In this document: in pieces, positions 1 through 64,000 of the stretch | Layout: the number at the start of each line of letters is the position of its first letter | Position numbering within the stretch: the first letter of the stretch is position 1 | Source of the DNA: Iodidimonas sp. SYSU 1G8 | GTDB lineage: Bacteria > Pseudomonadota > Alphaproteobacteria > SMXS01 | Direction of reading: 5' to 3' | Assembly: GCF_039655775.1 (NCBI RefSeq) | Contig: NZ_JBBYXJ010000002.1 | Span: forward strand, 1,054,001 to 1,118,000 | Length of the DNA stretch: 64,000 bases | Position numbers and translations under genes: made by a program | Notes under the pieces: generated by a model | Seen by the model: the letters and a program-made list of their open reading frames with translations, nothing else | Databases searched by the model: none | What the model was told of the DNA's origin: nothing

Positions 1-2043
1 AAGAACGCCACGGCCGGCGTGCTGTCCATTGAAACCAACGACCCCGGCTCGGAATTCGAATCGATGGCCCGGATCGGTTATGAGCTGGAGCAGGAGCGTC
101 TCGCGGGCGAGGCGATGATCTCGGTGCCGATCACCGATAAGTTCGGCGTCCGCCTCGCGGTGCGGGGCACGAAGATGTTCGGCGGCTACATCGAGAACAA
201 CGCGGGCCCGACGACCTATACCACCACCGACGCGGCGACATTCCAGCAGACCGTCCATCCCAATGACGGGCCGACGGAGGACCGGTTCCCGGCCGAGGAA
301 TCGATCTATGCGCGCCTCACCATGAAGGGCACGCCCAGCGATCGCTTCACTTACACGCTCAAGGGCTCGTTCGCGGACTACCGGATCTCGACCACCCAGG
401 GCACCGAACTGTTCGCCTGTCCGGCGCTGAACGGGCAGCCTCACGCCAGCGTGGCCGACCCCAACAATCCCGGTTTCAACATGCCGGTACCCAATCTGGA
501 CGCGGAATGCGTGCCCGATTGGCGCGGCGCCCAGAATCCCATTCCGCCGGATATCGCCGCGACCGATCCGCTGCTCAGCTGGTTCGGCAACCAGCTGGGC
601 GAGGAGTACCGGTCATGGGCGGTGACCGGCAAATTCGATTTCGACCTCGACCCGGTCGATGTCACGGCGGTGGTCAATTATCACCGGCAGCGCACCAACT
701 GGGTGGGTGATTTCGATGGCGGCGGCGCGACCTCGACCTTCGCGGGCGAGCACAGCACGTTCCAGAACTTTTCGACGGAAGTCCGCGCGGTCACCAAGTT
801 CGACTTCCCGCTGAATGCGGTCCTCGGCGTCTATTATCAGGATACGCACCGGTTCTTTAACCAGGACGTGATCTTCTCCGGCGCCGAGAATTCCGCGGTC
901 ACCGACCCGACGCGCCGTTTCGTGGCCTACGACAAGTTTTCCGAGACCGATGGGGAGACGATTTCGGTCTATGGCGAGCTGATCTGGGATATCACGGACC
1001 GGTTGCAGCTGACCGGCGGCCTGCGCTACCTGCACGAAACCAAGGATTCCTATTTCATTCAGCCCTATGTGAATCCGTTCTTCACCGGCATTTTCTACCA
1101 GGGCTATATGCTGGAGGCGGACCAGACGTTCAATGACGCGTCGCCCGAGGCCACGCTGCGCTGGGAGCCGACCGACAATTTGACGCTCTACGTGGCCTAC
1201 AAGGAAGGCTTCAAGTCCGGCGGCTTCTCCAACAGCGCCATCCACAGCACGCTCACCATCGTGAATAACGACCCGTCGACCTCGCTGCCCGATTTCGTCT
1301 TCGCGCCGGAACATGTGAAGGGGTTCGAGGGCGGCGTGAAGGCGGCGCTGCTGGATGGCACCCTGAACCTGGAGTTCGAGGCCTATCACTACAAGTTCAA
1401 GGACCTCCAGATCGACTTCTTCAACTCGCCAACCTTCGCGTTCATCACCGAAAACGCGGGCGGGGCGAAGACCGACGGCGCCGAGCTGCAGTTCACCTGG
1501 ACGCCGCCGGCCATGACGGGCCTGACCCTGACCGGGTCGCTGGCTTACAACATCGCCAAATACACGGACTTCATCGCTCCGTGCTACGCCGGCCAGAAGC
1601 CGTCGGAAGGCTGCGACCTGCCGATCAGCCCCGGCGAGGTCCCGAAGCAGCAGCTGGGCGGCCAGCAGCGGGCGCTGGCGCCGAAATGGGCGGGATCATT
1701 CGGCGTGGATTACGAAACCCCGGTCGGCGACGGCTTCCTGATCGGCCTCTCGACCAACGTCAAGTTCAAGACCAAGCACCGGCTTGGCGGCTTCAACAAT
1801 CCGTACGACGTCCAGGGCAGCTATGCGACGCTCGATGCCTCGGTCCGCTTCGGCAATGAAGGCGGCAACTGGGAATTCGCCGTCATCGGCAAGAACCTGA
1901 CCAACAAATACGCGCTGCTGTCGGCCGGCGACACGCCCGGCACCGGCGGCAATACGGGCTTTGCCAACGGCTTCGTCGCCGACCGCTACGGCACGCCCAT
2001 CGTGGGCCGGACCATCGAGTTCCAGTTCACCTGGCGCTATTGA
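1..2043 (+). CDS. TonB-dependent outer-membrane receptor, 5' end cut by window
   Basis: The frame is open from base 1 and the first residues (KNATAGVLSIET) are the end of a TonB plug domain, so the start and TonB box lie upstream of the window. The remaining ~680 residues are alternating beta-strand sequence of a 22-strand outer-membrane barrel, ending in the typical C-terminal aromatic strand (FQFTWRY) used for BAM-dependent insertion. Family knowledge: such receptors import siderophores, cobalamin or large/hydrophobic organic substrates using TonB-ExbBD energy. The barrel resembles the catabolic receptors of sphingomonads rather than a recognisable siderophore receptor, so the substrate is unknown. 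A strong intrinsic terminator follows directly, so this is the last gene of its transcript and is separate from the catabolic genes downstream. Confidence 0.93.
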   Translation, partial: KNATAGVLSIETNDPGSEFESMARIGYELEQERLAGEAMISVPITDKFGVRLAVRGTKMFGGYIENNAGPTTYTTTDAATFQQTVHPNDGPTEDRFPAEESIYARLTMKGTPSDRFTYTLKGSFADYRISTTQGTELFACPALNGQPHASVADPNNPGFNMPVPNLDAECVPDWRGAQNPIPPDIAATDPLLSWFGNQLGEEYRSWAVTGKFDFDLDPVDVTAVVNYHRQRTNWVGDFDGGGATSTFAGEHSTFQNFSTEVRAVTKFDFPLNAVLGVYYQDTHRFFNQDVIFSGAENSAVTDPTRRFVAYDKFSETDGETISVYGELIWDITDRLQLTGGLRYLHETKDSYFIQPYVNPFFTGIFYQGYMLEADQTFNDASPEATLRWEPTDNLTLYVAYKEGFKSGGFSNSAIHSTLTIVNNDPSTSLPDFVFAPEHVKGFEGGVKAALLDGTLNLEFEAYHYKFKDLQIDFFNSPTFAFITENAGGAKTDGAELQFTWTPPAMTGLTLTGSLAYNIAKYTDFIAPCYAGQKPSEGCDLPISPGEVPKQQLGGQQRALAPKWAGSFGVDYETPVGDGFLIGLSTNVKFKTKHRLGGFNNPYDVQGSYATLDASVRFGNEGGNWEFAVIGKNLTNKYALLSAGDTPGTGGNTGFANGFVADRYGTPIVGRTIEFQFTWRY

Positions 2044-2056
2044 CACGCCTCACCGG

Positions 2057-2091
2057 AAAGGCCGGGCGCGCCACGCGCGCCCGGCCTTTTT
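2057..2091 (+). terminator. Rho-independent terminator after the TonB receptor
   Basis: A 14-bp GC-rich perfect stem (arms 2057-2070 and 2076-2089) with a 5-base loop is followed by a short T run (2087-2091). It lies 14 bp after the receptor stop codon and ends that transcript before the tRNA gene. Confidence 0.85.
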
Positions 2092-2112
2092 CACGTCCTG
2101 TTCGCAGGGTCT

Positions 2113-2140
2113 TTGGCAAGCGCGCCAATAATGCTATCAG
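2113..2140 (+). promoter_or_regulatory. Possible promoter of the tRNA gene
   Basis: A -35-like TTGGCA (2113-2118) and a -10-like TATCAG (2135-2140) are separated by 16 bp, about 20 bp before the mature tRNA 5' end. Neither hexamer is perfect; the call rests on position and spacing. Confidence 0.35.
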
Positions 2141-2160
2141 AAGCCGTCCTCGCGCTCCGG

Positions 2161-2236
2161 GGGCCTGTAGCTCAATGGTTAGAGCCGGCCGCTCATAACG
2201 GTCTGGTTGCAGGTTCGAGTCCTGCCGGGCCCACCA
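2161..2236 (+). tRNA. tRNA with CAT anticodon, probably tRNA-Ile2 (lysidine type)
   Basis: All four arms fold: acceptor 2161-2167 with 2226-2232 (one G-T wobble), a 4-bp D stem, an anticodon stem 2187-2191/2199-2203 with loop CTCATAA, a T arm with TTCGAGT loop, and encoded CCA (2234-2236). The anticodon is CAT, which can be elongator Met, initiator Met or Ile2. The initiator is unlikely because the first acceptor pair is G-C, not a mismatch. The C4-G69 and C5-G68 pairs and the 8-base D loop match features of tRNA-Ile2 recognised by TilS, which converts the wobble C to lysidine for AUA decoding. Elongator tRNA-Met remains possible. Confidence 0.9.
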
Positions 2237-2371
2237 CTCAGTTTGTCGCTGAGCGTAAGCTCAAGGCAGACGCCGGATACCCCGTATCGCCGGCATGCCC
2301 GCCCCCTGCTTCTTCAATCCCCGTGCTCCGTCGCCTCGACCAGCGGCGAGGTCGCTCGCCCCGTCGGATTT

Positions 2372-2412
2372 CTGTCGCTGGATAAGCCAAAATTGTCGCG
2401 GCATATCAAGAT
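2372..2412 (+). promoter_or_regulatory. Candidate AraC-type operator, site A (Rieske operon)
   Basis: CTGTCG at 2372-2377 and TTGTCG at 2393-2398 are direct half-sites 21 bp apart; the second is followed after 7 bases by TCAAGAT (2406-2412). The same arrangement recurs at 8605-8645 and 13511-13551 and, more degenerate, at 13445-13486. Direct repeats about 21 bp apart are the usual target of AraC/XylS proteins. The element ends 64 bp before the Rieske start codon. No other feature was seen between the tRNA and this site. Confidence 0.6.
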
Positions 2413-2475
2413 CGCGGCCCCTGTTGGTCTCTAGTTTGTCCCTGATGTGATGACCGGCCTGACTGGAGAACGCTC

Positions 2476-3840
2476 ATGAGCGACGGCGCCGCGCGCTATG
2501 CCGCCGATGAAGTCCGCGATGATTTCGTTCCCAAGGAGGCCTATTTCGCTAGGGACTTCGCCGAGCTCGAGGCTGACCGGCTGTGGCCGTTCGTCTGGCA
2601 GGTCGCGTGCAGGCTGGAGGAGATTCCCGAGGTCGGCGACTATGTCACCTACGACATCGTCGACGACTCCATCATCGTCATCCGCACGGCCCAGGACCGG
2701 ATCAGGGCCTATCACAACGTCTGCCCGCACCGGGCCCGGCGCTTGCTGTCGGGATGCGGCAACACGCGGCAGATCGTGTGTCCGTTTCACGGTTGGCGTT
2801 ACGGGCTGGACGGCCGCAACATCAAGGTGATCGACAAGGCGGACTGGGGAAACTGCCTCGATCCGGACGATATCCGGCTGTCCGAGGTGCGCTGCGATCA
2901 TTGGGGCGGCTTCGTCTTCATCAACATGGATGCCCGCGCTGAACCGCTGATGGATTTTCTCGCGCCCATGACCGGGTATTGCGAGAAGTTCGAGTTCGAG
3001 AAACTGCGGTATCGCTGGTACAAGACCGTGGTGATGCCGGCTAACTGGAAGACCGTGCTCGGTTTCTTCAACGAGTTCTATCACGTGCAGCAGGCCCATC
3101 CCCAGCTGCTGGAATTCACCAACGATTATTCCCGCAGCGGCGAGTTCGGCCGGCACGCTCAGATGTGGTTCGAGGCCGACGGCGCCATGCCGTTCAGCCG
3201 CTCGCCGCGTCTGCCGCCGCGTCCCGAGCCGCCGATGAAGGACCACATCGTCGCCTTCGCCGAGCACTACAATGTCGCGCTCAAGGCGATGCTGTCCGAG
3301 CGCAACTATGCCGCCGCCATGCGCGTGCGCGATGAAGTGCCGCCCGAGACGCCGCCGCTCGACACCCTGGCCAAATGGGTCGAGTTCCAGGTCGAGGCCG
3401 CCATGGAGGACGGTGCCGGCTGGCCGGCCGACCTGACGCCCGAATACATCGAGCGCTCGGGTCTGGACTGGCACGTGTTTCCCAACACCATCTTCCTGCA
3501 TGGCCTGATCGACGGCGTGTTGTGGTATCGGATGCGGCCCAACGGGCGCGACCCGGAAAGCTGCATCTTCGACGTCTGGTCGCTGGTGCGTTATGCGCCG
3601 GGCAAGGAGCCGACGCTCGAGCGCCAGTTCTTCACCGACTGGCGCGACGGTGACTGGGGGCTGATCTACGAACAGGACTTCGCCAACATTCCCGAGGTCC
3701 AGAAAGGCTATCACTCGCGCGGCTTCAAGGGCGAGCGGACCAATCCGGTACAGGAGCGCGCGATCTCCAATTTTCACCGGGTGCTGCGGCGATTCATGAA
3801 GGATCCCCACGACAACCCACCGATCACCCGGCAACGCTGA
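2476..3840 (+). CDS. Rieske non-heme iron ring-hydroxylating oxygenase, alpha subunit
   Basis: Oxygenase component that would insert oxygen into an aromatic or alicyclic substrate, fed electrons by a reductase/ferredoxin not encoded here. The Rieske [2Fe-2S] ligands are C83-P-H85 and C102-P-F-H105 followed by the usual GW. The catalytic domain shows N190-W-K and E200-x-Y-H203-x4-H208-P, the mononuclear iron site in its Glu-containing version. Length (454 aa) is normal for an alpha subunit; no beta subunit is adjacent, though SnoaL-like proteins of the same fold class as beta subunits occur in the window. The start is supported by GGAGA about 7 bases upstream. It begins a two-gene operon with the crotonase (3 bp between stop and start) behind candidate operator A. 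The substrate cannot be read from sequence. Confidence 0.92.
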   Translation: MSDGAARYAADEVRDDFVPKEAYFARDFAELEADRLWPFVWQVACRLEEIPEVGDYVTYDIVDDSIIVIRTAQDRIRAYHNVCPHRARRLLSGCGNTRQIVCPFHGWRYGLDGRNIKVIDKADWGNCLDPDDIRLSEVRCDHWGGFVFINMDARAEPLMDFLAPMTGYCEKFEFEKLRYRWYKTVVMPANWKTVLGFFNEFYHVQQAHPQLLEFTNDYSRSGEFGRHAQMWFEADGAMPFSRSPRLPPRPEPPMKDHIVAFAEHYNVALKAMLSERNYAAAMRVRDEVPPETPPLDTLAKWVEFQVEAAMEDGAGWPADLTPEYIERSGLDWHVFPNTIFLHGLIDGVLWYRMRPNGRDPESCIFDVWSLVRYAPGKEPTLERQFFTDWRDGDWGLIYEQDFANIPEVQKGYHSRGFKGERTNPVQERAISNFHRVLRRFMKDPHDNPPITRQR

Positions 3841-3843
3841 GCC

Positions 3844-4632
3844 ATGTATGGCGACTATCGGCATATGGTCGCGAGCCGGCGCGGGCGAATTCTTACCCTG
3901 ACGCTGGACAACCCGCCGCTCAACGCGGTGAACCGGGCGCTGCATGACGAGTTATCCACTGTTTTCCAGGACGTCGCGCGCGACGACGGCTGCGACGTCG
4001 TCGTCCTGACCGGCGCGGGCAAGGCGTTCTCGGCCGGCGCGGACCTGGAAGAGATGAAGCGCGCCACAGAGGACGCGGCGCTGCGCTCGGCGCTGATGTC
4101 CCGCGCGCCCCACATCGTCCACGCCATGCTGTCGCTCGACAAGCCGGTGATCGCTCGTCTCAACGGCCATGCCATGGGACTCGGCGCCACGCTGGCGTTG
4201 CTGTGCGACGTGGTGATCGCCGCCGACACCGCGCGCATCGCCGATCCGCATGTGGGCATAGGTCTGTCGGCCGGCGACGGCGGCGCGCTGATCTGGCCGC
4301 GCTTGATCGGTTATGCCCGCGCCCGACATCACCTGCTGACCGGTGAGCCGCTGACCGCGACCGAGGCCGCCGCCATCGGGCTGATCCAAAAGGCGGTCCC
4401 ACCCGAGTCGCTGGACGAGGCGGTGAACGCCTATGCGGACCGGCTCTCGGGCGGCGCGATCCTGGCGATCCGCGCCACCAAGCGGTCGATCAACATGGCG
4501 CTGGGCCGAGACGCCGTCGCCAGCGCCGAGGCCCATATCGGCCTCGAGGCATTGACCATGGCGTCGAACGACCACCGCGAGGCGGTGATGGCCTTCCTGG
4601 AGAAACGCGCGCCGGTCTTCACCAGGACTTAA
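3844..4632 (+). CDS. Enoyl-CoA hydratase/isomerase (crotonase) family protein
   Basis: A 262-aa crotonase-fold protein acting on an acyl-CoA thioester. The oxyanion-hole segments are visible (GAGKAFSAGADL, residues 57-68, and HAMGLGATLALLCD, 109-122). The two catalytic glutamates of true hydratases are not: T116 or a neighbour occupies the first position and H136 (in DPHVG) the second. Instead it has GLSAGDGG (140-147), seen in a crotonase subfamily of uncertain chemistry. It may therefore be an isomerase, hydrolase or other crotonase rather than a standard hydratase. It starts 3 bp after the Rieske gene and belongs to the same transcript. Its stop codon shares the palindrome TTAA with the stop of the converging dehydrogenase gene. 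Confidence 0.88.
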   Translation: MYGDYRHMVASRRGRILTLTLDNPPLNAVNRALHDELSTVFQDVARDDGCDVVVLTGAGKAFSAGADLEEMKRATEDAALRSALMSRAPHIVHAMLSLDKPVIARLNGHAMGLGATLALLCDVVIAADTARIADPHVGIGLSAGDGGALIWPRLIGYARARHHLLTGEPLTATEAAAIGLIQKAVPPESLDEAVNAYADRLSGGAILAIRATKRSINMALGRDAVASAEAHIGLEALTMASNDHREAVMAFLEKRAPVFTRT

Positions 4633-5678
4633 CCGTTCATATACCGCTCCAGGTGAAACTCCACGTCGCCGAAACGGCGCTCGGAAACGATGGCCCGGCG
4701 CAGATAATGCCCGACGCGGTATTCGGTGGTGAAGCCGATGGCGCCGTGCAGGTGCACCGCCATGCCGGTGACGCGCTTGGCCGTCTCGAAGGTATTGACC
4801 CAGCAGGCCGAGACCGCCTTCTGGCGCTCCACCCTCCCGCGGCTGAACGCCGGAATCGCCCGCAGCACGCTGGAGCGGACGCTGTCGGCATCGATGAACA
4901 GGTCGGCCACGCTGTGTTGCAGCGCCTGGAAGCTGGCGAGCTTCTGGCCGAACTGGGTGCGGGTCTTCAGGTATTCGGCGGTCATCTCGATGGCGCTGTC
5001 CATGCCGCCCAGCATGTCGGCGCACAGGCAAAGCCGCGCCTCGTCGAGGGCGTCTTCCACGGCATCCAGTGCCTTGGCCGACAGCAGCCGGTCGGCGGGG
5101 ATCGTCAGGTCCAATCGGAAATCGGCGCAGTCCCTGCCGTCGACCGTCCTGTACGTCCGGCAATCGATACCCGGTTGCTCACGATCCACGAGGAAAAGGC
5201 CCACGCCGCCCTCCAGTGACGCCGTGACCAGCAGGCCGTCGGCGGCCGCGCCGTCCATCACCAGCACCTTGGTGCCCGACAGGCGGTAGCCAGCGCCGAC
5301 GCGCGCTGCGTGGGTGCGGGGCGTCAGCTGGTAGCGGATGCCCGGTTCGTACAGTGCCGGCACGAGGCGCCGTGTGCCGGCGATCATCTCCTGCAGCAGC
5401 GCCCCCCGCGCGTCGCTTGCGGCCAGTCGATCGACCAGCCTTGTCGCCAGCACGGCGCCGTCGATGAACGGACCGGGCGCCAGCGCCCGTCCCATTTCCT
5501 CGGTCAGGATCGCCAGCTCCGCCATGCCGCCGCCCAGACCGCCCGCATCCTCTGGCGCGGCGATGCCCAGCCATCCCATGTCGGCATAGCCCTGCCAGGA
5601 GGCGCCGCCGGCCTGTGCCAGATACCGCCGCGCGCTGTCGCGCAGCATGGACTGTTCGCTGTTCAGGGTGAAATCCAA
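4629..5678 (-). CDS. Acyl-CoA dehydrogenase, short subunit (probable partner of the next gene)
   Basis: FAD-dependent acyl-CoA dehydrogenase-like protein of 349 aa. The frame is open much further upstream, but homology begins at DFTLNSEQSMLRDSARRYL and a TTG codon there is preceded by GGAGG at 6-bp spacing, so TTG at 5678 is chosen. The N-terminal helical domain, a central beta domain (degenerate compared with the larger gene) and the C-terminal segment with TEYLKTRTQFGQ-like and HGAIGFTTEY stretches are recognisable. The usual C-terminal catalytic IYEGT segment is absent. Small, degenerate subunits next to a ~390-aa dehydrogenase are the pattern of alpha2-beta2 dehydrogenases known from steroid and bile-acid side-chain degradation. 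It follows the larger subunit by 20 bp. Confidence 0.88.
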   Translation of the reverse strand: MDFTLNSEQSMLRDSARRYLAQAGGASWQGYADMGWLGIAAPEDAGGLGGGMAELAILTEEMGRALAPGPFIDGAVLATRLVDRLAASDARGALLQEMIAGTRRLVPALYEPGIRYQLTPRTHAARVGAGYRLSGTKVLVMDGAAADGLLVTASLEGGVGLFLVDREQPGIDCRTYRTVDGRDCADFRLDLTIPADRLLSAKALDAVEDALDEARLCLCADMLGGMDSAIEMTAEYLKTRTQFGQKLASFQALQHSVADLFIDADSVRSSVLRAIPAFSRGRVERQKAVSACWVNTFETAKRVTGMAVHLHGAIGFTTEYRVGHYLRRAIVSERRFGDVEFHLERYMNG

Positions 5679-5698
5679 CCGCGCCTCCGACTTCCGCC

Positions 5699-6883
5699 TC
5701 AGCGGTACAGCGTGTTCCAGATGATGGTGCGCTGGACCTCGTCGGACCCGCCGAAGATGGTCGCCGCCCACCAGTACAGATATTGCGTCGAACGGCCTGC
5801 CGCGGCCGCCGGCGCGAGGGCTGGCAGCGGCGTGCTGTCTTCCGGCCGAAACGCGGGCGCCACCTGGGGCCCCAGGATCGCCAGCTCCAGATCCGCCGCG
5901 TGCAGCAGGCACTGGGCGCCGCGCACCGCCAGGGCCGACGCCGCCGCGCCCAGCGCCGGTCCGGGCTGTCCCGCCAGCACCCGCAATACCGACCATTCCA
6001 GCGCTTCCACGTCGATGGCCAGCCGGGCGTGGCGGCGTCGGTATTCGGCCGCCTGCGCCTCCGGCAGCCCATTCGACCGCTCGGCGTCGATCAGCGCCGG
6101 GATCCGCGCCATATAGCGGCACAGCATGCCGGCATAGGCGTTGTGCGTTCGCTCGTGCTCCAGCAGGAACTTGGCCTGCGTCCAGCCGCTGTTGGGCTCG
6201 CCGATCAGATTGCCCGCCGGCACCCGCACATTGTCGAGGAACACCTCGTTGACATGGTGGTCACTGTCGAGGGTCTCGATGCCGCGCACCGTGACGCCCG
6301 GCGCGTCCATCGGCACGATGATCATCGACAACCCCGCCTGCGGCTTCACCGCCGGATCGGTGCGCGCCAGACAGACCATGAAGTCCGCCATGTGGGCGTC
6401 GGTGGTCCATATCTTGTGGCCATCGATCACCCAGTCTCCGCCATCGCGCACCGCGCGTGTCCGCAGGCTGGCCAGGTCGGACCCGGCCTCCGGCTCGGAG
6501 AAGCCCTGGCAGAACCAATACTCGCCGCTGAGAATCGGCTGCAGAAAACGCTCACGCAGCGCCGGCGATCCAAACCTGCACAGCACCGGCCCGACCATGG
6601 ACAGGGCGATCAGGCAGATCTCCGGCACATTGGCGAGGCCGCACTCCCGCTCGAAGATGTAGCGTTGCACTGGCGACCAGCCGGTACCACCGAACTCGAC
6701 CGGCCAGCCCGGTGCGGTCCAGCCGCGGCGGTATAGCGCCGTTTGCCAGGCCGTGACCGTCGCGCGGTCGTTATGGAAGCCCATGGCCTCGCGCCGCGCC
6801 AGCGTGGGCGGCAGATTGGCGGCGATGAAATCGCGCACCTCCTGTCGGAAGGCCTCGTCCTCGGGCGAGAAGTCCAGCTTCAT
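5699..6883 (-). CDS. Acyl-CoA dehydrogenase, larger subunit
   Basis: A 394-aa acyl-CoA dehydrogenase that would oxidise an acyl-CoA to the 2-enoyl-CoA with FAD. The N-terminal domain starts MKLDFSPEDEAFRQEVRDF; the flavin-contact segment WFCQGFSEPEAGSDLASLRT and WVIDGHKIWTTDAH are clear, and the C terminus carries IFGGSDEVQRTII. The start ATG overlaps the stop of the upstream ligase gene by 4 bp (ATGA), indicating translational coupling. With the shorter dehydrogenase downstream it probably forms a mixed complex. The candidate catalytic base lies in the helix LLEHERTHNA, the isovaleryl-CoA-dehydrogenase-like position, but this is inferred. Confidence 0.92.
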   Translation of the reverse strand: MKLDFSPEDEAFRQEVRDFIAANLPPTLARREAMGFHNDRATVTAWQTALYRRGWTAPGWPVEFGGTGWSPVQRYIFERECGLANVPEICLIALSMVGPVLCRFGSPALRERFLQPILSGEYWFCQGFSEPEAGSDLASLRTRAVRDGGDWVIDGHKIWTTDAHMADFMVCLARTDPAVKPQAGLSMIIVPMDAPGVTVRGIETLDSDHHVNEVFLDNVRVPAGNLIGEPNSGWTQAKFLLEHERTHNAYAGMLCRYMARIPALIDAERSNGLPEAQAAEYRRRHARLAIDVEALEWSVLRVLAGQPGPALGAAASALAVRGAQCLLHAADLELAILGPQVAPAFRPEDSTPLPALAPAAAAGRSTQYLYWWAATIFGGSDEVQRTIIWNTLYR

Positions 6884-8541
6884 GCCATCGCTTTCCGTTC
6901 GCGGGAATGAGCCGCGGCCATGTCGCGCAGTCTGTCCTTGCGGACCTTGCCGGACGCGGTCTTCGGCAGCTCGGCCACCAGGATCACGCATTCCGGAGTC
7001 TTCTGCCTGGCCAGCCCCGCGTCGCGCACCAACGCTGCCACAAAGGCGAGGTCGACGGACGCACCCGCCACCGGTACGACAAAAGCGCAGATCGCCTCGC
7101 CGGTGCGGGCGCTGGGCATGGAGACGACGGCCACCTCGGTGATCGCCGGGTCGCGGAACAGCACGTCCTCGATCTCCCGGGCGCTGATGTTCTCGCCGGC
7201 CCGGATGATCAGGTCCTTCTTGCGGCCGGTACACACCAGATGGTCGCCCTCGACCAGCCGGCCCAAATCGCCCATTCGGAAAAACCCGTCCGCGTCATAC
7301 GCGTCCTGATTGTCTTCCGGGCGGGCATAGCCCAGCGCCATGCTGGGCTCGCGCGAGAGGATCTCACCTTCCTCGCCGTCTCCCGAGGGCGCGCCGGATA
7401 CCGGATCGACGATGCGCACCTCGCAACGATAAAGCTGCCCGTCGGTCTCTGCCGCCAGCGCAAGATTTTCCCGCGACGACGGCCCTCGCGTCATGGTCGG
7501 CGCCTCCGTCGCGCCGAACACCCGGAACGGGATGCAGTTGGGGAAGCAGGCGGCTGCCTCGCGGATCAGGCTGGGCGGCACGGACGCGCCGCCGCACAGA
7601 AAATAGCGCAGGCTGTCCAGCGTCTCGCCGCGCTCGCGTGCTACCGCCACGAGGTCCTGCATGAACGGCGTCGCGCCCAGCATGAACGAGCAGCCGTGAC
7701 GGCGGATCGCGTCGAACGCCTCGGCGGCGTTCCAGACGTCGGTCATCACCACCGGCACGTCGCAGGTCCACGGCGCGTTGAGCGCCCACAGATAGCCGCT
7801 GATATGGGTAAGTGGAGACGGCGAGAATGTCCGATCCTCGGGGCCCAGACCCATGGCGGCCGTCATCTTCACCGAATCCGCGTTCAGCGTATTGTGGGAG
7901 TGCAGCACGCCTTTCGGCCGCCCGGTCGTCCCCGAGGTGTACATCAGCAGCTTGACCGCGTCAGGATCGACCGTGCGCGTCTCGGCGAGCGGTGCGCCGC
8001 TCAGCAGGTCGTCGAAGCACAGGAAGCCGTCGGCCCGGTCGCGCACCGTGACCAGCAGCGGCGCCGCGTCGAACGACGGTGCAAGCCGCGCCATCATCGC
8101 CGCATGGTCGAAATTGCGGAACAGGCGCGGCACGAACACCACGCGGGTGCGTGCCTCGTTCAGCATGTAGCCGACTTCGGCGTCCCGGTAGATCGGCACG
8201 ATCGGATTGACCACAACGCCGGTCATCGCCGCGGCCAGGTTGATTACCGCCGCTTCCCACCAGTTGGGCAGCTGGAACGAGATCACCGCGCCCGGCGCGA
8301 GGCCGATAGCGTCGAACCACCCGGCCAGCCGCAGGGCGCGATCGTGGAGCTGGCCGCGGGTCAGCGCCAGGCCGTTGTCGATCATCTGGATCCGGTCCGG
8401 CGCCGCATGCACCAGCGCGGCGGCATCGGCGGCGATGGTGCGGTTCAGCCAGTCGCCCGACCGCACCCATTGCTCGGCCAGCGCGCCGTTCCAGCGCACG
8501 GTCCACCCGCCAGCATCACGCCGCGATGTCTGCTCGTTCAC
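6880..8541 (-). CDS. AMP-forming acyl-CoA synthetase (fatty/alicyclic/aromatic acid-CoA ligase)
   Basis: ANL-superfamily ligase of 553 aa that activates a carboxylic acid through an acyl-AMP to its CoA ester. The P-loop-like motif YTSGTTGRPKG lies at residues 201-211, the hinge/A8 motif GRKKDLIIRAGENIS near residue 440, and the catalytic Lys in TASGKVRKD near the C terminus. The sequence resembles cyclohexanecarboxylate-type ligases, but the acid cannot be named. GTG at 8541 is chosen, with GGGGAG upstream. It is the first gene of the ligase-dehydrogenase-dehydrogenase operon and is preceded by candidate operator B, whose end is 64 bp from this start codon. Confidence 0.9.
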   Translation of the reverse strand: MNEQTSRRDAGGWTVRWNGALAEQWVRSGDWLNRTIAADAAALVHAAPDRIQMIDNGLALTRGQLHDRALRLAGWFDAIGLAPGAVISFQLPNWWEAAVINLAAAMTGVVVNPIVPIYRDAEVGYMLNEARTRVVFVPRLFRNFDHAAMMARLAPSFDAAPLLVTVRDRADGFLCFDDLLSGAPLAETRTVDPDAVKLLMYTSGTTGRPKGVLHSHNTLNADSVKMTAAMGLGPEDRTFSPSPLTHISGYLWALNAPWTCDVPVVMTDVWNAAEAFDAIRRHGCSFMLGATPFMQDLVAVARERGETLDSLRYFLCGGASVPPSLIREAAACFPNCIPFRVFGATEAPTMTRGPSSRENLALAAETDGQLYRCEVRIVDPVSGAPSGDGEEGEILSREPSMALGYARPEDNQDAYDADGFFRMGDLGRLVEGDHLVCTGRKKDLIIRAGENISAREIEDVLFRDPAITEVAVVSMPSARTGEAICAFVVPVAGASVDLAFVAALVRDAGLARQKTPECVILVAELPKTASGKVRKDRLRDMAAAHSRERKAMA

Positions 8542-8604
8542 CCGCCTGCGCTCCCCGCAAATGCAGTCTCCGGTACCCTGATCCTATGGAGGCTGTCCGG
8601 CAAT

Positions 8605-8645
8605 ATCTTGATATTTGACGACAATCCCCGGATATTCGGCGGCAG
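8605..8645 (-). promoter_or_regulatory. Candidate AraC-type operator, site B (ligase operon / araC promoter)
   Basis: On the minus strand, CTGCCG (8645-8640) and TTGTCG (8624-8619) are direct half-sites 21 bp apart, followed after 7 bases by TCAAGAT (8611-8605). The core matches site A exactly in both conserved blocks and ends 64 bp before the ligase start, as in site A. It also lies between the ligase and the divergent AraC-type gene, so it could serve autoregulation. Confidence 0.6.
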
Positions 8646-8731
8646 GGGTGCGCTCGAGCGTTCATTTTCGCGCTCGCGACGTGGTTCTCAAAAAGGATGC
8701 CCGGAATCGGGACCAGCGGGGAGCTATACCA

Positions 8732-9805
8732 ATGCCTACTGTCGCCGTTGATGATCGAGGCCCTGATGTCCATGCCGCGGATGCCAATTCCAGGGCTGCC
8801 CTGGTCAGGATCGAATCGCTGAGGCTCTATCCCGAGGTGGTGCGCCGCTTGGGCGGCAACCCGGAGGTGATCCTGGCGCGCGAGCCGCTGGACATCGCGT
8901 TGCTCGACCAGCCCGGCACGATGATTCCCTACCGCAAGATGATCCGGCTGCTGCACCGCACGGCCATCGAGCTGGACCGTCCGGATTTCGGGCTGGTATT
9001 CGCGTCCCGCCAGGGCGGTGCCGCGGTTCTGGGACCGCTCGAGGTGGCCATGGCCAACGCCGCGACCCTGGGCGACGCCTACCGCTATTGCGCCCAGCAC
9101 CTGAATGCCTACAGCTCGGTTGGCGACCTGAACATCGATATGGATTCCGACGGGCGCGTTGCCATCAGCTGGGGCATTCATCTCGATCGGCTGCTGCACC
9201 ATGAACAGGCCATCGAGCACGGTATCGCGCTGATGCACCACGCCATCCTGACCATCTCCGGCGGGGCGGTGCGCGCGAAGGAAATCTGGTTCGCACACGA
9301 CCACATCTCGCCGCCCGAGCGCTACGCCGGCTATTTCGGCGCGCGGGTGGAGATGAACGCGCCGTTCAACGCCGTCTTCCTCAACCGCAGCGACCTGGCC
9401 GTGCCGATCGCCAACCGCAGCCAGCAGCTCTACGAGATGGCGACCTCGTTCATCGATACCCAGTTTCCCGATGCGGCAAAACCGCTGTCAGCCAAGGTTC
9501 GGTCCATTGCCACCCGGCTGCTGCCCCATGGCGGCTGCCTGCACCTGGAAGTGGCGTCGGCCCTTGGCATGCACCCGCGCACGCTGCAGCGCCGGCTGCG
9601 GGACGAGGGCGTGAACTTCGAGGAGATCAAGGACGAGGTCCGCCGCGATGCCGCGCTGCGCTATCTGGGCCAGCCGAGCATCCCGCTGACCCGCGTCGCC
9701 GCGATGCTCGGCTACAGCGAGCCGTCGGTGCTGACGCGCAGCTGCTACCGCTGGTTCGGCAGCTCGCCGCGCAAGTACCGCAAGGCCATCGCCGGCACCG
9801 AGTAA
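8732..9805 (+). CDS. AraC-family transcriptional regulator (OruR-like)
   Basis: A 357-aa regulator: the N-terminal ~230 residues match the Arabinose_bd-like ligand domain of OruR-type proteins (VLGPLEVAMANAATLGDAYRYCAQHL), and the last ~90 residues form the double helix-turn-helix (LHLEVASALGMHPRTLQRRLRDEGVNF and IPLTRVAAMLGYSEPSVLTRSCYRWFG). ATG 8732 is preferred over an in-frame TTG at 8615 because the 39 extra residues would fall inside candidate operator B, and GGGGAG lies upstream of 8732. It is divergent from the ligase operon and central in the catabolic region; it is the obvious candidate to bind the four shared upstream elements. It converges on the P450 gene with 4 bp between stops. 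Confidence 0.92.
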   Translation: MPTVAVDDRGPDVHAADANSRAALVRIESLRLYPEVVRRLGGNPEVILAREPLDIALLDQPGTMIPYRKMIRLLHRTAIELDRPDFGLVFASRQGGAAVLGPLEVAMANAATLGDAYRYCAQHLNAYSSVGDLNIDMDSDGRVAISWGIHLDRLLHHEQAIEHGIALMHHAILTISGGAVRAKEIWFAHDHISPPERYAGYFGARVEMNAPFNAVFLNRSDLAVPIANRSQQLYEMATSFIDTQFPDAAKPLSAKVRSIATRLLPHGGCLHLEVASALGMHPRTLQRRLRDEGVNFEEIKDEVRRDAALRYLGQPSIPLTRVAAMLGYSEPSVLTRSCYRWFGSSPRKYRKAIAGTE

Positions 9806-9809
9806 GCCG

Positions 9810-11042
9810 TCACAGCTTGTCGAAGGCGATTTCCAGGCGGCTCGGCCCATAGGCGAAGAAGTGGGTCTGCCAGCCGATGCCATCCTCGCCGCGCGCCAGC
9901 CGCAGATTGCCCATGCGCTTCAGGATGCCCGCGATGGCGACCCGCAGCTCGCCGCGCGCCAGCTGGTTGCCGACGCAGAAATGCGCGCCGGTGCCGAACG
10001 CGAAATGCTTGCGGGCGTTGCCCCGGTTGACGTCGAGCGTGTCTGGATCGGGAAACACTTCCGGGTCGCGGTTGCCGGCGCCGTAGCGCAGCACGATGAT
10101 CGCGCCTTCCGGGATCGGCGTGCCGCCGATTTCGGTGGCGCGCGTCGCCCGCCGCCAAAGTCCCTGCACCGGCGCGTCGAGCCTCAGCACCTCCTCGACG
10201 AATTTCGTGATCAGCGACGGGTCGGCGCGCAATTGCTGCTCCAGCCCGGGCGTGGTGACGATGCGGTACATGGCGCTGGCCAGCGCGCCCACCGTGGTGT
10301 CGCTGCCCGCCGGCAGCATTTGCTCGACGATCTGGATGATCTCCTCGATCGACAGCCGCCTGCCATCGACCTCGGCGTGGACCAGGTCGCTGAGGATGCA
10401 TTCCCGCGGTGCCGCCCGGTATTCCTCGGCGCGGGCGACGATGAAGTGCTGCAACTCGCAGATGGTATGCGTCAGCTCGATCTGCCGCGCCTCGCCATTG
10501 TCCGGGTCGTTCTCCTGCACGATGGCATCGGCCCAACGCTTGAAGTCGGCATAGCGCTCGCGCGGCAGGCCGATCTGGTCCGACAATACGTGGTTGGGAA
10601 TCTTCACCGCGAGGTTGAAATAGAATTCCACCTCGCCGTCATCGATGATCTCGTCGATCATCTCATCGACCACGCCTTCCAGATATTCCTCCATCCTGCG
10701 CACGCGGGTGATGGTGAATACCTTGTCGACCAGGGCGCGGTGGATGGTGTGGATCGGCGGGTCGGACGCCACCAGCGCGGTTACCGGCATATAGCCCTTC
10801 TCGCGATAGATGGCGTCGATCTTCGCCTGATAGGGCGCGTTCTTCACCATCAGCTGGCCGGTGACGTTGGAGAAGGTCGCCGGATCGCTGGCCGCCTTTC
10901 GGATCTCGTCATAACCGGTGACGATGTAGAAGCCGCTGCGCGGGTCCAGGTAGACCGGCCCCGCCTTGCGCACCTCGGCATAGGCGGCGAACGGGCAGCG
11001 CTGGATTTCCGGATCGCTGAAGCTGATCGGTGCCGATGACAT
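9810..11042 (-). CDS. Cytochrome P450
   Basis: Soluble bacterial P450 of 410 aa, a heme-thiolate monooxygenase that would hydroxylate the pathway substrate. Visible marks are the heme-binding FGTGAHFCVG with C356, the oxygen-activating I-helix AGSDTT (245-250) and ExxR (E284-R287). ATG 11042 is chosen over 11060 because GGGAG is positioned about 8 bases upstream. No ferredoxin or reductase is adjacent. It lies 23 bp downstream of the TonB receptor gene on the same strand, so receptor and P450 are almost certainly co-transcribed from the promoter with candidate operator D, linking uptake and first oxidation of the same compound. Confidence 0.95.
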   Translation of the reverse strand: MSSAPISFSDPEIQRCPFAAYAEVRKAGPVYLDPRSGFYIVTGYDEIRKAASDPATFSNVTGQLMVKNAPYQAKIDAIYREKGYMPVTALVASDPPIHTIHRALVDKVFTITRVRRMEEYLEGVVDEMIDEIIDDGEVEFYFNLAVKIPNHVLSDQIGLPRERYADFKRWADAIVQENDPDNGEARQIELTHTICELQHFIVARAEEYRAAPRECILSDLVHAEVDGRRLSIEEIIQIVEQMLPAGSDTTVGALASAMYRIVTTPGLEQQLRADPSLITKFVEEVLRLDAPVQGLWRRATRATEIGGTPIPEGAIIVLRYGAGNRDPEVFPDPDTLDVNRGNARKHFAFGTGAHFCVGNQLARGELRVAIAGILKRMGNLRLARGEDGIGWQTHFFAYGPSRLEIAFDKL

Positions 11043-11065
11043 CCCCGTCTCCCTGCCCATGTCAG

Positions 11066-13333
11066 CTAGAAGTCATAATCTATCGTGAGGCCGATTTCGC
11101 GCGGTTCTTCATAGGACACGCGCGCCGCGCCCGCCGAGATGGTCGTCGAGCTGTAGGACTTGGTGTTGGTCAGGTTTCGTCCCCACAGCGAGAAGCGCCA
11201 ATTGCTGCCATCGGGCTGGTAGCTGATCTCGGCCGCCACCCGCGCATAGCCGCCCTGGACCAGCACGCCGAATGGATCGTAGGGCAGGTATTTGCTGGTG
11301 TAGTAGAGGCTGGGCGCGACGGTCAGTTCGCCGCCGGGCACGCTGGCCACGTAGTTGAGCGACAGCACGGCGCTGATCTTCGGCGCGCGCATCAGCCGGT
11401 CGCCGCTGACGTCACCGATAATGGCGCCGAGGCCGCCAAGCCCGATTGGCGGGCCGAAGCCGGCCGCGTTGGGGAAGTCGGTGAAGTCGGCTTTCGGCAT
11501 CCAGGTCAGGCCCGCGCGGACCGACAGCCCTTCGGTCAACTGCGCCGTGCCATCGAACTCCAGGCCGTAGATCCGCGCCGAGGCGGCGTTGGTCGGAATG
11601 ATCGCGGTGCCGGTGAACGACTGAATCTGCAGGTTCTTGTAGTCGTAATAGAAGCCCGCCAGGTTCAGGCTGTAATGGGCCTGGGCCGTCTTGAAGCCGA
11701 CCTCGTAGGCGGTGACCGTTTCCGGATTCACCGCTGGGCCCACCGTCAGGATTGGCAGGATGCCGCTCTTGAAACCCTTGGAGAACGTGGCATAGACGTT
11801 GGTCCGGTCGGATATCTCATAACGGATGCCGACGCGCGGCGTGACGCTGTCCCAGTGCGGGTCGGCGAATTCGAAATACGGCGCGCCGAAAAAGGTGACG
11901 AAGCCGGTCTTGCGTTCGTAGCTGTAGCGCACGCCCGCCGTCAGCGTCAGCCCGTCGACCACCTCGTAATCGCCCTGGGCGAAGATGCCGTAGGCCTTGG
12001 TCTTGACCTTCGTGGTAGCAATGAGCAGCGGCGGATAGACCACCTGCGGCGCGCCAGGCAGCGCGCCATTGGTGAAATCGTTGATCCATGCCGGGATCTT
12101 GCCGTTGCTGATGAACACGTTACCGCCGACCAGGAACGTCATCCGTCCCATGCGCTCCGACGTGAACAGGAAGTCCTGGAAGAAATTGTCGTTCGGCTGT
12201 TCGTCCTTGAACGCCAGGCAGGCGAAGGTGAACGGCGCGGCCGCCAGGCACTGCGGCGAATACGCGGCATCGACGTCGACCCGCTCCTGGTAGCGGCTGA
12301 GCGTATAGGCGCTGGTCGAGGTGAACGTGCCGATGCCCGTGTCGATGTCGATCTTCAGGCTGCCGCCATAGTTCTGGATTTTGGTGAGCGGATCGGGCGC
12401 GTCATACGCGTATTGCCACGGCCGCGTGCCGAAGATCGCGTCCGGGTACAGCGACGCCGCGGTCAGTCCATCGGACGGCAGGCCGACGCTGCCGTGGTCC
12501 GTCGAGCGCTGCATGTAATAGGCCGTCGCCAGGATCGTCACCCGGTCGCTGGGCGTGAACAGCAGCTTGCCGCGCAGCGTGTACGAGCGCAGCCAGTCCA
12601 TCCGGTCGCTGTCGTAATTGTTACCCACCGCCGGCAGTACGCCGGGCACGATGTTGCGCGAATAGCCGTCCACGTTGCGGTAGGCGAACGAGAAGCTGGC
12701 CGCCACCTTGTCGGCGACCAGCGGCCCGCTGATGAAGCCTTTGACGCCCAGGTCGTAGGATGACCGGCTCGTCCCCGCGCCGTCATATAGGCCGGCGGTG
12801 GCGCTGACGCTGCCCGTGGTCTCGAAACTGGGTGAGCGGGTGAAGATCTGAATCGCGCCGCCGGTCGCGTTGCGCCCGAACAGCGTGCCCTGCGGTCCCT
12901 TCGACACCTCGATGCGATCGATGTCCGGCAGGTCGATGGACGCGCCCGCCTGGGTACCTTCATAGACGCCGTCGATATAGAGCGCGATCGGGTTGTCCGA
13001 ACCCGGGCCGGTGACCAGCGTGGTGATACCGCGCAGGGCCGGCTGGACGAAATTGCCCTGTGCCTGCAGGGTCAGGCCCGGCGTGACCAGCGCCAGGTCG
13101 CGCAGGTTGTCGACGCCCGCCGCCTCGAGCTGCGCGCCGGTCTGCACGGTGATCGAGATCGGTACGTCCTCCTGCCGCTCGGCACGGCGCTGCGCCGTCA
13201 CCGTGACCTCGCCCACGGCCGAAGGCGCCGCCGCCGCAACGGGTGTGCCCGGTGGCGGCGCATCCTGCGCCCAGGCCGGTGCTGCGGCCGACGCGCACAG
13301 CATGGCGACCCCCGACAGGTAAAGATGTCTCAT
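11066..13333 (-). CDS. TonB-dependent outer-membrane receptor of the AraC-linked cluster
   Basis: Receptor of about 755 aa. It has a signal peptide (MRHLYLSGVAML...PAWA), a TonB-box-like EVTVTAQRR, a plug with VPISITVQTG, ALRGITT and EVSKGPQGTLFGRNATGGAI, and a C-terminal barrel ending in IGLTIDYDF. This plug style is typical of catabolic receptors in TonB-rich alphaproteobacteria that take up hydrophobic organics. The start is uncertain: in-frame ATGs occur at 13357, 13348 and 13333; 13333 gives the cleanest signal peptide, with GGGAAG upstream. It heads a receptor-P450 operon and is preceded by candidate operator D. The ligand is inferred to be the substrate of this cluster. Confidence 0.93.
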   Translation of the reverse strand: MRHLYLSGVAMLCASAAAPAWAQDAPPPGTPVAAAAPSAVGEVTVTAQRRAERQEDVPISITVQTGAQLEAAGVDNLRDLALVTPGLTLQAQGNFVQPALRGITTLVTGPGSDNPIALYIDGVYEGTQAGASIDLPDIDRIEVSKGPQGTLFGRNATGGAIQIFTRSPSFETTGSVSATAGLYDGAGTSRSSYDLGVKGFISGPLVADKVAASFSFAYRNVDGYSRNIVPGVLPAVGNNYDSDRMDWLRSYTLRGKLLFTPSDRVTILATAYYMQRSTDHGSVGLPSDGLTAASLYPDAIFGTRPWQYAYDAPDPLTKIQNYGGSLKIDIDTGIGTFTSTSAYTLSRYQERVDVDAAYSPQCLAAAPFTFACLAFKDEQPNDNFFQDFLFTSERMGRMTFLVGGNVFISNGKIPAWINDFTNGALPGAPQVVYPPLLIATTKVKTKAYGIFAQGDYEVVDGLTLTAGVRYSYERKTGFVTFFGAPYFEFADPHWDSVTPRVGIRYEISDRTNVYATFSKGFKSGILPILTVGPAVNPETVTAYEVGFKTAQAHYSLNLAGFYYDYKNLQIQSFTGTAIIPTNAASARIYGLEFDGTAQLTEGLSVRAGLTWMPKADFTDFPNAAGFGPPIGLGGLGAIIGDVSGDRLMRAPKISAVLSLNYVASVPGGELTVAPSLYYTSKYLPYDPFGVLVQGGYARVAAEISYQPDGSNWRFSLWGRNLTNTKSYSSTTISAGAARVSYEEPREIGLTIDYDF

Positions 13334-13444
13334 TGTCACGCTTCCCATGGCACCCATCCCCTCGTTTCCCCGCAACGCCGCTTCTGTTCCCCGAAGCCGC
13401 GATCCCTGGCGTCAGGCAAATAATGGGTGCCGGGTTCGGCGCGC

Positions 13445-13486
13445 GTCTTTATCTTTGACGACAATTATCCCGGCGGGAGGCGGCGG
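13445..13486 (-). promoter_or_regulatory. Candidate AraC-type operator, site D (receptor-P450 operon), degenerate
   Basis: On the minus strand TTGTCG (13464-13459) is followed after 7 bases by TAAAGAC (13451-13445), a 5/7 match to the TCAAGAT block of the other sites. The upstream half-site is weak (CCGCCG at 13486-13481, 22 bp spacing). The 7 spacer bases begin TCAAA, as at site B. Confidence 0.45.
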
Positions 13487-13510
13487 CTGGCGCGCCGAAG
13501 GCGGCGGATT

Positions 13511-13551
13511 CTGTCGTTCCGAGCACCTGTTTTGTCGCCGCCGGTCAAGAT
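13511..13551 (+). promoter_or_regulatory. Candidate AraC-type operator, site C (SnoaL-like gene)
   Basis: CTGTCG (13511-13516) and TTGTCG (13532-13537) are spaced 21 bp, followed after 7 bases by TCAAGAT (13545-13551), matching site A in all three blocks. It ends 55 bp before the start codon of the SnoaL-like gene. Together with site D on the other strand, it sits in the 272-bp divergent interval between the receptor and that gene. Confidence 0.6.
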
Positions 13552-13605
13552 GCCGGCGTGACCGCCGTGATAGGCACGAACCAATGTCCGGGGAGGGACG
13601 CGCCG

Positions 13606-14133
13606 ATGCAGGACACGCTCAACGAGGTCATCGCCCATCACTGCATTCGCCAGGTCCTGGAGCGGTATTGCCGCGGCATCGACCGGCTCGACGCGGCCCT
13701 GATCGACAGCGTCTACTGGGAGGATGCCACCGACAATCACGGCATCTATGTCGGTCCCGGCAAGGATTTCTCGGCGTTCATCATCTCAATGCTGCGAGAC
13801 GCGTTCACAGCCACCATGCATTTCATCGGCCAGTCCAACATCGCTGTCACCGGCGACCGCGCCGCGGCCGAAACCTATTTCGTCGCCTACCACACCAGAA
13901 ACGAGGACGCCGGCGCGGTCGTTGACGTCGCCGCTGGCCGCTACGCTGACATGTTCGAGCGACGCGGCGACGAATGGCGCATCCGTGACCGCACCGTGGT
14001 GATGGATTGGGTGGAAACCCGCCACGGCCTGGACCGCGCGGCGCTGGCCCTGGGCAGCTTCACCAACGGGACGCGGGACACGGCCGATCTCAGCTACCAC
14101 GCCTATGGCTGGGCGCTGAAACAGGATCGGTAA
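13606..14133 (+). CDS. SnoaL-like / NTF2-fold protein
   Basis: A 175-aa protein of the SnoaL_4 type (RYCRGIDRLDAALIDSVYWEDATDNHG near residues 23-46), with the cone-shaped alpha+beta NTF2 fold. Members are small cyclases, isomerases, dehydratases or oxygenase beta-like partners; the motif does not define the reaction. ATG 13606 is preceded by GGGGAGGG; the in-frame GTG at 13558 lacks such a site. The gene is alone on its strand between the receptor-P450 operon and the second crotonase and has its own candidate operator C, so it probably works in the same pathway. A paralogue (20229-20771) accompanies the second Rieske oxygenase. Confidence 0.85.
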   Translation: MQDTLNEVIAHHCIRQVLERYCRGIDRLDAALIDSVYWEDATDNHGIYVGPGKDFSAFIISMLRDAFTATMHFIGQSNIAVTGDRAAAETYFVAYHTRNEDAGAVVDVAAGRYADMFERRGDEWRIRDRTVVMDWVETRHGLDRAALALGSFTNGTRDTADLSYHAYGWALKQDR

Positions 14134-14182
14134 CCGGAAGGACGCGCACGGAATGGCGTTTCCGATGTCTACGGCGGGTCGT

Positions 14183-15253
14183 TCAGGCGTGCGCCTCGAT
14201 GCCGTCGATGAGGCCCCAGGCCAAGGCTTCCATGGCGGTCAGCGGCCTTCCTGACAGCCCTAACCAAGCGGTGCGGTGCCGGCCGATCCGCCGCCGGATG
14301 GTGACGGTGCCGCCGGCACCGGGGATCAGGCCCATGTGCACTTCGGGCAGATAGAAGCGCGCGTCGGGCGCGGCGACCACCGAACGTGCCGCCGCCGGAA
14401 TCTCGATGCCGGCGCCGAAGCACGCGCCGTGAATGTGGGCGGACAGAGCGTCTCCGCAATCCTGCACCATGCCGGCGACCGACTGTGCCAGACGAATGCC
14501 CTGCTCGGATGGCCGGTCCGTGGCGCTACCGAACTCGGCGAGGTCGCCGCCGCTGCAGAATGACGGGCCTTTGCCGTCCAGCGTGATACGTTCGATGGCC
14601 GGATCGGCCGCCGCATTGCGCAACGCCTCGGCCAGCTGATGCCCCATGGCGTCGTTGAGCGCATTGTGGAGATGCGGCCGGTTCAGGGTAATGCGCAGGC
14701 TGTGTTTGCGGCGCGACAGTGTCACCAGCGTGTCGACGTTCGGGGCGCGCGTCCTGGGCGGATTGGCCTCGCGCCAGCGGCGAAATTCGGCGCCCGTCAG
14801 AAGCGCCGAGTACCCGACGGATTCGAGAACGAGGCCGTCGGTGAATGGCAGGCGTTCGCTCAACCGCAAAACCCTCGCGAAGACCGAGGCGGCAAGCGGA
14901 TTGGCGAGGGCCCGCCGATGCAGTCTTTCTGCCTCGAGCGGTAGTGCCTCGGGCACCACGCTTACCCATTCGCGGTTGGGGCAGGGATGGCTGGTCATCA
15001 GCACGTCGAAAATCCCGCCCAGTCCTTCCGGTACCTCGCCGTCTTGGTCGATGCCGATCAGCACGCCCGATCGGGGCGCGGCGAGTCGTGTTTCGGCAAT
15101 CTCAGGCCGCCACGACCCATCGAGTTTGACAACGGTAACCGTTGTAGCGTCGGCGGCCGAGAGATGCTCGCCCGTGTGAGGATCGACCAGCAAGTCGAGA
15201 AGCTCGATCAGCGATGGAAACCCGGTAACGGTCGGTGGCTCGCGATCGCTCAC
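14183..15253 (-). CDS. Crotonase-family enoyl-CoA hydratase with N-terminal extension
   Basis: A 356-aa protein. The C-terminal ~190 residues are a crotonase domain: GKGPSFCSGGDL (oxyanion hole), HGACFGAGIEIPAAAR and YLPEVHMGLIPGAGGT, which retain both glutamates expected of a hydratase. The first ~155 residues (from GFPSLIELLDLLVDPHTGEHL) are not a crotonase core and are not recognised. They may be a diverged second module or a CoA/partner-binding extension. The start is GTG at 15253; no convincing ribosome binding site is visible, so the N terminus is tentative. It is convergent with the SnoaL-like gene and has no visible copy of the operator motif, so membership in the catabolic regulon is only by position. 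Confidence 0.82.
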   Translation of the reverse strand: MSDREPPTVTGFPSLIELLDLLVDPHTGEHLSAADATTVTVVKLDGSWRPEIAETRLAAPRSGVLIGIDQDGEVPEGLGGIFDVLMTSHPCPNREWVSVVPEALPLEAERLHRRALANPLAASVFARVLRLSERLPFTDGLVLESVGYSALLTGAEFRRWREANPPRTRAPNVDTLVTLSRRKHSLRITLNRPHLHNALNDAMGHQLAEALRNAAADPAIERITLDGKGPSFCSGGDLAEFGSATDRPSEQGIRLAQSVAGMVQDCGDALSAHIHGACFGAGIEIPAAARSVVAAPDARFYLPEVHMGLIPGAGGTVTIRRRIGRHRTAWLGLSGRPLTAMEALAWGLIDGIEAHA

Positions 15254-15458
15254 GGCGCGGTCCAGGCGATATGTCTGACACCCCGTTCGGTCCCGTGGTC
15301 TTTCGATGTGCCCGTTAGGGGATTGCGCACCCGGATGTCACCTCTGCCGTCCGAAGCACAGCGTCGCGGTCCTCGGTCCAGATTTCAAGTCCGAGAACGC
15401 CAAAAGGTGGAACGGTGCCCGATTTCACGCGGCGGCGTTCCCGCCGCCGTCCAAGGCG

Positions 15459-15890
15459 CTACTGGGATGAATAGGTCGCGCCGTTGTAACGATACCGGTC
15501 GTCATCGTTCAGCATGATGTCGAGCCAACCCGCGGTTTTCGTATCGGTGAGCCTGACGGTCTCCACGCCGGGAACGCTGAACATCACGTCGAACTTCCCG
15601 TTGGCGGACGACATCACGAAGAAGCATGGGCCGCTGCGGCCACACAGATATTCGGAATTGAGTTCGCCGAGAATTTCCGGCTTTCCATCGGCATTCAGGT
15701 CGTGCTTCAGGGCGCGGATACTGACCGAGGCGCCAGCCTCCTTGGCCTCGGCGATGGATTCTTGCCAAGCGGTTTCCGCCAAACCGACGGCGTCCGGCTC
15801 GCTTTTGGAGAAATCAATAGTCGCGCTCAGTGCCGGGGCGGCGACCGCCCAGACGAGCACGAACAGTCCCGCGCCTAGATACGTTTTCAT
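15459..15890 (-). CDS. Small exported protein of unknown function
   Basis: A 143-aa protein with a clear Sec signal peptide (MKTYLGAGLFVLVWAVAAPALSA) and therefore probably periplasmic. The mature part has two Cys close together (LCGRSGPCFF), possibly a disulfide, and ends YRYNGATYSSQ. The stretch DLNADGKPEILGELNSEYLCG resembles EF-hand-like/FG-GAP 'DxNxDGxxE' segments that bind calcium, an inference only. ATG 15890 begins the signal peptide directly and follows GGGGGGAG, though the spacing is short; an ATG at 15902 is in frame. No operon partner: both flanks are intergenic. Confidence 0.75.
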   Translation of the reverse strand: MKTYLGAGLFVLVWAVAAPALSATIDFSKSEPDAVGLAETAWQESIAEAKEAGASVSIRALKHDLNADGKPEILGELNSEYLCGRSGPCFFVMSSANGKFDVMFSVPGVETVRLTDTKTAGWLDIMLNDDDRYRYNGATYSSQ

Positions 15891-16295
15891 GGCTCCCCCC
15901 ATAACGCATCGGAAAACACGCCTAGCTTATCACAGGATAGTCACTCATTGCGATATCAGTACAGGAAAGTGGTCAGGACAAATTTCCCAGCGGAAAGTTC
16001 ACCAAGTCCAATTTTGTGTCGATGACCAGCGTTGTTCTGGTCTTCCTTCGGGATATTCCCGCCGTAGGAACGCGATCAATTTCTCCCGGATTTGGCATCT
16101 CAGGTCCAAGCCTTGGGAGAGGTGCTTGCGCTTACAGGGACGCGAAGCTTCATGGCATCGTGAAGACTTTCGGTGATCTGAAGGTTAATGACATGCCTGT
16201 CTCAAAAGGGGCTGGCCTGAGGGAGATCCCTCGAGTTCGCGGCGAATGACTTCCCTCACACGCAACCGGGTTCCTAACCGCAGTCCAGGCATGCA
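15891..16295. other. Intergenic stretch with no recognised feature
   Basis: About 400 bp of visibly lower GC between the small exported protein and otsB. A 77-codon open frame (16016-16249) has no recognisable domain, no ribosome binding site and unlikely composition, so it was not called. No repeat, tRNA or terminator was seen. Confidence 0.5.
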
Positions 16296-16320
16296 GGAAC
16301 CACGACGCGGCACTGGAGTT
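16296..16320 (+). promoter_or_regulatory. Candidate EcfG-type general-stress promoter of otsB
   Basis: GGAAC (16296-16300), 16 bases, then AGTT (16317-16320), against the alphaproteobacterial EcfG form GGAAC-N16/17-CGTT. The start codon begins only 9 bp later (16329), so a transcript from this promoter would start at or next to the ATG (leaderless or nearly so). Confidence 0.5.
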
Positions 16321-16328
16321 GGCTAGTC

Positions 16329-17090
16329 ATGCGTGCTCCCGACTGCAAATCGGTTCCGGATTCTGCTTGTGTAGCCTTGCCCCAGCCGCCCGCGTTGACC
16401 GGGCGCGAGGCGTTGTTTCTCGACTTCGATGGAACGTTGACCCCAATCGCGAGCACACCGGACGCCGTCAGGGTGGATGCGGCGCTTCCTCCGCTTCTTG
16501 AGCGACTATCCTGCCGGCTCGGCGGCGCATTGGCGTTGCTGACCGGTCGTCCCTTGGCGCAGGTCGACGACCTCCTCGGCATGAGGCTGCCCGGTGCCGG
16601 CGTCCATGGATTGGAGTTCAGGGCGTCCTCCGAGGGGCCGATCAACTATCTCGGTCCACAATGGCCACTGAAGCCTGTCGAAAACGCTCTCGCCCCTGTC
16701 CTGGAGGCGGATACGCGGTTGTTGCTCGAGACCAAGCCCGGCTCGGTAGCGCTACACTATCGTGCGGCGCCCGAACGGGCGGAGGAACTCGCGGCGGTGG
16801 CTTTGGATGTGGTCGGCCGCCACCGCGACTTGACGCTATTGCACGGTGATTGCGTGCTGGAAATCAAGCCGGTCGGTTTCGACAAAGGACGGGCGATGGC
16901 CATGTTCCTGGGTCTCGAACCGTGGTCCGGACGTCTTCCGGTGGCGGTGGGGGACGATGTCACCGACGAGGACGCATTCCGGAAGGCGGCGGCCATCGGC
17001 GGTTACGGGATCAAGATCGGTCGCGCGGCTACACAGGCGCGATATCGTCTGGCAACGACGATATCGCTCGCCGCTTGGTTGCGACTGTAA
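16329..17090 (+). CDS. otsB: Trehalose-6-phosphate phosphatase
   Basis: HAD-superfamily phosphatase (253 aa) that converts trehalose-6-phosphate to trehalose, the second step of the OtsA-OtsB route for the osmo- and desiccation protectant. Motif I DFDGTLTPI gives the nucleophile D32 and acid D34; LLTGRPL is motif II and GDDVTDEDAF is the terminal Mg-binding motif. The ATG is close behind an EcfG-like promoter; a weak GGAG is further off than usual. otsA follows after 175 bp with its own candidate stress promoter, so the two genes are neighbours but perhaps not a strict operon. Confidence 0.93.
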   Translation: MRAPDCKSVPDSACVALPQPPALTGREALFLDFDGTLTPIASTPDAVRVDAALPPLLERLSCRLGGALALLTGRPLAQVDDLLGMRLPGAGVHGLEFRASSEGPINYLGPQWPLKPVENALAPVLEADTRLLLETKPGSVALHYRAAPERAEELAAVALDVVGRHRDLTLLHGDCVLEIKPVGFDKGRAMAMFLGLEPWSGRLPVAVGDDVTDEDAFRKAAAIGGYGIKIGRAATQARYRLATTISLAAWLRL

Positions 17091-17172
17091 CCACCAGAGT
17101 TGCGACAACGCCGAGAGAGTGCGGTTTGTTGCGGTATCGATACGACGCATGTGTCGGTTTCGCCACGGCCTC

Positions 17173-17197
17173 GGAACAAAGGTGACGTCTTCAGGTT
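17173..17197 (+). promoter_or_regulatory. Candidate EcfG-type general-stress promoter of otsA
   Basis: GGAAC (17173-17177), a 16-base spacer and GGTT (17194-17197), 69 bp before the otsA start. This matches the EcfG -35/-10 layout with one mismatch at the first base of the CGTT element. Trehalose synthase genes are typical members of the alphaproteobacterial general stress regulon. Confidence 0.55.
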
Positions 17198-17265
17198 CTA
17201 ATTCTTGTGGCCTTTGGGGGCAGCGGCGGGTGAGAACCCGGTAACGTCCAAATACTGGAGGTAAC

Positions 17266-18735
17266 GTGTCCAGATTAGTGGTGGCTTCCAATCGCGTAGC
17301 GGTTCCCCAAGGCGAAGGGGCGATGCCTGCGGGCGGCCTAGCTGTCGCCGTTGATGCGGCGCTCAAGGGACGCAAGGGTCTCTGGTTCGGATGGAGCGGC
17401 GAAATATCCCAACGGGAGGCTACCGGCGTTCACATGATCGAGCAAGGTCCGGTGACCTATGCGCTCCAAGGCCTCTCCAGCGACGACTACGACGCGTACT
17501 ACAACGGCTATTGCAACAGGGTGCTGTGGCCATTGTTTCATTATCGTATCGATCTGATGAAGTTCGACGAGGGCCAGATGGAGGCCTATCTCAGGGTGAA
17601 CCGTCTGTTCGCGCAACGTTTGGCGGACATGATCCGTCCGGATGACGTGATCTGGGTGCATGACTATCATCTGATTCCCATGGCACGGCTCCTGCGGGAA
17701 CGCGGGCTTCGCAACAAGATCGGCTTCTTTCTTCACATTCCGTGTCCGTCGCCGGACATCCTCGGTACGCTGCCTCATCATCTCGAAGTGATTGGCGCGT
17801 TGGGTCACTATGATCTGGTGGGATTCCAGACCAGCGCCGATCGCGACAATTTCGATCGCTACGTCGAGCGCTATTTGCCGGATCGTGCCGTCAAAACGGC
17901 GGTATTTCCCGTCAGCATCGAAACCGAAACCTTCACGCTGCAGGCCGAGGAAGCCGTTCATTCCGATTTCGTGCAGGAAATCCGTGACAGCCTCGGTGGC
18001 GGTCAGCTCATTATCGGCGTCGATCGGCTTGATTACTCGAAGGGGATTACCAACCGGCTGGAAGCCTTTGAATGGCTGTTGGAGCACCATCCGGAATGGG
18101 AAGGCAATGTCACCTATCTTCAGATCGCGCCGAAGAGCCGCTCGGCCGTGCCGGAATATCTGGAGATGGACCAGTTTATCAGCATGAAGATGGGGCAGTT
18201 GAATGGTCGCTTCGGCAGCCCCTCCTGGACGCCGCTTCGCTATGTGAACCGTAATTTTTCGCGAGAGGTCCTGGCGGGTCTCTACCGGGCCTCGGACGTA
18301 GCCCTGGTCACGCCGTTCCGAGACGGGATGAACCTGGTGGCGAAGGAGTTTCTCGCCGCGCAGGATCCCGAGGATCCGGGGGCTCTGGTCCTGTCGGAAT
18401 TCGCCGGTGCCGCCGCCGAGCTGGAAGCGGGGGCGTTGATCGTCAATCCCTACGACACCCATGCCATCGGTCGGTCCATCGACATGGCGCTGCGCATGTC
18501 AGTGGCCGAACGCAAGCGCCGCTTTGTCAAAAGCATGCAGGCCCTGGAAGGTAACGATATCCATGCGTGGTCGGAACGCTTCCTGACGGTGCTGGAAGAC
18601 AGGCGTCCCGAGACGGTCGTACCGTTGCAGGAACGCAAGGCGGCGGGGGCGAGCAACAGCGGAATAGCGTACGAGACGCCGCGTCCGCGGATCGCTGCCA
18701 GTGCGTCCCAGGGTGTCCGCGCGGAACAGGCGTAA
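17266..18735 (+). CDS. otsA: Trehalose-6-phosphate synthase
   Basis: GT20 glycosyltransferase (489 aa) joining UDP- (or another NDP-) glucose and glucose-6-phosphate to trehalose-6-phosphate in the cytoplasm. It starts [13 protein letters not shown] with the N-terminal glycine segment [22 protein letters not shown] and DRLDYSKGI are the donor/acceptor motifs of the family, and [12 protein letters not shown] is the C-terminal nucleotide-sugar site. The GTG start has an ideal GGAGG five bases upstream. The last ~30 residues are low-complexity and Ala/Arg-rich, an ordinary tail. With otsB it completes trehalose synthesis. Confidence 0.95.
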
Positions 18736-18744
18736 GGCGCCCAT

Positions 18745-18810
18745 CCGACGATCGTCGGCGACGATTTCATCAGAACCGATTTTCACACTGTGATATACCA
18801 GCACTGCTGG
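18745..18810. promoter_or_regulatory. Three dyads upstream of the second Rieske gene
   Basis: Perfect palindromes occur at 18745-18758 (CCGACGATCGTCGG), 18783-18793 (TCACACTGTGA) and 18798-18810 (CCAGCACTGCTGG), all in the 94-bp gap between otsA and the Rieske gene. The first could be part of an otsA terminator but has no T run; the last two have the size of regulator half-site pairs. Function is not established. Confidence 0.35.
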
Positions 18811-18829
18811 TTGCATGGGGAGATGAGCC

Positions 18830-20122
18830 GTGGTCGCCGTCGTCAGGGTACAGGATGATTGCTGGATTTCCGCGCGCAAGGCGCCCGAACCCGATATGGG
18901 CACGGCTCTCATTCCCAGTGACAGATACACCTCGTCCGCCTTCATGCGGCTCGAATGGGAGCGCATGTGGTCCAGGGTCTGGCTGGTCGGCTGCCGCGAG
19001 GAAGAAATTCCCGACACCGGCGACTACATCACCACTGAGATTGGCAGCGAATCCCTGCTGATCGTGCGCGGTGAGGATCGCAAGTCGCGCGCCTTCTTCA
19101 ATGTCTGCAACCACCGCGGCAATCAGGTGAAGTTCGACAAGTGCGGCAATTCCCGCACCCTGCAATGCGCCTATCATTTCTGGGAATACGACCTGACCGG
19201 CAAACTCGTGAACGTGCCTGACGAGGAAGATTTCCATCAGGGATGCCCCAAGGACCTGCTCAGCCTGAAGGAGATCAGGACGGACGTCTGGGGCGGCTTC
19301 GTCTGGTTCAACCTGAATCCGGATGCCGAGCCGCTGATGGATTATCTGGGAGTCATCCCGTCGCACCTTGATGCCTACGGCTTCGACCGGATGGCCATGA
19401 CCCAGAACTTCACGGTCGAATGGGACTGCAACTGGAAGACCTCGGTCGACGCCTTCAACGAGGTCTATCACGTCCAGTGCATCCATCCGGAACTGCTCTA
19501 CAACAATGACGATGTTGACGTGCAGATCGACCTCTATGAGCGGCACAGCCGCTATCTGGTGCCGTACCAGACCCACAGCCCGCGCCTGGGCGCGGTTGAG
19601 GAGGTGCCTGAGATCGTGGTCGAATACATGCGGTCCATCGGCATGGATCCCGAACCTTATCAGGGCCGGGTGCCGGAGATACGGCAGGCGATCAGCCGGT
19701 TCAAGCGCGAGCATCAGGATCGGCTCGGCTATGACTATTCCCGTCTGAACGACGACCAGGTCGTCGATGACTACCACTATTACATCTTTCCCAACATCAC
19801 CCTGAACATCTTCGCGGAATGGGCGCTCTTCTTTCGGCAGCGGCCGCATGACAGCGATCCCAACAAGATGTTTTACGACGTCCAGTTCTACACCACGGTG
19901 CCCAAGGGCCAGCCGCGCCCGCCACTCCCCGATCACGACCAGTTCCGGCACGGCGAAAAGTCGCTGGGGCTCGTGCTCGACCAGGATTCGGTGAACCTGC
20001 CGCATGTCCAGAAGGGCAACAACTCCTCGGCGTTCGAAGGGCTGTGGATCAGCCATCAGGAGCGGCGCATCCGGCACATGCACCAGACACTGACGGATTA
20101 TATCGACGGGAAGCGTCCCTAG
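18830..20122 (+). CDS. Rieske ring-hydroxylating oxygenase, alpha subunit (second copy)
   Basis: A 430-aa Rieske oxygenase. Cluster ligands are C93-N-H95 and C113-A-Y-H116; the residue after H116 is Phe (HFW), where HGW is usual. The catalytic site shows N201-W-K, E211-V-Y-H214 and H219-P. The start GTG is preceded by GGGAG at 7 bp. The gene for a SnoaL-like protein follows after 106 bp on the same strand, so the pair may form an alpha/beta-like oxygenase or consecutive pathway steps. It is only distantly similar to the Rieske protein at 2476 and has no copy of that cluster's operator. Substrate and redox partners are unknown. Confidence 0.9.
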   Translation: MVAVVRVQDDCWISARKAPEPDMGTALIPSDRYTSSAFMRLEWERMWSRVWLVGCREEEIPDTGDYITTEIGSESLLIVRGEDRKSRAFFNVCNHRGNQVKFDKCGNSRTLQCAYHFWEYDLTGKLVNVPDEEDFHQGCPKDLLSLKEIRTDVWGGFVWFNLNPDAEPLMDYLGVIPSHLDAYGFDRMAMTQNFTVEWDCNWKTSVDAFNEVYHVQCIHPELLYNNDDVDVQIDLYERHSRYLVPYQTHSPRLGAVEEVPEIVVEYMRSIGMDPEPYQGRVPEIRQAISRFKREHQDRLGYDYSRLNDDQVVDDYHYYIFPNITLNIFAEWALFFRQRPHDSDPNKMFYDVQFYTTVPKGQPRPPLPDHDQFRHGEKSLGLVLDQDSVNLPHVQKGNNSSAFEGLWISHQERRIRHMHQTLTDYIDGKRP

Positions 20123-20123
20123 C

Positions 20124-20142
20124 CCGACGCGGCGTCGGCGAC
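20124..20142. repeat. Repeat of the dyad element found before the second Rieske gene
   Basis: CCGACG-CGG-CGTCGG followed by CGAC (20124-20142) repeats, with one extra centre base, the element at 18745-18762 (CCGACG-AT-CGTCGG-CGAC). One copy lies upstream of the Rieske gene and one upstream of its SnoaL-like neighbour. It could be a shared operator or a terminator-like hairpin without T run. Confidence 0.3.
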
Positions 20143-20228
20143 CCTTACGGTATCCCGATTGCGGTGGCGCGCCGTCCCCCTCTGCGACTACATTACCTGC
20201 GCCTGTGACTTAAAAGGGGAGATGGGTA

Positions 20229-20771
20229 ATGAGCGTCGAAGCCGAACTGAAGGCGCTGCGCGCCGAAATCGAACAACTGAAATCCCGCGAACAGATCCGC
20301 CAGCAGATCACCCGTTATGGCCGTGGCCAGGAATGGCTCGACGGGTCGCTGATGGACGAGGTGTTTTACGATGACGCTCATGTGGATTTCGGTTTCTTTG
20401 TCGGCGAGTGGAAGGACTACAAACCGGTCCTGATGGAGATCGAGGCCCATGGCGAGACCACGTTCCATCTGTGCGCCGCGCCCCAGATCGAATTCGAGGG
20501 CGAGAACAAGGCCTACGCCGAAGTCTATGGCATCGCCGGCGGCCGCGGCCATGACGGCAAGACCAACGTTTTTGGCGGCCGTTACTTCGACGTCTGGGAA
20601 CGCCGGGAGAAGACCTGGAAAATCGCCCGGCGCATCTTCAAGCTGGACTGGCACATCGACCACCAGTTCCCGCAGGGCGAGGCCGTGATGCACCCCGAAC
20701 TGGAGCCGGCCAAGCCGCGCTCGCCCCAGAACCCGCTGTTCCGCCGCATGGGCGCCGACGTCACGGGCTGA
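20229..20771 (+). CDS. SnoaL-like / NTF2-fold protein paired with the second Rieske oxygenase
   Basis: A 180-aa protein with an N-terminal coiled-coil-prone helix (MSVEAELKALRAEIEQLKSREQIR) and a SnoaL-like core (ITRYGRGQEWLDGSLMDEVFYDDAHVDFGFFVGEW, then GRYFDVWERREKTWKIARRIFKLDWH). NTF2-fold proteins include oxygenase beta subunits as well as cyclases and isomerases; here the Rieske gene directly upstream favours a partner or next-step role. The ATG has GGGGAG upstream. Its stop codon directly abuts the stop of the converging MFS gene. Confidence 0.83.
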   Translation: MSVEAELKALRAEIEQLKSREQIRQQITRYGRGQEWLDGSLMDEVFYDDAHVDFGFFVGEWKDYKPVLMEIEAHGETTFHLCAAPQIEFEGENKAYAEVYGIAGGRGHDGKTNVFGGRYFDVWERREKTWKIARRIFKLDWHIDHQFPQGEAVMHPELEPAKPRSPQNPLFRRMGADVTG

Positions 20772-22010
20772 TCATTCCGCCGGTTGGGCGGCCGCCGCGA
20801 GTTCGTGCTCGCGGCGGCGCATGTCCGCGAGCAGCGCCGTCAGCAGGCCGATAGCCGGCAGGAACGCGCAGAGGCTGTAGACGAACCCGATGCTGGTCTT
20901 GTCCGCCAGCACGCCCAGGACGGCGGCGCCGATCCCGCCCATGCCGAAGGCGAAGCCGAAGAACAGTCCGGAAACCATGCCGATGCGGCCCGGCATCAAC
21001 TCCTGCGCATAGACCAGGATGGCCGAGAAGGCGGACGCCAGGATCACGCCGATGACTGCGCTGAGGATGCCGGTCCAGAAGAGATTGGCGTGCGGCAGCA
21101 TCAGGGTGAAGGGCAGGGCGCCGAGGATCGAGAACCAGATCACGTATTTTCGGCCAAAACGATCGCCCAGCGGGCCGCCGGCGAAGGTCCCGACCGCGAC
21201 GGCGCCCAGGAAGATGAATAGATGGATTTGCGCCGCCTGCACCGACACACCGAAGGTCTCGACCAGATAGAAGGTGAAGTAGCTGGTGATGCTTGCCAGA
21301 TAGAAATATTTGGAGAAGATCAGGGTGAGCAGGATCGCCACGGCGCCGGCGACCTTGCCGCGCGGCAGCGACAGGTCCGCATGGCCCTGAGCCGCGGCCT
21401 TCAGTTTCTTTTGGCCTTGGGTGCCGTACCAACGTCCGACCTTCCACAGGATGATCATGCCCAGCATGGCGGCCAGGGAGAAGATGGCGATGGAGCCCTG
21501 TCCGAGCGTCATCACCACCAGAGCCGCCAGCAACGGTCCTATGGCCGAGCCGAAATTGCCGCCGACCTGAAACAGCGACTGGGCGAAGCCATGCCGTCCG
21601 CCTGACGCCATCCGCGCGACACGCGAGGATTCCGGGTGGAAGACCGAGGATCCCATGCCGATCAGTGCCGCAGAGAGCAGCACCAGCGGAAAGCTGTGCG
21701 CCACGGACAGGAGCAGCAGGCCGGAGAAGGTGAAGGCCATGCCGGTCGACAGGGAATAGGGCATGGAGCGCCGATCGGCCATGTAGCCGACGATGGGCTG
21801 CAGCAGCGAGGCCGTGATCTGGTAGACCAGCGTGATCAACCCGATCTGGGTAAAGCTCAGATCGAAATCGGATTTTAGGATCGGATAGATCGCCGGGAGC
21901 AGCGACTGCATCATGTCGTTGAGCATGTGGCAGAAGCTGATGGCGATGAGGATCGTCAGCGTGGCGCGGCCGGCGGTCGGTATGCTCGAACCCTTCAATT
22001 GCGCACTCAT
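20772..22010 (-). CDS. MFS exporter, fosmidomycin-resistance (Fsr) type
   Basis: A 412-aa, 12-helix major-facilitator protein with the Fsr-family signatures: FCHMLNDMMQSLLPAIYPILK at the N terminus, LITLVYQITASLLQPIVGYMADRR and SSVFHPESSRVARMASGGRHGFAQSLFQVGGNFG. Family members export fosmidomycin and other small compounds; the native substrate here is unknown. A divergent AraC-type gene begins 104 bp away, the common arrangement for a dedicated regulator, so it may export or respond to an intermediate of neighbouring aromatic metabolism (inference). Confidence 0.9.
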   Translation of the reverse strand: MSAQLKGSSIPTAGRATLTILIAISFCHMLNDMMQSLLPAIYPILKSDFDLSFTQIGLITLVYQITASLLQPIVGYMADRRSMPYSLSTGMAFTFSGLLLLSVAHSFPLVLLSAALIGMGSSVFHPESSRVARMASGGRHGFAQSLFQVGGNFGSAIGPLLAALVVMTLGQGSIAIFSLAAMLGMIILWKVGRWYGTQGQKKLKAAAQGHADLSLPRGKVAGAVAILLTLIFSKYFYLASITSYFTFYLVETFGVSVQAAQIHLFIFLGAVAVGTFAGGPLGDRFGRKYVIWFSILGALPFTLMLPHANLFWTGILSAVIGVILASAFSAILVYAQELMPGRIGMVSGLFFGFAFGMGGIGAAVLGVLADKTSIGFVYSLCAFLPAIGLLTALLADMRRREHELAAAAQPAE

Positions 22011-22114
22011 ACCCTGTTCCCCGCGTCATGACGCTGTTGCCGAATGGCGGGAACAATATCAGATTGGAGGGGCCCCGCTTTCGGCGCTGGGTCTAGTTGT
22101 ATCGCGGGTGGGCC

Positions 22115-22888
22115 ATGGTCCGGAATGTCATCGTCGATGCGTATGAAGGGGTGGCGCGCCCGTTGCTCGCCTATGGCAATGACTATCCTCCTGACCACGA
22201 GGTCGCGCCGCACCGGCATCTGCGCTCGCAATTGCTGCACGCGACCACCGGGGTCATGGTGGTCGAGGCGGCGGAGGGCACCTGGGTGGTGCCACCGGAG
22301 CGCGCGGTCTGGATTCCGGCGGGCGTCCTGCACCAGGTCAAGACCATCGGCGCCGTGGCGACGCGCGGGCTGCTTGTCGATGCGTCCGCCTGTGACGGCC
22401 TGCCGGCCCGGTGCGAGGTGCTCGCGGTGTCGCCGCTGATGGATGCCCTTCTGCGCGAGGCGGTGGATCTGCCGCCCGAATATGCGGCCGAGAGCCGGGA
22501 CGGGCTGATCATGGACCTGCTGCTCGAGGAAACACGGCGCGCGCCGGTGCTCGCGTTCTCGCTGACCTTTCCCAAACATCCGGCATTGTCCCGGCGCTGC
22601 CGCGACTTCATCGCCGCGCCGAACCCGCATGAGACCATTGATGAGTGGTGCGCGGCCCTCGGCATGAGCAGGCGAAGTTTCACCCGGATTTTCCGCGCGG
22701 AAACCGGCATGAGTTTCGGTGAGTGGCGTCAGCAGGCCTGTCTTTTCGCCGCCTTGCCGCGACTGGCGGCAGGCGAATCCGTCACCGGTATCGCGCTCGA
22801 CCTGGGCTACGAAAGCCCGGCTGCATTCACCAGCATGTTCAAGCGGATGATGGGCGCACCGCCCAGCCGCTACCTCGGGCCGCAATAA
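22115..22888 (+). CDS. AraC-family regulator divergent from the MFS exporter
   Basis: A 257-aa regulator with an N-terminal cupin sensor (HEVAPHRHLRSQLLHATTGVMVVEA and WVVPPERAVWIPAGVLHQV, including the metal-style His cluster) and a C-terminal AraC DNA-binding domain (IDEWCAALGMSRRSFTRIFRAETGMSFGEWRQQ and VTGIALDLGYESPAAFTSMFKRMMGAPPSRY). The layout matches NimR-like regulators that sit beside and control an MFS exporter. ATG 22115 is chosen; an in-frame TTG at 22097 adds six residues without support. The 104-bp divergent interval is the likely operator region. Confidence 0.9.
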   Translation: MVRNVIVDAYEGVARPLLAYGNDYPPDHEVAPHRHLRSQLLHATTGVMVVEAAEGTWVVPPERAVWIPAGVLHQVKTIGAVATRGLLVDASACDGLPARCEVLAVSPLMDALLREAVDLPPEYAAESRDGLIMDLLLEETRRAPVLAFSLTFPKHPALSRRCRDFIAAPNPHETIDEWCAALGMSRRSFTRIFRAETGMSFGEWRQQACLFAALPRLAAGESVTGIALDLGYESPAAFTSMFKRMMGAPPSRYLGPQ

Positions 22889-22911
22889 GACGCGAGAAAG
22901 CCACGAGCCGC

Positions 22912-22936
22912 GAAACTAATCCATGAAGCCGACGTT
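22912..22936 (+). promoter_or_regulatory. Possible EcfG-type promoter before DUF3309
   Basis: GAAAC (22912-22916), 16 bases, CGTT (22933-22936): the EcfG layout with one mismatch in the -35 (GGAAC expected), 45 bp before the DUF3309 start. DUF3309 genes are often found among stress-induced envelope genes, which fits. Confidence 0.35.
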
Positions 22937-22980
22937 TTATTGCCATAGATAATTGTAAAAACCGGCCAAGGGAGCGAAAC

Positions 22981-23136
22981 ATGCTCGGCACGATTCTCCT
23001 GATCATCCTGATCCTGCTGCTGATCGGCGCGTTGCCGGCCTGGCCTCACAGCCGCAATTGGGGCTATGGTCCCACCGGCGGCCTGGGGCTGGTCGTCATC
23101 ATTCTGATCGTTCTTCTTCTCATGGGGCGGATATAA
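22981..23136 (+). CDS. DUF3309 family small membrane protein
   Basis: A 51-aa protein: MLGTILLIILILLLIGALP, then WPHSRNWGYGPTGGLGLVVI and a second hydrophobic helix ending LLLMGRI. This is the complete, highly conserved pattern of DUF3309 (two transmembrane helices joined by a WxxSRxWGYxPxGG loop). GGGAGCG precedes the ATG. MipA/OmpV follows 4 bp later, so the two envelope genes are probably co-transcribed. Function is unknown for the family. Confidence 0.9.
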   Translation: MLGTILLIILILLLIGALPAWPHSRNWGYGPTGGLGLVVIILIVLLLMGRI

Positions 23137-23140
23137 ATTC

Positions 23141-23992
23141 GTGACACTAGGTCTTCGCGCTGCCGGCGTCGGCGTTCTCGGCTTTCTGGTAACCCTGTTC
23201 GGCGCGCCCGCGGCCAAGGCCGACAGTTCTCTGTTTGGTCTGGATTTCGGCCAGATGGACTTACTGGACGACGTCGGCGATTTCTGGGCGGAACTGGATG
23301 ATGACGTACGCTTCAAGCTGGGGGCCGGCGTTTCCGTGGCGCCCCGGTTTGAAGGGTCGGACAGCTACAAGGCGCGGGTCATGCCCAAATTCGCCTTTCG
23401 CTACAAGAATACGTTCGCGCTCAACAATACGCGGGCGCGCTTCTTTCTGATCCATAACGAAAAGTTCGTCACTGGCCTGCAGGCCCGTTACCGTTTCGGT
23501 CGGTCCGAGAAGAATTCGCCGGACCTGACCGGCCTCGGCAATGTCAGCGACGCCATCGAACTGGGCGGTTTCGCGGAATGGCGGCCGGGCTGGGCCATTG
23601 TCGGCATTGAGGTCGGCCAGGATGTGGCCGGTGGGCACAAGGGCCTGATCGCCGCCGCTTACGCCGGCTCGCAGCTTCCCCTCGGGGGCGGCTTCTACCT
23701 GGAAGGAGGCGCGCAGGTCACGTGGGTCAGCGAAAACTACATGCAGCAGAACTTTGGCGTCACCGCGGCGCAGAGCCTTGCCAGCGGCTTGCCCGTGTTC
23801 GACGCGGGCAGCGGTCTGAAGGATGTGGCTGGCCGGATTGGCATCCGCTTCAAGAAGTGGGAAGACTGGGACTTCGCCAGCTACGTGGCCTATGCGCGGC
23901 TGATGAGCGACGCGGCAAACAATCCCCTCGTCGAGTTGCGGGGGAGCCCGAACCAGTTCATGTGGTCGATTTCCGGTGTCTACCGGTTCTGA
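23141..23992 (+). CDS. MipA/OmpV family outer-membrane protein
   Basis: A 283-aa protein with a signal peptide (GVLGFLVTLFGAPAAKA) and a beta-barrel of the MipA/OmpV family: KLGAGVSVAPRFEGSDSYKARVMPKFAFRY is the conserved N-terminal barrel segment and MWSISGVYRF the closing strand. E. coli MipA scaffolds murein synthesis with PBP1B/MltA, while OmpV-type members are adhesins or porins; no specific role can be assigned. The GTG start lies 4 bp after the DUF3309 stop; the ribosome binding site is weak, which suggests coupling to the small upstream gene. Confidence 0.88.
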   Translation: MTLGLRAAGVGVLGFLVTLFGAPAAKADSSLFGLDFGQMDLLDDVGDFWAELDDDVRFKLGAGVSVAPRFEGSDSYKARVMPKFAFRYKNTFALNNTRARFFLIHNEKFVTGLQARYRFGRSEKNSPDLTGLGNVSDAIELGGFAEWRPGWAIVGIEVGQDVAGGHKGLIAAAYAGSQLPLGGGFYLEGGAQVTWVSENYMQQNFGVTAAQSLASGLPVFDAGSGLKDVAGRIGIRFKKWEDWDFASYVAYARLMSDAANNPLVELRGSPNQFMWSISGVYRF

Positions 23993-23995
23993 CCT

Positions 23996-25261
23996 TCAGG
24001 CCGCCAGCAGCGACAGCAGGTAAAGCGCGCACCCGACCAAACCGCCGACAAGGGTGCCGTTGACCCGGATGAACTGAAGATCGCGGCCCACCGCCAATTC
24101 GGCACGCTCGGTCAGCGTCTTGGGATCCCAGCCGCGCACCACGTCGGTGATGAACGTGCCGATCTCGCGGCGGAAAGGCACGATACCCGTGCGGACCGCC
24201 TCATCCAGCCAGCTGTTGAACCGGTCCCGCATGTCCGGTGTCTCCACCAGCGTTCGTCCGATGGATTGCAGGCCATCGGCCACAGTGACCCGCAGGGATT
24301 CGGCCTCGGGACCACTGCTGTCGGCGATCTGCTGGCTGATGTGGCGCCACAGGTTGGCCAGATAATCCTGGGTCGCGTCGCTATCGAGAATTTGCGCCGC
24401 TAATCTTCGGACCTGTTCCTGCGTCGCGGGCCGCGTCCGAAGGTTTTCAATCAGCTTGTCGACGGCTTGGTCGAACTGCCGGCGCACCTCGTGGTCGCGT
24501 CCCGAGAGGTCGCCGAGAAACTCGGTCACGCCGGAGATGATGGCGGTCGCCACCTTGCGGTCGACGCTGCGCGGAATCCACCATTTGCTGCGTGCATCGA
24601 CCTGATCGTAGATCGTGTCGCCATGGTCCTCCAGGTAACGGCGCGCCACGGCCAGCGACTGGTCGAGCAGGGCGTGATGCTGGTCGCTGTCGCGCAGGAG
24701 CGCGAGGACGTTACCGAGCACGACGGGCAGATTCAGCGACTCCAGTTGCCGGCTCAGGGCGCGCTGGAAGAAGCCGCGGACTTCCGCGTCGCCAACCGTC
24801 GCCATCAGGCGAGGAATGGCGCCGACGATCTTGTCGGCTAGGCCGCGCGCCACCGCTGGATCGCTCAACCAGCGCCCCAGCCGCGAGGCGACGTTGACCG
24901 AGCGCAGCTTGCCGGCGACCGTATCCGGGTCGAGGAAGTGCCGTTCGACGAAGGCGCCGAGCCCTTCGCCGATCCTGTCCTTGTTGTTGGGCAGGATCGC
25001 CGTGTGGGGAATGGGAATGCCCAGCGGATGCCGGAACAGGGCCGTGACGGCGAACCAGTCCGCCAGACCGCCCACCATGGCCGCTTCCGCGCCGTTGTGC
25101 ACGAGCCCGGCCCAGAAGCCTCCGGCGGGCCAGAACAGGGTCGCGAGGTAGATCGCCGCCATGGCCAGCAGCAGTAGAGTAGCGCCCATGCGGTAGCGGG
25201 TCAGGGCGCGGCGCTGGGTGTGTTCCCAGTCGAGCGTCGGGTCCGGGGAAGAGGCGTTCAA
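23996..25261 (-). CDS. DUF445 family membrane protein
   Basis: A ~421-aa DUF445 protein: an N-terminal hydrophobic helix (MGATLLLLAMAAIYLATLFW), then GLVHNGAEAAMVGGLADWFAVTALFRHPLGIPIPHTAILPNNKDRIGEGLGAFVE, the most conserved segment of the family, a long helical region with coiled-coil character, and a C-terminal hydrophobic helix (GGLVGCALYLLSLL). Family function is not established. TTG 25261 is preferred because AAGGAG lies 8 bases upstream; an in-frame GTG at 25291 has no such site. It is convergent with the MipA gene (3 bp between stops) and divergent from the zinc-ribbon gene. Confidence 0.85.
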   Translation of the reverse strand: MNASSPDPTLDWEHTQRRALTRYRMGATLLLLAMAAIYLATLFWPAGGFWAGLVHNGAEAAMVGGLADWFAVTALFRHPLGIPIPHTAILPNNKDRIGEGLGAFVERHFLDPDTVAGKLRSVNVASRLGRWLSDPAVARGLADKIVGAIPRLMATVGDAEVRGFFQRALSRQLESLNLPVVLGNVLALLRDSDQHHALLDQSLAVARRYLEDHGDTIYDQVDARSKWWIPRSVDRKVATAIISGVTEFLGDLSGRDHEVRRQFDQAVDKLIENLRTRPATQEQVRRLAAQILDSDATQDYLANLWRHISQQIADSSGPEAESLRVTVADGLQSIGRTLVETPDMRDRFNSWLDEAVRTGIVPFRREIGTFITDVVRGWDPKTLTERAELAVGRDLQFIRVNGTLVGGLVGCALYLLSLLAA

Positions 25262-25396
25262 AGGCAGGCTCCTTTCGACAGTCGCGCGCACTCTGGGGCA
25301 AGGCCGCGCTCGTGATCGGCTCCCGCAATATTACGGGAAGGATACATTCCGGGGCGGTAGCATGGTATCGTCCCGTGATCGTTGGAGGAGTCTTTC

Positions 25397-25606
25397 GTGC
25401 AAGAAGTCGTCGTGCCGTGCCCAGCCTGCGGCGAAACCGCCTATCAGGCCCCGGAGCGACCGCCGACCATGGCTGAAATGGTCGGATCCGCCTGCCCACA
25501 TTGTGGCTACCAGCTGACCAAACCCGACCTTCAGAAACACTTTCAGAAGCTGATCCTGCAGGAGGCGGCGGCGCTGCTGTCGCGCATGCCTCAACGCAAG
25601 TTCTAG
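25397..25606 (+). CDS. Small double-CxxC zinc-ribbon protein
   Basis: A 69-aa protein with two knuckles, CPACGETAY near the N terminus and CPHCGYQLTKPDL about 25 residues later, forming a four-Cys zinc ribbon, followed by a helix (LQKHFQKLILQEAAALLSRM). GTG 25397 is preferred over the in-frame TTG at 25382, because the latter's codons are themselves the ribosome binding site (GGAGGAG). The ORF is intact and codon use is like neighbouring genes. Such proteins may be RNA/DNA-associated or assembly factors; no specific family name is recognised. Confidence 0.75.
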   Translation: MQEVVVPCPACGETAYQAPERPPTMAEMVGSACPHCGYQLTKPDLQKHFQKLILQEAAALLSRMPQRKF

Positions 25607-25623
25607 CTCCCGGTCGAGCCGGC

Positions 25624-26136
25624 TCAGCCGAACAGCAGCCGCCCGAAACCATCGCTGACGATCCAGTTGCCGGCGCCTGCCAGAAACAGGAAAATCATCA
25701 CTGACGCCATCACGATGTTGCGCAGCGCCGCCGCGAAATGGCCGATGAAGGCGGTGAAGGCAAGGTGACCGATGGCCTCGCGCAGCGGCGCGGGCGCCGT
25801 CTCGTTGATCTTGGCCCCCATCGCCATCGCATCATCGCGGTTGCGCAGGTGGGTGATGAAGCCGCCGAGGCAGATCGGCAGCAGCAGCAGGGCGCCCACG
25901 CGCGGTTCGATCCCGACCAACACCGAAACGGCACCCGCATACATGGCGATCAGCGCGACGACGGCCAGCGCCTTGACATGCGCCGGGCTCGACAGAGGCG
26001 TGCCCCGAACCAGGATGCCGGTGTCGACGATCAGGCCGTGCCATCCCTTGGGGCTGCTGTGGACGCCCGCCGCGAGCAGGAACACGGCGGCGATGTTCAG
26101 CCGCAGGACCAGAAAGCCCACATCCGCAACGTCCAT
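25624..26136 (-). CDS. DoxX-like integral membrane protein
   Basis: A 170-aa protein with four hydrophobic helices (LVLRLNIAAVFLLAAGV, VKALAVVALIAMYAGAVSVLVGI, ALLLLPICLGGFITHL and a C-terminal pair around FIGHFAAALRNIVMASVMIFLFLAG), the size and helix pattern of DoxX/DoxD-like proteins (quinone-linked oxidoreductase subunits or membrane partners). Similarity is by pattern, not by a diagnostic motif. GGGAGG with 8-bp spacing supports the ATG. It is divergent from the dehalogenase-like SDR (150 bp apart). Confidence 0.65.
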   Translation of the reverse strand: MDVADVGFLVLRLNIAAVFLLAAGVHSSPKGWHGLIVDTGILVRGTPLSSPAHVKALAVVALIAMYAGAVSVLVGIEPRVGALLLLPICLGGFITHLRNRDDAMAMGAKINETAPAPLREAIGHLAFTAFIGHFAAALRNIVMASVMIFLFLAGAGNWIVSDGFGRLLFG

Positions 26137-26286
26137 TCGGTAATCCTCCCTTGTTGACCGGGGGTTACTCTGTGGTAAGCGGGCGGGCGGTGCAAGGAAG
26201 CTTGTCCCTTCACCCTTGCATGTTTTGCGCTGGACCCAGTGAGCCCGAGCGTGTCAGATCGCACCGGACCTTCAGGGAGAGACCAG

Positions 26287-27018
26287 ATGCTGAACAACCG
26301 GACGATCCTCGTCACCTCCGCGACTCATTGGGCGGGGCCTGAAATCTGCGCCGGCCTGGCTGTCGAAGGAGCGCGGGTTGTTTGTCAGGATCCGAACTTC
26401 GCCGACAAGGCGGTGGCCGATGCCTTCGTCGCGGCGCACCCGGCGCTTACGGCAATCGCCGAGGAAAAGCCCGCCGAGATCGTGGCGTCCGCGCTGGAGG
26501 TTCTGGGCCATCTGGATGTCCTGGTGAACAATGACGCGTTTCCTGCCATTCGGGCGCCCATCGAGACCGCCGACCCGCAGGATTTCCGTGACGGCATCGA
26601 AGCGCTGCTGGTGTTTCCATTCATGATGGCGGGCGCGGTCACCCCGCACATGAAGGCGCGCAAGGCCGGCAAGATCCTGTTCCTCACCTCGGCCTCGGCG
26701 CTCAATGGCCTCGCGAACTATTCCATGTACGCGGCGGCGCGCGCCGGGGCGAATGGCCTGGCGAAGTCGCTGGCCCGCGAGCTCGGCAAGGACAACATCC
26801 AGGTCAACGCCATCGCGTCCAACTACATCGAGAACCCGGACTATTTTCCGCCCGAATTGCTGGCCAACAAGGAAGCCTACGCCAAGATGGTGAAGAATAT
26901 TCCGCTCGGCCGTCTGGGCAAGCCGCAGGAAGCGGCGCATCTTGTGGCGTTCTACTGTTCCGACCGCAGCGACTTCATCACCGGCAATATCATGCCGTTC
27001 TCGGGTGGCTGGGCGTAG
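26287..27018 (+). CDS. SDR-fold protein with halohydrin dehalogenase signatures
   Basis: A 243-aa short-chain dehydrogenase fold lacking the glycine-rich NAD(P) motif (TGxxxGxG): residues 10-17 read TSATHWAG. The catalytic residues are S135, Y148 and R152, i.e. S-x12-Y-x3-R, with Arg where classical SDRs have Lys. Halohydrin dehalogenases (HheA/HheC family) are defined by exactly these two changes: a T-x4-F/Y-x-G halide-pocket motif replacing the cofactor motif, and a Ser-Tyr-Arg triad. They cleave vicinal halohydrins to epoxides plus halide. Here the motif is T-x4-W-x-G, with Trp at the F/Y position. Collinear similarity to remembered HheC is strong (e.g. PAEIV, DVLVNND, ARAGANGLAKSLARELG). 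GGGAGAG precedes the ATG. No epoxide hydrolase is adjacent. Confidence 0.7.
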   Translation: MLNNRTILVTSATHWAGPEICAGLAVEGARVVCQDPNFADKAVADAFVAAHPALTAIAEEKPAEIVASALEVLGHLDVLVNNDAFPAIRAPIETADPQDFRDGIEALLVFPFMMAGAVTPHMKARKAGKILFLTSASALNGLANYSMYAAARAGANGLAKSLARELGKDNIQVNAIASNYIENPDYFPPELLANKEAYAKMVKNIPLGRLGKPQEAAHLVAFYCSDRSDFITGNIMPFSGGWA

Positions 27019-27030
27019 GACGAAGCAGGT

Positions 27031-27522
27031 TCATCGCAAGATCATCTGCCACCAGCCCACATCATGAAACTTGTCGAACTTGAAACCTACTTCACGGTAG
27101 ATTCCGACCGATGAAAAGCCGACGCGCTCATGAAGCGCCACGCTGCCCTCGTTAGGAAGGGCAATGCCGGCAAATGCAGCGTGATAGCCCTGACGTTTCA
27201 GATGAGGCAGCAGAGAGCCATAAAGGGCGGTTCCTACGCCTGCCTGACGGTCATCTTTGTCGATGTAGACCGATACGTCGACGGAGGTGCGATAAGCGGC
27301 CCGCTCCCGGTGGGGGCTGGCATAGGCATAGCCGATAACTGTTCCATCGCGTTCCGCCGCAAAGAACGCATGAGCCGTTTCGATCCGCCGCGCCATTTCC
27401 GCGACCGTCGGGACTTCGTTTTCAAACGAGATCACCGTGTTCTCGACGATCGGAGCATAAATCCCGCGAACCGCGACCGCGTCAGCGGCGGTAGCCAGTC
27501 TGATACCAAGCGGGTTCGGCAA
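27031..27522 (-). CDS. GNAT acetyltransferase, phosphinothricin N-acetyltransferase-like
   Basis: A 163-aa GNAT protein with the Pat/Bar subfamily pattern: IRLATAADAVAVRGIYAPIVENTVISFE at the N terminus, VDVSVYIDKDDRQAGVGTALYGSLL (acetyl-CoA pyrophosphate loop QAGVGTA) and SVALHERVGFSSVGIYREVGFKFDKFHDV at the C terminus. Natural substrates of such bacterial enzymes are often amino-acid analogues such as methionine sulfone; resistance to phosphinothricin is only a family association. TTG 27522 follows GGGGGA at short spacing. It converges on the dehalogenase-like gene (12 bp between stops). Confidence 0.85.
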   Translation of the reverse strand: MPNPLGIRLATAADAVAVRGIYAPIVENTVISFENEVPTVAEMARRIETAHAFFAAERDGTVIGYAYASPHRERAAYRTSVDVSVYIDKDDRQAGVGTALYGSLLPHLKRQGYHAAFAGIALPNEGSVALHERVGFSSVGIYREVGFKFDKFHDVGWWQMILR

Positions 27523-27607
27523 TAAGTCCCCCGGCTAATCGGAGCACACCAAGGTCGCGCTGTATCTCTGAACCATGGAAGAGGGACAATCGCCCATTCC
27601 GTCGACG

Positions 27608-28132
27608 TCAGGCTGCTCCGGATTCCGCTTTGGCCGCGGCCCGTAGGTTCGCCATCAGGCTGCGCATGTTCGGTCCGGAGACGATTTCCACCCAATAGCC
27701 ATCGGGATCGGCGATGAAGGCGAGGCCTTTCATGGTGCCGTCCTGTGGCCGCTTCACGAAGGTCACGCCGCGCTCCTCGAAGCGGGCGCAGGCGGCGTCC
27801 ACGTCCGGCACGGTCAGGGCGATGTGACCGAAGCCGCGTGGATCGGTATTGCCATTGTGATAGGAAGAGGCCGGGTCGCTTTCGGTCCCCCAATTGTGGG
27901 TCAGCTCCAGCAGGGCGGGCTGTTCGAACAGCCACTGCACCCGCTCGTCCGCGTCCTCGGGAACTGGCCCGTCCGGATAGCCCAGGAAATAGAGCGAGAA
28001 CTTTCCCGCCTCGAAGTCGAAGCGGTCGATCAGGGTCATCCCCAGCGTGTCGCGATAGAAGCCGAGCGAGGCTTCCGGATCGCGCACGCGCAGCATGGTA
28101 TGGTTCAGGCGGAAACCGGCGGCGGACTGCAT
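27608..28132 (-). CDS. gloA: Glyoxalase I (lactoylglutathione lyase)
   Basis: A 174-aa VOC-superfamily enzyme of the long glyoxalase I type: [58 protein letters not shown] and [18 protein letters not shown]. The four metal ligands are present as H (NHT), E (LLELT), H (GHI) and E (VEI). It would isomerise the methylglyoxal-glutathione adduct to S-lactoylglutathione. The long insert relative to E. coli GloA suggests the Zn-type enzyme. It lies 3 bp after the cupin gene in the same direction, near a GST gene, so a glutathione-linked detoxification role fits. Confidence 0.93.
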
Positions 28133-28135
28133 CGG

Positions 28136-28585
28136 TTATTCCGCGGCCTGGTCCGACGGGGCCGCGGCCGACCGGCGCATCTTTTCCATCTCTTCCCAGC
28201 TTTTGTAACTGGTAAAATGCTCGTCGTCATAGAACAGGATCGCCCCGTTGCAGATGAACAGATATTCCGTGTCCTCCAGCGCCTCGGTGGCGCCGTGCAG
28301 CACGCCATTGGGCTCATAGACATAGTCGCCCGCGTTCAGCACGCCGTCGCGCACCTTCAGCTTGCCCTTCAGGATAAAGGTGTGGGATGCGCTCAGATGC
28401 TTGTGCGGCGGCGCCACGTAGCCCTTCTTCCAGCGGAACAGAACCGCCCAACTGCCGGTTTCGGCGCCGGTATACAGCACTTTGGTCGCCGATAACGGCG
28501 TCTGCTCGATCCACGGAATCTTCGAGGCTTCCACCAGCGTGTCCTGGAGGTTGCCGTTGATCGGACGAATATCTTGCATAGGCAT
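28136..28585 (-). CDS. Cupin-domain protein
   Basis: A ~149-aa single cupin resembling the 2,4'-dihydroxyacetophenone dioxygenase / anti-sigma ChrR-type cupin group: IPWIEQTPLSATKVLY...GSWAVLFRWKKGYVAPPHKHLSASHTFILKGKL, then GDYVYEPNGVLHGA. Metal ligands are likely the two His of PHKH, H of ASHT and H of LHGA. The enzymatic reaction is unassigned. ATG 28585 has GGGGAG six bases upstream; two nearby in-frame ATGs (28591, 28579) are alternatives. It is the upstream partner of gloA (3 bp). Confidence 0.8.
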   Translation of the reverse strand: MPMQDIRPINGNLQDTLVEASKIPWIEQTPLSATKVLYTGAETGSWAVLFRWKKGYVAPPHKHLSASHTFILKGKLKVRDGVLNAGDYVYEPNGVLHGATEALEDTEYLFICNGAILFYDDEHFTSYKSWEEMEKMRRSAAAPSDQAAE

Positions 28586-28659
28586 GTTCATCTCCCCGTT
28601 TGCCCAAGGCTAGATCGCCGCCGGGCCACCGTCAACGGAGACGGCCGCCGGAGCCGGCG

Positions 28660-29565
28660 TCAAGCGGGCAGATCGCCCGTGGCCAGCCATCGGGCGCAGG
28701 CCGCGCCCAGTTGCTCCTGAGCCATGGCCTCGTAGCGTGCGAGGTCCTCGGCCGTCAGCGTGTCGCGCCACCGGCCATTGGTGCCCTTGTTGATGAAGGT
28801 CTCGGCGCCGCCGTCCCAGAAAACGCCGCCCAGCGGCGCGGACTTTTCGGCATGGGCTTTCATGTAATCGAAGGTGCAATGTTCGACGATGGCCGGGAAG
28901 CGGTCCTCGTCGATGGGAATGTCCAGAAAGCCGGCGATACGGCGGATTTCGCCCGGCATGTCGCGTTTGAGGGCGCCGAAATGGACCAGCAGCACGTTGG
29001 GAAGGTGTCGGATTGTCCACCAGGAGCCGACATTTTCCCAGAACGGCCAGAAGGGGTAGCCGTTGCCCCCGAGCCAATCGAGAAAATACCGCCGGATCGA
29101 CGCAGGCGGTTTGTCGATCGCGGGACCCACGCGGCCCGGGCTATCGTTCAGCATGGCATACCAGGCGTCATTGGCATGCGCATGGTGATTGTAGAGGCTC
29201 CAGACCACATCGCGGCCATCCCGGGCGACATAGATGTATTTGGCCTGGGGCGAGAACACCAGGGCGTCGACCGGCAGATGGGTCTTCAGGAAACGACGGT
29301 GGGTCTGGGCCTCGATGGCCGGCAACTTGATGTCCGCAGGCGGAACCCGCAGGTCCACCCAAGGCGACAACTCTCCCACATTCACATCCTCCGCCCCGCC
29401 GAACACGAGCTGGCCGACAATCTGCTGCATCCAGGTGGTGCCGGATTTCGCATAGGTACCGATGATGATGTCATCGGGACGGAACCGGAAATCGTTCCAG
29501 ACGGTGGAATCGAAATGATGGTTGTGAAGTTCCCGGCGCTTGCTTGGCCAGACGATGGCGCTCAT
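28660..29565 (-). CDS. PAPS-dependent sulfotransferase (cytosolic SULT-like)
   Basis: A 301-aa sulfotransferase that would move sulfate from PAPS to a hydroxyl or amine. The 5'-phosphosulfate loop is YAKSGTTWMQQ (near residue 40), the 3'-phosphate site is YVARDGRDVVWSLY (near 110), and KGTNGRWRD near 270 matches the C-terminal RKGxxGDWK motif. The catalytic His is probably in THLP. It resembles animal cytosolic SULTs acting on small phenols or steroids more than bacterial carbohydrate sulfotransferases. The start codon overlaps the GST stop by 1 bp (TGATG), so the two are translationally coupled. The acceptor is unknown. Confidence 0.9.
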   Translation of the reverse strand: MSAIVWPSKRRELHNHHFDSTVWNDFRFRPDDIIIGTYAKSGTTWMQQIVGQLVFGGAEDVNVGELSPWVDLRVPPADIKLPAIEAQTHRRFLKTHLPVDALVFSPQAKYIYVARDGRDVVWSLYNHHAHANDAWYAMLNDSPGRVGPAIDKPPASIRRYFLDWLGGNGYPFWPFWENVGSWWTIRHLPNVLLVHFGALKRDMPGEIRRIAGFLDIPIDEDRFPAIVEHCTFDYMKAHAEKSAPLGGVFWDGGAETFINKGTNGRWRDTLTAEDLARYEAMAQEQLGAACARWLATGDLPA

Positions 29566-30191
29566 CAGGCCTTCGCGCTCTCGCGCGTGCTGACGGCCGC
29601 GTACCAGCGCTTCAGATTGGCCTGATCGTCGCCGATACCGGCCTTGATCGTGCGGGCAAAGTCGATGGTCACCAGCGCGGTGATGTCGGCAATGGCGAAC
29701 CGCGCGCCGCTGACGAACTCACTCTCACCCAGTCGCTGTTCCAGCAGCACCAGGAAATTGGCAAAGCGTGCCTTGCCCCGTTCCGCCAGTTCCGGAATCT
29801 GCGGGAAATCCGCCGGTCCCGTGACGCTGCGGTCCTTGAAGACGGGGCTGCTGTTGCGAAAGCCCTCGGCGACCGCGGCGAAGCCATGCTGTTCAACGCG
29901 CCGATCCCACATCATGACCTGCGCGCGCTCCAGCGGATTGCGGCCGACCAGCGGCGGATCGGGATAGACTTCCTCCAGGTAACGGCAGATCGCCGTGCTC
30001 TCGGTCAGGATAGTGCCATCGTCCAGCTCCAGCGCGGGTACCTCGGCCAGCGGATTGAGCTGGCGGTAGTCGCCCAGCTGGGCGCGCGTGCCGAGATCGA
30101 CCTCGAACTTCTCGATGTCGAGACCTTTCTCGGCGATGAACATGCGTACCCGGCGCGCATTCGGCGCCATCTTGAAGTCGTAGAGCTTCAT
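29565..30191 (-). CDS. Glutathione S-transferase family protein
   Basis: A 208-aa GST: N-terminal thioredoxin-fold domain MKLYDFKMAPNARRVRMFIAEKGL with EVPALELDDGTILTESTAICRYLEE (the ES pair binds the glutathione gamma-glutamyl group), then the all-helical domain with FVSGARFAIADITALVTIDF, the conserved N-capping box. It conjugates glutathione to electrophiles or acts as an isomerase. GGGAG at 7-bp spacing supports the ATG. It is the first gene of a minus-strand run with the sulfotransferase, cupin and glyoxalase I, suggesting handling of a reactive phenolic or carbonyl compound. Confidence 0.92.
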   Translation of the reverse strand: MKLYDFKMAPNARRVRMFIAEKGLDIEKFEVDLGTRAQLGDYRQLNPLAEVPALELDDGTILTESTAICRYLEEVYPDPPLVGRNPLERAQVMMWDRRVEQHGFAAVAEGFRNSSPVFKDRSVTGPADFPQIPELAERGKARFANFLVLLEQRLGESEFVSGARFAIADITALVTIDFARTIKAGIGDDQANLKRWYAAVSTRESAKA

Positions 30192-30357
30192 CGTCGGTCT
30201 CCCAGAGGTATCCCATGCTTATGCCGCCACGCTCGGGGAGGCGCAAGATTGTTAGATACGCCATGGGGCATCGAGGCCATCGGCCGCTGGTCGCGGCCAG
30301 CATTAGGCGATACCATCATTCTCACGGTTGCGGTCTGGGAGGAAAGGCCGCACGCTG

Positions 30358-31467
30358 ATGAGTAGCCGTTGCCGGACAACACATATGAGCCAAGCGCCGC
30401 GTCCGGGCCCCCGGAAGCTGACCATCAACGATATTGCCAGCGAGGCAGGCGTCTCGAAGAAGACCGTGTCCCGCGTGATCAATGGCGAGAAATACGTCAA
30501 CGAGGAAACGCGGGCCAAGGTGATCGAGGTCATGGCCGCGCTGCATTTTTCGCCCAATCCGCAGGCGCGCAGTCTGGCGGCGCGGCGCTCTTTCCTCCTG
30601 GGAATGGTCTATCCGCGCGTGGCGGCGAGTTTTTCCGATTTCATGCCGTATGTCGTTGGTGTCCAGGAAGGCGTGCTGAGCTATTGCCGCGCCAAAGGCT
30701 ATGAACTGGTCGTACATCCCTGCGACTACGAGCATGCCGATGTCGCCTCGGAAATTGACGCTTTCCTGAAACGCGCCGAACCGGCGGGCGTCGTGCTGTT
30801 GCCGCCCGCGTCCGAATTTACCGATGTGCTTGACCTGCTCGATAGGAACGGACGCAAGTTCGTGCGGATATCGCAGCAGCTCGACGGCCATCCCTCGCCA
30901 GGTGTGGGCTGTGACGTGCGCAAGGCGACGGAGGCCATGACCGTTCATCTCATTGGCCTCGGCCATCGCCGCATCGCCTTTGTCGGCGGCCAGACCAGCT
31001 TCAGCCAGAGCGAGGCTCGCCGGAGCGGCTATCGCGATGCGCTGGCACGCTACGGCATTCCCGTCGACGATACCCTGATCGTCAAGGGCCTGTGGTCGTT
31101 CGACAGCGGCAAGGAACAAGGCCACCATCTGCTCGCCATGAATGAGCCGCCCACGGCGATCTTCGCGAGTAGCGACGAAATGGCGGCAGGCGTGCTGATG
31201 GCCGCCCACGAACGCGGTATCGACGTCCCCGGTGCGCTCTCGGTCGCCGGATTCAACGACATGCCCATTGCCACACGGGTCTGGCCGCCGCTGACCACCA
31301 TTCGTCAGCCCGTCTACGATTTTGGCCGGGTGGCCGCCGAGGCGCTGATCGAGTTGATCGAGGACCCCGTCGGCACGCAGCCCGGCGTCAATCGCGCGGT
31401 CCCGTTCGAGCTGATCTCCCGCGCCTCGGTCGGGCCGGTGCCGCGGGTCGGTGTTACTTCAGCTTGA
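30358..31467 (+). CDS. LacI-family transcriptional regulator
   Basis: A ~369-aa repressor: LacI helix-turn-helix LTINDIASEAGVSKKTVSRVINGEKYVNEETRAKV with hinge ARSLAARRS, then the periplasmic-binding-protein-like sensor (LGMVYPRVAASFSDFMPYVVGVQEGVL ... AIFASSDEMAAGVLMAAHERGIDVPGALSVAGFNDMPIATRVWPPLTTIRQPV). Start uncertain: ATG 30358 and ATG 30385 are both in frame, and the nearest GGAGG is about 15 bp before 30358. It is convergent with, and overlaps by 14 bp, the phytase gene, and is the likely regulator of the receptor-phytase operon; LacI proteins near carbohydrate TonB receptors are common in Alphaproteobacteria. No clear operator palindrome was found. Confidence 0.92.
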   Translation: MSSRCRTTHMSQAPRPGPRKLTINDIASEAGVSKKTVSRVINGEKYVNEETRAKVIEVMAALHFSPNPQARSLAARRSFLLGMVYPRVAASFSDFMPYVVGVQEGVLSYCRAKGYELVVHPCDYEHADVASEIDAFLKRAEPAGVVLLPPASEFTDVLDLLDRNGRKFVRISQQLDGHPSPGVGCDVRKATEAMTVHLIGLGHRRIAFVGGQTSFSQSEARRSGYRDALARYGIPVDDTLIVKGLWSFDSGKEQGHHLLAMNEPPTAIFASSDEMAAGVLMAAHERGIDVPGALSVAGFNDMPIATRVWPPLTTIRQPVYDFGRVAAEALIELIEDPVGTQPGVNRAVPFELISRASVGPVPRVGVTSA

Positions 31468-32548
31468 GCGCCTTGGCGATCGCGTCCCACGATACCAGCT
31501 TGAAGTTCTGGTTCGCATCGGGGTCGGTGTTGGTGCCGTCCTGTGCCACGAACAGCCCGTGGGGGAAGTCGGTGCCCAGCGCCGCGCTGGTGACGTCGAT
31601 GCCATCGGTTTCCGAAACGCCGTCCACCGCGCCCTTGGCGATGGTGAAGGATCCCTTGTAGGCATTGGCGTTGCCCAGATCGAACAGGGCAAAGCTGTTG
31701 TTGCCCTGGCTCGAGGCGATCAGGTAGCCGCCTTCTTGCCCTGCGCGGTAGATGGCAAGGCCTTCGATATCGGCGGCCATTTCGGGGCGCTGTGCCAGCA
31801 TGGCGACGGTCGTGGCGGTCGCCGGCTGATCGGGTTCGGCGGGAAAAGCCCAGATGCCGACATTTTCCTCGGCGACATAGACCGTCGCGGTCTGGTCGTC
31901 CGCGACACAACCTTCCGACTGCGTGGCCAGCGGCAGATCGCGGACCTTCTCCACGGTCACGGTGCCATCCGCCGCGCCATCGACGCGCCACTGGGCTCCG
32001 CCTTTTTCCTTGTCGGTCATGAACACATAGAGCTTGTCCGTGCTCAGGCTGTGATAGAGGCACAGGCCGTAAGGATCGGCGAAGGTGCTGGCGTGCCGGC
32101 CCATGGGGCTCAGTTGGCGGGTCGCGGGGTCGAGCTTGTAGAACGCCAGACCCTTGTTGTCCCTGTCGCTGGCGGCGACCACCACGGTCTTGTCCATGGC
32201 GCCGCCGAGGCGCACGCTGCGGATATCCACATTGTTCAGCCGGCCCTCCGGCAGGAACTGGATGGTCTTGCCGTCGAGTCCGTAGACGTACAGCCCCGAT
32301 TTCTTTGCTGTTCCCAGAATGACGCTCTGCGCCGGGTCGGCCGGATTCACCCAGATCGCCGGATCGTCGGCGGCATCCTCGCCGGTGTCGACCGGGTCGG
32401 TTTCCCGGACCGCGGTGACGGCGTTGCCGGTCGCGGCCTGGGCAACGGGCGCGTCCGAAGCAGCGGGTGCGGCAGGCGCCGCCGGCTGGTCGCCACAGGC
32501 GGCGAGGCCGATGAGAAGGGCGCCGGTGAGGGGAGCAATGCGGTTCAT
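31454..32548 (-). CDS. 3-phytase (beta-propeller), lipoprotein
   Basis: A 364-aa beta-propeller phytase that releases phosphate from myo-inositol hexakisphosphate. It begins with a lipoprotein signal (LLIGLAAC-GDQ, Cys19) and an Ala/Pro linker. The family blocks DPAIWVNPADPAQSVILGTAKKSGLYVYGLDGK and GRLNNVDIR are clear; the acidic DTGEDAADDPA and VCDD/DGVSETDGID-type segments supply calcium ligands. The lipid anchor places it on a membrane facing the periplasm or surface. It lies 35 bp downstream of the TonB receptor, so import of phytate or another inositol phosphate with hydrolysis is a reasonable reading. AAGGA precedes the ATG. Confidence 0.92.
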   Translation of the reverse strand: MNRIAPLTGALLIGLAACGDQPAAPAAPAASDAPVAQAATGNAVTAVRETDPVDTGEDAADDPAIWVNPADPAQSVILGTAKKSGLYVYGLDGKTIQFLPEGRLNNVDIRSVRLGGAMDKTVVVAASDRDNKGLAFYKLDPATRQLSPMGRHASTFADPYGLCLYHSLSTDKLYVFMTDKEKGGAQWRVDGAADGTVTVEKVRDLPLATQSEGCVADDQTATVYVAEENVGIWAFPAEPDQPATATTVAMLAQRPEMAADIEGLAIYRAGQEGGYLIASSQGNNSFALFDLGNANAYKGSFTIAKGAVDGVSETDGIDVTSAALGTDFPHGLFVAQDGTNTDPDANQNFKLVSWDAIAKALKLK

Positions 32549-32583
32549 TTCATGTCCTTGGTGAGTGTGCCGGTGGGAATGCG

Positions 32584-35406
32584 TCAGAACGTCGCCTTGG
32601 CGCCGAACTTGCCGGTCCAGGAATAACGCTCGTACTGCAACAGGCGGTCGCGTCCGGGGCCGCGTTGGAACGCGACATAGGGAGCGTCGTTCAGGTTCAC
32701 GAACTCGGCGAACAACTGGATATTCGGGGTAACCCTGTACTTTACGCTGACGTCCAGCTGGAAGTGATCGCGGACGTAGCGGTCCTCCTCGGCGTCGCCG
32801 CCCAGCTCGTCCAGATAGATGTCCCGGTAGGTGCCCGCCACGCGGATACTGAACGGGCCCTTTTCATAGCCGATCATGGCATTGAAGGTGTTCTTGGCCG
32901 ATGACGGCAGCGAGATGATCCGGCCGTCGACCTCGCCCTTGGCGTCGGTGTAGGTGTAGTTGGCACCCAGCAGCAGGCCATCGAACGGCGCGGGCAGGAA
33001 GGTCAGCGACTGCTGGTAGCTGATCTCGAAACCCTTCACCTCCGCCGTCTCGCCATTCACGGGAATGATCGCCTCGCTGGCGAACACGCCGTTGAAGGTG
33101 ATGTCCTCGAACTCCTGCCGGACGATGAAATTCTTCACGCGCTTGTAGAAGAAGCCGCCCTGCAGCACCGCGTTGTTGGCGAAGTACCATTCGGCGCTCA
33201 GGTCGAAGTTCCACGCGCGGTATGGCTCCAGGTCCGGGTTGCCGAATTCGCCTTCACGATCGCCCTCGTCATTGGCCTCCACCAGGAAACGCGGCGCGAT
33301 ATCACCGATATTGGGCCGGACCACGCTGCGCGAGACCGCGGCGCGGAACACCAGCTCCTTCTGCGCCTCGAAGCGCAGGTTCAGGCTCGGCAGCCAGTCG
33401 GTGTAGTGGCGCTTGAACGATGTCGGCGTGACGAAGAGCGTGTCCTCGTCGAGAACCTCGCCCTCGTATTCACCGCCTTCCTCGATCAGTTCGACAATGT
33501 TGCCGATCACCGTGTTGCGGGTGTGCTCCATGCGCACGCCGCCGACCAGGCGGAGCGCACCATTGTCGTAGCGGCCCAGCAGATAGCCCGCGTAGATGTC
33601 CTCGGAGACGTCATAGTCGCCGACGATGGATTCGAAATCGGAATCAATGTCGCTCCGCTCGAACAGGTCGCGATTGGCATCGAAGAAATCGCGGATCTTT
33701 CGCGGGTCGCCCTGTGGCGATACATCCGCGAGGCCATAGCTTTGCTGTCCGAGCACATCGGCCAGCGTATAGTCACCGTCGAAGCCGTCATAGATGTCGG
33801 CCGTCAGGTCATAGGTCTTTCGGCGCATCCGGACCTTTCCGCCGGCCTGAACCTCGAGAGAGCCTTCGGCCAGGGCGAATTCGCGCTTGATGTCGAGTTT
33901 GCCGGCCCATTCCTCATCCTCGGACAGGCCGAGCACGGCGCCTTCGACGGAGTCGAACTCATAGCTGGACGGGTCGAAGAAGGTTTCTGAGCCAGCGGTG
34001 ATGGTGTAGGCGGGACGCACCATATCGGCGTAGTCGAACGTGACGCCGAAAGCGCCCGGGTCCTCGAAGCCCAGCTCGAACGCCGTCGGGTCCAGCGAGT
34101 TGACTTCCTTCTCGCGCGCGATCGAGTAGGAGCCCTGGTAGTTGAAGGTCCACGGCCCCGCGAAGGTTTCGCCGCCGAACACCAGCGAGGTGATGGTCTG
34201 GCTCTCGAAGCGGTCCTTCACGTCGCGGACGATGGTGATCTCGCCATCGTCGGACAGGAAAGACGCGCTGTCGCCGTCACCGGCGCTCGGCTCCTCGTCG
34301 AATTCGAAGATCAAATTCTTGCGGGTTTCCTGATCCTCGAAGCGGCTGTGCAGGCCGCGCGCGAACAGCTTGGTATTGTCGGACAATTTGTAGTCGAGGG
34401 ACAGCGAGCCGGCCATGCGCGTGCGCTTCACGTCGTAGTCGCGGTACTCTACCGTGTCGGCGAAGGCGATGCCGTCATCGGTTTCATCCCAGCCGTCCAT
34501 TTCCACATTGTCGGTGGAAAAATTGCGCTTGTAGTAGGAAAGTCCGCCCGCAATGCCCAGCCGCTCGCCGACGCGTGTGGCGAAGTCGATGGCGCCCTTG
34601 GGCGACACGTTGCCGTTCAGATTGTTGTACGAGCCTTCGGCGGTGATCGACACAAACGATTTTTCCAGGTCGAAGGCGCTGGTCGTGTCGATCTCGATGG
34701 ATGCGCCGATGGTGTCACCGTCCATGTCGGGGGTCAGGGTCTTCTTGATCTCGATGGATTCGATCAGTTCGGACGGCAGGACATCGAGCGCCACCGAACG
34801 GACGTCCGCTTCCGGCGCCGGCACCCGGACTCCGTTGATGGAGGCGCTGTTCAGATTCGGGTCCAGACCGCGTACCGAAATGAAACGCCCTTCGCCCTGA
34901 TCGTTGAGCACGTTGATGCCTGGCGCGCGGCGCGTCGCCTCGGCGACGTTCTGGTCGGGGAACTGCCCCATCGCGTCACGGGTCAGGACGTTTTCCACCG
35001 TGTCGGACGCGCGCTGGCGAGAGATGGAACTGGCCAAATTCGCCTGTTGGCCCGTGACCAGTACACTTTCGAGGCTGGTGTTGGCGTAAGGGGATAGGGC
35101 AATTTCCGTGTTGGTGCCCTGATCCGGAACGCTGATCGTGGTCTCCACCGTTGCCGCGCCGGCATAACGGACCCGCAGGGTGTAAGCGCCCGGCGCCAGA
35201 TCGGCGAAGCGGAACGTGCCATCCGTATCCGTGCGGGCGCTCCGGTTCAGCTCCAGGAGAAGGAGTTCCGCGCCGCCCAGCGACCGGACGCCGGTGCTGT
35301 CGATAACCTTGCCGGACAGGGTCGCGGCGGCGGCTGGACCGGCCAGGACGCCGCCCGCAAGAGCTGTTGCGGCAAGCAACAGGGTTTGAGGCGACATGTT
35401 TCGCAT
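32584..35406 (-). CDS. TonB-dependent receptor with N-terminal carboxypeptidase-regulatory-like domain
   Basis: A 940-aa receptor. Order: signal peptide (LLLAATALAGGVLAGPAAA), a carboxypeptidase regulatory-like beta-sandwich (GKVIDSTGVRSLGGAELLLLELNRSARTDTDGTFRFADLAPGAYTL), TonB box-like ESVLVTGQ, plug (VAEATRRAPGINVLNDQGEGRFISVRGLDPNLNSASINGVRVP) and barrel ending TGKFGAKATF. This architecture is common in receptors for carbohydrates and phosphorylated sugars. GGAGGGG six bases before ATG 35406 fixes the start. It is followed by the phytase gene at 35 bp, and a LacI gene lies beyond. The 267-bp upstream gap to the SDR gene holds its promoter; a clear box could not be assigned. Confidence 0.93.
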   Translation of the reverse strand: MRNMSPQTLLLAATALAGGVLAGPAAAATLSGKVIDSTGVRSLGGAELLLLELNRSARTDTDGTFRFADLAPGAYTLRVRYAGAATVETTISVPDQGTNTEIALSPYANTSLESVLVTGQQANLASSISRQRASDTVENVLTRDAMGQFPDQNVAEATRRAPGINVLNDQGEGRFISVRGLDPNLNSASINGVRVPAPEADVRSVALDVLPSELIESIEIKKTLTPDMDGDTIGASIEIDTTSAFDLEKSFVSITAEGSYNNLNGNVSPKGAIDFATRVGERLGIAGGLSYYKRNFSTDNVEMDGWDETDDGIAFADTVEYRDYDVKRTRMAGSLSLDYKLSDNTKLFARGLHSRFEDQETRKNLIFEFDEEPSAGDGDSASFLSDDGEITIVRDVKDRFESQTITSLVFGGETFAGPWTFNYQGSYSIAREKEVNSLDPTAFELGFEDPGAFGVTFDYADMVRPAYTITAGSETFFDPSSYEFDSVEGAVLGLSEDEEWAGKLDIKREFALAEGSLEVQAGGKVRMRRKTYDLTADIYDGFDGDYTLADVLGQQSYGLADVSPQGDPRKIRDFFDANRDLFERSDIDSDFESIVGDYDVSEDIYAGYLLGRYDNGALRLVGGVRMEHTRNTVIGNIVELIEEGGEYEGEVLDEDTLFVTPTSFKRHYTDWLPSLNLRFEAQKELVFRAAVSRSVVRPNIGDIAPRFLVEANDEGDREGEFGNPDLEPYRAWNFDLSAEWYFANNAVLQGGFFYKRVKNFIVRQEFEDITFNGVFASEAIIPVNGETAEVKGFEISYQQSLTFLPAPFDGLLLGANYTYTDAKGEVDGRIISLPSSAKNTFNAMIGYEKGPFSIRVAGTYRDIYLDELGGDAEEDRYVRDHFQLDVSVKYRVTPNIQLFAEFVNLNDAPYVAFQRGPGRDRLLQYERYSWTGKFGAKATF

Positions 35407-35673
35407 GATGATCCCCTCCCGCGGCTCCGTGCCGCCTGTTGGCGCTGCATATCGTTGGCGCGTTGCAGAAAGGTTGAGGTTCTGTGAAGTTCTGAAGGCG
35501 AGGCGGGAGCCGGCGACATAACGCGTTGGAATCGTTCGTGGCGATCTGGACAGCGCATGGGGCGTATGACGAAAACGCCAAGCGCGGACCTGGACTAATG
35601 GTCAAAGTTTGGGCTTTCGCGGCCCGGACCCTGTGGTAACAATGGCCGCGGATTCATAACGGGAGGTTTTCAT

Positions 35674-36585
35674 ATGGCCATCAGGTTCGACGGCAGGGTT
35701 GCCATCGTCACGGGTGCGGGCGGCGGCGTTGGCCGGGCCCATGCGCTGGAATTGGCGCGTCGCGGCGCGAAGGTCGTGGTCAACGATCTGGGCGGCGCCA
35801 TCGACGGCAGCGGCGGCTCGAGCGCACAGGCCGAGGCGGTCGTCGCCGAGATCAAGGCGGCGGGCGGCGAGGCGATTTCCGACGGCGGCAGCGTGACCGA
35901 TCAGGCGGGCGTCGACAACATGGTCAAACGGACCATGGAGCAGTGGGGCCGTATCGATATCCTCATCAACAATGCCGGCATCCTGCGCGACAAGACGTTC
36001 TCCAAGATGGAGATCGCGGATTTCCGCGCCGTTCTGGAGGTCCACCTGATGGGCTCGGTGATCTGCACCAAGGCGGTGTGGCCGATCATGCGGGAGCAGC
36101 AGTACGGGCGCATCGTCGTCACCACCTCGGTGACGGGCCTCTACGGCAATTTCGGCCAGACCAATTACGGGGCCGCCAAGGCCGGTCTCTACGGCTTCAT
36201 GAACGTGGCCAAGATGGAAGGCGCGCGGGACAATATTCGCATCAACACCATCTCGCCCTTCGCGCTCACCCGCATGACCGAGGGCATGATCACCGGCGAG
36301 CGCGCCGCCATGTACGGACCTGAGCTTGTGTCGCCTGCCGTGATGTATCTGGTCAGCGAAGACGCGCCGACGGGCATCATCCTCAGCGCCGGCGCGGGCA
36401 CGGTGTCGCGTGCGGCGATGGTCGAGACCCAGGGCGTCAATTTCGGCATGGGTATCACGGCGGAAGACGTCGCCGCGCATTTCGACGAGATCAATGATTT
36501 CTCGACCGCCAAGCCGCTGCGCGATGCCGGTGAGCAGAGCGCCAAGAACGCCGAGACACTGGCGAAGACGCCGCTGAAAGGTTAA
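35674..36585 (+). CDS. SDR dehydrogenase, MFE-2 / (3R)-hydroxyacyl-CoA dehydrogenase type
   Basis: A 303-aa short-chain dehydrogenase resembling the dehydrogenase domain of multifunctional enzyme 2: RVAIVTGAGGGVGRAHALELARRGAKVVVNDLGGAIDGSGGSS (NAD site and the characteristic VVNDLGG acidic residue), NNAGILRDKTFSKM and TTSVTGLYGNFGQTNYGAAKAGLYGFMN with the S-Y-K catalytic triad. It would oxidise a 3-hydroxyacyl-CoA to the 3-ketoacyl-CoA, the step lacking in the first catabolic cluster; it is, however, 20 kb away and without that operator. GGGAGG precedes the ATG. It appears monocistronic. Confidence 0.9.
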   Translation: MAIRFDGRVAIVTGAGGGVGRAHALELARRGAKVVVNDLGGAIDGSGGSSAQAEAVVAEIKAAGGEAISDGGSVTDQAGVDNMVKRTMEQWGRIDILINNAGILRDKTFSKMEIADFRAVLEVHLMGSVICTKAVWPIMREQQYGRIVVTTSVTGLYGNFGQTNYGAAKAGLYGFMNVAKMEGARDNIRINTISPFALTRMTEGMITGERAAMYGPELVSPAVMYLVSEDAPTGIILSAGAGTVSRAAMVETQGVNFGMGITAEDVAAHFDEINDFSTAKPLRDAGEQSAKNAETLAKTPLKG

Positions 36586-36598
36586 GCGAACGAGGGCG

Positions 36599-36623
36599 CC
36601 GGCGGCGGCAAGGTCGCCGCCGG
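36599..36623. terminator. Hairpin between convergent SDR and ribH genes
   Basis: A 9-bp perfect GC stem (36599-36607 with 36615-36623) with a 7-base loop, followed on the plus strand by TTCTCCTCCT rather than a clean T run. Its position between two convergent stop codons suggests a bidirectional terminator. Confidence 0.45.
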
Positions 36624-36656
36624 TTCTCCTCCTGTCGGCATTGTCCCGTGGACGGC

Positions 36657-37151
36657 TCAGGCCGCCGCGCGGACGGCCCCCTGCTTCAGCTTGCGCATAT
36701 TCTCGATGGTCAGCGCGCAGGCGGTGGCCACTTCGGTGCCCTTCACCACGAAATGTTCGCGGAAGAAGCGCTGGTGTTCTTCATGCTCGTGGAAGTGACG
36801 CGGGGTGAGGACGGCGGACAGCACCGGCACGTCCAGATCAAGCTGGACCCGCATCAGGCCGTCGATGACCGCGCTCGAGACATACTCGTTGGCATAGATT
36901 CCACCATCTACCACGAAGCCCGAGGCGACGATGGCGCTGTAGCGTCCCGACGCAGCCAGGATCTTGGCGTGCAGCGGGATCTCGAAGACGCCAGGGACTT
37001 CGTGAAGGTCGATGAGGTCTTGGGAAAATCCGCGCCGGGTCATTTCGACTAGGAAGGCGTCGCGGCAGCGGTCGACGATGTCGCGGTGCCATGTGGCCTG
37101 GATGAAAGCGATCCGGCCGGTGTCGGTGGTGTTCTGGTTGCTCTGATTCAT
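36657..37151 (-). CDS. ribH2: 6,7-dimethyl-8-ribityllumazine synthase, type II
   Basis: A 164-aa lumazine synthase, the penultimate riboflavin enzyme, condensing 5-amino-6-ribitylaminouracil with dihydroxybutanone phosphate. The sequence follows RibH2 of Brucella/Mesorhizobium closely: RIAFIQATWHRDIVDRCRDAF, DLHEVPGVFEIPLHAKILAASGRYSAIVASGFVVDGGIYANEYVSSAVIDGLMRVQLDLDVPVLSAVLTPRHFHEHEEH, including the catalytic His in the HFHE segment. RibH2 proteins form decamers rather than icosahedral shells. ATG 37151 has AAAGGGAG upstream; the frame is open further but inside the leader RNA. No other rib gene is adjacent; a FMN riboswitch precedes it. Confidence 0.93.
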   Translation of the reverse strand: MNQSNQNTTDTGRIAFIQATWHRDIVDRCRDAFLVEMTRRGFSQDLIDLHEVPGVFEIPLHAKILAASGRYSAIVASGFVVDGGIYANEYVSSAVIDGLMRVQLDLDVPVLSAVLTPRHFHEHEEHQRFFREHFVVKGTEVATACALTIENMRKLKQGAVRAAA

Positions 37152-37231
37152 GGTGCTCCCTTTCGCAAAGCAAGAATCAGGGCGCACGGGCCAAGAACGG
37201 CGAGGCGCACAGCGCCGCCGCACTGGGAAAC

Positions 37232-37376
37232 CCGTTCTCTTTCATCCGGACTGTGACCGTCGGCTTCGGAGTTGCACCGAATCTGCTGACCCCGGCGATC
37301 TCCTGCCGGGCGCTCGCGGGCTTGCGCTGGCGCGCTTACCGCCGGTGGGGACTTTCACCCCGCCCCGAGAACGTTA
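37232..37376 (-). promoter_or_regulatory. FMN riboswitch (RFN element) controlling ribH2
   Basis: Read on the minus strand, the RNA has the RFN hallmarks in order: P1 strand CGTTCTC (37372-37366), GGGGCGGGGTGAAAGTCCCC and ACCGGCGGTAA, AGCCCGCGAGC, a variable stem, GATTCGGTGCAACTCCGAAGCCGAC, GGTCACAGTCCGGATG and closing P1 strand GAGAACGG (37239-37232). FMN binding stabilises P1. About 30 bases downstream CCGTTCTT (37200-37193) is complementary to the same 3' P1 strand, so competing pairing can switch the region before the ribH2 ribosome binding site (about 40 bp further). The expected effect is repression by FMN; whether by termination or by sequestering cannot be decided here. Confidence 0.93.
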
Positions 37377-37442
37377 CCGCCCGGACGGGATTGTCCGGCA
37401 CGGCAGTCTGTTTCTAGCGAAGACGGAACGCCGGTGCAACGG

Positions 37443-38003
37443 TCAGCCTGCTTCGTCAATGATGACCGACGCGGCGCGCTTGGCCTGCCGCGCGGCGATG
37501 GGAGCGCCGAACTCGTGGGCGACCGCGATGGCGCCTTCGTGCAGGATCAGGATCTGCTGCGCCAGATTGCGCGGGTCCCTGAGACGCGCGGATTGCGCGT
37601 TCTCCAGGATGTAATCGAAAACCGCGCGCTTCTGGGCCGCGGCCGTGGTGTGCACCGGATGGTTGACGGGGCCGTACTCGCAGGCCGCCTTGATGAAGAC
37701 GCAGCCATTGAAGTCTTCCTTCTCGAACCATTCCTCAAGCGCGTCGAAGATGGCGAGCAGGCGATCGGCCGGCTCTTCCGCCAGCGCGTCGGCGCGGGTC
37801 CGCAGCCAGGAGACATAGCGCGCACCTTCGGCCTCAAGCGCCGCGACGATCAAATCGTCCTTTGATTTGAAGTGGTTGTAGAGGGTCATCTTGGCGACCC
37901 CGGCCTGGGCGAGAATGGTGTCGATACCGGTGGCATGGAATCCGTCGCGCGAGAACATGGCGGCGGCGGTATCGACAAGATGGTCGCGTTTGGGGCTGGG
38001 CAT
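37443..38003 (-). CDS. TetR-family transcriptional regulator
   Basis: A 186-aa TetR/AcrR repressor: HTH DHLVDTAAAMFSRDGFHATGIDTILAQAGVAKMTLYNHFKSKDDLIVAALEAEG and a C-terminal ligand domain with WFEKEDFNGCVFIKAACEYG and ANLAQQILILHEGAIAVA (TetR_C_16/YcdC-like group, often sensing electrophiles or small organics). The conserved Cys in GCVFIKA is typical of this subgroup. No strong ribosome binding site is seen before ATG 38003. An inverted repeat at 38030-38057 lies directly upstream and may be its own operator. Confidence 0.9.
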   Translation of the reverse strand: MPSPKRDHLVDTAAAMFSRDGFHATGIDTILAQAGVAKMTLYNHFKSKDDLIVAALEAEGARYVSWLRTRADALAEEPADRLLAIFDALEEWFEKEDFNGCVFIKAACEYGPVNHPVHTTAAAQKRAVFDYILENAQSARLRDPRNLAQQILILHEGAIAVAHEFGAPIAARQAKRAASVIIDEAG

Positions 38004-38029
38004 GGCGTGCGTTCAACTCGGCTATACAG

Positions 38030-38057
38030 GTCTGTTTAAGAGTAAGTAGTAACAGAC
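38030..38057. promoter_or_regulatory. Inverted repeat, possible TetR operator
   Basis: GTCTGTT (38030-38036) and AACAGAC (38051-38057) are perfect 7-bp arms around a 14-base AT-rich spacer, 27 bp upstream of the TetR start. Size and position fit autoregulation by the adjacent TetR protein. Confidence 0.4.
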
Positions 38058-38086
38058 AGCCGCGCTGGCAACAGAATTGGTCGGGT

Positions 38087-39949
38087 TCAGGCCCGCCCGG
38101 CCAGCATGGACGAGAACAGGTCGGTCATGCGCTCGGCCACTTGGGTGTAATCGTCCGCGCCGATGGTCTCGGGGATGAGCTGTCCCTCGATCAACAGCAT
38201 GGCGGCGCCCTGGACGAGGGACCAGGCCGTGACCGCCGCCACCTTGGGGTCGATCTCGCCGCCGCCCCGCGCACGTACAACGTCGCTGACCGCCGCGCCC
38301 AGCAACTGGGCGGCGGCAATGCGGGCCTGCATCAACTCGCGTGAAGCCTCGTTGCCGATGAATTCGCCGCTGCTGATGAGCCGGAACAGGCCGGGATTGG
38401 CGACCGCGTACTTAATGTATCCGACGCCCAGCGCCCGGTGTCGGGCGACCGCGTCCTGCGCGCCGCGAGCCTCCGCCTCCATGAATTCGATCATGGTCCA
38501 CAGGGATTCGCTGGCGACGGCCATCAGCAACGCCTTCTTGTCGGCGAAGTAGAAGTAAGGTGCGTTGTGCGACACGCCGACGGCCCGCGACACCTCGCGG
38601 ATGCTGACGCCCGCCTGGCCCGTGCGTTCGATCGTCTCCATGGCCGCCTTGATGAGCGCGGTCCGCACGCCCTTGTCATGCGCATCCTGAGGCGGTTGGG
38701 ACGGGCTCGTGCTCAGCGCCCGTCGGCCCGCAGGCCCGAGGATGTCCAGCACCGCGCCCTTGGTCGATCCGGCCGGTGCCGGGGGCAGCGGCTCGCGGCG
38801 ATGCCGCTTGATGTCGTCCAGGGTAATGGTCGATCCCGCGGCTTCGCTCGCGGCCTGAATCTCCGGATCGAGGAAGGGGGCCGTGTCGAAATAGTCGGCG
38901 GCGTAGACGATCCAGCCATCCTTGTAGCGCCGCACGCTCGCGCCGCGCGTCATCACCACCCGCTTGCCGTCGGGCAGTACGGCCACCTGACGCCACTCGC
39001 TGTAGGAGACGTCGCCATCGAAGATCGGGGCGCGAAGGGGTTCGAATTCGATGTGGCCCACCTTGGCCATGATGTCGCCCAGCCAATCGCGGATCGCCTG
39101 CTGGCCGCGCACCTCGCCGAAGATCGGGTCGATGTAGACGGCGTCCGTCGGATGCATGAGGTCGGAGGTCACGGCGTAGTAGTCCGCCGGCCGGCTGATC
39201 TCGAAGGCCACTTCGTGCAGTTCGCGATTGGTCAGGCCCGATGGCCGCGAGACCAGCCCGTCCTTGGGCTTGCCGGCGCGCGCCGTCAGCCATGCCTGCA
39301 CGTTGGGCGAGGGCAGCGCTGCCGGCGGCTTGGTCCAGGCGGTGGTTGGCACCCGCGGCCAGGCGGGCAGCGGCACGACCCGCTCGCCCTTCGCCGCGGC
39401 AGCCGCCAGTCCAATGCGAATCGGCGTCGAGTCGAAATAGTCGACCGCGTAGGTGATCCAGCCATCGCGATACTCCCGGACGCTGATCCCCTTGACGATC
39501 GGTTTCCACGTGCCATCGACAGGCTGGACGAGCTGCCATTCATCGATGGAGGTTCCGCCTTCACCATCGTCCATGAATTCGGCTGGGAATACCGGGTCGA
39601 AGCTGGCGCCGCCGCCCTGGCCGGACATGATCGGCACCAGCCAGGCGCGGATTTTCTTCTGGCCATGCAGGTCCCCGAAGATCGGATCGATATAGGTCGA
39701 CTTCGTGGGGTGGAGCATGTCGCAGTGCAGCTCGAAGAAGCGCTCGCCCAGTGACCGGTCGTTGATGATGGAATGAATGTCCGGATGCGACAGGCCGCTG
39801 GGCGTTGCGACGAAGCGGCGCGCGTCGAGCGGCTTGCCCGACATCTCCCGCATATAGGTGTCGAGATAGGCCTGGGCCGCGGGCGAATGGGTCGGCCGCC
39901 ACAGTGTCTTCTGGCGTTCGAGGACCGCGTTGGCTTCAGGTTTCTTCAT
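38087..39949 (-). CDS. Double SnoaL/NTF2-like domain fused to C-terminal TetR regulator
   Basis: A 620-aa protein of unusual architecture. Residues ~45-175 and ~233-358 are two related SnoaL/NTF2-like domains; both contain HPT-x3-YIDPIFG-x3-GQ-x2-IR-xWL (residues 80-103; 266-289, HPTDAVYIDPIFGEV) and a closing DGWI-x-YA-x-DYFD. A proline-rich linker (~360-425) leads to a TetR domain: HTH VSIREVSRAVGVSHNAPYFYFADKKALL (448-475) and a helical ligand/dimer domain with VGYIKYAVANPGLFRLISS. TetR HTHs are normally N-terminal, so two small-molecule-binding folds placed before one are unexpected. ATG 39949 has AAGGAG at 5 bp; a longer frame from 40045 adds a signal-peptide-like stretch that would make no sense on a DNA-binding protein. 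It follows the TonB receptor by 111 bp. Confidence 0.82.
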   Translation of the reverse strand: MKKPEANAVLERQKTLWRPTHSPAAQAYLDTYMREMSGKPLDARRFVATPSGLSHPDIHSIINDRSLGERFFELHCDMLHPTKSTYIDPIFGDLHGQKKIRAWLVPIMSGQGGGASFDPVFPAEFMDDGEGGTSIDEWQLVQPVDGTWKPIVKGISVREYRDGWITYAVDYFDSTPIRIGLAAAAAKGERVVPLPAWPRVPTTAWTKPPAALPSPNVQAWLTARAGKPKDGLVSRPSGLTNRELHEVAFEISRPADYYAVTSDLMHPTDAVYIDPIFGEVRGQQAIRDWLGDIMAKVGHIEFEPLRAPIFDGDVSYSEWRQVAVLPDGKRVVMTRGASVRRYKDGWIVYAADYFDTAPFLDPEIQAASEAAGSTITLDDIKRHRREPLPPAPAGSTKGAVLDILGPAGRRALSTSPSQPPQDAHDKGVRTALIKAAMETIERTGQAGVSIREVSRAVGVSHNAPYFYFADKKALLMAVASESLWTMIEFMEAEARGAQDAVARHRALGVGYIKYAVANPGLFRLISSGEFIGNEASRELMQARIAAAQLLGAAVSDVVRARGGGEIDPKVAAVTAWSLVQGAAMLLIEGQLIPETIGADDYTQVAERMTDLFSSMLAGRA

Positions 39950-40060
39950 GGGGTCTCCTTCGGGCGCCTCCGATCGCACCGGTCCGCTCGCGGCGAGGAT
40001 GAGGCTAGTGGCAAACAGGGCGCGGAGCATCCGTTTTGATGGCATCGGCGTGGCCCCGGT

Positions 40061-42346
40061 TCAGAATTTGTAGCGGACGAGCACGCCGTAGGTGCGCGGC
40101 GCGCCCGGTATGCCCAGATAGGTGCCCACAAGCCGGTTCAGACCGGGACCGCCGCCCAGCGCCGAGCCGATCTGCGCGCAACCGACCAGATATTGTTCGT
40201 CCGCCAGATTCTTGGCCCAGACCTGAACATCGATGCGGTCGTCATCCGTACGAAAGCCCGCGCGGGCATTGATCAGCGTATATGCCTTCTGCCGGCACAG
40301 GGGATCGGCGCCCAGGTCCAGATCCTGCCGGCCGGTATACAGCGCATCGATGCCCACATAGAACGCACCGCCCATGCTTTCGACGGGGAGGGTGTAGTTC
40401 GCCGAGCCGGCGAGCTGCCATTCCGGCGCGTTCGGCAGAACATCGCCGGTGCGATCGCCGAACTGACCGCCGGGAAGCGGGCCATTCGGATAGTCGGTGT
40501 ATTTGGCCTTGTTGTAGCCGGCGCTGGCGAGCAGGGAGAAATTGTCGGTGACCTGCGCGAAGGCTTCGAGCTCGATGCCGGTGCTCCGGGCCTTGGCGGC
40601 GTTCGTGGTGCGGATTTCCGGCGCGTCGAAAATCGTCACCTGCAGATCGCGGAACTGGATCAGGAAAGCCGACAGATTCAGCGATACGCGTCGGTCGAGC
40701 AGGAAGGTCTTCGCCCCAGCCTCGAAATTCCTTGCCGATTCCGGGCCGAACTCCAGCCGGGAAGGATCGAGCGAGATAGCGCTGCCACTGAGCCCGCCGC
40801 CGTTGAAGCCGCCCGACTTCGCGCCTTCCGAATAGGTGAAGAACAGATTGGTGGCGTCGTCGATCGAATAGACCACGCTGCCCATCAGCGACAGGTTGTT
40901 CTCCGAGCGCTTGAACAGGGTCGGCGGGAACGGCTGGAACCCGATCAGGCCACCGAACAGCGCGCCGACCTCCTGGGAGATCAGCAGGCTGCGGCCCTCG
41001 CGGTCGATGCGCGCGCCGCCGGTCAGCTCGATCTGGTCGGTGATGTGCCAGGTCAACTGCCCGAACAGCGCCTGACTGTTTACATCCAGGTCGTGATAGT
41101 GGACCTGCTGCACGCCCTGCAGGCCCGGCGGCAAGCCGAGCAGGGTCGAATCGTCCACATTGGTCTGCAGGTCGCTCTTCAGATTCGACCAGTAGAAGTA
41201 GGCACCGACCAGATAGTCGATCGGGCCCTCGCTGTCCGAGACAAGGCGCAGTTCTTCGCTGAGCTGCCACTGCTGGTTGTCGCGTCCTGAACGGAAGAAC
41301 GCCTCGGCGCTGTAATCCAGATCGAGGAAGTTCTCGCTCCTGAAGCCGCGATAACCGGTCAGCGACGTGAGAACGGCGCCGCCCAGATCGTAGTTCATCT
41401 CGATGGAGCCGCCCCAATTGTCGACCGAATTGCGTTCGGCGTCCGGCGTCTTCTGTACGTCGCGGTCGAACACATTGCCCGGCGTCGGGACGGGGTAGGG
41501 CGGCGGCAGGAACAGGAACGCCGGCTCGAAGCCGACCAGCAGGAGGTCGCCGATGGTGCTGTTGCTCTTGTCGCTCTGGTAATCACCGGAAATGGTGACG
41601 TCGAAATCATCGCCGGCCTGGGCGTGGAATTTGCCCCTCAGGCCGAAACGCTTCACATCCGCCACCGCCGAACCGTCCACGGTGTTGCGGCGCAAGCCAC
41701 TATCGTCGGCGTAGTACGCTGACAGGGACATGGCGGCGACACCTTCGACCAGCGGCACCTCGATCCCGCTGCGCAGTCGCAAGGCGTCGTAATTGCCATA
41801 CTGGGCATCCGCCGTCAGGTGGAACTCGGTCAGCGAGGGCTTGCGCGTGATGATATTGACGGCGCCCACGGTCGAGTTCTTGCCATACAGCGTGCCCTGG
41901 GGACCGCGCAGCACCTCGATCCGCTCCAGATCGACCAGCTCGGTGTTCAGCTGTTCCGGACGCTGCATGTAGATACCATCCACATAGAACGACACGTTGG
42001 GGTCGATGCCCGGCTGGGTGTTGCGGGCGGCGCTGGTCAGGCCGCGTATGGTGACCCTGTTGTCTCCAGCACTGCCCTGGCCGAAATCGATGCGCGTGTT
42101 GGGCACGAACCGGGCGAGATCGTCCAGCGACGCGATGTTGCGTTCCTCCATGAAGGATTCGCCGAAGGCCGATATGGAAATCGGCAGTTCGGACAGCGTC
42201 TGTTCGCGCTTCTGAGCCGAGACGATGACTTCCTCGATGCGCGGCCCTTCCTGCGCGCTGAGCGCGAATGGACCAAGCGCCATCGCGATCGCGGCGCTCG
42301 TCAGGACAAAGTGGTGGTGTCGTCGCGCTGGCGCGGCGTTGGTCAT
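40061..42346 (-). CDS. TonB-dependent receptor upstream of the SnoaL-TetR regulator
   Basis: A 761-aa receptor: signal peptide (FVLTSAAIAMALGPFALSAQ), TonB-box-like EEVIVSAQKR, plug with LPISISAFG, ARFVPNTRIDFGQGSAGDNRVTIRGLTSA and ERIEVLRGPQGTLYGKNSTVGAVNIITRKPS, and barrel ending RTYGVLVRYKF. This is the sphingomonad-type catabolic receptor group, typically for hydrophobic organic molecules. GGGGAGG lies 6 bp before ATG 42346. The regulator gene follows in the same direction, and two tandem palindromes stand 80 bp upstream, so the receptor is probably controlled by that regulator in response to the imported compound. Confidence 0.94.
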   Translation of the reverse strand: MTNAAPARRHHHFVLTSAAIAMALGPFALSAQEGPRIEEVIVSAQKREQTLSELPISISAFGESFMEERNIASLDDLARFVPNTRIDFGQGSAGDNRVTIRGLTSAARNTQPGIDPNVSFYVDGIYMQRPEQLNTELVDLERIEVLRGPQGTLYGKNSTVGAVNIITRKPSLTEFHLTADAQYGNYDALRLRSGIEVPLVEGVAAMSLSAYYADDSGLRRNTVDGSAVADVKRFGLRGKFHAQAGDDFDVTISGDYQSDKSNSTIGDLLLVGFEPAFLFLPPPYPVPTPGNVFDRDVQKTPDAERNSVDNWGGSIEMNYDLGGAVLTSLTGYRGFRSENFLDLDYSAEAFFRSGRDNQQWQLSEELRLVSDSEGPIDYLVGAYFYWSNLKSDLQTNVDDSTLLGLPPGLQGVQQVHYHDLDVNSQALFGQLTWHITDQIELTGGARIDREGRSLLISQEVGALFGGLIGFQPFPPTLFKRSENNLSLMGSVVYSIDDATNLFFTYSEGAKSGGFNGGGLSGSAISLDPSRLEFGPESARNFEAGAKTFLLDRRVSLNLSAFLIQFRDLQVTIFDAPEIRTTNAAKARSTGIELEAFAQVTDNFSLLASAGYNKAKYTDYPNGPLPGGQFGDRTGDVLPNAPEWQLAGSANYTLPVESMGGAFYVGIDALYTGRQDLDLGADPLCRQKAYTLINARAGFRTDDDRIDVQVWAKNLADEQYLVGCAQIGSALGGGPGLNRLVGTYLGIPGAPRTYGVLVRYKF

Positions 42347-42421
42347 GTCTGCCTCCCCAAAATCGGCATCGGCTTCGACGCCGGTCTTGTGCGCCGGCTG
42401 TGACGGAAGGATGCCTGCTCC

Positions 42422-42466
42422 GTCGCTTGACACTGTCAACCTAATTGATTGACAGTGTCAAGCGAC
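42422..42466. promoter_or_regulatory. Tandem palindromic operator upstream of the TonB receptor
   Basis: Two 13-bp palindromes, TTGACACTGTCAA (42427-42439) and TTGACAGTGTCAA (42449-42461), have centres 22 bp apart (about two helical turns). Both lie within a perfect 18-bp-arm inverted repeat (42422-42439 with 42449-42466, 9-base spacer). Two dimer sites on the same DNA face fit cooperative binding by a TetR-type protein; the SnoaL-TetR fusion encoded in the same unit is the prime candidate. The full hairpin could also form in RNA, but no T run follows. Confidence 0.7.
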
Positions 42467-42630
42467 AAAGAAGCTTGGTGGTGCTGGTCTTGAAACGGTC
42501 TGGTTGAGGTACACCTCTGGGCAATCGACGGTCGCTGAGAGGCCGCCGGCGATTTCTCCGGCCCGATCCCCTCGACGAAGCGGCCTTGCTGCCGCTATAA
42601 ACCGGGCCAGCAGACAACAGGAGTTTTCCC

Positions 42631-44313
42631 GTGGCTTCGTACCAGTACGTCTATGTGATGAAGGGCCTGTCCAAGAGCTATCCGGGCGGCCGGACGGTCA
42701 TCAAGGACATTACTCTGCAGTTCCTCCCGGGCGCCAAGATCGGCGTACTCGGCGTGAACGGCGCGGGTAAGTCGACCCTGCTCAAGATCATGGCCGGGCG
42801 TGACACCGAGTTTCAGGGCGAGGCCTGGGCCGCCGAAGGCATCAAGATCGGCTATCTGGAGCAGGAACCGTCGCTGGATCCGAACAAGGACGTATTCGGC
42901 AACGTCATGGACGGCGTCTATCACACGCAGTCGCTGATCGACGAGTTCAACGAGGTTACCGGCAAGCTCGGCGACGAGATGTCCGATGACGACATGGCCA
43001 AGCTCTACGAGCGCATGGGCGAGTTGCAGGAGCGGATCGACGCGGTCGATGGCTGGAACCTGGACCGCCAGGTCGAGATCGCCATGGACGCGCTGCGCTG
43101 CCCGGCGGGTGACGCGGACGTGACCAAGCTGTCGGGCGGCGAGCGCCGCCGCGTCGCGCTGGCCCGGCTGCTGCTGGAAAAGCCCGACATGCTGCTGCTC
43201 GACGAACCGACCAACCATCTGGACGCCGAGAGCGTTGCCTGGCTCGAGCACTTCCTGGCCGAATATCCGGGCACCGTGCTGATGGTGACCCATGATCGCT
43301 ACTTCCTCGACAACGTCACCAGCTGGATTCTCGAACTGGATCGCGGCCGGGGCATTCCTTACGAGGGCAATTATTCCAACTGGCTGATCCAGAAGCAGAA
43401 GCGGCTGGAGCAGGAAGGCCGCGAGGACGTCTCGCGCCAGCGCCAGCTCGCCGAGGAACTGGAGTGGGTGCGCCAGTCGCCCAAGGCCCGCCAGGCCAAG
43501 TCCAAGGCCCGTCTCAAGGCCTATGACGAGTTGCTCGACAAGGCCAATGAGCGCCAGACCACCGGCACCGCCAAGATCGTCATCCCGCCGGGTCCGCGCC
43601 TCGGCAATGTGGTCATCGAGGCCAAGGGGGTTTCGAAAGGCTATGGCGAGAACCTGCTGATCGACGATCTGAGCTTCCTCATGCCGCCGGGCGCCATCGT
43701 TGGCGTCATCGGGCCCAACGGTGCCGGCAAGACGACGCTGTTCCGCATGATCACCGGCCAGGAGACCCCGGATTCCGGCACCTTCAAGGTGGGCGAGACC
43801 GTGAAACTGGGTTATGTGGACCAGTCACGCGACGCGCTCGATCCCAACAAGAACGTCTGGGAGGAAATCTCCGGCGGCGTCGACGTCCTGCATCTGGGCA
43901 AGATCGACGTTCCCAGCCGCGCCTATACCGGCGCCTTCAACTTCAAGGGAACCGACCAGCAGAAGAAGGTCGGTATCCTGTCGGGCGGCGAGCGCAACCG
44001 CGTCCATCTTGCCAAGATGCTGAAGGAAGGCGCGAACCTGCTCCTGCTCGACGAACCGACCAACGATCTGGACGTCGATACGCTGCGGGCTCTGGAAGAG
44101 GCGCTGGAGGAATTTGCCGGCTGCGCCATTATCATCAGCCATGATCGCTGGTTCCTCGACCGCATCTGCACCCATATCATCGCCTATGAGGGCGAGAGCC
44201 AGGTGGTGTGGTTCGAGGGCAACTACCAGGATTACGAAGCCGACCGCAAGCGCCGCCTGGGCGCCGAGGCCGACCAGCCGCACCGCCTTCGGTTCAAGAA
44301 GTTCGCCGCCTGA
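42631..44313 (+). CDS. ettA: Energy-dependent translational throttle protein EttA (ABC-F)
   Basis: A 560-aa ABC-F ATPase with no membrane domain. It has two ABC cassettes: first Walker [10 protein letters not shown] (41-49), signature [16 protein letters not shown], Walker [13 protein letters not shown]; second Walker [10 protein letters not shown], signature [18 protein letters not shown], Walker [13 protein letters not shown]. The linker between them carries the tRNA-contacting P-site motif region. EttA binds the ribosomal E site and gates the first peptide bond according to ATP/ADP. The start is GTG with AGGAG upstream. Monocistronic. Confidence 0.96.
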
Positions 44314-44320
44314 TCCATAC

Positions 44321-44345
44321 GGAGCGGTCGTTTACCGGCCGCTCC
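44321..44345. terminator. Hairpin between convergent ettA and the next gene
   Basis: A 10-bp stem (44321-44330 with 44336-44345, one G-T pair) and 5-base loop TTTAC lie 8 bp after the ettA stop and before the stop of the opposite gene. There is no T run on either side, so it may be a weak bidirectional terminator. Confidence 0.4.
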
Positions 44346-44355
44346 ACCATCCGGC

Positions 44356-45033
44356 TCAGTCCTCGGGGATCGGCACCACCAGCGCGGGATGGGCGCCGAA
44401 GCCCTCCTGGGCCACGTCCGAGTCCGCCGAGGCCAGGTGAACGGCGCGGCTGGCGGCATCCCAGTAGCCGTAGCCGGTGCCGCCATCCTTCATCAGCGTA
44501 TCGAGCAGCCACATGGGCTGGCCCATCGGACCCTTGCGATCAAAGCCGTGATCTCCCGTGCGGGTCGCGCGCACGCGCTGGATGGCCATGTATTCGAACG
44601 CGGTCAGCGAGACCCAGCCGCGTTCGGAAAACAGCGGACGCAGGTCGTTGGGGCTTTTCCCGCGGGTTTCGGCCGGATAGGCGCCCGACAGCATGAAGAG
44701 ACAGTAGGGACCTTCGGGCCGGTTGAGGGTCTGGGACTGTTTGAATGCATCGACGCTCTCCACCAGCGGCGCGGCATATTGCAGGTCGGCGCTCACATCC
44801 TCGAGCGGTTCGCTCAAAAGTTGCACGACGCCCAGGTGAAAATCCAGTTGCTGACGCTTGATCGACGGGAACATCAGCGCCGAGGTAAACCCGGCGCCCA
44901 GCGCCCGGTTGGCCACCCGCTTCATTTCGTCGGTGACCTCGATGGACATGGGCAGATAATCGGCGATGCGCGGCAGCAGCACATCGTCGAAGAAGGCACG
45001 GCTGTTTTCCAGGATTTGGTCGAAGGATTCCAT
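44356..45033 (-). CDS. Uncharacterised protein behind a possible SOS box
   Basis: A 225-aa soluble protein without a family I recognise. It starts MESFDQILENSRAFFDDVLLPRIADYLPMSIEV, contains a helical stretch (VANRALGAGFTSALMFPSIKRQQLDFHLGVVQLL) and ends with GTGYGYWDAASRAVHLASADSDVAQEGFGAHPALVVPIPED. Composition is normal for a cytosolic enzyme or binding protein, and there is no signal peptide or membrane helix. ATG 45033 is chosen (AGAGG upstream); an extra nine in-frame codons upstream lack support. The only regulatory clue is GTTC-N7-GTTC at 45124-45110, reading toward this gene 77 bp before its start. Confidence 0.75.
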   Translation of the reverse strand: MESFDQILENSRAFFDDVLLPRIADYLPMSIEVTDEMKRVANRALGAGFTSALMFPSIKRQQLDFHLGVVQLLSEPLEDVSADLQYAAPLVESVDAFKQSQTLNRPEGPYCLFMLSGAYPAETRGKSPNDLRPLFSERGWVSLTAFEYMAIQRVRATRTGDHGFDRKGPMGQPMWLLDTLMKDGGTGYGYWDAASRAVHLASADSDVAQEGFGAHPALVVPIPED

Positions 45034-45109
45034 GTCGCCTCTACCTCGGATACACTTCAACCGTTAGCGGCCGAGCTTCCCCGAAGCGCGGAATCCGGCG
45101 GTTGAAAGT

Positions 45110-45124
45110 GAACAAAAAATGAAC
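45110..45124 (-). promoter_or_regulatory. Possible LexA (SOS) box
   Basis: On the minus strand GTTC-ATTTTTT-GTTC, an exact match to the alphaproteobacterial LexA direct repeat GTTC-N7-GTTC with the usual AT-rich spacer. One or two chance matches are expected in a window of this size, so position in the intergenic gap is the main support. Confidence 0.45.
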
Positions 45125-45261
45125 AGTGTGCGGCGTCGATAGCATCTGCGCCCACCGGCTGGAAGGATCGACTCGACTGCCTCATCTTCTTTAGCCTCAT
45201 AGAATTGGCGTGTCACGAACCCTCTGAATTACTTGTTTCGGATGCGTTTGAAGGCTCCACG

Positions 45262-45305
45262 CCCATTGATTCCCAAATTTGCCCATGATATCCCATAGGG
45301 ACCCA
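45262..45305. promoter_or_regulatory. MraZ operator: five CCCA/TGGG repeats upstream of the dcw cluster
   Basis: CCCA begins at 45262, 45272, 45282, 45292 and 45302, i.e. five copies (TGGG on the minus strand) at an exact 10-bp period. MraZ is known to bind tandem TGGGN motifs separated by 5 bases and to repress the dcw promoter. The array lies 94 bp before mraZ. The rest of the gap 45125-45398 shows no other feature. Confidence 0.75.
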
Positions 45306-45398
45306 TCGAATGACGGGTCGGACTGGGGTGATTCGATCCACAAGCAAGCGAGCGGGGCCAAGGGTGTGAAACGCAGGTAAAGATCGTGAGGGGCGGCC

Positions 45399-45866
45399 GT
45401 GCCGCTGTTTCTGTCAACTTACGCGAACAAGATCGACAAGAAGGGGCGGGTTTCCGTGCCCGCGTCGTTTCGCGCCGAGTTCGACAAGGACGATCCCAAG
45501 TTTGTCGCCTTTCCTCACACCGGCGAACGCTGCATCGAGGGCTGGGACCGCGCCCGTATCGGGCAACTCACTGACGCCATGGATCGCTATCCCCCGCTAT
45601 CTTCCGAATATAATGCGCTCGGCTATCTGCTGGGTCAGAGCCGCGAGATGTCGGTCGATCCGGAAGGCCGCATCACGCTGCCGCTCTACCTGCTCGAATA
45701 TGCCGGGATCACGGACAGCGTCGTGTTCGTTGGCCAGGGTAAATCGTTCCAGATATGGAGCCCGGAAAACTACGAGGAATTTGGCGGCCGGATGCGCCCC
45801 GTCGCCGCCTCGGTCCACCGCACGCTCGCACTCGGCCCGCTTGCGGGCGGAGGCGCCCATGGGTGA
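45399..45866 (+). CDS. mraZ: Transcriptional regulator MraZ
   Basis: A 155-aa protein with two AbrB-like MraZ repeats: FLSTYANKIDKKGRVSVPASFRAEF at the N terminus and SREMSVDPEGRITLPLYLLEYAGITDSVVFVGQGKSFQIWSPENYEEF in the second half, with both DxxGR signatures. MraZ forms ring-shaped oligomers and represses its own operon. The GTG start has GAGGGG six bases upstream. It is the first gene of the division/cell-wall cluster, overlaps rsmH by 8 bp, and is preceded by five repeats of its expected binding motif. Confidence 0.96.
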   Translation: MPLFLSTYANKIDKKGRVSVPASFRAEFDKDDPKFVAFPHTGERCIEGWDRARIGQLTDAMDRYPPLSSEYNALGYLLGQSREMSVDPEGRITLPLYLLEYAGITDSVVFVGQGKSFQIWSPENYEEFGGRMRPVAASVHRTLALGPLAGGGAHG

Positions 45867-46836
45867 TCTTCAGCGCCACGCCCCTGTCATGCTGGACGAA
45901 ATCGTCGCCGCCATCGCACCCCGGGACGGCGATGTCATCGTCGATGGAACATTCGGCTGGGGCGGCTATACGCGAGGCCTGCTCGAGGCGGCCGACTGCA
46001 CTGTCCTGGGTATCGACCGCGACCGGTCGGCACGGGACCGTGCTGATGTTCTCGCCGCCGAATTCCCGGGCCGCTTCACTTTCCTGCCGGGTCGGTTCGG
46101 CGACATGGAGTCGCTGATCGCCGGGGTCGATACGTTGCAGGGCGTGGCGCTCGATCTGGGCGTTTCCTCCATGCAGCTCGACGATCCGGAACGTGGCTTC
46201 TCGTTCCAGAAGGACGGCCCGCTCGACATGCGCATGGCCGGCGCGCAGGAGGCAGATGCCTCCGCCGCCTCGGATGTGGTGAACGGCGAAGAGGAAGCCG
46301 AGATCGCCCGGATCATCTGGCTCTATGGCGAGGAGCGCAATTCGCGCCGTATCGCCAAGGCCATCGTCGCGGCGCGCAAGGTCGAGCCGATCACGCGAAC
46401 CCTGCAACTGGCCGAGATCGTCGCCCGCGCCAATGGCGGCGTCCAGCCGCACAAGATGCATCCGGCGACGCGCACGTTCCAGGCGCTGCGCATCCACGTC
46501 AACGACGAACTGGGCCAGCTCGAGGCCGGGCTGCGCGCGGCTGAAAGGCTGCTCGCGCCCGAGGGTCGCCTGGCCGTCGTTTCGTTTCACTCGCTCGAAG
46601 ATCGTATCGTGAAGACTTTCCTGCGCGAACGCGGCGGTTTGGCACCCGACAGCTCCAGACACCTCCCGGCGTTGCCGAACCGCCGTTCGCCCAGCTTCCG
46701 CCTGATCTCGCGCGGCGCGATCAAGCCATCCGACGCGGAAGTCGACCGCAATCCGCGGGCCCGGTCGGCGCGCTTGCGCGCCGCCATCCGCACGAGCAAC
46801 GCGGCGTGGCCCGAGGACGGGAGGAACGCCGCATGA
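45859..46836 (+). CDS. rsmH: 16S rRNA (cytosine-1402-N4)-methyltransferase
   Basis: A 325-aa SAM-dependent methyltransferase (MraW) that modifies C1402 in the ribosomal P site. It opens with HAPVMLDEIVAAI and the SAM loop VDGTFGWGGYTRGLL; DLGVSSMQLDDPERGFSFQKDGPLDMRM is the family signature and VVSFHSLEDRIVKTFLR the C-terminal one. The start ATG (45859) lies inside the mraZ end with GGAGG upstream. It ends in a 4-bp ATGA overlap with ftsL. Confidence 0.96.
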   Translation: MGDLQRHAPVMLDEIVAAIAPRDGDVIVDGTFGWGGYTRGLLEAADCTVLGIDRDRSARDRADVLAAEFPGRFTFLPGRFGDMESLIAGVDTLQGVALDLGVSSMQLDDPERGFSFQKDGPLDMRMAGAQEADASAASDVVNGEEEAEIARIIWLYGEERNSRRIAKAIVAARKVEPITRTLQLAEIVARANGGVQPHKMHPATRTFQALRIHVNDELGQLEAGLRAAERLLAPEGRLAVVSFHSLEDRIVKTFLRERGGLAPDSSRHLPALPNRRSPSFRLISRGAIKPSDAEVDRNPRARSARLRAAIRTSNAAWPEDGRNAA

Positions 46837-47237
46837 AACGCTCAATCACGTTCCTCACGCTGCTGATCCTGATCGTCGTCTCCTACGGTCTCTACAACCT
46901 GAAATACGAAGTCGAGGACCTGCAGGACCAGGCCAACGCCTACAAGGCGCAGATGGAAGAAGATCGCCGCGCCATCAAGGTATTGCAGGCCGAGTGGGCC
47001 TATCTGACGCGTCCGGATCGGTTGCAGCGGCTGTCGGGCAAGTTTCTCAGCCTGGAACCGACGGTCGCCAAGCAGGTGGGTGGTGTCGCCGACCTGCGGT
47101 TGAAAACCATCGACGGTCTTGAGGCGGCGGAACCAGTCATCGATACATCGGATGCGACACTCCCGGCCGCGCCTTCGGCGCAGGCAAACCAATTGCCGGT
47201 CTCGAATACGGGCCCGGCGCTGGGAGCGTCCAGATGA
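46833..47237 (+). CDS. ftsL: Cell division protein FtsL
   Basis: A 134-aa bitopic inner-membrane protein: short cytoplasmic start, one transmembrane helix (ITFLTLLILIVVSYGLY), then a periplasmic coiled coil (KYEVEDLQDQANAYKAQMEEDRRAIKVLQAEWAYLTRPDRLQRLSGKFL) and a low-complexity tail. It works in the FtsQLB complex that licenses FtsWI. Sequence conservation is low, as usual for FtsL; position between rsmH and ftsI and the coiled coil decide the call. ATGA overlaps occur at both ends. Confidence 0.92.
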   Translation: MKRSITFLTLLILIVVSYGLYNLKYEVEDLQDQANAYKAQMEEDRRAIKVLQAEWAYLTRPDRLQRLSGKFLSLEPTVAKQVGGVADLRLKTIDGLEAAEPVIDTSDATLPAAPSAQANQLPVSNTGPALGASR

Positions 47238-48922
47238 GGCGCATCACCACCATTGAATTCGATGGCGCCGGCAAACGTGCCGTGGACAATGCCCGGGGCC
47301 GGGTGCGTGTCGCGATGGTCGTTTTCGCCCTGTGCTTTACCGCGATCGGCGTGCGCCTCGTGGATCTTGGCGTGCTGAGCGGCGCCGCGACCGATAAGCC
47401 GAACACGATTGCGGCCGAGGCGGTGGCGCCGCGCGCCGATATCCTGGACCGGAACGGCGTTTTGCTGGCAACCGACCTGACGGCGATTTCGGTCTATGCG
47501 CAGATCCCGCGCATTCTCGATCCGCGCCAGTCGGCCCTGAAGCTGGCCTCGGTCCTGCCGGGCGTCTCGGCGGATACGCTCGAGCGCAAGCTGTCTTCTG
47601 ACTCCAAGTTCATCTGGGTGAAGCGCAAGGTGACGCCCGCCGAATACGATGCGGTCAATCGTCTCGGTCTGCCCGGCATCGGCTTCCAGCGCGAAATCGA
47701 ACGCGTTTATCCGCATGGCAATCTGGCGGCCCATCTGGTCGGCTACACGAATGTCGACGGTCATGGTCTGGCCGGTGTCGAGCGCTTCTTCGACGACAAG
47801 CTGCGCAAGGAAGGGCCGCGGGGCGAGCCGTTGACGCTGTCGATCGACATCCGCGTCCAGCACGCGCTGCGTAACGAAATTTCGGGGATGGTCGAGGAGT
47901 TCCGTGCCCTTGGAGGCGCCGGTCTGATCCTCGATATCCACAGCGGCGAAATCGTGGCCATGACCAGCCTGCCTGATTTCAATCCCAACGAACCGGGCCG
48001 TATCGCCAATAATCCCGAACTGATCAACCGCATGAGCCACGCGGTGTTCGAATGGGGCTCGACGTTCAAGACCTTTACCATCGCTCAGGCGCTCGAGGAG
48101 GGCACCACGTCCTTCACCGGCGGTTATGACGCCTCAAGCCCGATCCGTGTGGCGCGCTTCACGATCAATGACGATCACCCCAAGCATCGCTGGTTGAGCA
48201 CGCCGGAAATCTTCATGTACTCGTCGAATATCGGCACCGTGAAGATGGCGCTCGCCTTCGGCACCGAGAAGCAGAAGGCTTTCCTCGGCAAGCTGGGCTT
48301 CTTTGGCCGTCCCCATGTGGAACTGAAGGAAACCGGCGCACCGCTTGTGCCGGCGCAGTGGCGCGAAATCAATACCATGACCATTTCGTTCGGTCACGGT
48401 CTTTCCATTACAGGCCTTCAGCTGGCCGCAGCCTACGCGGCCGTCTCCGGTGACGGTATCCTGCATCCCGTGACAGTCCTCAAGACGCCGGACGGCTATC
48501 GTCCGAAAGGCGAGCGGGTCGTTTCTGAAGAAACCGCCCGCAAGGTGCAGGGCATGTTGCGGCTCGTCGTAGAGCGCGGCACCGGCCGCAAGGCGGATGC
48601 GCCGCATTACCTGGTGGGCGGTAAGACGGGAACCGCCGAGAAGGTGGGCGGCGGCGGATACAAGAAGAAGTCGCTGGTCTCCTCGTTCGTTTCGATCTTC
48701 CCGTCGATCAACCCGCGATATGTGGTGCTGGTGATGGTCGACGAACCGAAGGGCAACGCATCGACCTATGGTTACGCGACCGCCGGCTGGACCGCCGCGC
48801 CGACCACAAAGCGCGTCATCGAGCGTATCGCGCCGATGCTGGGCGTCGCGCCCAGCAATGAGCCGACCCATCCCGTGACGCACGAGATCATGCAGTACAT
48901 CCAGCCGGAGCTGCGCTCATGA
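47234..48922 (+). CDS. ftsI: Septal peptidoglycan transpeptidase FtsI (PBP3)
   Basis: A 562-aa class B penicillin-binding protein: N-terminal membrane anchor (VAMVVFALCFTAIGVRLVDLGVL), pedestal/dimerisation domain starting RADILDRNGVLLATD, and transpeptidase domain with S-T-F-K (in WGSTFKTFTI), S-S-N (MYSSNIGTVKMA) and K-T-G (VGGKTGTAEKV). It cross-links septal peptidoglycan with FtsW. It overlaps ftsL and murE by 4 bp each. Confidence 0.97.
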   Translation: MRRITTIEFDGAGKRAVDNARGRVRVAMVVFALCFTAIGVRLVDLGVLSGAATDKPNTIAAEAVAPRADILDRNGVLLATDLTAISVYAQIPRILDPRQSALKLASVLPGVSADTLERKLSSDSKFIWVKRKVTPAEYDAVNRLGLPGIGFQREIERVYPHGNLAAHLVGYTNVDGHGLAGVERFFDDKLRKEGPRGEPLTLSIDIRVQHALRNEISGMVEEFRALGGAGLILDIHSGEIVAMTSLPDFNPNEPGRIANNPELINRMSHAVFEWGSTFKTFTIAQALEEGTTSFTGGYDASSPIRVARFTINDDHPKHRWLSTPEIFMYSSNIGTVKMALAFGTEKQKAFLGKLGFFGRPHVELKETGAPLVPAQWREINTMTISFGHGLSITGLQLAAAYAAVSGDGILHPVTVLKTPDGYRPKGERVVSEETARKVQGMLRLVVERGTGRKADAPHYLVGGKTGTAEKVGGGGYKKKSLVSSFVSIFPSINPRYVVLVMVDEPKGNASTYGYATAGWTAAPTTKRVIERIAPMLGVAPSNEPTHPVTHEIMQYIQPELRS

Positions 48923-50358
48923 GGCTGTCCGACCTGATCGGCGGCAACGGCGCCGCGTCCGGCATCGAGATTCAGGGCCTGTCCTGTGACAGCCGCACCG
49001 TCTCGAGCGGATATCTGTTCGCCGCCCTCGCTGGCACGCGCGCCCGCGGCGCCGACTTCGTCGCGCAGGCAATCGAGCGCGGTGCCGTGGCGGTCCTCGC
49101 GGAACCGGACGTGGCGGTGCCGGCGGCGGGGGTATACCTGGTGCCCGACGTCAACCCGCGTCGTCGGCTGGCGCACATGGCGGCCCGCTTCTTCGCCGCC
49201 CAGCCCGAGACCGTCGTGGCCGTGACCGGAACCAACGGCAAGAGCTCGGTTGCCGATTTCGTCCGCCAGATCTGGGCGCGGGCGGGCCTCAAGTCCGGCT
49301 CCATGGGCACGCTCGGCGTTCGCGCCGCCGGCATGGCGGCGGTACCGACATTGACCACGCCGGATCCCATCGAAATTCATGCCCGCCTCGCCGATATGAA
49401 GCGGGCCGGTGTCGAGCATGTGGCGATCGAGGCCTCAAGCCATGGGCTGGCGCAGTACCGGCTCGACGGCGTGAAGCTCAAGGCGGCCGCGTTCACCAAC
49501 CTCAGCCGCGACCATCTGGATTATCACGCCGATTACGACGACTACTTCCTGGCCAAGCTGCGCCTGTTCGGCGAAGTCCTCCAGCCGGGCGCGGTGGCCG
49601 TCCTGAATACGGAAACCCACGTCTACGAGGAATTGGTCGATATCTGCTGGGGGCGCGGGCTCGGTATACTGTCCGTCGGCGACGGCGGTGAGCTTCGGAT
49701 CGTCTCGCGTACCCGCACCGCGCGCGGCCAGGAACTGGACGTCCGTTTTGAAAAGCAACGCTTCGACATTTCCCTGCCGCTGATCGGTGATTTCCAGGCG
49801 TCGAACGCGCTGGTCGCCGCCGCGCTGGTGATCGGCACTGGCGGCGACGTGGCCGAGACGCTCGCCGCGCTGGAGTATCTGGAGCCTGTCCCTGGCCGTC
49901 TCCAGACCGCTGGACGCACCCAGGCGGGCGCGGCGATCTATGTTGACTATGCCCATACGCCGGACGCCCTGCGCACCCTGCTCGAGACCCTCCGCCCTTA
50001 CACCGAAAGCAAGCTGCACGTCGTGTTTGGCTGCGGCGGCGACCGCGACAAGGGCAAGCGACCCCAGATGGGCGAGATCGCCATCGCGCTTGCCGATCGG
50101 GTGATCGTGACCGACGACAACCCCCGCGGGGAGGACGCGGCCCGCATCCGCGCGGACATTCTCGCGGCCGCTCCGGGCGCCGTCGAGATCGCAGACCGCC
50201 AGTCGGCGATCAGTGCTGCCGTTGCCGCGCTTGCGCCGGGCGATGTCCTCGCCGTGGCGGGCAAGGGGCATGAGCAGGGGCAGATCGTCGGCGATACGGT
50301 TCTTCCGTTCGATGATGTCGAGGCTGTTCGGGTTGCCTTGGGAGGTGCCCGTGGTTGA
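48919..50358 (+). CDS. murE: UDP-MurNAc-tripeptide synthetase
   Basis: A 479-aa Mur ligase adding the third stem-peptide residue. ATP loop VTGTNGKSSVADFV, THLS-type HDHLDYH (SRDHLDYHADYDDY) and the amino-acid specificity motif DNPRGEDAARI: the DNPR sequence indicates meso-diaminopimelate, as expected for a Gram-negative. The start ATG overlaps the ftsI stop (ATGA). An Asn/Lys carbamylation-lysine region VKLKAAAFTNL is present. The end overlaps the chosen murF start by 8 bp. Confidence 0.97.
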   Translation: MRLSDLIGGNGAASGIEIQGLSCDSRTVSSGYLFAALAGTRARGADFVAQAIERGAVAVLAEPDVAVPAAGVYLVPDVNPRRRLAHMAARFFAAQPETVVAVTGTNGKSSVADFVRQIWARAGLKSGSMGTLGVRAAGMAAVPTLTTPDPIEIHARLADMKRAGVEHVAIEASSHGLAQYRLDGVKLKAAAFTNLSRDHLDYHADYDDYFLAKLRLFGEVLQPGAVAVLNTETHVYEELVDICWGRGLGILSVGDGGELRIVSRTRTARGQELDVRFEKQRFDISLPLIGDFQASNALVAAALVIGTGGDVAETLAALEYLEPVPGRLQTAGRTQAGAAIYVDYAHTPDALRTLLETLRPYTESKLHVVFGCGGDRDKGKRPQMGEIAIALADRVIVTDDNPRGEDAARIRADILAAAPGAVEIADRQSAISAAVAALAPGDVLAVAGKGHEQGQIVGDTVLPFDDVEAVRVALGGARG

Positions 50359-51772
50359 GCCCTTGTGGACCGCGAATCAAATTGCTGCCGCGGTCTCTGG
50401 TGCCGCGAGCAGGGATTTCGACGTTTTCGGCGTCGCGATCGATAGCCGCGAAGTCCGGTCCGGCGACCTCTTCGTTGCCTTGAAAGGCGACAATCAGGAC
50501 GGCCATCGCTATGTCGCCGCGGCCATCGACAAGGGCGCGGCAGGGGCGCTTGTCGAACATTCGGGCTCATATCCGTCCGGTGCGCCCGTCGTCGCGGTTG
50601 ACGACGCGCTCGCCGGTCTTCGCGCTCTGGGCGTGGCCGCCCGCGACCGGCTTCAGGGCAAGGTGATCGGCGTGACCGGCAGCGTCGGCAAGACCGGGAC
50701 CAAGACAGCCATCGCCGCGGCGCTGGCGCGCAGCGGCGCGACCTATGCCAGCGAGCGCAGCTTCAACAACCATATCGGTGTGCCCCTGACACTGTCGCGC
50801 ACGCCGCCCGCGACCCGCTATACGGTGCTGGAAATGGGCATGAACCACGCGGGCGAGCTTCGCGACCTGACCCAGGTCGCGCGGCCGCATGTGGCGGTGG
50901 TGACCACCATCGCCGAAGTCCATATGGAGTTCTTTGCCTCCATCGCCGAGATCGCCGACGCCAAGGCGGAAATCTTCGAAGGGCTGCAGCCGGGCGGCAC
51001 AGCCGTGCTGAACCGCGACAATGCCATGTTCGAGCGGCTGGAAGCACGGGCGCGCTCGGTCGGCGTGGAGCGCATCCTGGCATTCGGCGAGCACAGCGAC
51101 GCCGATGTGCGTCTGGTGAAGTCGCGCCTGCACGAGGATTGCAGCACGGTGACCGCCGACGTGGCGGGCATGCTCGTCACCTACAAGATCGGTGTTCCCG
51201 GCGAACATTGGGTTGCGAACAGTCTGGCGGTGATGGCGGCCGTCTTCGCCGTCGATGGCGATCTGGGCCTTGCCGGCCTTGCGCTGGCCGAAATGCAGCC
51301 GCCGCGCGGGCGCGGCCGTCGGCATCAGGTGGAATATCGCGACGCCGAGATCGTCGTGATCGACGAAAGCTACAATGCCAGCCCGGTCGCGACGCTGGCG
51401 GCGATCCGCGGACTCGGCCGCAGCAAGCCGGCGCGGCGCGGACGGCGTATCGCCGTGCTTGGCGACATGCGCGAACTGGGCGATCAGGGCCCTCAGCTTC
51501 ATGCCGGCCTGCGCCAGCCGTTGCGCGAGGCCGGTGTGGATCTGGTGATCGCCGTCGGGCCGCTGATGCAGGAGATGGCGAACGGGTTGGGCCTTACGGT
51601 CCAGGTGATCAACTGCGCCAACGCCCAGGAAGCCTCGCGACAGGTGCTCGAGGCCGTGGTGCCGGGCGACGTGATCATGGTGAAGGGCTCGAACGCCATC
51701 GGCCTTTCGAGCGTGGTCGATGCACTGCTGGCCTTGCCGGACCAGCCTTCTGTGCGCCGCGTGGCAGGGTAA
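50351..51772 (+). CDS. murF: UDP-MurNAc-tripeptide--D-Ala-D-Ala ligase
   Basis: A 473-aa Mur ligase that adds D-Ala-D-Ala to complete the pentapeptide precursor. It begins [16 protein letters not shown], with ATP loop [26 protein letters not shown] and [16 protein letters not shown] as the family motifs. GTG 50351 is chosen because GGGAGG lies five bases upstream; a longer open frame upstream lies entirely inside murE. Ten bases separate it from mraY. Confidence 0.95.
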
Positions 51773-51782
51773 GGGGACACAC

Positions 51783-52871
51783 ATGCTGTATCATCTGCTA
51801 GTTCCCCTGAGCGGCGAGTTCCAGATCCTCAACGTCTTCCGCTACACCACCTTCCGCAGCGGCGGCGCGGTGCTGACCGCGCTGTTCATCTGCCTGATCT
51901 TCGGCCCGCGCCTTATCAACTGGCTGCGTTCGAAGCAGGGGAAGGGCCAGCCGATCCGCGAGGACGGGCCGCAGAGTCATATCGTGACAAAGCAGGGCAC
52001 GCCGACCATGGGCGGCTTTATGATCCTGATCGGTCTGAGCGTCGGTACCCTGTTGTGGGCGGACCTTTCAAATCCCTACATCTGGATCTGCTTTCTGGTG
52101 ACTCTCGGCTTCGGCGGTGTCGGCTTCATCGACGACTACCTGAAGGTGACACGCCGTTCCAGCAAGGGTATCGCGGGCAAGATGAAGCTGGTGCTTCAGT
52201 TTTCCATCGCGATCGCGGCGGCGCTTGCCGTCAGTCATTTTTCCAGCGATCCGCTGACAAACCGACTTGCCGTGCCGTTCGCCAAGCACGTGCTGATCGA
52301 TCTCGGCTGGGTCTTCATCCCCTTCGCCATGCTGGTCATGGTGGGCGCCTCCAATGCGGTGAACCTCACGGACGGGCTCGACGGTCTCGCCACCATGCCG
52401 GTCATCATCGCGGCTGCGACGTTCGCCCTGCTTGCCTATCTGGTCGGCTTCTCCACCTTCGCCGAATATCTCCAGATCCACTACGTGGTGGGCGCGAGCG
52501 AGCTGGCTGTATTCATGGCCGCCCTGATTGGCGCTTGTCTGGGCTTCCTCTGGTTCAATGCGCCGCCGGCCATGGTGTTCATGGGCGATACCGGCAGCCT
52601 TGCCTTGGGCGGCGCGCTGGGTGCGGTCGCCGTGGTCATCAAGCACGAGCTGGTGCTGGTCATCGTCGGCGGATTGTTCGTCCTCGAGACCGTTTCGGTG
52701 ATCGTTCAGGTGATCTCGTTCAAGACCACGGGCAAGCGCGTGTTTCGCATGGCGCCGCTGCACCATCACTACGAGCAGAAGGGCTGGGCCGAATCCACCA
52801 TCGTGGTGCGGTTCTGGATCATCGCCCTGGTGCTGGCGCTCATCGGTCTCTCCACCTTGAAGCTGAGGTAG
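51783..52871 (+). CDS. mraY: Phospho-N-acetylmuramoyl-pentapeptide transferase
   Basis: A 362-aa polytopic enzyme (about ten helices) transferring phospho-MurNAc-pentapeptide to undecaprenyl phosphate to make lipid I. Motifs: [27 protein letters not shown] (catalytic Asp pair), [36 protein letters not shown] and the HHHYEQKGW loop. ATG 51783 follows GGGGACAC; the frame is open upstream but inside murF. It is 5 bp before murD. Confidence 0.97.
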
Positions 52872-52876
52872 CGCGC

Positions 52877-54259
52877 ATGATCCCCGTCACCGCATATCAG
52901 GACCGGGCCGTGGCCGTGTTCGGTCTTGCGCGCAGCGGAATCGCCGCCGCCCGTGCGCTGATGGCGGGCGGGGCATCCGTCACGGCCTGGGACGATGGCG
53001 CGAAGGGCCGGGACGCGGCGCAGGCCGCTGGCGTGGCGCTGGCCGATCCGGCGACGCTGGACTGGAGCCGCCAGACCGCTCTGGTGCTCAGCCCCGGCGT
53101 GCCGCTCACCCATCCCCAGCCGCATCCGGTGGTCGTTGCCGCGAAGGCCGCAGGCTGTCCGGTGATCGGCGACATCGACCTGTTTGCGCAGGCCGAGCCG
53201 TCATTGCCGCGCCACGACGTGGCGGTCATCACGGGCACCAATGGCAAGTCGACGACGACGGCGCTTCTGGCGCATCTCGTGCAGGCATGCGGCGGGACCT
53301 CGGTCGCTTGCGGCAACATCGGCACACCGATCCTCGACCTGGCCCCGCTGCCGGAAGGGGGCGTCTACGTCATCGAGATGTCGTCTTACCAGATCGATCT
53401 GACGGCCCATCTGAAGCCGGCGGTCACCATTCTTCTCAACACGACGCCCGATCATCTGGACCGTCACGGCGACATGGCGAATTACGTCGCCGTCAAACGC
53501 CGGATTTTCGGCTGGCAAGAGCCGGAAGGCGTGGCCATCGTCGGTATGGACGACGAGTACGGACCGGGCGCGGTGGCGCAGTTGCGGCAAGCGGGGCGCA
53601 AGGTCGTCCCGGTCACTGTAACGGGACGAGCGGCGGACGGCGTCTCCGTCGATGCGGCCGCGCTGTACGACGCCGAGTTGTCCGCCGAACCAATCCTGTC
53701 CCTCGCCGGTATCGAAAGCCTCCGTGGCCGTCACAACTGGCAGAATGCCGCGGCGGCGTATGCGGCGGCCCGGGCGCTCGGTTTCGCGCCGGCCGCGATC
53801 GCCGCCGGGCTGCGCAGCTTTCCGGGTCTCGCCCACCGGATGGAAGTGGTCGGCACGGTAAGCGGCGTCCGATACGTCAACGACTCGAAGGCGACCAATG
53901 CCGACGCCACCGAAAGGGCGCTGGATTCCTTCGAGCGAGTCCATTGGATCGTGGGTGGTAAAGCAAAGGACGGCGGCATCGATAGCCTCGCGCCGTGGTT
54001 CCCGCGTGTCACCCGCGCCTATCTTATCGGCGAGGCGCAGGACGCTTTCGCATTAGTCCTAGAGGCCGCCGGCGTCGCCGTCGAGCGCTGCGGCACACTG
54101 GACAACGCCGTTACAAGCGCGTCCCGACACACCGGCGAGGGCGACGTGGTGCTGCTGTCGCCGGCCTGCGCGTCTTTTGACCAGTATCCCAATTTCGAAG
54201 TGCGCGGCGATCGCTTCCGCGCGCTTGTCGCCCAACTCGCGTCGGAGACCGCCGCATGA
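52877..54259 (+). CDS. murD: UDP-MurNAc-L-alanine--D-glutamate ligase
   Basis: A 460-aa Mur ligase adding D-Glu. It has an N-terminal Rossmann-like UDP-binding domain (AVAVFGLARSGIAAARAL), ATP loop ITGTNGKSTTTALLAH, and NDSKATNADATERALDSF plus LLSPACASFDQYPNFEVRGDRF at the C terminus, all standard. The real start is ATG 52877, 5 bp after mraY; the much longer open frame upstream is a shadow of mraY. It ends in an ATGA overlap with ftsW. Confidence 0.96.
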   Translation: MIPVTAYQDRAVAVFGLARSGIAAARALMAGGASVTAWDDGAKGRDAAQAAGVALADPATLDWSRQTALVLSPGVPLTHPQPHPVVVAAKAAGCPVIGDIDLFAQAEPSLPRHDVAVITGTNGKSTTTALLAHLVQACGGTSVACGNIGTPILDLAPLPEGGVYVIEMSSYQIDLTAHLKPAVTILLNTTPDHLDRHGDMANYVAVKRRIFGWQEPEGVAIVGMDDEYGPGAVAQLRQAGRKVVPVTVTGRAADGVSVDAAALYDAELSAEPILSLAGIESLRGRHNWQNAAAAYAAARALGFAPAAIAAGLRSFPGLAHRMEVVGTVSGVRYVNDSKATNADATERALDSFERVHWIVGGKAKDGGIDSLAPWFPRVTRAYLIGEAQDAFALVLEAAGVAVERCGTLDNAVTSASRHTGEGDVVLLSPACASFDQYPNFEVRGDRFRALVAQLASETAA

Positions 54260-55389
54260 TGACGTTCGGCCGCACCGACAACAGTATCGTCAGCCGCTGG
54301 TGGTGGACCGTCGACCGCTGGCTGCTCGCGTCCATCGTCATGCTGATGGCGGCTGGCGTTCTGTTTGCGATGGCTGCCAGTCCGCCCAAGGCGCTGGGAC
54401 TGGGCTTGCCCGCGTTTCACTTCGTGCTGCGCCAGCTGTTCTTCGTGCCTCTCGCGCTGGCCTTGCTGGTCGGTTTCTCTCTGATGACGCCGGTGACCAC
54501 CCGGCGCGTGGCGATCATCTGCTTCGGTTTGTTCTATCTGGCGACCCTGTCGACGCTGGTGTTCGCGCCGGAGATCAAGGGTTCTCAGCGCTGGCTGCAT
54601 GTCGCCGGCATGGCCATCCAGCCATCCGAGTTCATGAAGCCCATGTTCATCGTCACCAGCGCCTGGATGTTCGCTCAAACCAAGCGCAAGGAAGGCTTCC
54701 CCGGCACTCAGATCGCCATTGGCCTGTGCGTGGTGGTCATGGGAACGCTGCTGCTTCAGCCAGACTTCGGTCAGGCCATTCTGTTGTTCACCGTGTGGGG
54801 CGCCCAGTTCTTCCTCGCCGGCCTGCCGCTGTTCATGATCGGTGTGCTGGCGGTGGCGGGCGTCGGTGCGGTGATCGGCGCGTATGTACTGCTGCCGCAC
54901 GTCGCCAGCCGTATCGACCGGTTCCTCGATCCGGCCAGCGGCGACAGTTATCAGGTCAACACCGCCATGGACGCATTCACCGCGGGAGGCTTCCTTGGCC
55001 GTGGTCCGGGCGAGGGCGTGGTCAAGCGGATCCTGCCCGACGCCCACACCGACTTCATCTTCGCCGTGATCGGCGAGGAGTTCGGTCTGATCGCGTGCCT
55101 GATCCTGGTGGGCGTGTTCGCCTTCGTCGTGATCCGGGGCTTTCTCAAGGTGATGCGCGAGGAGGATCCTTTCCTGTTCCTCGCCAGCGCTGGCCTGATC
55201 GTGCTGTTCGGCATGCAGGCGATCATCAACATCTGCGTGAACATCCAGCTGATGCCGGCCAAGGGCATGACCCTGCCGTTCGTCAGCTATGGCGGCTCGT
55301 CGCTGCTGTCGCTGTCCATGGCCATGGGCATGCTGCTCTGTTTCACCCGCCGCAACCATTACGGCGATGCCAGGAGGCCGGCGCCGTGA
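54256..55389 (+). CDS. ftsW: Septal peptidoglycan polymerase FtsW (SEDS)
   Basis: A 377-aa SEDS glycosyltransferase with ten hydrophobic helices that polymerises lipid II at the septum with FtsI. Family segments: GSQRWLHVAGMAIQPSEFMKPMFIV, LLLQPDFGQAIL, HTDFIFAVIGEEFGLIACLIL and GMTLPFVSYGGSSLLSLSMAMGMLL. It sits between murD and murG with 4-bp overlaps (ATGA and GTGA). Confidence 0.96.
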   Translation: MMTFGRTDNSIVSRWWWTVDRWLLASIVMLMAAGVLFAMAASPPKALGLGLPAFHFVLRQLFFVPLALALLVGFSLMTPVTTRRVAIICFGLFYLATLSTLVFAPEIKGSQRWLHVAGMAIQPSEFMKPMFIVTSAWMFAQTKRKEGFPGTQIAIGLCVVVMGTLLLQPDFGQAILLFTVWGAQFFLAGLPLFMIGVLAVAGVGAVIGAYVLLPHVASRIDRFLDPASGDSYQVNTAMDAFTAGGFLGRGPGEGVVKRILPDAHTDFIFAVIGEEFGLIACLILVGVFAFVVIRGFLKVMREEDPFLFLASAGLIVLFGMQAIINICVNIQLMPAKGMTLPFVSYGGSSLLSLSMAMGMLLCFTRRNHYGDARRPAP

Positions 55390-56548
55390 TCGCTGCCCTT
55401 CCACGCATCGTCCTCGCCGCTGGCGGCACTGGCGGACACATGTTTCCGGCGCTCGCCGTCGCCGAGGTGCTGCGTCAGCGCGGGATCGAACCCATATTGG
55501 TCACCGATGATCGTGGCGAGCGCTATGCCGCGCCGTTTGGCGATACGCGCCGCTATGTGCTGCCTGCCGCCAACGTGACGCGCGGAAAGATCTCGGGCGG
55601 CATCAATCTCGTGCGCGCCACCTTGGCCGCGCGCCGTCTGTTCGCCGAAATCCGTCCGCTGGCCGTCATGGGTTTCGGCGGTTACGCCACCTTGCCGGCG
55701 CTGCTCGCCGCGCGGATGCGCGGCACGCCGTGCTGCGTCCACGAACAGAACGCGGTCCTGGGACGGGTCAACCGTATCGCCGCCGGGTTCATCGACCGGA
55801 TCGCTCTCTCGTTTCCTGAAACCCAGCGGTTGGCCAAGGGTTATGCCAGCAAGGCGATCCTCACCGGTAACCCGGTTCGGGCCGAGGTCGTGGCGCTCGC
55901 GGATTCGGACTACGCGCCGCTGAGCGCCACCGTGCGCCTGCTGGTTCTTGGCGGCAGCCAGGGGGCTTCCATCCTCAGTGACGTGGTGCCTCCTGCGCTG
56001 GCGTCTCTGCCCGAAGACCTGCGCCGCCGGCTGCTGGTGACCCAGCAATGCCGCGCTGAAGATCTGGAAAAGGTTGGTCAGCTCTACGCCGGCGCCGGCA
56101 TCGCCGGTGATCTGGCGCCATTTTTCACCGATGTGGCCGCGCGTCTCGCCTCGGCCCATCTCGTCATCGCCCGCGCGGGCGCCTCGACGATCAGCGAACT
56201 GGAAGTGGCGGGGCGTCCCGCCATTCTGGTTCCGCTGCCCGGCGCCATGGATGATCATCAGAGCGTCAACGCCGAAGGCCTCGCCGCGGCGGGTGGCGCG
56301 TGGGTGATGCCGCAAGGCCAGTTCACGCCGCAGGCCCTTGCCGAGCGGGTGCGCGCGTTGATCGAGGGGCCCGAAGCTCTCGTGGCCGCCGCCGCCGCCT
56401 CACGCGGGCAGGCTCGGCCCGATGCCGCCGAACGCCTCGCCGATCTGCTCGCCGATCTGGTCCGCGAACGTTCGGGCCAGACTCTCGGGCCGGCAGTCGC
56501 CGCGCCGCAACACCACGCCATGTCCGCCGGCGACGAATGGAGGACCGC

Positions 56549-56552
<4 letters not shown>
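55386..56552 (+). CDS. murG: UDP-GlcNAc:lipid I N-acetylglucosaminyltransferase
   Basis: A 388-aa GT28 enzyme making lipid II on the cytoplasmic face. N-terminal [21 protein letters not shown] (acceptor/phosphate loop), [32 protein letters not shown] and [12 protein letters not shown]; the donor site [32 protein letters not shown] is complete. GTG 55386 overlaps the ftsW stop (GTGA). The C terminus has an ~25-residue extension beyond the usual fold. Confidence 0.96.
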
Positions 56553-57963
<1,411 letters not shown>

Positions 57964-57967
<4 letters not shown>

Positions 57968-58893
57968 TGGCGGCTGCCCTGAAGCGGGAAAGCCTCGTCG
58001 AGCGGCTGCCAAGCGTGCGCGGCACTTACGAGCAGGACGTGTCGCTCGCCAATTTGACGTGGTTTCGCGTCGGTGGGCCGGCCGAGGTACTCTTTCGCCC
58101 GGCCGATGAGGATGATCTGGGCCACTTTCTGTCGAACCGGCCTGCCGGGGTGCCGGTGACGGTCATCGGCGTCGGCTCGAACCTGCTGGTGCGCGATGGC
58201 GGCGTGCCTGGCGTGGTGATCCGGTTGAGCCGCGCTTTCGCCCGAGTGAGTGTGTCCAGCGGTAAGGTGACCGCCGGCGCCTCCACGCCCGACGTCAACG
58301 TCGCGCTGGCGGCCCGTGATGCCGGCCTGTCCGGTCTTGAATTCCTGCGCGGCGTGCCGGGGACCATTGGCGGCGCCGTGCGCATGAACGCCGGCGCCTA
58401 TGGCCGCGAGATCGCCGATGTGCTGACCGAGGCGGTCGCCTACGACGCAAGCGGCACCTGCCACGTACTCACTTCGTTCGATCTGAATTTCACCTACCGC
58501 CACAGCGCCCTGCCGGAAGACTGGATCGTGACCTCGGCCACCCTGCGCGGGACGCCCGACGACGTGGCGGCCATTACAGCGCGCATGGAGGACATCGCCG
58601 GCCAGCGCGAGGCGACGCAGCCCAAGTCGCGCACCGGCGGCAGCACCTTCAAGAATCCCGTTGGCCGGAAGGCCTGGGAACTGATCGACGCCGCCGGTTG
58701 TCGCGGTCTCCGCGTGGGCGGTGCCCAGATGTCGGAGTTGCACTGCAACTTCATCATCAATACCGGCGACGCCACTGCCGCCGACATCGAAGGCCTGGGC
58801 GAGGAAGTGCGCCGCCGGGTACTGGAAACCTCGGGCGTCAGTCTGGAATGGGAAATCAAGCGCATCGGCGAGCCGGCCGGAGGTGCCCGATGA
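57964..58893 (+). CDS. murB: UDP-N-acetylenolpyruvoylglucosamine reductase
   Basis: A 309-aa FAD/NADPH reductase making UDP-MurNAc. [43 protein letters not shown] (FAD site), [23 protein letters not shown] and [10 protein letters not shown], containing the catalytic Ser of type I/II MurB proteins. The start overlaps murC (ATGA) and the end overlaps ddl (ATGA). Confidence 0.97.
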
Positions 58894-59810
58894 GCGCGCA
58901 TGTCGCCGTGATCATGGGCGGCTGGTCCGCCGAGCGCGAGGTGTCGCTGGTGTCCGGCGCTGCGGCCTCGAAGGCGCTTGCCAGTCGTGGTTACCGCGTC
59001 ACCGAGATCGACGCCGATCGTGACCTGTCCCGTCGTCTGGTCGAGCTGAAGCCGGACGTCGTGTTCAACGCGCTGCACGGACGCTGGGGCGAGGACGGCT
59101 GCATCCAGGGCATTCTGGAAGTGCTCGAGATTCCCTACACCCATTCCGGCGTGATGGCGTCGGCCGTCGCCATGAACAAGCCCATGGCTAAGCGCGTCGT
59201 CGCGCAGGCGGGCGTACCCGTGGCCGAAGACAAGGTCGTCGCCTCCGCCGACCTGTTCATCGCCGATCCGTTGCCGCGTCCCTATGTGGTCAAGCCGCTG
59301 GACGAGGGATCGAGTGTTGGCGTCGTCATCCTGAAGCCGGGCGACAACAGTTTCGGGCCGGACGTGGATGGTCCATGGCGCCAAAACGATCAGGTCATGG
59401 TCGAGCGTTACATCGCCGGGCGGGAGTTGACCTGCGCCGTCATTGGCGACCGGGCGACCAGAGGCGTTACCGAGCTTCGTCCCAAGCGCGGCTTCTACGA
59501 TTACGAGGCTAAGTATAGCGACGGCGTCACCGAACACGTCATTCCCGCGCCGGTACCGGACACCATCTACGAACGTGTCCGCGCACTGGCGCTGGCCGCG
59601 CACAACGCGCTGGGGTGCCGCGGCGTCAGCCGGTCCGACTTCCGCTATGACGACACCGAGGGCGGCACGGGCGAACTGATCCTGCTGGAGGTGAACACCC
59701 AGCCCGGCATGACGCCATTGTCGCTGGTGCCGGAAATGGCTGCCCATGAAGGCATGTCCTTCGAGGACCTGGTTGTCTGGATGGTGGAGGACGCGTCATG
59801 CCGTCGTTGA
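58890..59810 (+). CDS. ddl: D-alanine--D-alanine ligase
   Basis: A 306-aa ATP-grasp enzyme supplying D-Ala-D-Ala for Mur[77 protein letters not shown] and [31 protein letters not shown]. It corresponds to the DdlB copy within dcw clusters. It overlaps murB by 4 bp and ftsQ by 13 bp. Confidence 0.96.
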
Positions 59811-60769
59811 CCCCGGATCGAATCGCGCCGGAGAGCCGGAGCAAGTCCGGCCGCAAGGCATCCGCGCCGCGCGCCGACAAGGGCAAGCGCGCCGCCCGCC
59901 CGCAGATGACCGACCGCGAGGCGCAGGCTGCGTCGTTCACGCGCCGCCGCCGGGTCCAGGCGATCCGCCGCATCTCTACCGCGGTCGGGACCAGCGTCGT
60001 GGTCATTGGCGGTCTGTGGCTCTGGCAGGCGGGCCAATTCCCGGTGCTGGCGGCCGCCGCCAGCGACATGGTGCCCAGTGTCTCCGACCTGTCTGGCCTC
60101 ACCGTCAACGAGGTCGAGGTCACCGGGACGAAAAACCTGGAGCTCGAGGAAGTGATTCTCGCATCGGGCGTCGAAGACGGTCAGAAGATCGGCGACATCG
60201 ACCTCACGGTGGTCCGGGAACAGGTCGAATCCATCGGGTGGGTCCGCAAGGCGCGGGTCTCCCGTATTTTGCCTGGGACCATCCAGATCGATATCAGCGA
60301 GCGCGTGCCCTACGCTTTTTGGCAGGACAACCGGAAGCTGCGGCTGATCGACCGGGAAGGCGTCGAAATCACCAAGGAAGGTTTGGCCCACTTCGCCAAA
60401 TTGCCGCTGGTCGTGGGCGAGGGTGCGCCGCGTCACGCACGCAGCCTGTTCGAGATCATGGAAAGCGAGCCGTCGCTCGCGGCCCGCGTGCAGGCCGCCG
60501 TCCGCGTCGGCAACCGTCGGTGGGACCTGCGTTTCGACAATGGCGTGAATGTCCAGCTGCCCGAGACCGATGCGGACAAGGCGTGGCATCGGCTGGCGGC
60601 GCTGGACAAGAACGAAGGTCTTCTTTCGCGCGATGTCGCCACCATCGACATGCGTCTGGCCGACCGGATGACGGTACGCCAGACGCCCGAGGCGGCACAG
60701 GCGCGCAGGGATGCGGAAGCCGCGGCGGCGAAGGCCGCCAAGGCACTTAGAGAACAGAAGAAGAGCTAG
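59798..60769 (+). CDS. ftsQ: Cell division protein FtsQ
   Basis: A 323-aa bitopic division protein. A basic cytoplasmic tail (~60 residues) precedes one membrane helix (ISTAVGTSVVVIGGLWLW), a POTRA domain (VNEVEVTGTKNLELEEVILASGVEDGQKIGDIDLTVVREQVESIGWVRKARVSRILPGTIQIDISERVPYAFWQ) and the FtsQ beta domain. The tail after the beta domain is Ala/Lys-rich and coiled-coil prone. It recruits FtsLB. GGAGG lies 7 bp before the start, inside ddl. Confidence 0.94.
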   Translation: MPSLTPDRIAPESRSKSGRKASAPRADKGKRAARPQMTDREAQAASFTRRRRVQAIRRISTAVGTSVVVIGGLWLWQAGQFPVLAAAASDMVPSVSDLSGLTVNEVEVTGTKNLELEEVILASGVEDGQKIGDIDLTVVREQVESIGWVRKARVSRILPGTIQIDISERVPYAFWQDNRKLRLIDREGVEITKEGLAHFAKLPLVVGEGAPRHARSLFEIMESEPSLAARVQAAVRVGNRRWDLRFDNGVNVQLPETDADKAWHRLAALDKNEGLLSRDVATIDMRLADRMTVRQTPEAAQARRDAEAAAAKAAKALREQKKS

Positions 60770-60783
60770 AGGAGGCATAGCGT

Positions 60784-62034
60784 ATGTCGTCAGGTAAGGG
60801 CGGTCTGGTTGCTGCACTCGATATCGGGTCCACGAAGGTCTGTTGCTTCATCGCGCGGATCGACGATGACGGCCGCATCAAGGTCGAGGGTATCGGTCAC
60901 CAGGTGTCCGAGGGCATGCGTTGCGGAGCGGTCGTCGATATCGACGCCGTCGAATCGTCGGTACGCGCCGCCGCCGACGCGGCCGAGCGCATGGCCGGCG
61001 AAACCATCCGCCGAGCCTTCATTAACGTCTCCAGCGGCTTTCCCAACTCCGAGGCGATCCATGTGGAAGTCAAGATCGCGGGCCATCAGGTCGGCGAGAA
61101 TGACATTCGCCATGCGCTGGACGAGGCCCGCCGCAAGGCCGAACTGCTGGAACGCGAGGTCCTGCACACCATTCCGGTGACCTACTCCATCGATGGCTCG
61201 CGCGGTATCCGTGACCCCCGCGGCATGTATGGCGACCGGCTCGGCGTCGATATCCATGTCGTGACCGCCGCGACCGGCCCGCTGCGCAACCTTCAGCTGT
61301 GCATGGAACGGGGTCATCTTGGCATTGCCGGTCTGTGCGTCTCGGCCTATGCCTCGGGCCTGTCCTGCCTGGTCGAGGACGAACGCCAGATGGGCGTGAC
61401 GCTGATCGACATGGGCGGCGGCACCACCACCATCGCCGTCTTCATGGACGACGCCCTCGTCTATACCGACGTGGTGCCGATCGGCGGTCAGCACATCACC
61501 AACGACATCGCGCGCGGCCTTTTGACGCCCATCGCCGACGCCGAGCGCCTGAAGACCCTGCATGGCAGCGCGCTGCGCGGCTCGTCGGATGATCGTGAGA
61601 TCATCACCATCGCCCAGATGGGCGAGGCCGAGCGCGATCACAGCCAGACCGTGCCCCGCTCCATGCTGACCGGTATCATCCAGCCGCGCGTCGAGGAAAT
61701 TTTCGAGGCTGTGCACGAGCGCCTCATCTCGTCCGGCTTCGATCAGGTCGCCGGCAAGCGCGTCGTCCTCACGGGCGGCGCCAGCCAGCTTCAGGGCGTG
61801 CGCGAGCTCGCCACCCGCATTCTCGATAAACAGGTCCGCTTGGGCCGTCCGCTGCGCGTGGACGGTCTTGCCGAATCAACGGTCGGACCCGCTTTTGCCA
61901 CCTGTGCAGGTCTGCTGGCCTACGCGGCACAGGGGTTTGTCCGCAAGGGCACCATGACGACCACCATGCTGGCTCCCACCGAGTCCAGAAGCACCATGGC
62001 CCGCGTAAGCCAGTGGATCCGTGAAAACTTCTAG
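60784..62034 (+). CDS. ftsA: Cell division protein FtsA
   Basis: A 416-aa actin-fold ATPase tethering FtsZ to the membrane. [17 protein letters not shown] (phosphate 1), the SHS2/1C insertion around residues 85-165, [15 protein letters not shown] (phosphate 2) and [16 protein letters not shown] (adenosine motif). The C-terminal amphipathic helix [12 protein letters not shown] is the membrane-targeting sequence. GGAGG precedes the ATG. Followed by ftsZ after 28 bp. Confidence 0.97.
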
Positions 62035-62062
62035 CCTGGCCCCCAGCCAAAAGGAGACCGAA

Positions 62063-63652
62063 ATGCCCATTTCTCTGAGTATGCCAGCGATCACCGAGCT
62101 TAAGCCGAAGATCCTGGTTGTCGGCGTCGGCGGCGCCGGCGGCAATGCCGTCAACAACATGATCCGTTCCAAGCTGGAAGGCGTCGAGTTCATCGTCGCC
62201 AACACCGACGCGCAGGCGCTGGCCAACTCGCTCTGCGAGCGCCGCATTCAGCTCGGCGTCCAGATCACCCAGGGCCTCGGCGCGGGCGCCCGTCCCGATA
62301 TCGGGGCGGCTTCGGCGCAGGAAGCCATCGACCATATCCGCGAGCCACTCGCCGGCGCGCACATGGCGTTCATCACCGCCGGCATGGGCGGCGGCACCGG
62401 CACCGGAGCGGCGCCCGTCATCGCCAAGATGGCGCGTGACCAGGGCATCCTGACGGTCGGCGTCGTGACCAAGCCCTTCCAGTTCGAAGGCGCGCGGCGC
62501 ATGACCATCGCCGAGGAAGGCGTCGAGGAACTGCAGAAGTACGTCGATACCCTCATCATCATTCCGAACCAGAACCTGTTCCGGCTCGCCAACGAGAAGA
62601 CCACCTTCGCCGATGCCTTCAACATGGCGGACAACGTGCTTCACTCCGGCGTGCGTGGCATCACCGACCTGATGGTCATGCCCGGTCTCATCAACCTCGA
62701 CTTCGCCGACGTGCGGACCGTGATGATGGAAATGGGCAAGGCGATGATGGGCACCGGCGAGGCCGAGGGCGACAGCCGCGCCATCGAGGCCGCGGAAGCC
62801 GCTATCTCCAACCCGCTGCTGGACGAAGTGTCCATGAAGGGTGCCCATGGCGTGCTGATCAACATCACCGGCGGCCAGGACCTGACCCTGTTCGAGGTGG
62901 ACGAAGCCGCCAATCGCATCCGCAGCGAAGTGGATCCGGACGCCAACATCATCGTCGGCTCGACCTTCAGCGAGCACATGAATGGCAAGATGCGCGTTTC
63001 CGTGTTCGCCACCGGTATCGAGGCCGAAGCGGCGCGCGTGTCCAACACGGTTATGTCGTTTCCCAGCATCCCGGCGGCCCAGCCGCGCACCCTTGGCGTC
63101 GCCACCGGCGGCTACAATGGCGGCGCCGCGACGGCCATGAACCTCCAGCAGCGCCCCATGCCCACGCCCGCCATGATGGCGCAGCCGACCGCGCAGATGG
63201 CCCAGCCGGAAATCGCCGAGGAGCCGCTGACCCTCGACATGGCCGACATGGTCGAAGAGGAAGCCGCCGCCGCGCCGGCGATCACGCCGCGCCCGTCGGA
63301 CATCGTCGCGCCGACCCGCGACGCCGACTCCTTCTTCGCGCCGCCCAAGCCGATGGAGGCCGATCGTGCCACCGAGCAGGAAAGCCGCTACGTCCGTCCC
63401 GATCCGTTCGCGGAAGCGGCGATGGCCAATGGCAATCCTCCGGCGAAGCGTCCCAGCCTGTTCGAGAAGCTGACCGGTCGCGGCCCGAAGGCCGAGCCGG
63501 CTCCCGATCACGGCCGAGGCCCGCGCATGACCGCACGGGACGAGGCGCCGATGACCCTGCGCAACCCCGGCCAGCGTGCCGAAAGCGCCGGTTCCTCGGG
63601 CAGCGAGGACCAGATCGACATCCCGGCGTTCCTGCGCCGGCAGGCGAACTAA
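62063..63652 (+). CDS. ftsZ: Cell division protein FtsZ
   Basis: A 529-aa tubulin-like GTPase forming the Z ring. [16 protein letters not shown], the tubulin signature [13 protein letters not shown] and the synergy-loop residues [11 protein letters not shown] are intact. A long disordered linker (about 200 residues, from ~320), typical of Alphaproteobacteria, leads to the C-terminal peptide DIPAFLRRQ that binds FtsA and other partners. AAAAGGAG is well placed before ATG 62063. It is the last gene of the dcw cluster. Confidence 0.97.
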
Positions 63653-63741
63653 AACGCCCTTCCGGCAAACAGGGACGTGCGGACATCGGATGGCTTGCTT
63701 ATCTACTCCTAGGCTTCTTAGAATGCGCGACCTCGCGGATT

Positions 63742-63770
63742 TTGACGGGGCCGGGTGTTCGTGCTAAGCA
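63742..63770 (+). promoter_or_regulatory. Possible promoter of the bamD-like gene
   Basis: TTGACG (63742-63747), 17 bp, TAAGCA (63765-63770), about 55 bp before the start codon. The -35 is good, the -10 moderate. It would give the lipoprotein gene expression independent of ftsZ. Confidence 0.4.
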
Positions 63771-63824
63771 GCCACCGGCGTCGGTAAGCCCATGACGTCC
63801 TTGTGAGCCTGGAAAGGTGCCTGT

Positions 63825-64000
63825 GTGACCGTTGATCGCGTTCGTCCCGGAACCCTGAAGCCCCTGTCGGTCTCCCGGGGGCTGAAGTCCGCCAGGCTGA
63901 AGATTGCTGTGGCCGCCGTAGTGCTTGCGGCGGCCATGAGCGCCTGTGGGGGCGACAAGATCGAGTACGCCGACGCGGATGTCGGCACTCTCTATAACAA
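63825..64000 (+). CDS. bamD: BamD-like outer-membrane assembly lipoprotein, 3' end beyond window
   Basis: 58 codons are visible from GTG 63825 to the window edge. A basic N terminus is followed by a hydrophobic stretch (IAVAAVVLAAAM) and a lipobox SAC-GG, then EYADADVGTLYN. The last segment is the start of the first TPR of BamD (ComL/YfiO), whose genes commonly lie near ftsZ/lpxC in Alphaproteobacteria. BamD is the essential lipoprotein partner of BamA in beta-barrel insertion. The start codon is tentative because the signal peptide has an unusually long basic prefix; GGAAAGG lies upstream. Confidence 0.72.
   Translation, partial: MTVDRVRPGTLKPLSVSRGLKSARLKIAVAAVVLAAAMSACGGDKIEYADADVGTLYN

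Follow-up and report, generated by a model that had tools for sequence, protein, structure and literature searches.

RESULTS

A paired element at four promoters of one gene cluster

The 64,000-nucleotide stretch of Iodidimonas sp. SYSU 1G8 DNA analyzed here (referred to as the window) contains a cluster of genes on both strands, and it raises the question of whether these genes are controlled together and, if so, by which protein. An earlier note on this DNA had proposed that a direct-repeat element shared by four promoters, together with an AraC-type regulator, ties them into one pathway unit. We computed the presence, uniqueness, conservation, and geometry of the sites, along with their co-variation with the regulator. 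The genes of the cluster are the following.

2476..3840, plus strand: Rieske oxygenase alpha subunit, 454 aa
3844..4632, plus strand: enoyl-CoA hydratase/isomerase (ECH) family protein
4629..5846, minus strand: acyl-CoA dehydrogenase, PimD-like small subunit (upper limit of the frame; start codon not fixed)
5699..6886, minus strand: acyl-CoA dehydrogenase, PimC-like large subunit (upper limit of the frame)
6880..8541, minus strand: AMP-binding acyl-CoA ligase (nearest models, cyclohexanecarboxylate-CoA ligase, matched under their cut-off)
8732..9805, plus strand: AraC-type regulator, 357 aa, with an Arabinose_bd (PF12625) sensor and an HTH_18 DNA-binding domain
9810..11060, minus strand: cytochrome P450, 416 aa
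11066..13333, minus strand: TonB-dependent receptor (the frame opens at 13375; an ATG at about 13333 was judged the best start)
13606..14133, plus strand: SnoaL_4 domain protein, 175 aa

The Pfam, NCBIfam, and PDB matches of the cluster proteins do not name the pathway substrate; the predicted catabolic unit is probably one for a bulky alicyclic (organic) acid. Positions 14183-15253 of the window hold an open frame, possibly truncated or frameshifted, whose N-terminal part, about 175 aa long, has no match and whose enoyl-CoA hydratase domain comprises no more than its first two thirds.

As the earlier note had claimed, four sites are directed at four different units, and the AraC-type gene is central among them, between site B and the P450 gene.

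2372..2412, plus strand: site A, CTGTCG, 21 bp, TTGTCG-N7-TCAAGAT; directed at the Rieske-ECH unit
8605..8645, minus strand: site B, CTGCCG, 21 bp, TTGTCG-N7-TCAAGAT; directed at the ligase-dehydrogenase operon
13511..13551, plus strand: site C, CTGTCG, 21 bp, TTGTCG-N7-TCAAGAT; directed at the SnoaL-like gene
13445..13486, minus strand: site D, the variant element TTGTCGTCAAAGATAAAGAC with a weak distal half-site (22-bp step); directed at the receptor-P450 unit
2393-2412 (plus), 8605-8624 (minus), and 13532-13551 (plus): the exact core TTGTCG-N7-TCAAGAT, forming the proximal parts of A, B, and C
13445-13464, minus strand: fourth core, with TAAAGAC, belonging to site D

The description of A, B, and C as YTGTCG pairs followed by N7-TCAAGAT is accurate except for the distal half-site of B, which reads CTGCCG. 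TGTCG is found in both half-sites of A and C at all loci, the distal copy in B being TGCCG, and AAGA is absent from the distal half-sites of all four sites. Site D does contain the TAAAGAC copy. It had been called degenerate, but we reject decay: all nine loci compared share the 20-bp core of D letter for letter, which makes D a conserved variant. The start codons behind A and B do begin at +64 (63 nt between), as observed before, but in relatives this distance varies, from 60 to 85 nt at A and from 63 to more than 160 nt at B. Because relatives do not keep it, a constant 64-bp distance was rejected as a meaningful ruler, and the agreement between A and B is a coincidence.

Occurrence of the element in the window and the genome

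The genome was scanned with degenerate patterns. The exact core occurs three times in the window, compared with no occurrence in 100 dinucleotide shuffles, and three times in the complete 3.92-Mb genome, each time in an intergenic position within this 11-kb stretch. The reversed-pattern control of the exact motif gave no matches in the whole genome. When both half-sites were required (TGYCG-N16-TGTCG-N8-MAAGA), the exact genome-wide matches were A, B, and C only. Chance occurrence is rejected by the shuffles and the genome-wide counts. Allowing one mismatch added six matches to the core beyond the cluster sites, in or at the edges of open frames, and yielded ten to the composite element, all within long open frames; none of them lies in a clear promoter, and they were rejected as extra regulon members. 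Since exact matches are confined to the cluster while one-mismatch matches fall in open frames, the finding is not a codon-usage artifact, and the motif is not equally common in unrelated coding sequence, an outcome that the earlier note had named as refuting its proposal.

Conservation in relatives

Comparison of the same intervals in relatives carrying the cluster, which had been suggested as a check, showed that eight other loci, spread over three genera, have elements at their orthologous promoters: five congeners, Rhizorhabdus histidinilytica UM2, and two Sphingopyxis. In the five congeners the exact motif is found in the cluster only, at two or three copies per genome; one of them lacks A because of an incomplete contig, and another lacks its third copy because of a one-base change in C. 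A sixth congener (G003), which does not have the regulator gene, has no exact motif in its genome. R. histidinilytica UM2 and the two Sphingopyxis have the same gene order, A to D at the same promoters, and a regulator that is about 71% identical. Across relatives, the proximal TTGTCG and AAGA are kept and the spacer and flanking bases vary; the distal half-site of B is further decayed in Sphingopyxis. The TonB receptor gene is missing in three congeners (L031, L032, and L037), where D directly faces the P450 gene. These shared, conserved sites at four promoters support the view of one pathway unit that extends across both strands.

An extra element, B2 (TTGTCG/ATGTCG-N7-CCAAGA), lies about 106 bp ligase-ward of B in the congeners L053 and L033 and in both Sphingopyxis. 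It is absent from the window (8542-8604) and from L031, L032, and L037; set against L053, the window's lineage seems to have lost B2 when about 100 bp between B and the ligase gene were deleted. In the Rhizorhabdus and Sphingopyxis clusters, B is also followed by an acetoacetate-decarboxylase-like gene, and the SnoaL gene by 2-oxoacid dehydrogenase E1 alpha/beta genes (8882-9718 and 16010-18144 in L034; 8893-9810 and 16183-18146 in L035), both missing from the window's cluster. Directly upstream of site A, the window has a tRNA-Met gene (2161-2236); in its place, L031, L037, and L053 carry a further P450 gene that shares about 35% identity with that of the cluster. This replacement, along with the patchy distribution of the cluster, hints at horizontal transfer.

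The regulator and its distant homologues

The AraC-type protein carries the PF12625 sensor at its N terminus (E = 6.6e-28; 98.5 bits against a cut-off of 27.6) and HTH_18 (PF12833) at its C terminus (E = 4.9e-17, which passes the cut-off). Its gene is the sole PF12625 gene in the genome, in a count that covered PF12625 and not other AraC sensor-domain classes. VirS belongs to another bacterial group and acts on another target operon. It is the closest solved relative of the regulator over the whole length (PDB 8rcx; E = 3e-48), and the two proteins share recognition helix 1 (MHPRTLQRRL). The best NCBIfam match is QhpR (NF049968), but the score of 173.1 bits is under the family cut-off of 250, so the regulator is not a QhpR; its neighborhood showed no amine dehydrogenase genes. 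Identity with GliR (111.1 against 570 bits, NCBIfam) or CypR (score under cut-off) was also rejected. A literature search on QhpR found nothing, and those on CypR and VirS yielded only passing mentions of them.

We also scanned the loci of distant homologues (35 to 51% identity) in sphingomonad and Caulobacter-family genomes, covering 14 to 21 kb each (5 kb for one short contig), with a position weight matrix (PWM) built from 23 sites, and compared the hits with 60 Markov-chain sequences. In homologues that are 42 to 51% identical, the best PWM match precedes the operon adjoining or containing araC. The match beats all 60 Markov-chain sequences in L093 to L095, L106, and L107, while the L092 site and the single L038 site are borderline, marginally above chance. 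Three homologues of at least 42% identity have a perfect tandem TGTCGC-N8-AA-N5-TGTCGC-N8-AA; the AA of the distal half-site is kept in L093, L106, and L107. TGTC-N8/9-CAAG is present within about 230 bp upstream of araC, oriented away from it, at 10 of 14 distant loci, and homologues of about 36% identity mostly have TGTCC or TGTCA-N7-TCAAG directly upstream of araC, again oriented away. No matching site was found in the scanned loci of L096 and L109.

Recognition helix 1 reads PRTLQRRL in the TGTCG group (PRTMQRRL or PRTVQRHL in a few members) and LHRR, LLRR, or similar in the others. The co-variation is imperfect, because L108 pairs TGTCG with a changed helix. Even so, the presence of the motif tracks the homologues and its variants mostly change with the recognition helix, which lends indirect support to the earlier assignment of the motif to an AraC-type protein and is the strongest evidence available, short of binding, that it belongs to this regulator. 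A broader generalization, which we offer tentatively, is that a PF12625 AraC clade with a patchy distribution in alphaproteobacteria reads TGTC(G/C/A)-N7-TCAAG, the base after TGTC being set largely by helix 1. If true, PRTLQRRL would specify G, the targets of uncharacterized clade members would be predictable from protein sequence alone, and the half-site would be common to two sensor-domain classes (PF12625 and GATase-type ArgR).

Judged from these sequence comparisons, the paired tag at the four promoters is very likely read by the regulator whose gene is central in the cluster. We consider it improbable that another regulator encoded elsewhere (e.g., an AraC protein of the GATase type, like ArgR or GbdR) reads the element, leaving the local AraC protein as a bystander or as a protein with other sites. 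ArgR has a different sensor domain, and the genome count of regulators covers PF12625 genes only. The half-site fits the published ArgR box (PMC10963909); however, both the presence of the motif and its variants follow the AraC protein of the locus and the sequence of its recognition helix, and the paired exact sites are found only in the cluster of this regulator, with both missing in G003.

Promoter architecture

Alignment of the 23 sites gives a distal TGYCGC and a proximal TTGTCG...TCAAGA at a 21-bp step, with AAGA invariant in 23 of 23 proximal half-sites. In most sites a predicted TA-rich -10-like box (CTAG, ATAGG, CTAA, or ATTAT, depending on the site) follows 17 to 20 nt past TCAAGA, or at about 18 nt in the alignment, and it recurs in most distant homologues. 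At this distance the proximal half-site would abut or overlap the -35 region, a position that would fit class II activation. Alignment also suggests a promoter for the regulator gene itself, divergent from the ligase operon:

8608..8636, plus strand: predicted araC promoter TTGATA-N17-GATATT, with its -35 inside site B

Both hexamers are largely conserved in seven loci. The location of this -35 within operator B suggests autoregulation, with the regulator probably limiting its own synthesis there.

The same geometry bears on the sign of control. If the AraC protein repressed the four units until an inducer released it, the overlap of B with the predicted araC promoter would be a plausible place for repression, but at none of the four target units does the site cover the -10 or the start; in each it is placed at the -35 or upstream of it, which is the usual position of an activator, and CdhR and SphR, characterized proteins with a like geometry, activate their target operons; we therefore regard repression of the units as unlikely. 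Still less credible is the reading that an alternative sigma factor uses the conserved words as its core promoter: the near-fixed 17 to 20 nt from TCAAGAT to the TA-rich box resembles a -35 to -10 spacing, but the conserved TTGTCG and the TGTCG 21 bp upstream would stay unexplained, the exact sites are found in the cluster only, and the motif varies with the AraC homologue.

DISCUSSION

We put the probability at roughly 0.83 that the PF12625-type AraC protein is the local activator of a four-promoter regulon, binding direct repeats in a class II arrangement. From the features above we infer binding, activation rather than repression, an inducer, and control of the regulator's own gene. Two protomers would sit head-to-tail on the 21-bp direct repeat, each with one helix-turn-helix on TGTCG and the other on (C)AAGA about 10 bp further. 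The downstream protomer, at or overlapping the -35, would recruit RNA polymerase to the Rieske-ECH, ligase-dehydrogenase, SnoaL, and receptor-P450 units. The activator would probably be ligand dependent, and its inducer may be the pathway substrate or a CoA ester. The weak distal half-sites at B and at D, with its 22-bp step, are points against this activator model, as are the missing sites of L096 and L109, the changed helix of L108, and the marginal sites of L092 and L038. The model would join an oxygenase, an acyl-CoA ligase and dehydrogenases, a P450, a receptor, and a SnoaL protein on both strands into one predicted catabolic unit, and the predicted regulon now has an exact operator sequence. 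It also points to a code by which the operators of Arabinose_bd-type AraC regulators in a little-studied clade could be recognized.

By analogy, the predicted regulon would work like the ArgR, CdhR, SphR, and GliR systems, as a case of classic bacterial gene control. ArgR has a GATase-like sensor domain and responds to arginine, whereas the sensor of the window's regulator is PF12625. The Pseudomonas ArgR box consists of tandem TGTCGCN6GNAA copies separated by 5 bp, one repeat being generally less conserved (PMC10963909). The window's element resembles it in the TGTCGC half-site, the AA eight bases later, and the 21-bp period, but the ARG box has a G at position 13 where the element has (T)CAAGA. 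CdhR of P. aeruginosa uses GGTCGC half-sites with a 15-bp spacer, which resemble the sites of GbdR, SouR, and ArgR (PMC5806209); direct repeats with a 21-bp period are common to CdhR, GbdR, SouR, and the window. The features of ArgR/CdhR-type sites are found here as head-to-tail TGTCGC-like half-sites with a 21-bp period (a 22-bp step in D) and AA at positions 15-16 of the proximal half-sites. The earlier note's premise that AraC/XylS proteins bind direct repeats about 21 bp apart agrees with the period in ArgR (PMC10963909) and CdhR (PMC5806209). CdhR is described as class I and acts further upstream, whereas the window's proximal half-site is at or over the -35; for GliR, motifs upstream of and overlapping the -35 have been reported (PMC8151288). 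SphR of P. aeruginosa, which has a three-promoter regulon with two direct repeats (TGNCCSNNRNNSNCC) 6 to 8 bp apart (PMC3900636), differs in its half-site letters and in having sphingosine as inducer, and by site layout it resembles the window as a small regulon with direct repeats.

Follow-up and report, generated by a model that had tools for sequence, protein, structure and literature searches.

Halohydrin dehalogenases (HHDHs), which are used for making chiral building blocks, are short-chain dehydrogenase/reductase (SDR)-like enzymes in which a Ser-Tyr-Arg centre, established for HheC, converts a β-haloalcohol into an epoxide and a halide ion. Two published HHDH motifs are T-X4-F/Y-X-G (motif 1) and S-X12-Y-X3-R (motif 2). 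In PMC11976700, the central aromatic residue of motif 1 is described as governing activity, stability and selectivity. In HheC this residue, F12, contacts the halide; the F12Y substitution increased activity up to 5-fold, and a water molecule near P175 stands in for the Tyr hydroxyl. Every F12 variant other than F12M and F12R was constructed, and the variants listed there as active in both directions carry G, A, C, S, Q, H or Y; F12W was made and is absent from that list. In HheG, significant activity was kept by Y18F only, and the words Trp and tryptophan are absent from the main text of the paper (PMC11976700). By analogy with these mutants, as far as that text describes them, Trp alone would be poorly accepted at this position, and because F12W is missing from the HheC active list a natural Trp may need remodelling of the pocket.

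The window analysed here, a stretch of 64,000 nucleotides of Iodidimonas sp. SYSU 1G8 DNA, carries an HHDH-clade gene with Trp at precisely this position (Table 1). The reading frame is uninterrupted from the ATG to a TAG stop codon. A longer version of the same frame starts at a GTG at 26239; this is unlikely to be the true start, because a probable ribosome-binding site precedes the ATG and because the orthologues in the genus start at the same site or one codon before.

Table 1. Positions in the window of the HHDH-clade gene, its motif-bearing segments and neighbouring features
Feature	Position	Strand	Basis
HHDH-clade protein CDS, 243 aa + stop	26287..27018	+	ORF reading, homology, tree
AGGGAG, likely ribosome-binding site, 7 nt upstream of ATG	26274..26279	+	sequence reading
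Motif 1, T10-SATH-W15-A-G17 (nucleophile-pocket loop; stands where SDR TGxxxGxG would be)	26314..26337	+	sequence, alignment
W15 codon TGG (TTC/TTT in two same-family sister genera)	26329..26331	+	codon alignment
Motif 2, S135-x12-Y148-x3-R152 (catalytic Ser-Tyr-Arg), with genus-specific S137 and A138 inside	26689..26742	+	sequence, alignment
Pocket loop 177-188 (ASNYIENPDYFP), counterpart of HheC P175-L178	26815..26850	+	alignment
Rieske oxygenase alpha subunit and SnoaL-like gene	18830-20771	+	
GNAT gene	27031-27522	-	
Sulfotransferase and GST	28660-30191	-	
FMN riboswitch (RF00050)	37230-37376	-	

Residues 10-17 of the protein read TSATHWAG and residues 135-152 read SASALNGLANYSMYAAAR. The first-pass annotation had reported S-x12-Y-x3-R as kept, and indeed S135, Y148 and R152 are all present and unchanged across the six sequences from the genus. 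It had also placed a Trp at residue 15 where Phe or Tyr is expected, and both residue and numbering are right. Its reading of the other signature, T-x4-[aromatic]-x-G, stands for T10, W15 and G17, but the aromatic letter is not the F or Y that the published motif literally demands; since that literal F/Y is missed, the protein is classed here as an HHDH-clade variant rather than as a proven HHDH. Position 178, in the pocket loop, is Ser in the window protein and Pro in most of its clade.

Sequence searches placed the protein among HHDHs. The best solved structure in a phmmer search was 6a41, an entry named 'dehalogenase' (E 2.3e-74), with HheC, HheA and HheD2 entries next, and the first ordinary SDR was 7krk (E 1.3e-28). 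Ten of the 11 rows between 6a41 and 7krk can be recognized as HHDHs from their name or entry title; two of the 11 are named only SDR, one of which, 7b73, is identified as HheD2 in its title. AbHheG (7wkq) appeared as a weak row (E 1.9e-25). With a 35-row profile the gap between HHDH-type rows and SDRs was wider than with the single sequence, HHDH-type rows extending down to HheB (9e-51) before the first FabG (1e-44), and AbHheG ranked among the FabGs.

An AlphaFold2 model built from the 35-row alignment (pLDDT 93.3, pTM 0.92) matched 6a41 best (TM 0.95, Z 35.9) and HheC second (Z 33-34), and every entry in Foldseek ranks 1-16 and VIA ranks 1-8 is an HHDH or a 'dehalogenation enzyme'. FabG, which has the SDR fold in common with the window protein, scored Z 32.7, close behind HheC at 33.3, and the fold therefore separates HHDH from SDR weakly. 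The two groups part at individual residues. All 34 SDR sequences in the tree set carry Gly at positions 11 and 15 and Lys at 152, whereas the genus has S or F at 11 and W at 15, so that the glycine-rich NAD(P) motif is absent; position 152 is R in 59 of the 62 HHDH-like sequences and Q in three. The classical NAD(P)-dependent signatures TGxxxGxG and YxxxK are both missing from the window protein, the latter being replaced by YAAAR, and NNDA stands in place of NNAG. Judged from the split of the SDR and HHDH-like sequences at 11, 15 and 152, the motif match is not due to chance.

The phylogenetic analysis led to the same assignment. A phylum-wide profile search returned mainly FabG-type SDRs (E 1e-45 to 1e-40), with matches clearly better than this level in only five genomes, and its SDR loci were used as the outgroup. 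The tree set comprised 62 HHDH-like sequences (six PDB references among them) and 34 SDRs, 96 in total; the duplicate query row, a fragment (L166), two second ORFs and the loci L178-L180, which are second copies of L131-L133, were left out. The HHDH/SDR split had a support of 100/99. In a second, quicker tree, from which residues 8-19, 82-85 and 133-153 had been removed, this split was unchanged (SH-aLRT 99), and the placement is thus independent of the signatures. A phylogeny with characterized HHDHs had been proposed as a check of the original assignment; with HheA, HheB, HheC and HheD2 in the tree the query fell on the HHDH side, away from the SDRs, and the preference for an HHDH over an SDR oxidoreductase is upheld by the tree and the structure-database matches alike. 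By sequence, fold and tree, the window protein belongs to the HHDH clade.

Within the HHDH side, the query lies inside a genus clade of six (100/100), whose sisters are two other genera of the same family, both with Phe (96/82). As the sisters are same-family genera, the gene looks vertically inherited. The 35-row clade of the query also contains 6a41 (81/81); the long-branched HheA and HheC group together next to it, and the branch with HheB and HheD2 is distant. The query groups with none of subtypes A, B, C and D, the supports of the two groups being only 90/96 and 81/81. The suggestion that the Trp variant defines a new subgroup is therefore borne out in that Trp is conserved and marks one clade, but on the sequence tree this clade is one genus within the larger clade that includes 6a41, in which the remaining sequences read carry Phe, and not a new top-level subtype.

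The closest relative of known structure, 6a41, is 48% identical to the window protein and has the Ser-Tyr-Arg residues and the SNYVENPDYFPP loop in common with it. The two differ in motif 1 (TNVEKFAG, with Phe, versus TSATHWAG) and within motif 2 (SAAPLRG versus SASALNG), and the putative activity of 6a41 is taken from its entry name, no paper on it having been found in the literature searched. HheC from Agrobacterium radiobacter (1pwx and mutants) has the same HHDH fold (Z about 33), and its triad S132-Y145-R149 aligns with S135-Y148-R152 and its F12 with W15; however, identity in structure alignments is 37-39%, and HheC has Phe12, Pro135 and Pro175. The C-terminal extension with Trp249 described for HheC in PMC4989007 is absent from the window protein. 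HheA (4z9f, 1zmo), HheB (4zd6) and HheD2 (7b73) share the HHDH side of the tree but lie on branches separate from the query, with identities of ≤36% to HheA and HheD2 in structure alignments.

Position 15 was then compared across natural sequences. Among the 62 HHDH-like sequences, PDB references included, it is F in 40, Y in nine, W in six, G, S and P in one each and unreadable in four, the three non-aromatic cases being the Q152 paralogues. A further 52 sequences from one order and one family, two of which are repeat copies (L204 of L160, L208 of L166), gave F in 51 and one unreadable residue; the family search behind this set returned 63 matches, with 30 loci listed, 28 new ones read and 33 matches outside the count. 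Trp was found in all six orthologues read from the genus of the window, which rules out an accident of one strain, and in no sequence outside the genus among these two sets. No HHDH match came from the seventh genome of the genus, which is 78% complete. On the tree, Trp15 requires a single change. The codon is TGG in all six genus sequences versus TTC and TTT in the sisters, a difference of two bases that implies either an intermediate residue or a double change. HHDHs had been called rare, a view not supported by the counts: HHDH-like genes turned up in 45 of 385 genomes from the class, in 26 of 40 from one order and in 63 of 75 from one family. No report of a natural Trp in motif 1 was found in the literature searched, with most subscription journals outside its scope.

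The Trp is accompanied by other changes in the pocket. When the genus was compared with 26 Phe-bearing sequences of the same clade (L094-L119, without both L120 rows and L012), a strict rule gave ten genus-specific positions (11, 15, 19, 21, 44, 45, 110, 137, 138 and 195), and a looser rule (changed in the genus, with ≥75% constancy elsewhere) gave seven (15, 44, 138, 154, 178, 201 and 223). In the alignment, 11, 15, 137, 138 and 178 correspond to HheC N8, F12, T134, P135 and P175. With the pocket set defined as residues 10-17, 135-142 and 177-181 (21 of 243), it contains four of the ten strict-rule positions (P 0.006) and three of the seven looser-rule positions (P 0.016); these P values are descriptive only, because the pocket set was picked after the position list had been seen. 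As a control, seven other clades showed no excess under the strict rule (1/7, 2/12, 2/24, others 0), and the looser rule gave an excess in one of the seven (f66, 4/15, P 0.030). Ser178 is shared with the 6a41 lineage and is hence not unique to the genus. The neighbouring changes are, by analogy, candidates for compensation of the Trp.

The gene is the only HHDH in its genome, the next-best of 65 matches being a 31% SDR. All within-genus pairs gave dN/dS values of 0.10-0.34, and the gene is under purifying selection in the genus. The order SnoaL-like, MipA, DUF445, HHDH, sulfotransferase, with a Rieske oxygenase ahead, was kept in all five genus regions read (one sulfotransferase match covering only 100 aa), and a GST and a second SDR lie downstream in four, the fifth contig ending before this point. 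None of five regions read outside the genus has this arrangement, and one of them has a weak glyoxalase match. The HHDH gene stands single, and since both adjoining genes are on the opposite strand no operon partner is implied; an operon with dehalogenation partners was considered and rejected, there being none among the neighbours read. A plasmid-borne origin was likewise rejected, as a search of the plasmid collection with a limit of E 1e-30 gave no match. A tryptophan halogenase, as a source of organohalogen, was sought in the window genome and none was found. The same genome holds four EHN epoxide-hydrolase-like genes and three LEH matches, whose products, as annotated, could process an epoxide product further.

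Taken together, the data are best explained by a cofactor-free HHDH-clade enzyme that would still be working, with its nucleophile or substrate preference shifted by the Trp pocket (probability about 0.7). By analogy with HheC, Tyr148, activated by Arg152, would deprotonate the β-haloalcohol while Ser135 holds the substrate oxygen; the oxygen would close to the epoxide and the halide exit into the pocket that NAD(P) occupies in SDRs. In the reverse direction, an anion in the halide pocket would open the epoxide. The pocket Phe became Trp once, in the genus, together with F/S11, S137, A138 and S/A178, and the wider indole would fill the space of the water or Tyr hydroxyl of other HHDHs. An altered halide or substrate selectivity through Trp15, as first proposed for this gene, is plausible. 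That the remodelled pocket is functional but prefers another nucleophile, perhaps not a halide at all, is suggested tentatively and is itself doubtful.

An enzyme of HHDH descent might instead have moved past halide chemistry, Trp15 closing the halide site and Ser-Tyr-Arg carrying out another cofactor-free reaction, for instance an isomerisation or the attack of water or an organic anion on an epoxide. This is unlikely, if worth serious consideration. Because F12W is not listed as active and HheG tolerates only Phe, Trp could abolish dehalogenation; moreover, several pocket positions changed on the genus branch, and the conserved Rieske oxygenase, SnoaL-like, sulfotransferase and GST genes include no known dehalogenation partner. 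However, the triad, T10, G17 and the NY(I/V)ENPDYFPP loop are the same as in the Phe-bearing sisters, and the reported tolerance of HheC F12 for seven residues indicates that the position is not strictly bound to halide chemistry. A neutral or decaying paralogue, in which the Trp has no meaning, is very improbable: Trp falls outside the active mutants listed for the two tested HHDHs, but this is the only HHDH-like gene of the genome, is intact in all six genus genomes that hold it, and combines an invariant triad and Trp with the dN/dS values given above. Finally, the reading as an ordinary SDR oxidoreductase that uses NAD(P) and resembles HHDHs in its motifs by chance can be dismissed, for although Pfam and NCBIfam name SDR families alone (none of the 25 NCBIfam rows listed reaching its own cut-off) and FabG scores close to HheC in fold, the Gly, Lys and NNAG residues are replaced, the top structure matches are HHDHs and the tree split persists without the signature columns.

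If the more doubtful reading of a functional pocket with another nucleophile preference is correct, the rebuilt pocket would be a natural solution to a substitution missing among the reported active HheC and HheG mutants. With the natural Trp lineage, its Phe-bearing sister (about 60% identity) and a small set of pocket positions that vary along with the Trp, the changes that allow a Trp here can be tested cleanly, and searches with the published F/Y motif overlook HHDH-clade members of this kind.

Several further features were observed around the gene and among its relatives. The GNAT gene next to it matches the ArsN1 family B arsinothricin resistance N-acetyltransferases (228.9 versus the 210-bit NCBIfam cut-off); this gene and the glyoxalase I and cupin genes have no match at that place in the other genus regions read. 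The FMN riboswitch scored 112.4 bits. Records CALQFM020000004.1 (L010) and CAMDTB010000105.1 (L009) carry the HHDH of the genus (88%) and its conserved neighbourhood, and their titles, Candidatus Kuenenia stuttgartiensis and Rhizobium sp. Q54, are apparently misassigned. Two HHDH-like sequences, L108 and L113, have Ser in place of Thr at the first position of motif 1 (SNVAKFAG and SNPGRFAG), departing from the published motif, and L170, L173 and L174 have Pro or Ala in the catalytic Tyr column with the Arg kept, which may be an error of gap placement. In three genomes of one genus, HHDH-like genes occur in tandem about 25-40 bases apart (L120:736-1461 and L120:1501-2226; G105:C6:94862-96330; G302:C32:13782-15239). 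Arg152 and a motif 1 Tyr are found in one copy; the second has Gln152 and lacks an aromatic residue in motif 1, and the pair could form an active/inactive heteromer.

Follow-up and report, generated by a model that had tools for sequence, protein, structure and literature searches.

The window analysed here, a 64,000-nucleotide stretch of the genome of Iodidimonas sp. SYSU 1G8, carries on its minus strand a single gene in which two NTF2/SnoaL-like domains are followed by a linker and a complete TetR regulator, and which lies directly downstream of a TonB-dependent receptor gene running in the same direction (Table 1). The frame is free of stop codons from 40045 to 38087, and translation from the ATG at 39949 or from that at 40045 would give 620 or 652 residues, respectively. 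Between the receptor gene and a divergent ettA-like gene lies a 25-nt inverted repeat made up of two perfect TTGACAnTGTCAA palindromes, roughly 80–115 bases upstream of the receptor start. A sequence-only reading of this DNA had proposed the order of the domains within one open reading frame, which Pfam, AlphaFold2 and the open frame now confirm; it mentioned neither the two operator-like palindromes, nor the operon with its TonB receptor, nor the leader-like extension in frame with the gene.

Table 1. Features of the fusion locus, in window coordinates
Feature	Position	Strand	Remarks
Fusion gene, NTF2–NTF2–linker–TetR	38087–39949	-	620 aa; well-supported start
NTF2/SnoaL-like domain 1	39404–39799	-	residues ~51–182; AlphaFold2 model, fold matches, alignment of eight homologues
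NTF2/SnoaL-like domain 2	38882–39229	-	residues ~241–356; Pfam SnoaL_2, AlphaFold2 model, homologue alignment
Linker	38681–38785	-	residues ~389–423, ~35 residues; 8/8 double-NTF2 homologues stop near its start
TetR domain	38120–38656	-	HTH (TetR_N) residues 432–478; ligand/dimer domain (TetR_C_33) residues 505–610
Shine-Dalgarno AAGGAG ahead of ATG 39949	39955–39960	-
In-frame upstream extension, signal-peptide-like, with alternative ATG 40045	39950–40045	-	shuffles; weaker Shine-Dalgarno
TonB-dependent receptor gene, upstream of fusion	40061–42346	-	start proposed from GGGGAGG
Operator-like palindrome 1, TTGACACTGTCAA	42427–42439	.	sequence evidence
Operator-like palindrome 2, TTGACAGTGTCAA	42449–42461	.	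22 bases from palindrome 1

In the 652-residue form, Pfam recognizes SnoaL_2 above its cut-off at residues 300–381 (E 7.6e-13), TetR_N at residues 464–510 (E 3.2e-8; 33.7 bits against a cut-off of 24, with profile positions 1–47 covered in full) and TetR_C_33 at residues 537–642 (E 6.8e-12; 46.4 bits against 26.8). The first NTF2 domain has no Pfam match and is visible in the AlphaFold2 model, where, with eight homologues as input, both halves reach a pLDDT of mostly 85–94 and the first matches NTF2/ketosteroid-isomerase folds with Z scores of 11–12 over about 120 residues. By Foldseek and VIA-align, the structural neighbours of the NTF2 part are limonene-epoxide hydrolases, ketosteroid isomerases and SnoaL-like proteins, together with a C-terminal-domain homologue of orange carotenoid protein, a likeness of fold that says nothing of function; a sequence search of the PDB using the NTF2 alignment returned no match. 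On these models both halves adopt the NTF2 (cystatin-like) fold and belong to the SnoaL/NTF2-like superfamily. Conserved acidic and aromatic residues are present according to the homologue alignment, and any catalysis is only putative. The TetR part was poorly modelled in that run because the alignment lacked rows for it; modelled alone with 24 of its own relatives, it reached a mean pLDDT of 91.8, and its nearest solved structure is 3on2 from Rhodococcus RHA1 (TM 0.84 on the target).

The search for other double-NTF2 proteins yielded eight, four of them in the same family (L013, L014, L016 and L020) and four elsewhere (L015 from an Acidimicrobiia MAG, L017 from a Deltaproteobacteria MAG, L018 from Litorirhabdus and L019 from an Actinomycetota MAG). 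Like the fusion they possess two NTF2 domains, at 41–46% identity, but all eight end ahead of the linker, within about 12 residues of the point at which the fusion enters it, and have no TetR. The halves are indeed duplicated, as had been claimed, but the duplication is old and common to the whole double-NTF2 family, so that what sets this genome apart is solely the attachment of TetR. A second NTF2–TetR fusion was found neither in 10 genomes of the family, which are also those of the order, nor in 385 genomes of the class (where the double-NTF2 family itself occurred in this and one other genome at the limit set), nor in 398 genomes drawn from the phylum (double-NTF2 family in this genome only), nor in an 84,980-species contig collection, in which eight of 19 candidate stretches were relatives and the full-length protein as query retrieved no relative. 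These rarity scans represent samples or close matches only, and for the class and phylum no more than a few candidates from each genome were scored; plasmid records yielded neither a relative of the NTF2 part nor a near match to the region as a whole. The statement that no described family is known to have this order of domains agrees with the architecture having been met in one genome only in the samples searched.

Among the seven closer double-NTF2 proteins, a comparison that leaves out the two most divergent homologues, L019 and L020, the fusion has changed 10 of the 45 positions that are otherwise invariant in the first half and 3 of 47 in the second, against 0–3 first-half departures for each of the other six; when all nine are compared, it differs at 2 of the 48 positions that are invariant in the other eight. 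The first-half departures, which include part of the YIDPIFG motif, fit a change of role without proving one. As for the motif itself, its presence in both halves was read correctly, though at residues 80–92 and 266–278 of the 620-residue form it is one residue longer than claimed. The first half (39674–39712) carries the YIDPIFG of the second (39116–39154) in place of the YFDAIFG, or a close variant, seen in the other proteins, which may reflect either convergence or local gene conversion. A combined alignment of NTF2 and TetR proteins misplaced the TetRs and was set aside.

The gene order of receptor followed by double-NTF2 gene recurs in Litorirhabdus, where a TonB receptor 30% identical to ours lies directly upstream of L018; some other double-NTF2 homologues, unlike the fusion, adjoin Rieske oxygenase or acyl-CoA synthetase genes as judged by eye. 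Also by eye, the window holds further SnoaL-like and Rieske oxygenase genes (13558–14133, 20229–20771, 2476–3840 and 18830–20122), as well as a P450, an acyl-CoA ligase and other TonB receptors, and such a neighbourhood would suit the catabolism of an apolar compound.

Free-standing relatives of the TetR part were taken best first to a total of 29, and 24 free relatives entered the residue alignment. The fusion shares with these TetR_C_33 (PF13305) regulators the fold, an operator palindrome upstream and the HTH core (V459, S460, A463, P464 and F468), but it differs in its N-terminal extra domains and in the replacement of the family residues Y423, H425, G426, H467 and H580 by Ala, Asp, Lys, Tyr and Gln. 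The YHHG arm found in all 24 relatives is thereby Ala-His-Asp-Lys in the fusion, and the C-terminal His at position 580 is kept in 23 of the 24; the two together are a signature of the aligned subgroup and not of TetR proteins at large. No NTF2 domain was seen in the up to 90 residues inspected ahead of each of the 29, and the long open frame upstream of L054 reads by eye as out-of-gene sequence.

By tblastn, 11 of the 29 free relatives (L039, L040, L041, L043, L045, L046, L047, L050, L057, L058 and L067) have a gene for a carotenoid-cleavage oxygenase no more than 1.5 kb away, and 8 of 10 chosen neighbour proteins that were scanned match RPE65 (PF03055), whereas the fused TetR sits beside a TonB receptor instead. 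Palindromes resembling TTGACAnTGTCAA often separate these regulators from the oxygenase genes, and the two likely constitute a regulon in which TetR_C_33 proteins would control the oxygenases through TTGACAnTGTCAA. A search of literature listings found neither TTGACAnTGTCAA in a bacterial context nor a TetR_C_33/carotenoid-oxygenase regulon, one query giving only work on a herpesvirus and on chromatin loops. The RPE65/carotenoid oxygenase gene of the present genome sits on the other contig and lacks a TTGACAnTGTCAA site.

Exact copies of TTGACAnTGTCAA occur in the 3.9-Mb genome only as the pair ahead of the receptor; one mismatch adds three further places, and the pattern read backwards is found nowhere. 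When 300 bases ahead of each free relative's matched region were examined, the palindrome was present exactly in 3 of 29, with at most one mismatch in 10 and with at most two in 17, against 0, 0 and 3, respectively, of 258 control windows at the same loci. Shuffles produced it there at one mismatch or fewer in 0.09% of cases, and it is also the top exact palindrome upstream of these relatives when none is chosen beforehand. The 29 include near-duplicate pairs; judged by eye, the 10 positives are not pairs of this kind. Several relatives have the palindrome twice, and the closest, L039 (the L009 gene), carries a perfect copy alongside one with a single mismatch. The exact palindrome was not found near the other double-NTF2 loci, the best matches at L018, L013, L020 and L008 having 2–4 mismatches, and a scan for sigma-70 sites returned no promoter-like site. 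The neighbouring TetR (37443–38003) was considered as owner of the operator and rejected, its upstream 300 bases giving a best match with 6 mismatches and containing a different repeat of its own. That inverted repeat, GTCTGTT/AACAGAC at 38030–38057, is perhaps the neighbour's own site.

The fused protein is the sole TetR_C_33 protein in its genome, and it is tied to the TTGACAnTGTCAA pair by a one-to-one match of regulator and candidate site within that genome. Since the only exact pair coincides with the only such regulator, and since the palindrome recurs at free relatives, the fused TetR most likely represses its own receptor–fusion operon through these predicted operators. Repression rather than activation, binding as a dimer and control by ligand through the NTF2 domains are what we infer here. 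A double-NTF2 (SnoaL-like) gene would have been joined to a downstream TetR_C_33 gene, and the product from the start at 39949 would be a cytosolic repressor whose TetR part, as a dimer, would occupy both TTGACAnTGTCAA sites ahead of the receptor gene and silence the operon, its own gene included. A compound imported by the receptor, or a derivative of it, would then free the repressor from DNA, with the NTF2 pockets now providing or assisting ligand sensing. Taken as a whole, this ligand-released, autorepressing fusion is the explanation toward which we lean, if only a little beyond even. The loss of the C-terminal His and of the YHHG arm, together with the extra divergence of the first NTF2 half, counts for this explanation; on the other side stand the plausible signal peptide in frame upstream and the leaders of related proteins, the TetR's own complete C-terminal domain, which could sense alone, the single example of the fusion, and the lack of the palindrome at 19 of the 29 free relatives with one mismatch allowed (12 of 29 with two). 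As to the ligand, the genes beside the free TetRs and the folds of the pockets lead us to guess at an apolar compound of apocarotenoid-, terpenoid- or steroid-like character.

TetR regulators usually sense through their own C-terminal pocket. What we describe is a real and so far singular TetR variant, with a well-supported operator and a putative ligand sensor, which may detect a compound and accordingly turn the genes for its own uptake system on or off; the operator makes the fused regulator directly testable. If a foreign, enzyme-derived pocket does the sensing, ligand specificity would have been changed without remodelling the TetR pocket, and such a natural case could be a template for biosensors. 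A stronger form of the idea, which we put forward tentatively, is that of an enzyme, sensor and repressor in one chain, in which SnoaL-type pockets would bind and perhaps convert the TonB-imported compound and their occupancy would release TetR from the twin operators. Were this true, the TetR pocket would have been given up for the enzyme-derived one, and the two starts could even yield exported and cytosolic forms. Trigger enzymes such as PutA likewise place an enzyme-type domain and a DNA-binding domain in one autoregulating chain, although their folds differ from those of the fusion, in which catalysis is only putative.

Several other accounts of the protein can be envisioned. The TetR may sense with its own pocket while the NTF2 pair, an enzyme of the same pathway, simply rides along; the completeness and confident fold of the TetR part would be expected in that case, as would the small number of NTF2 positions (2 of 48) at which the fusion leaves the consensus of all eight other proteins, but the loss of the near-invariant His and of the YHHG arm and the further divergence of the first NTF2 half make this unlikely.

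We consider it quite unlikely that the main product begins at 40045 and is an exported, periplasmic double-NTF2 protein dragging a TetR tail acquired after loss of a stop codon, with any working TetR made from an internal GTG at 38752 in the linker. The upstream extension is improbable as a chance signal peptide, being equalled in only 4.5e-5 of composition-preserving shuffles, and two related double-NTF2 proteins (L006 and L007) carry lipoprotein-like leaders by eye; moreover, the ATG at 40045 is only 15 bases past the receptor stop codon, so translational coupling is possible. Against export, the Shine-Dalgarno energy, calculated with an assumed anti-Shine-Dalgarno tail, is -9.3 kcal/mol at 39949 but -5.0 at 40045 and -4.0 at the internal GTG, six of the eight homologues have no leader, the HTH is intact and operators are present. 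DNA-binding proteins must remain inside the cell, where a signal peptide is out of place, and the start at 39949 is therefore favoured. Unless both starts are used, the leader is a relic.

The coding scan bears on whether the gene is whole. Frame 0 leads everywhere but in one window of the linker between the NTF2 halves (around residue 226 of the 652-residue form); at the NTF2–TetR junction it still leads, with a third-position GC of about 0.8, and the coding score drops in the NTF2–TetR linker as it does in the one joining the two halves. A change of frame at the junction is thereby ruled out. The sequence-only reading had held that split homologues, or a frameshift or sequencing error near residue 420, would speak against a fusion: homologues of both parts are indeed separate genes, but no frame change or stop was found. 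Because of this, and of the eroded N-terminal arm of the TetR, we read the gene as a probable lineage-specific fusion of two known kinds and not a sequencing join. That a miscalled stop or compensating errors have joined two real genes is very improbable, for although none of the 8 double-NTF2 homologues or 29 TetR relatives is joined to the other kind, both sides share one frame, coding bias runs through the linker, the assembly consists of 2 contigs at 100% completeness, and the TetR has no good free start and an eroded YHHG arm. One free relative offers a partial parallel: at L048 (964–2016) a TetR of the same kind continues in frame into an enzyme-type domain, by eye an apparent GNAT acetyltransferase, but the extra domain is C-terminal and unrelated to NTF2.
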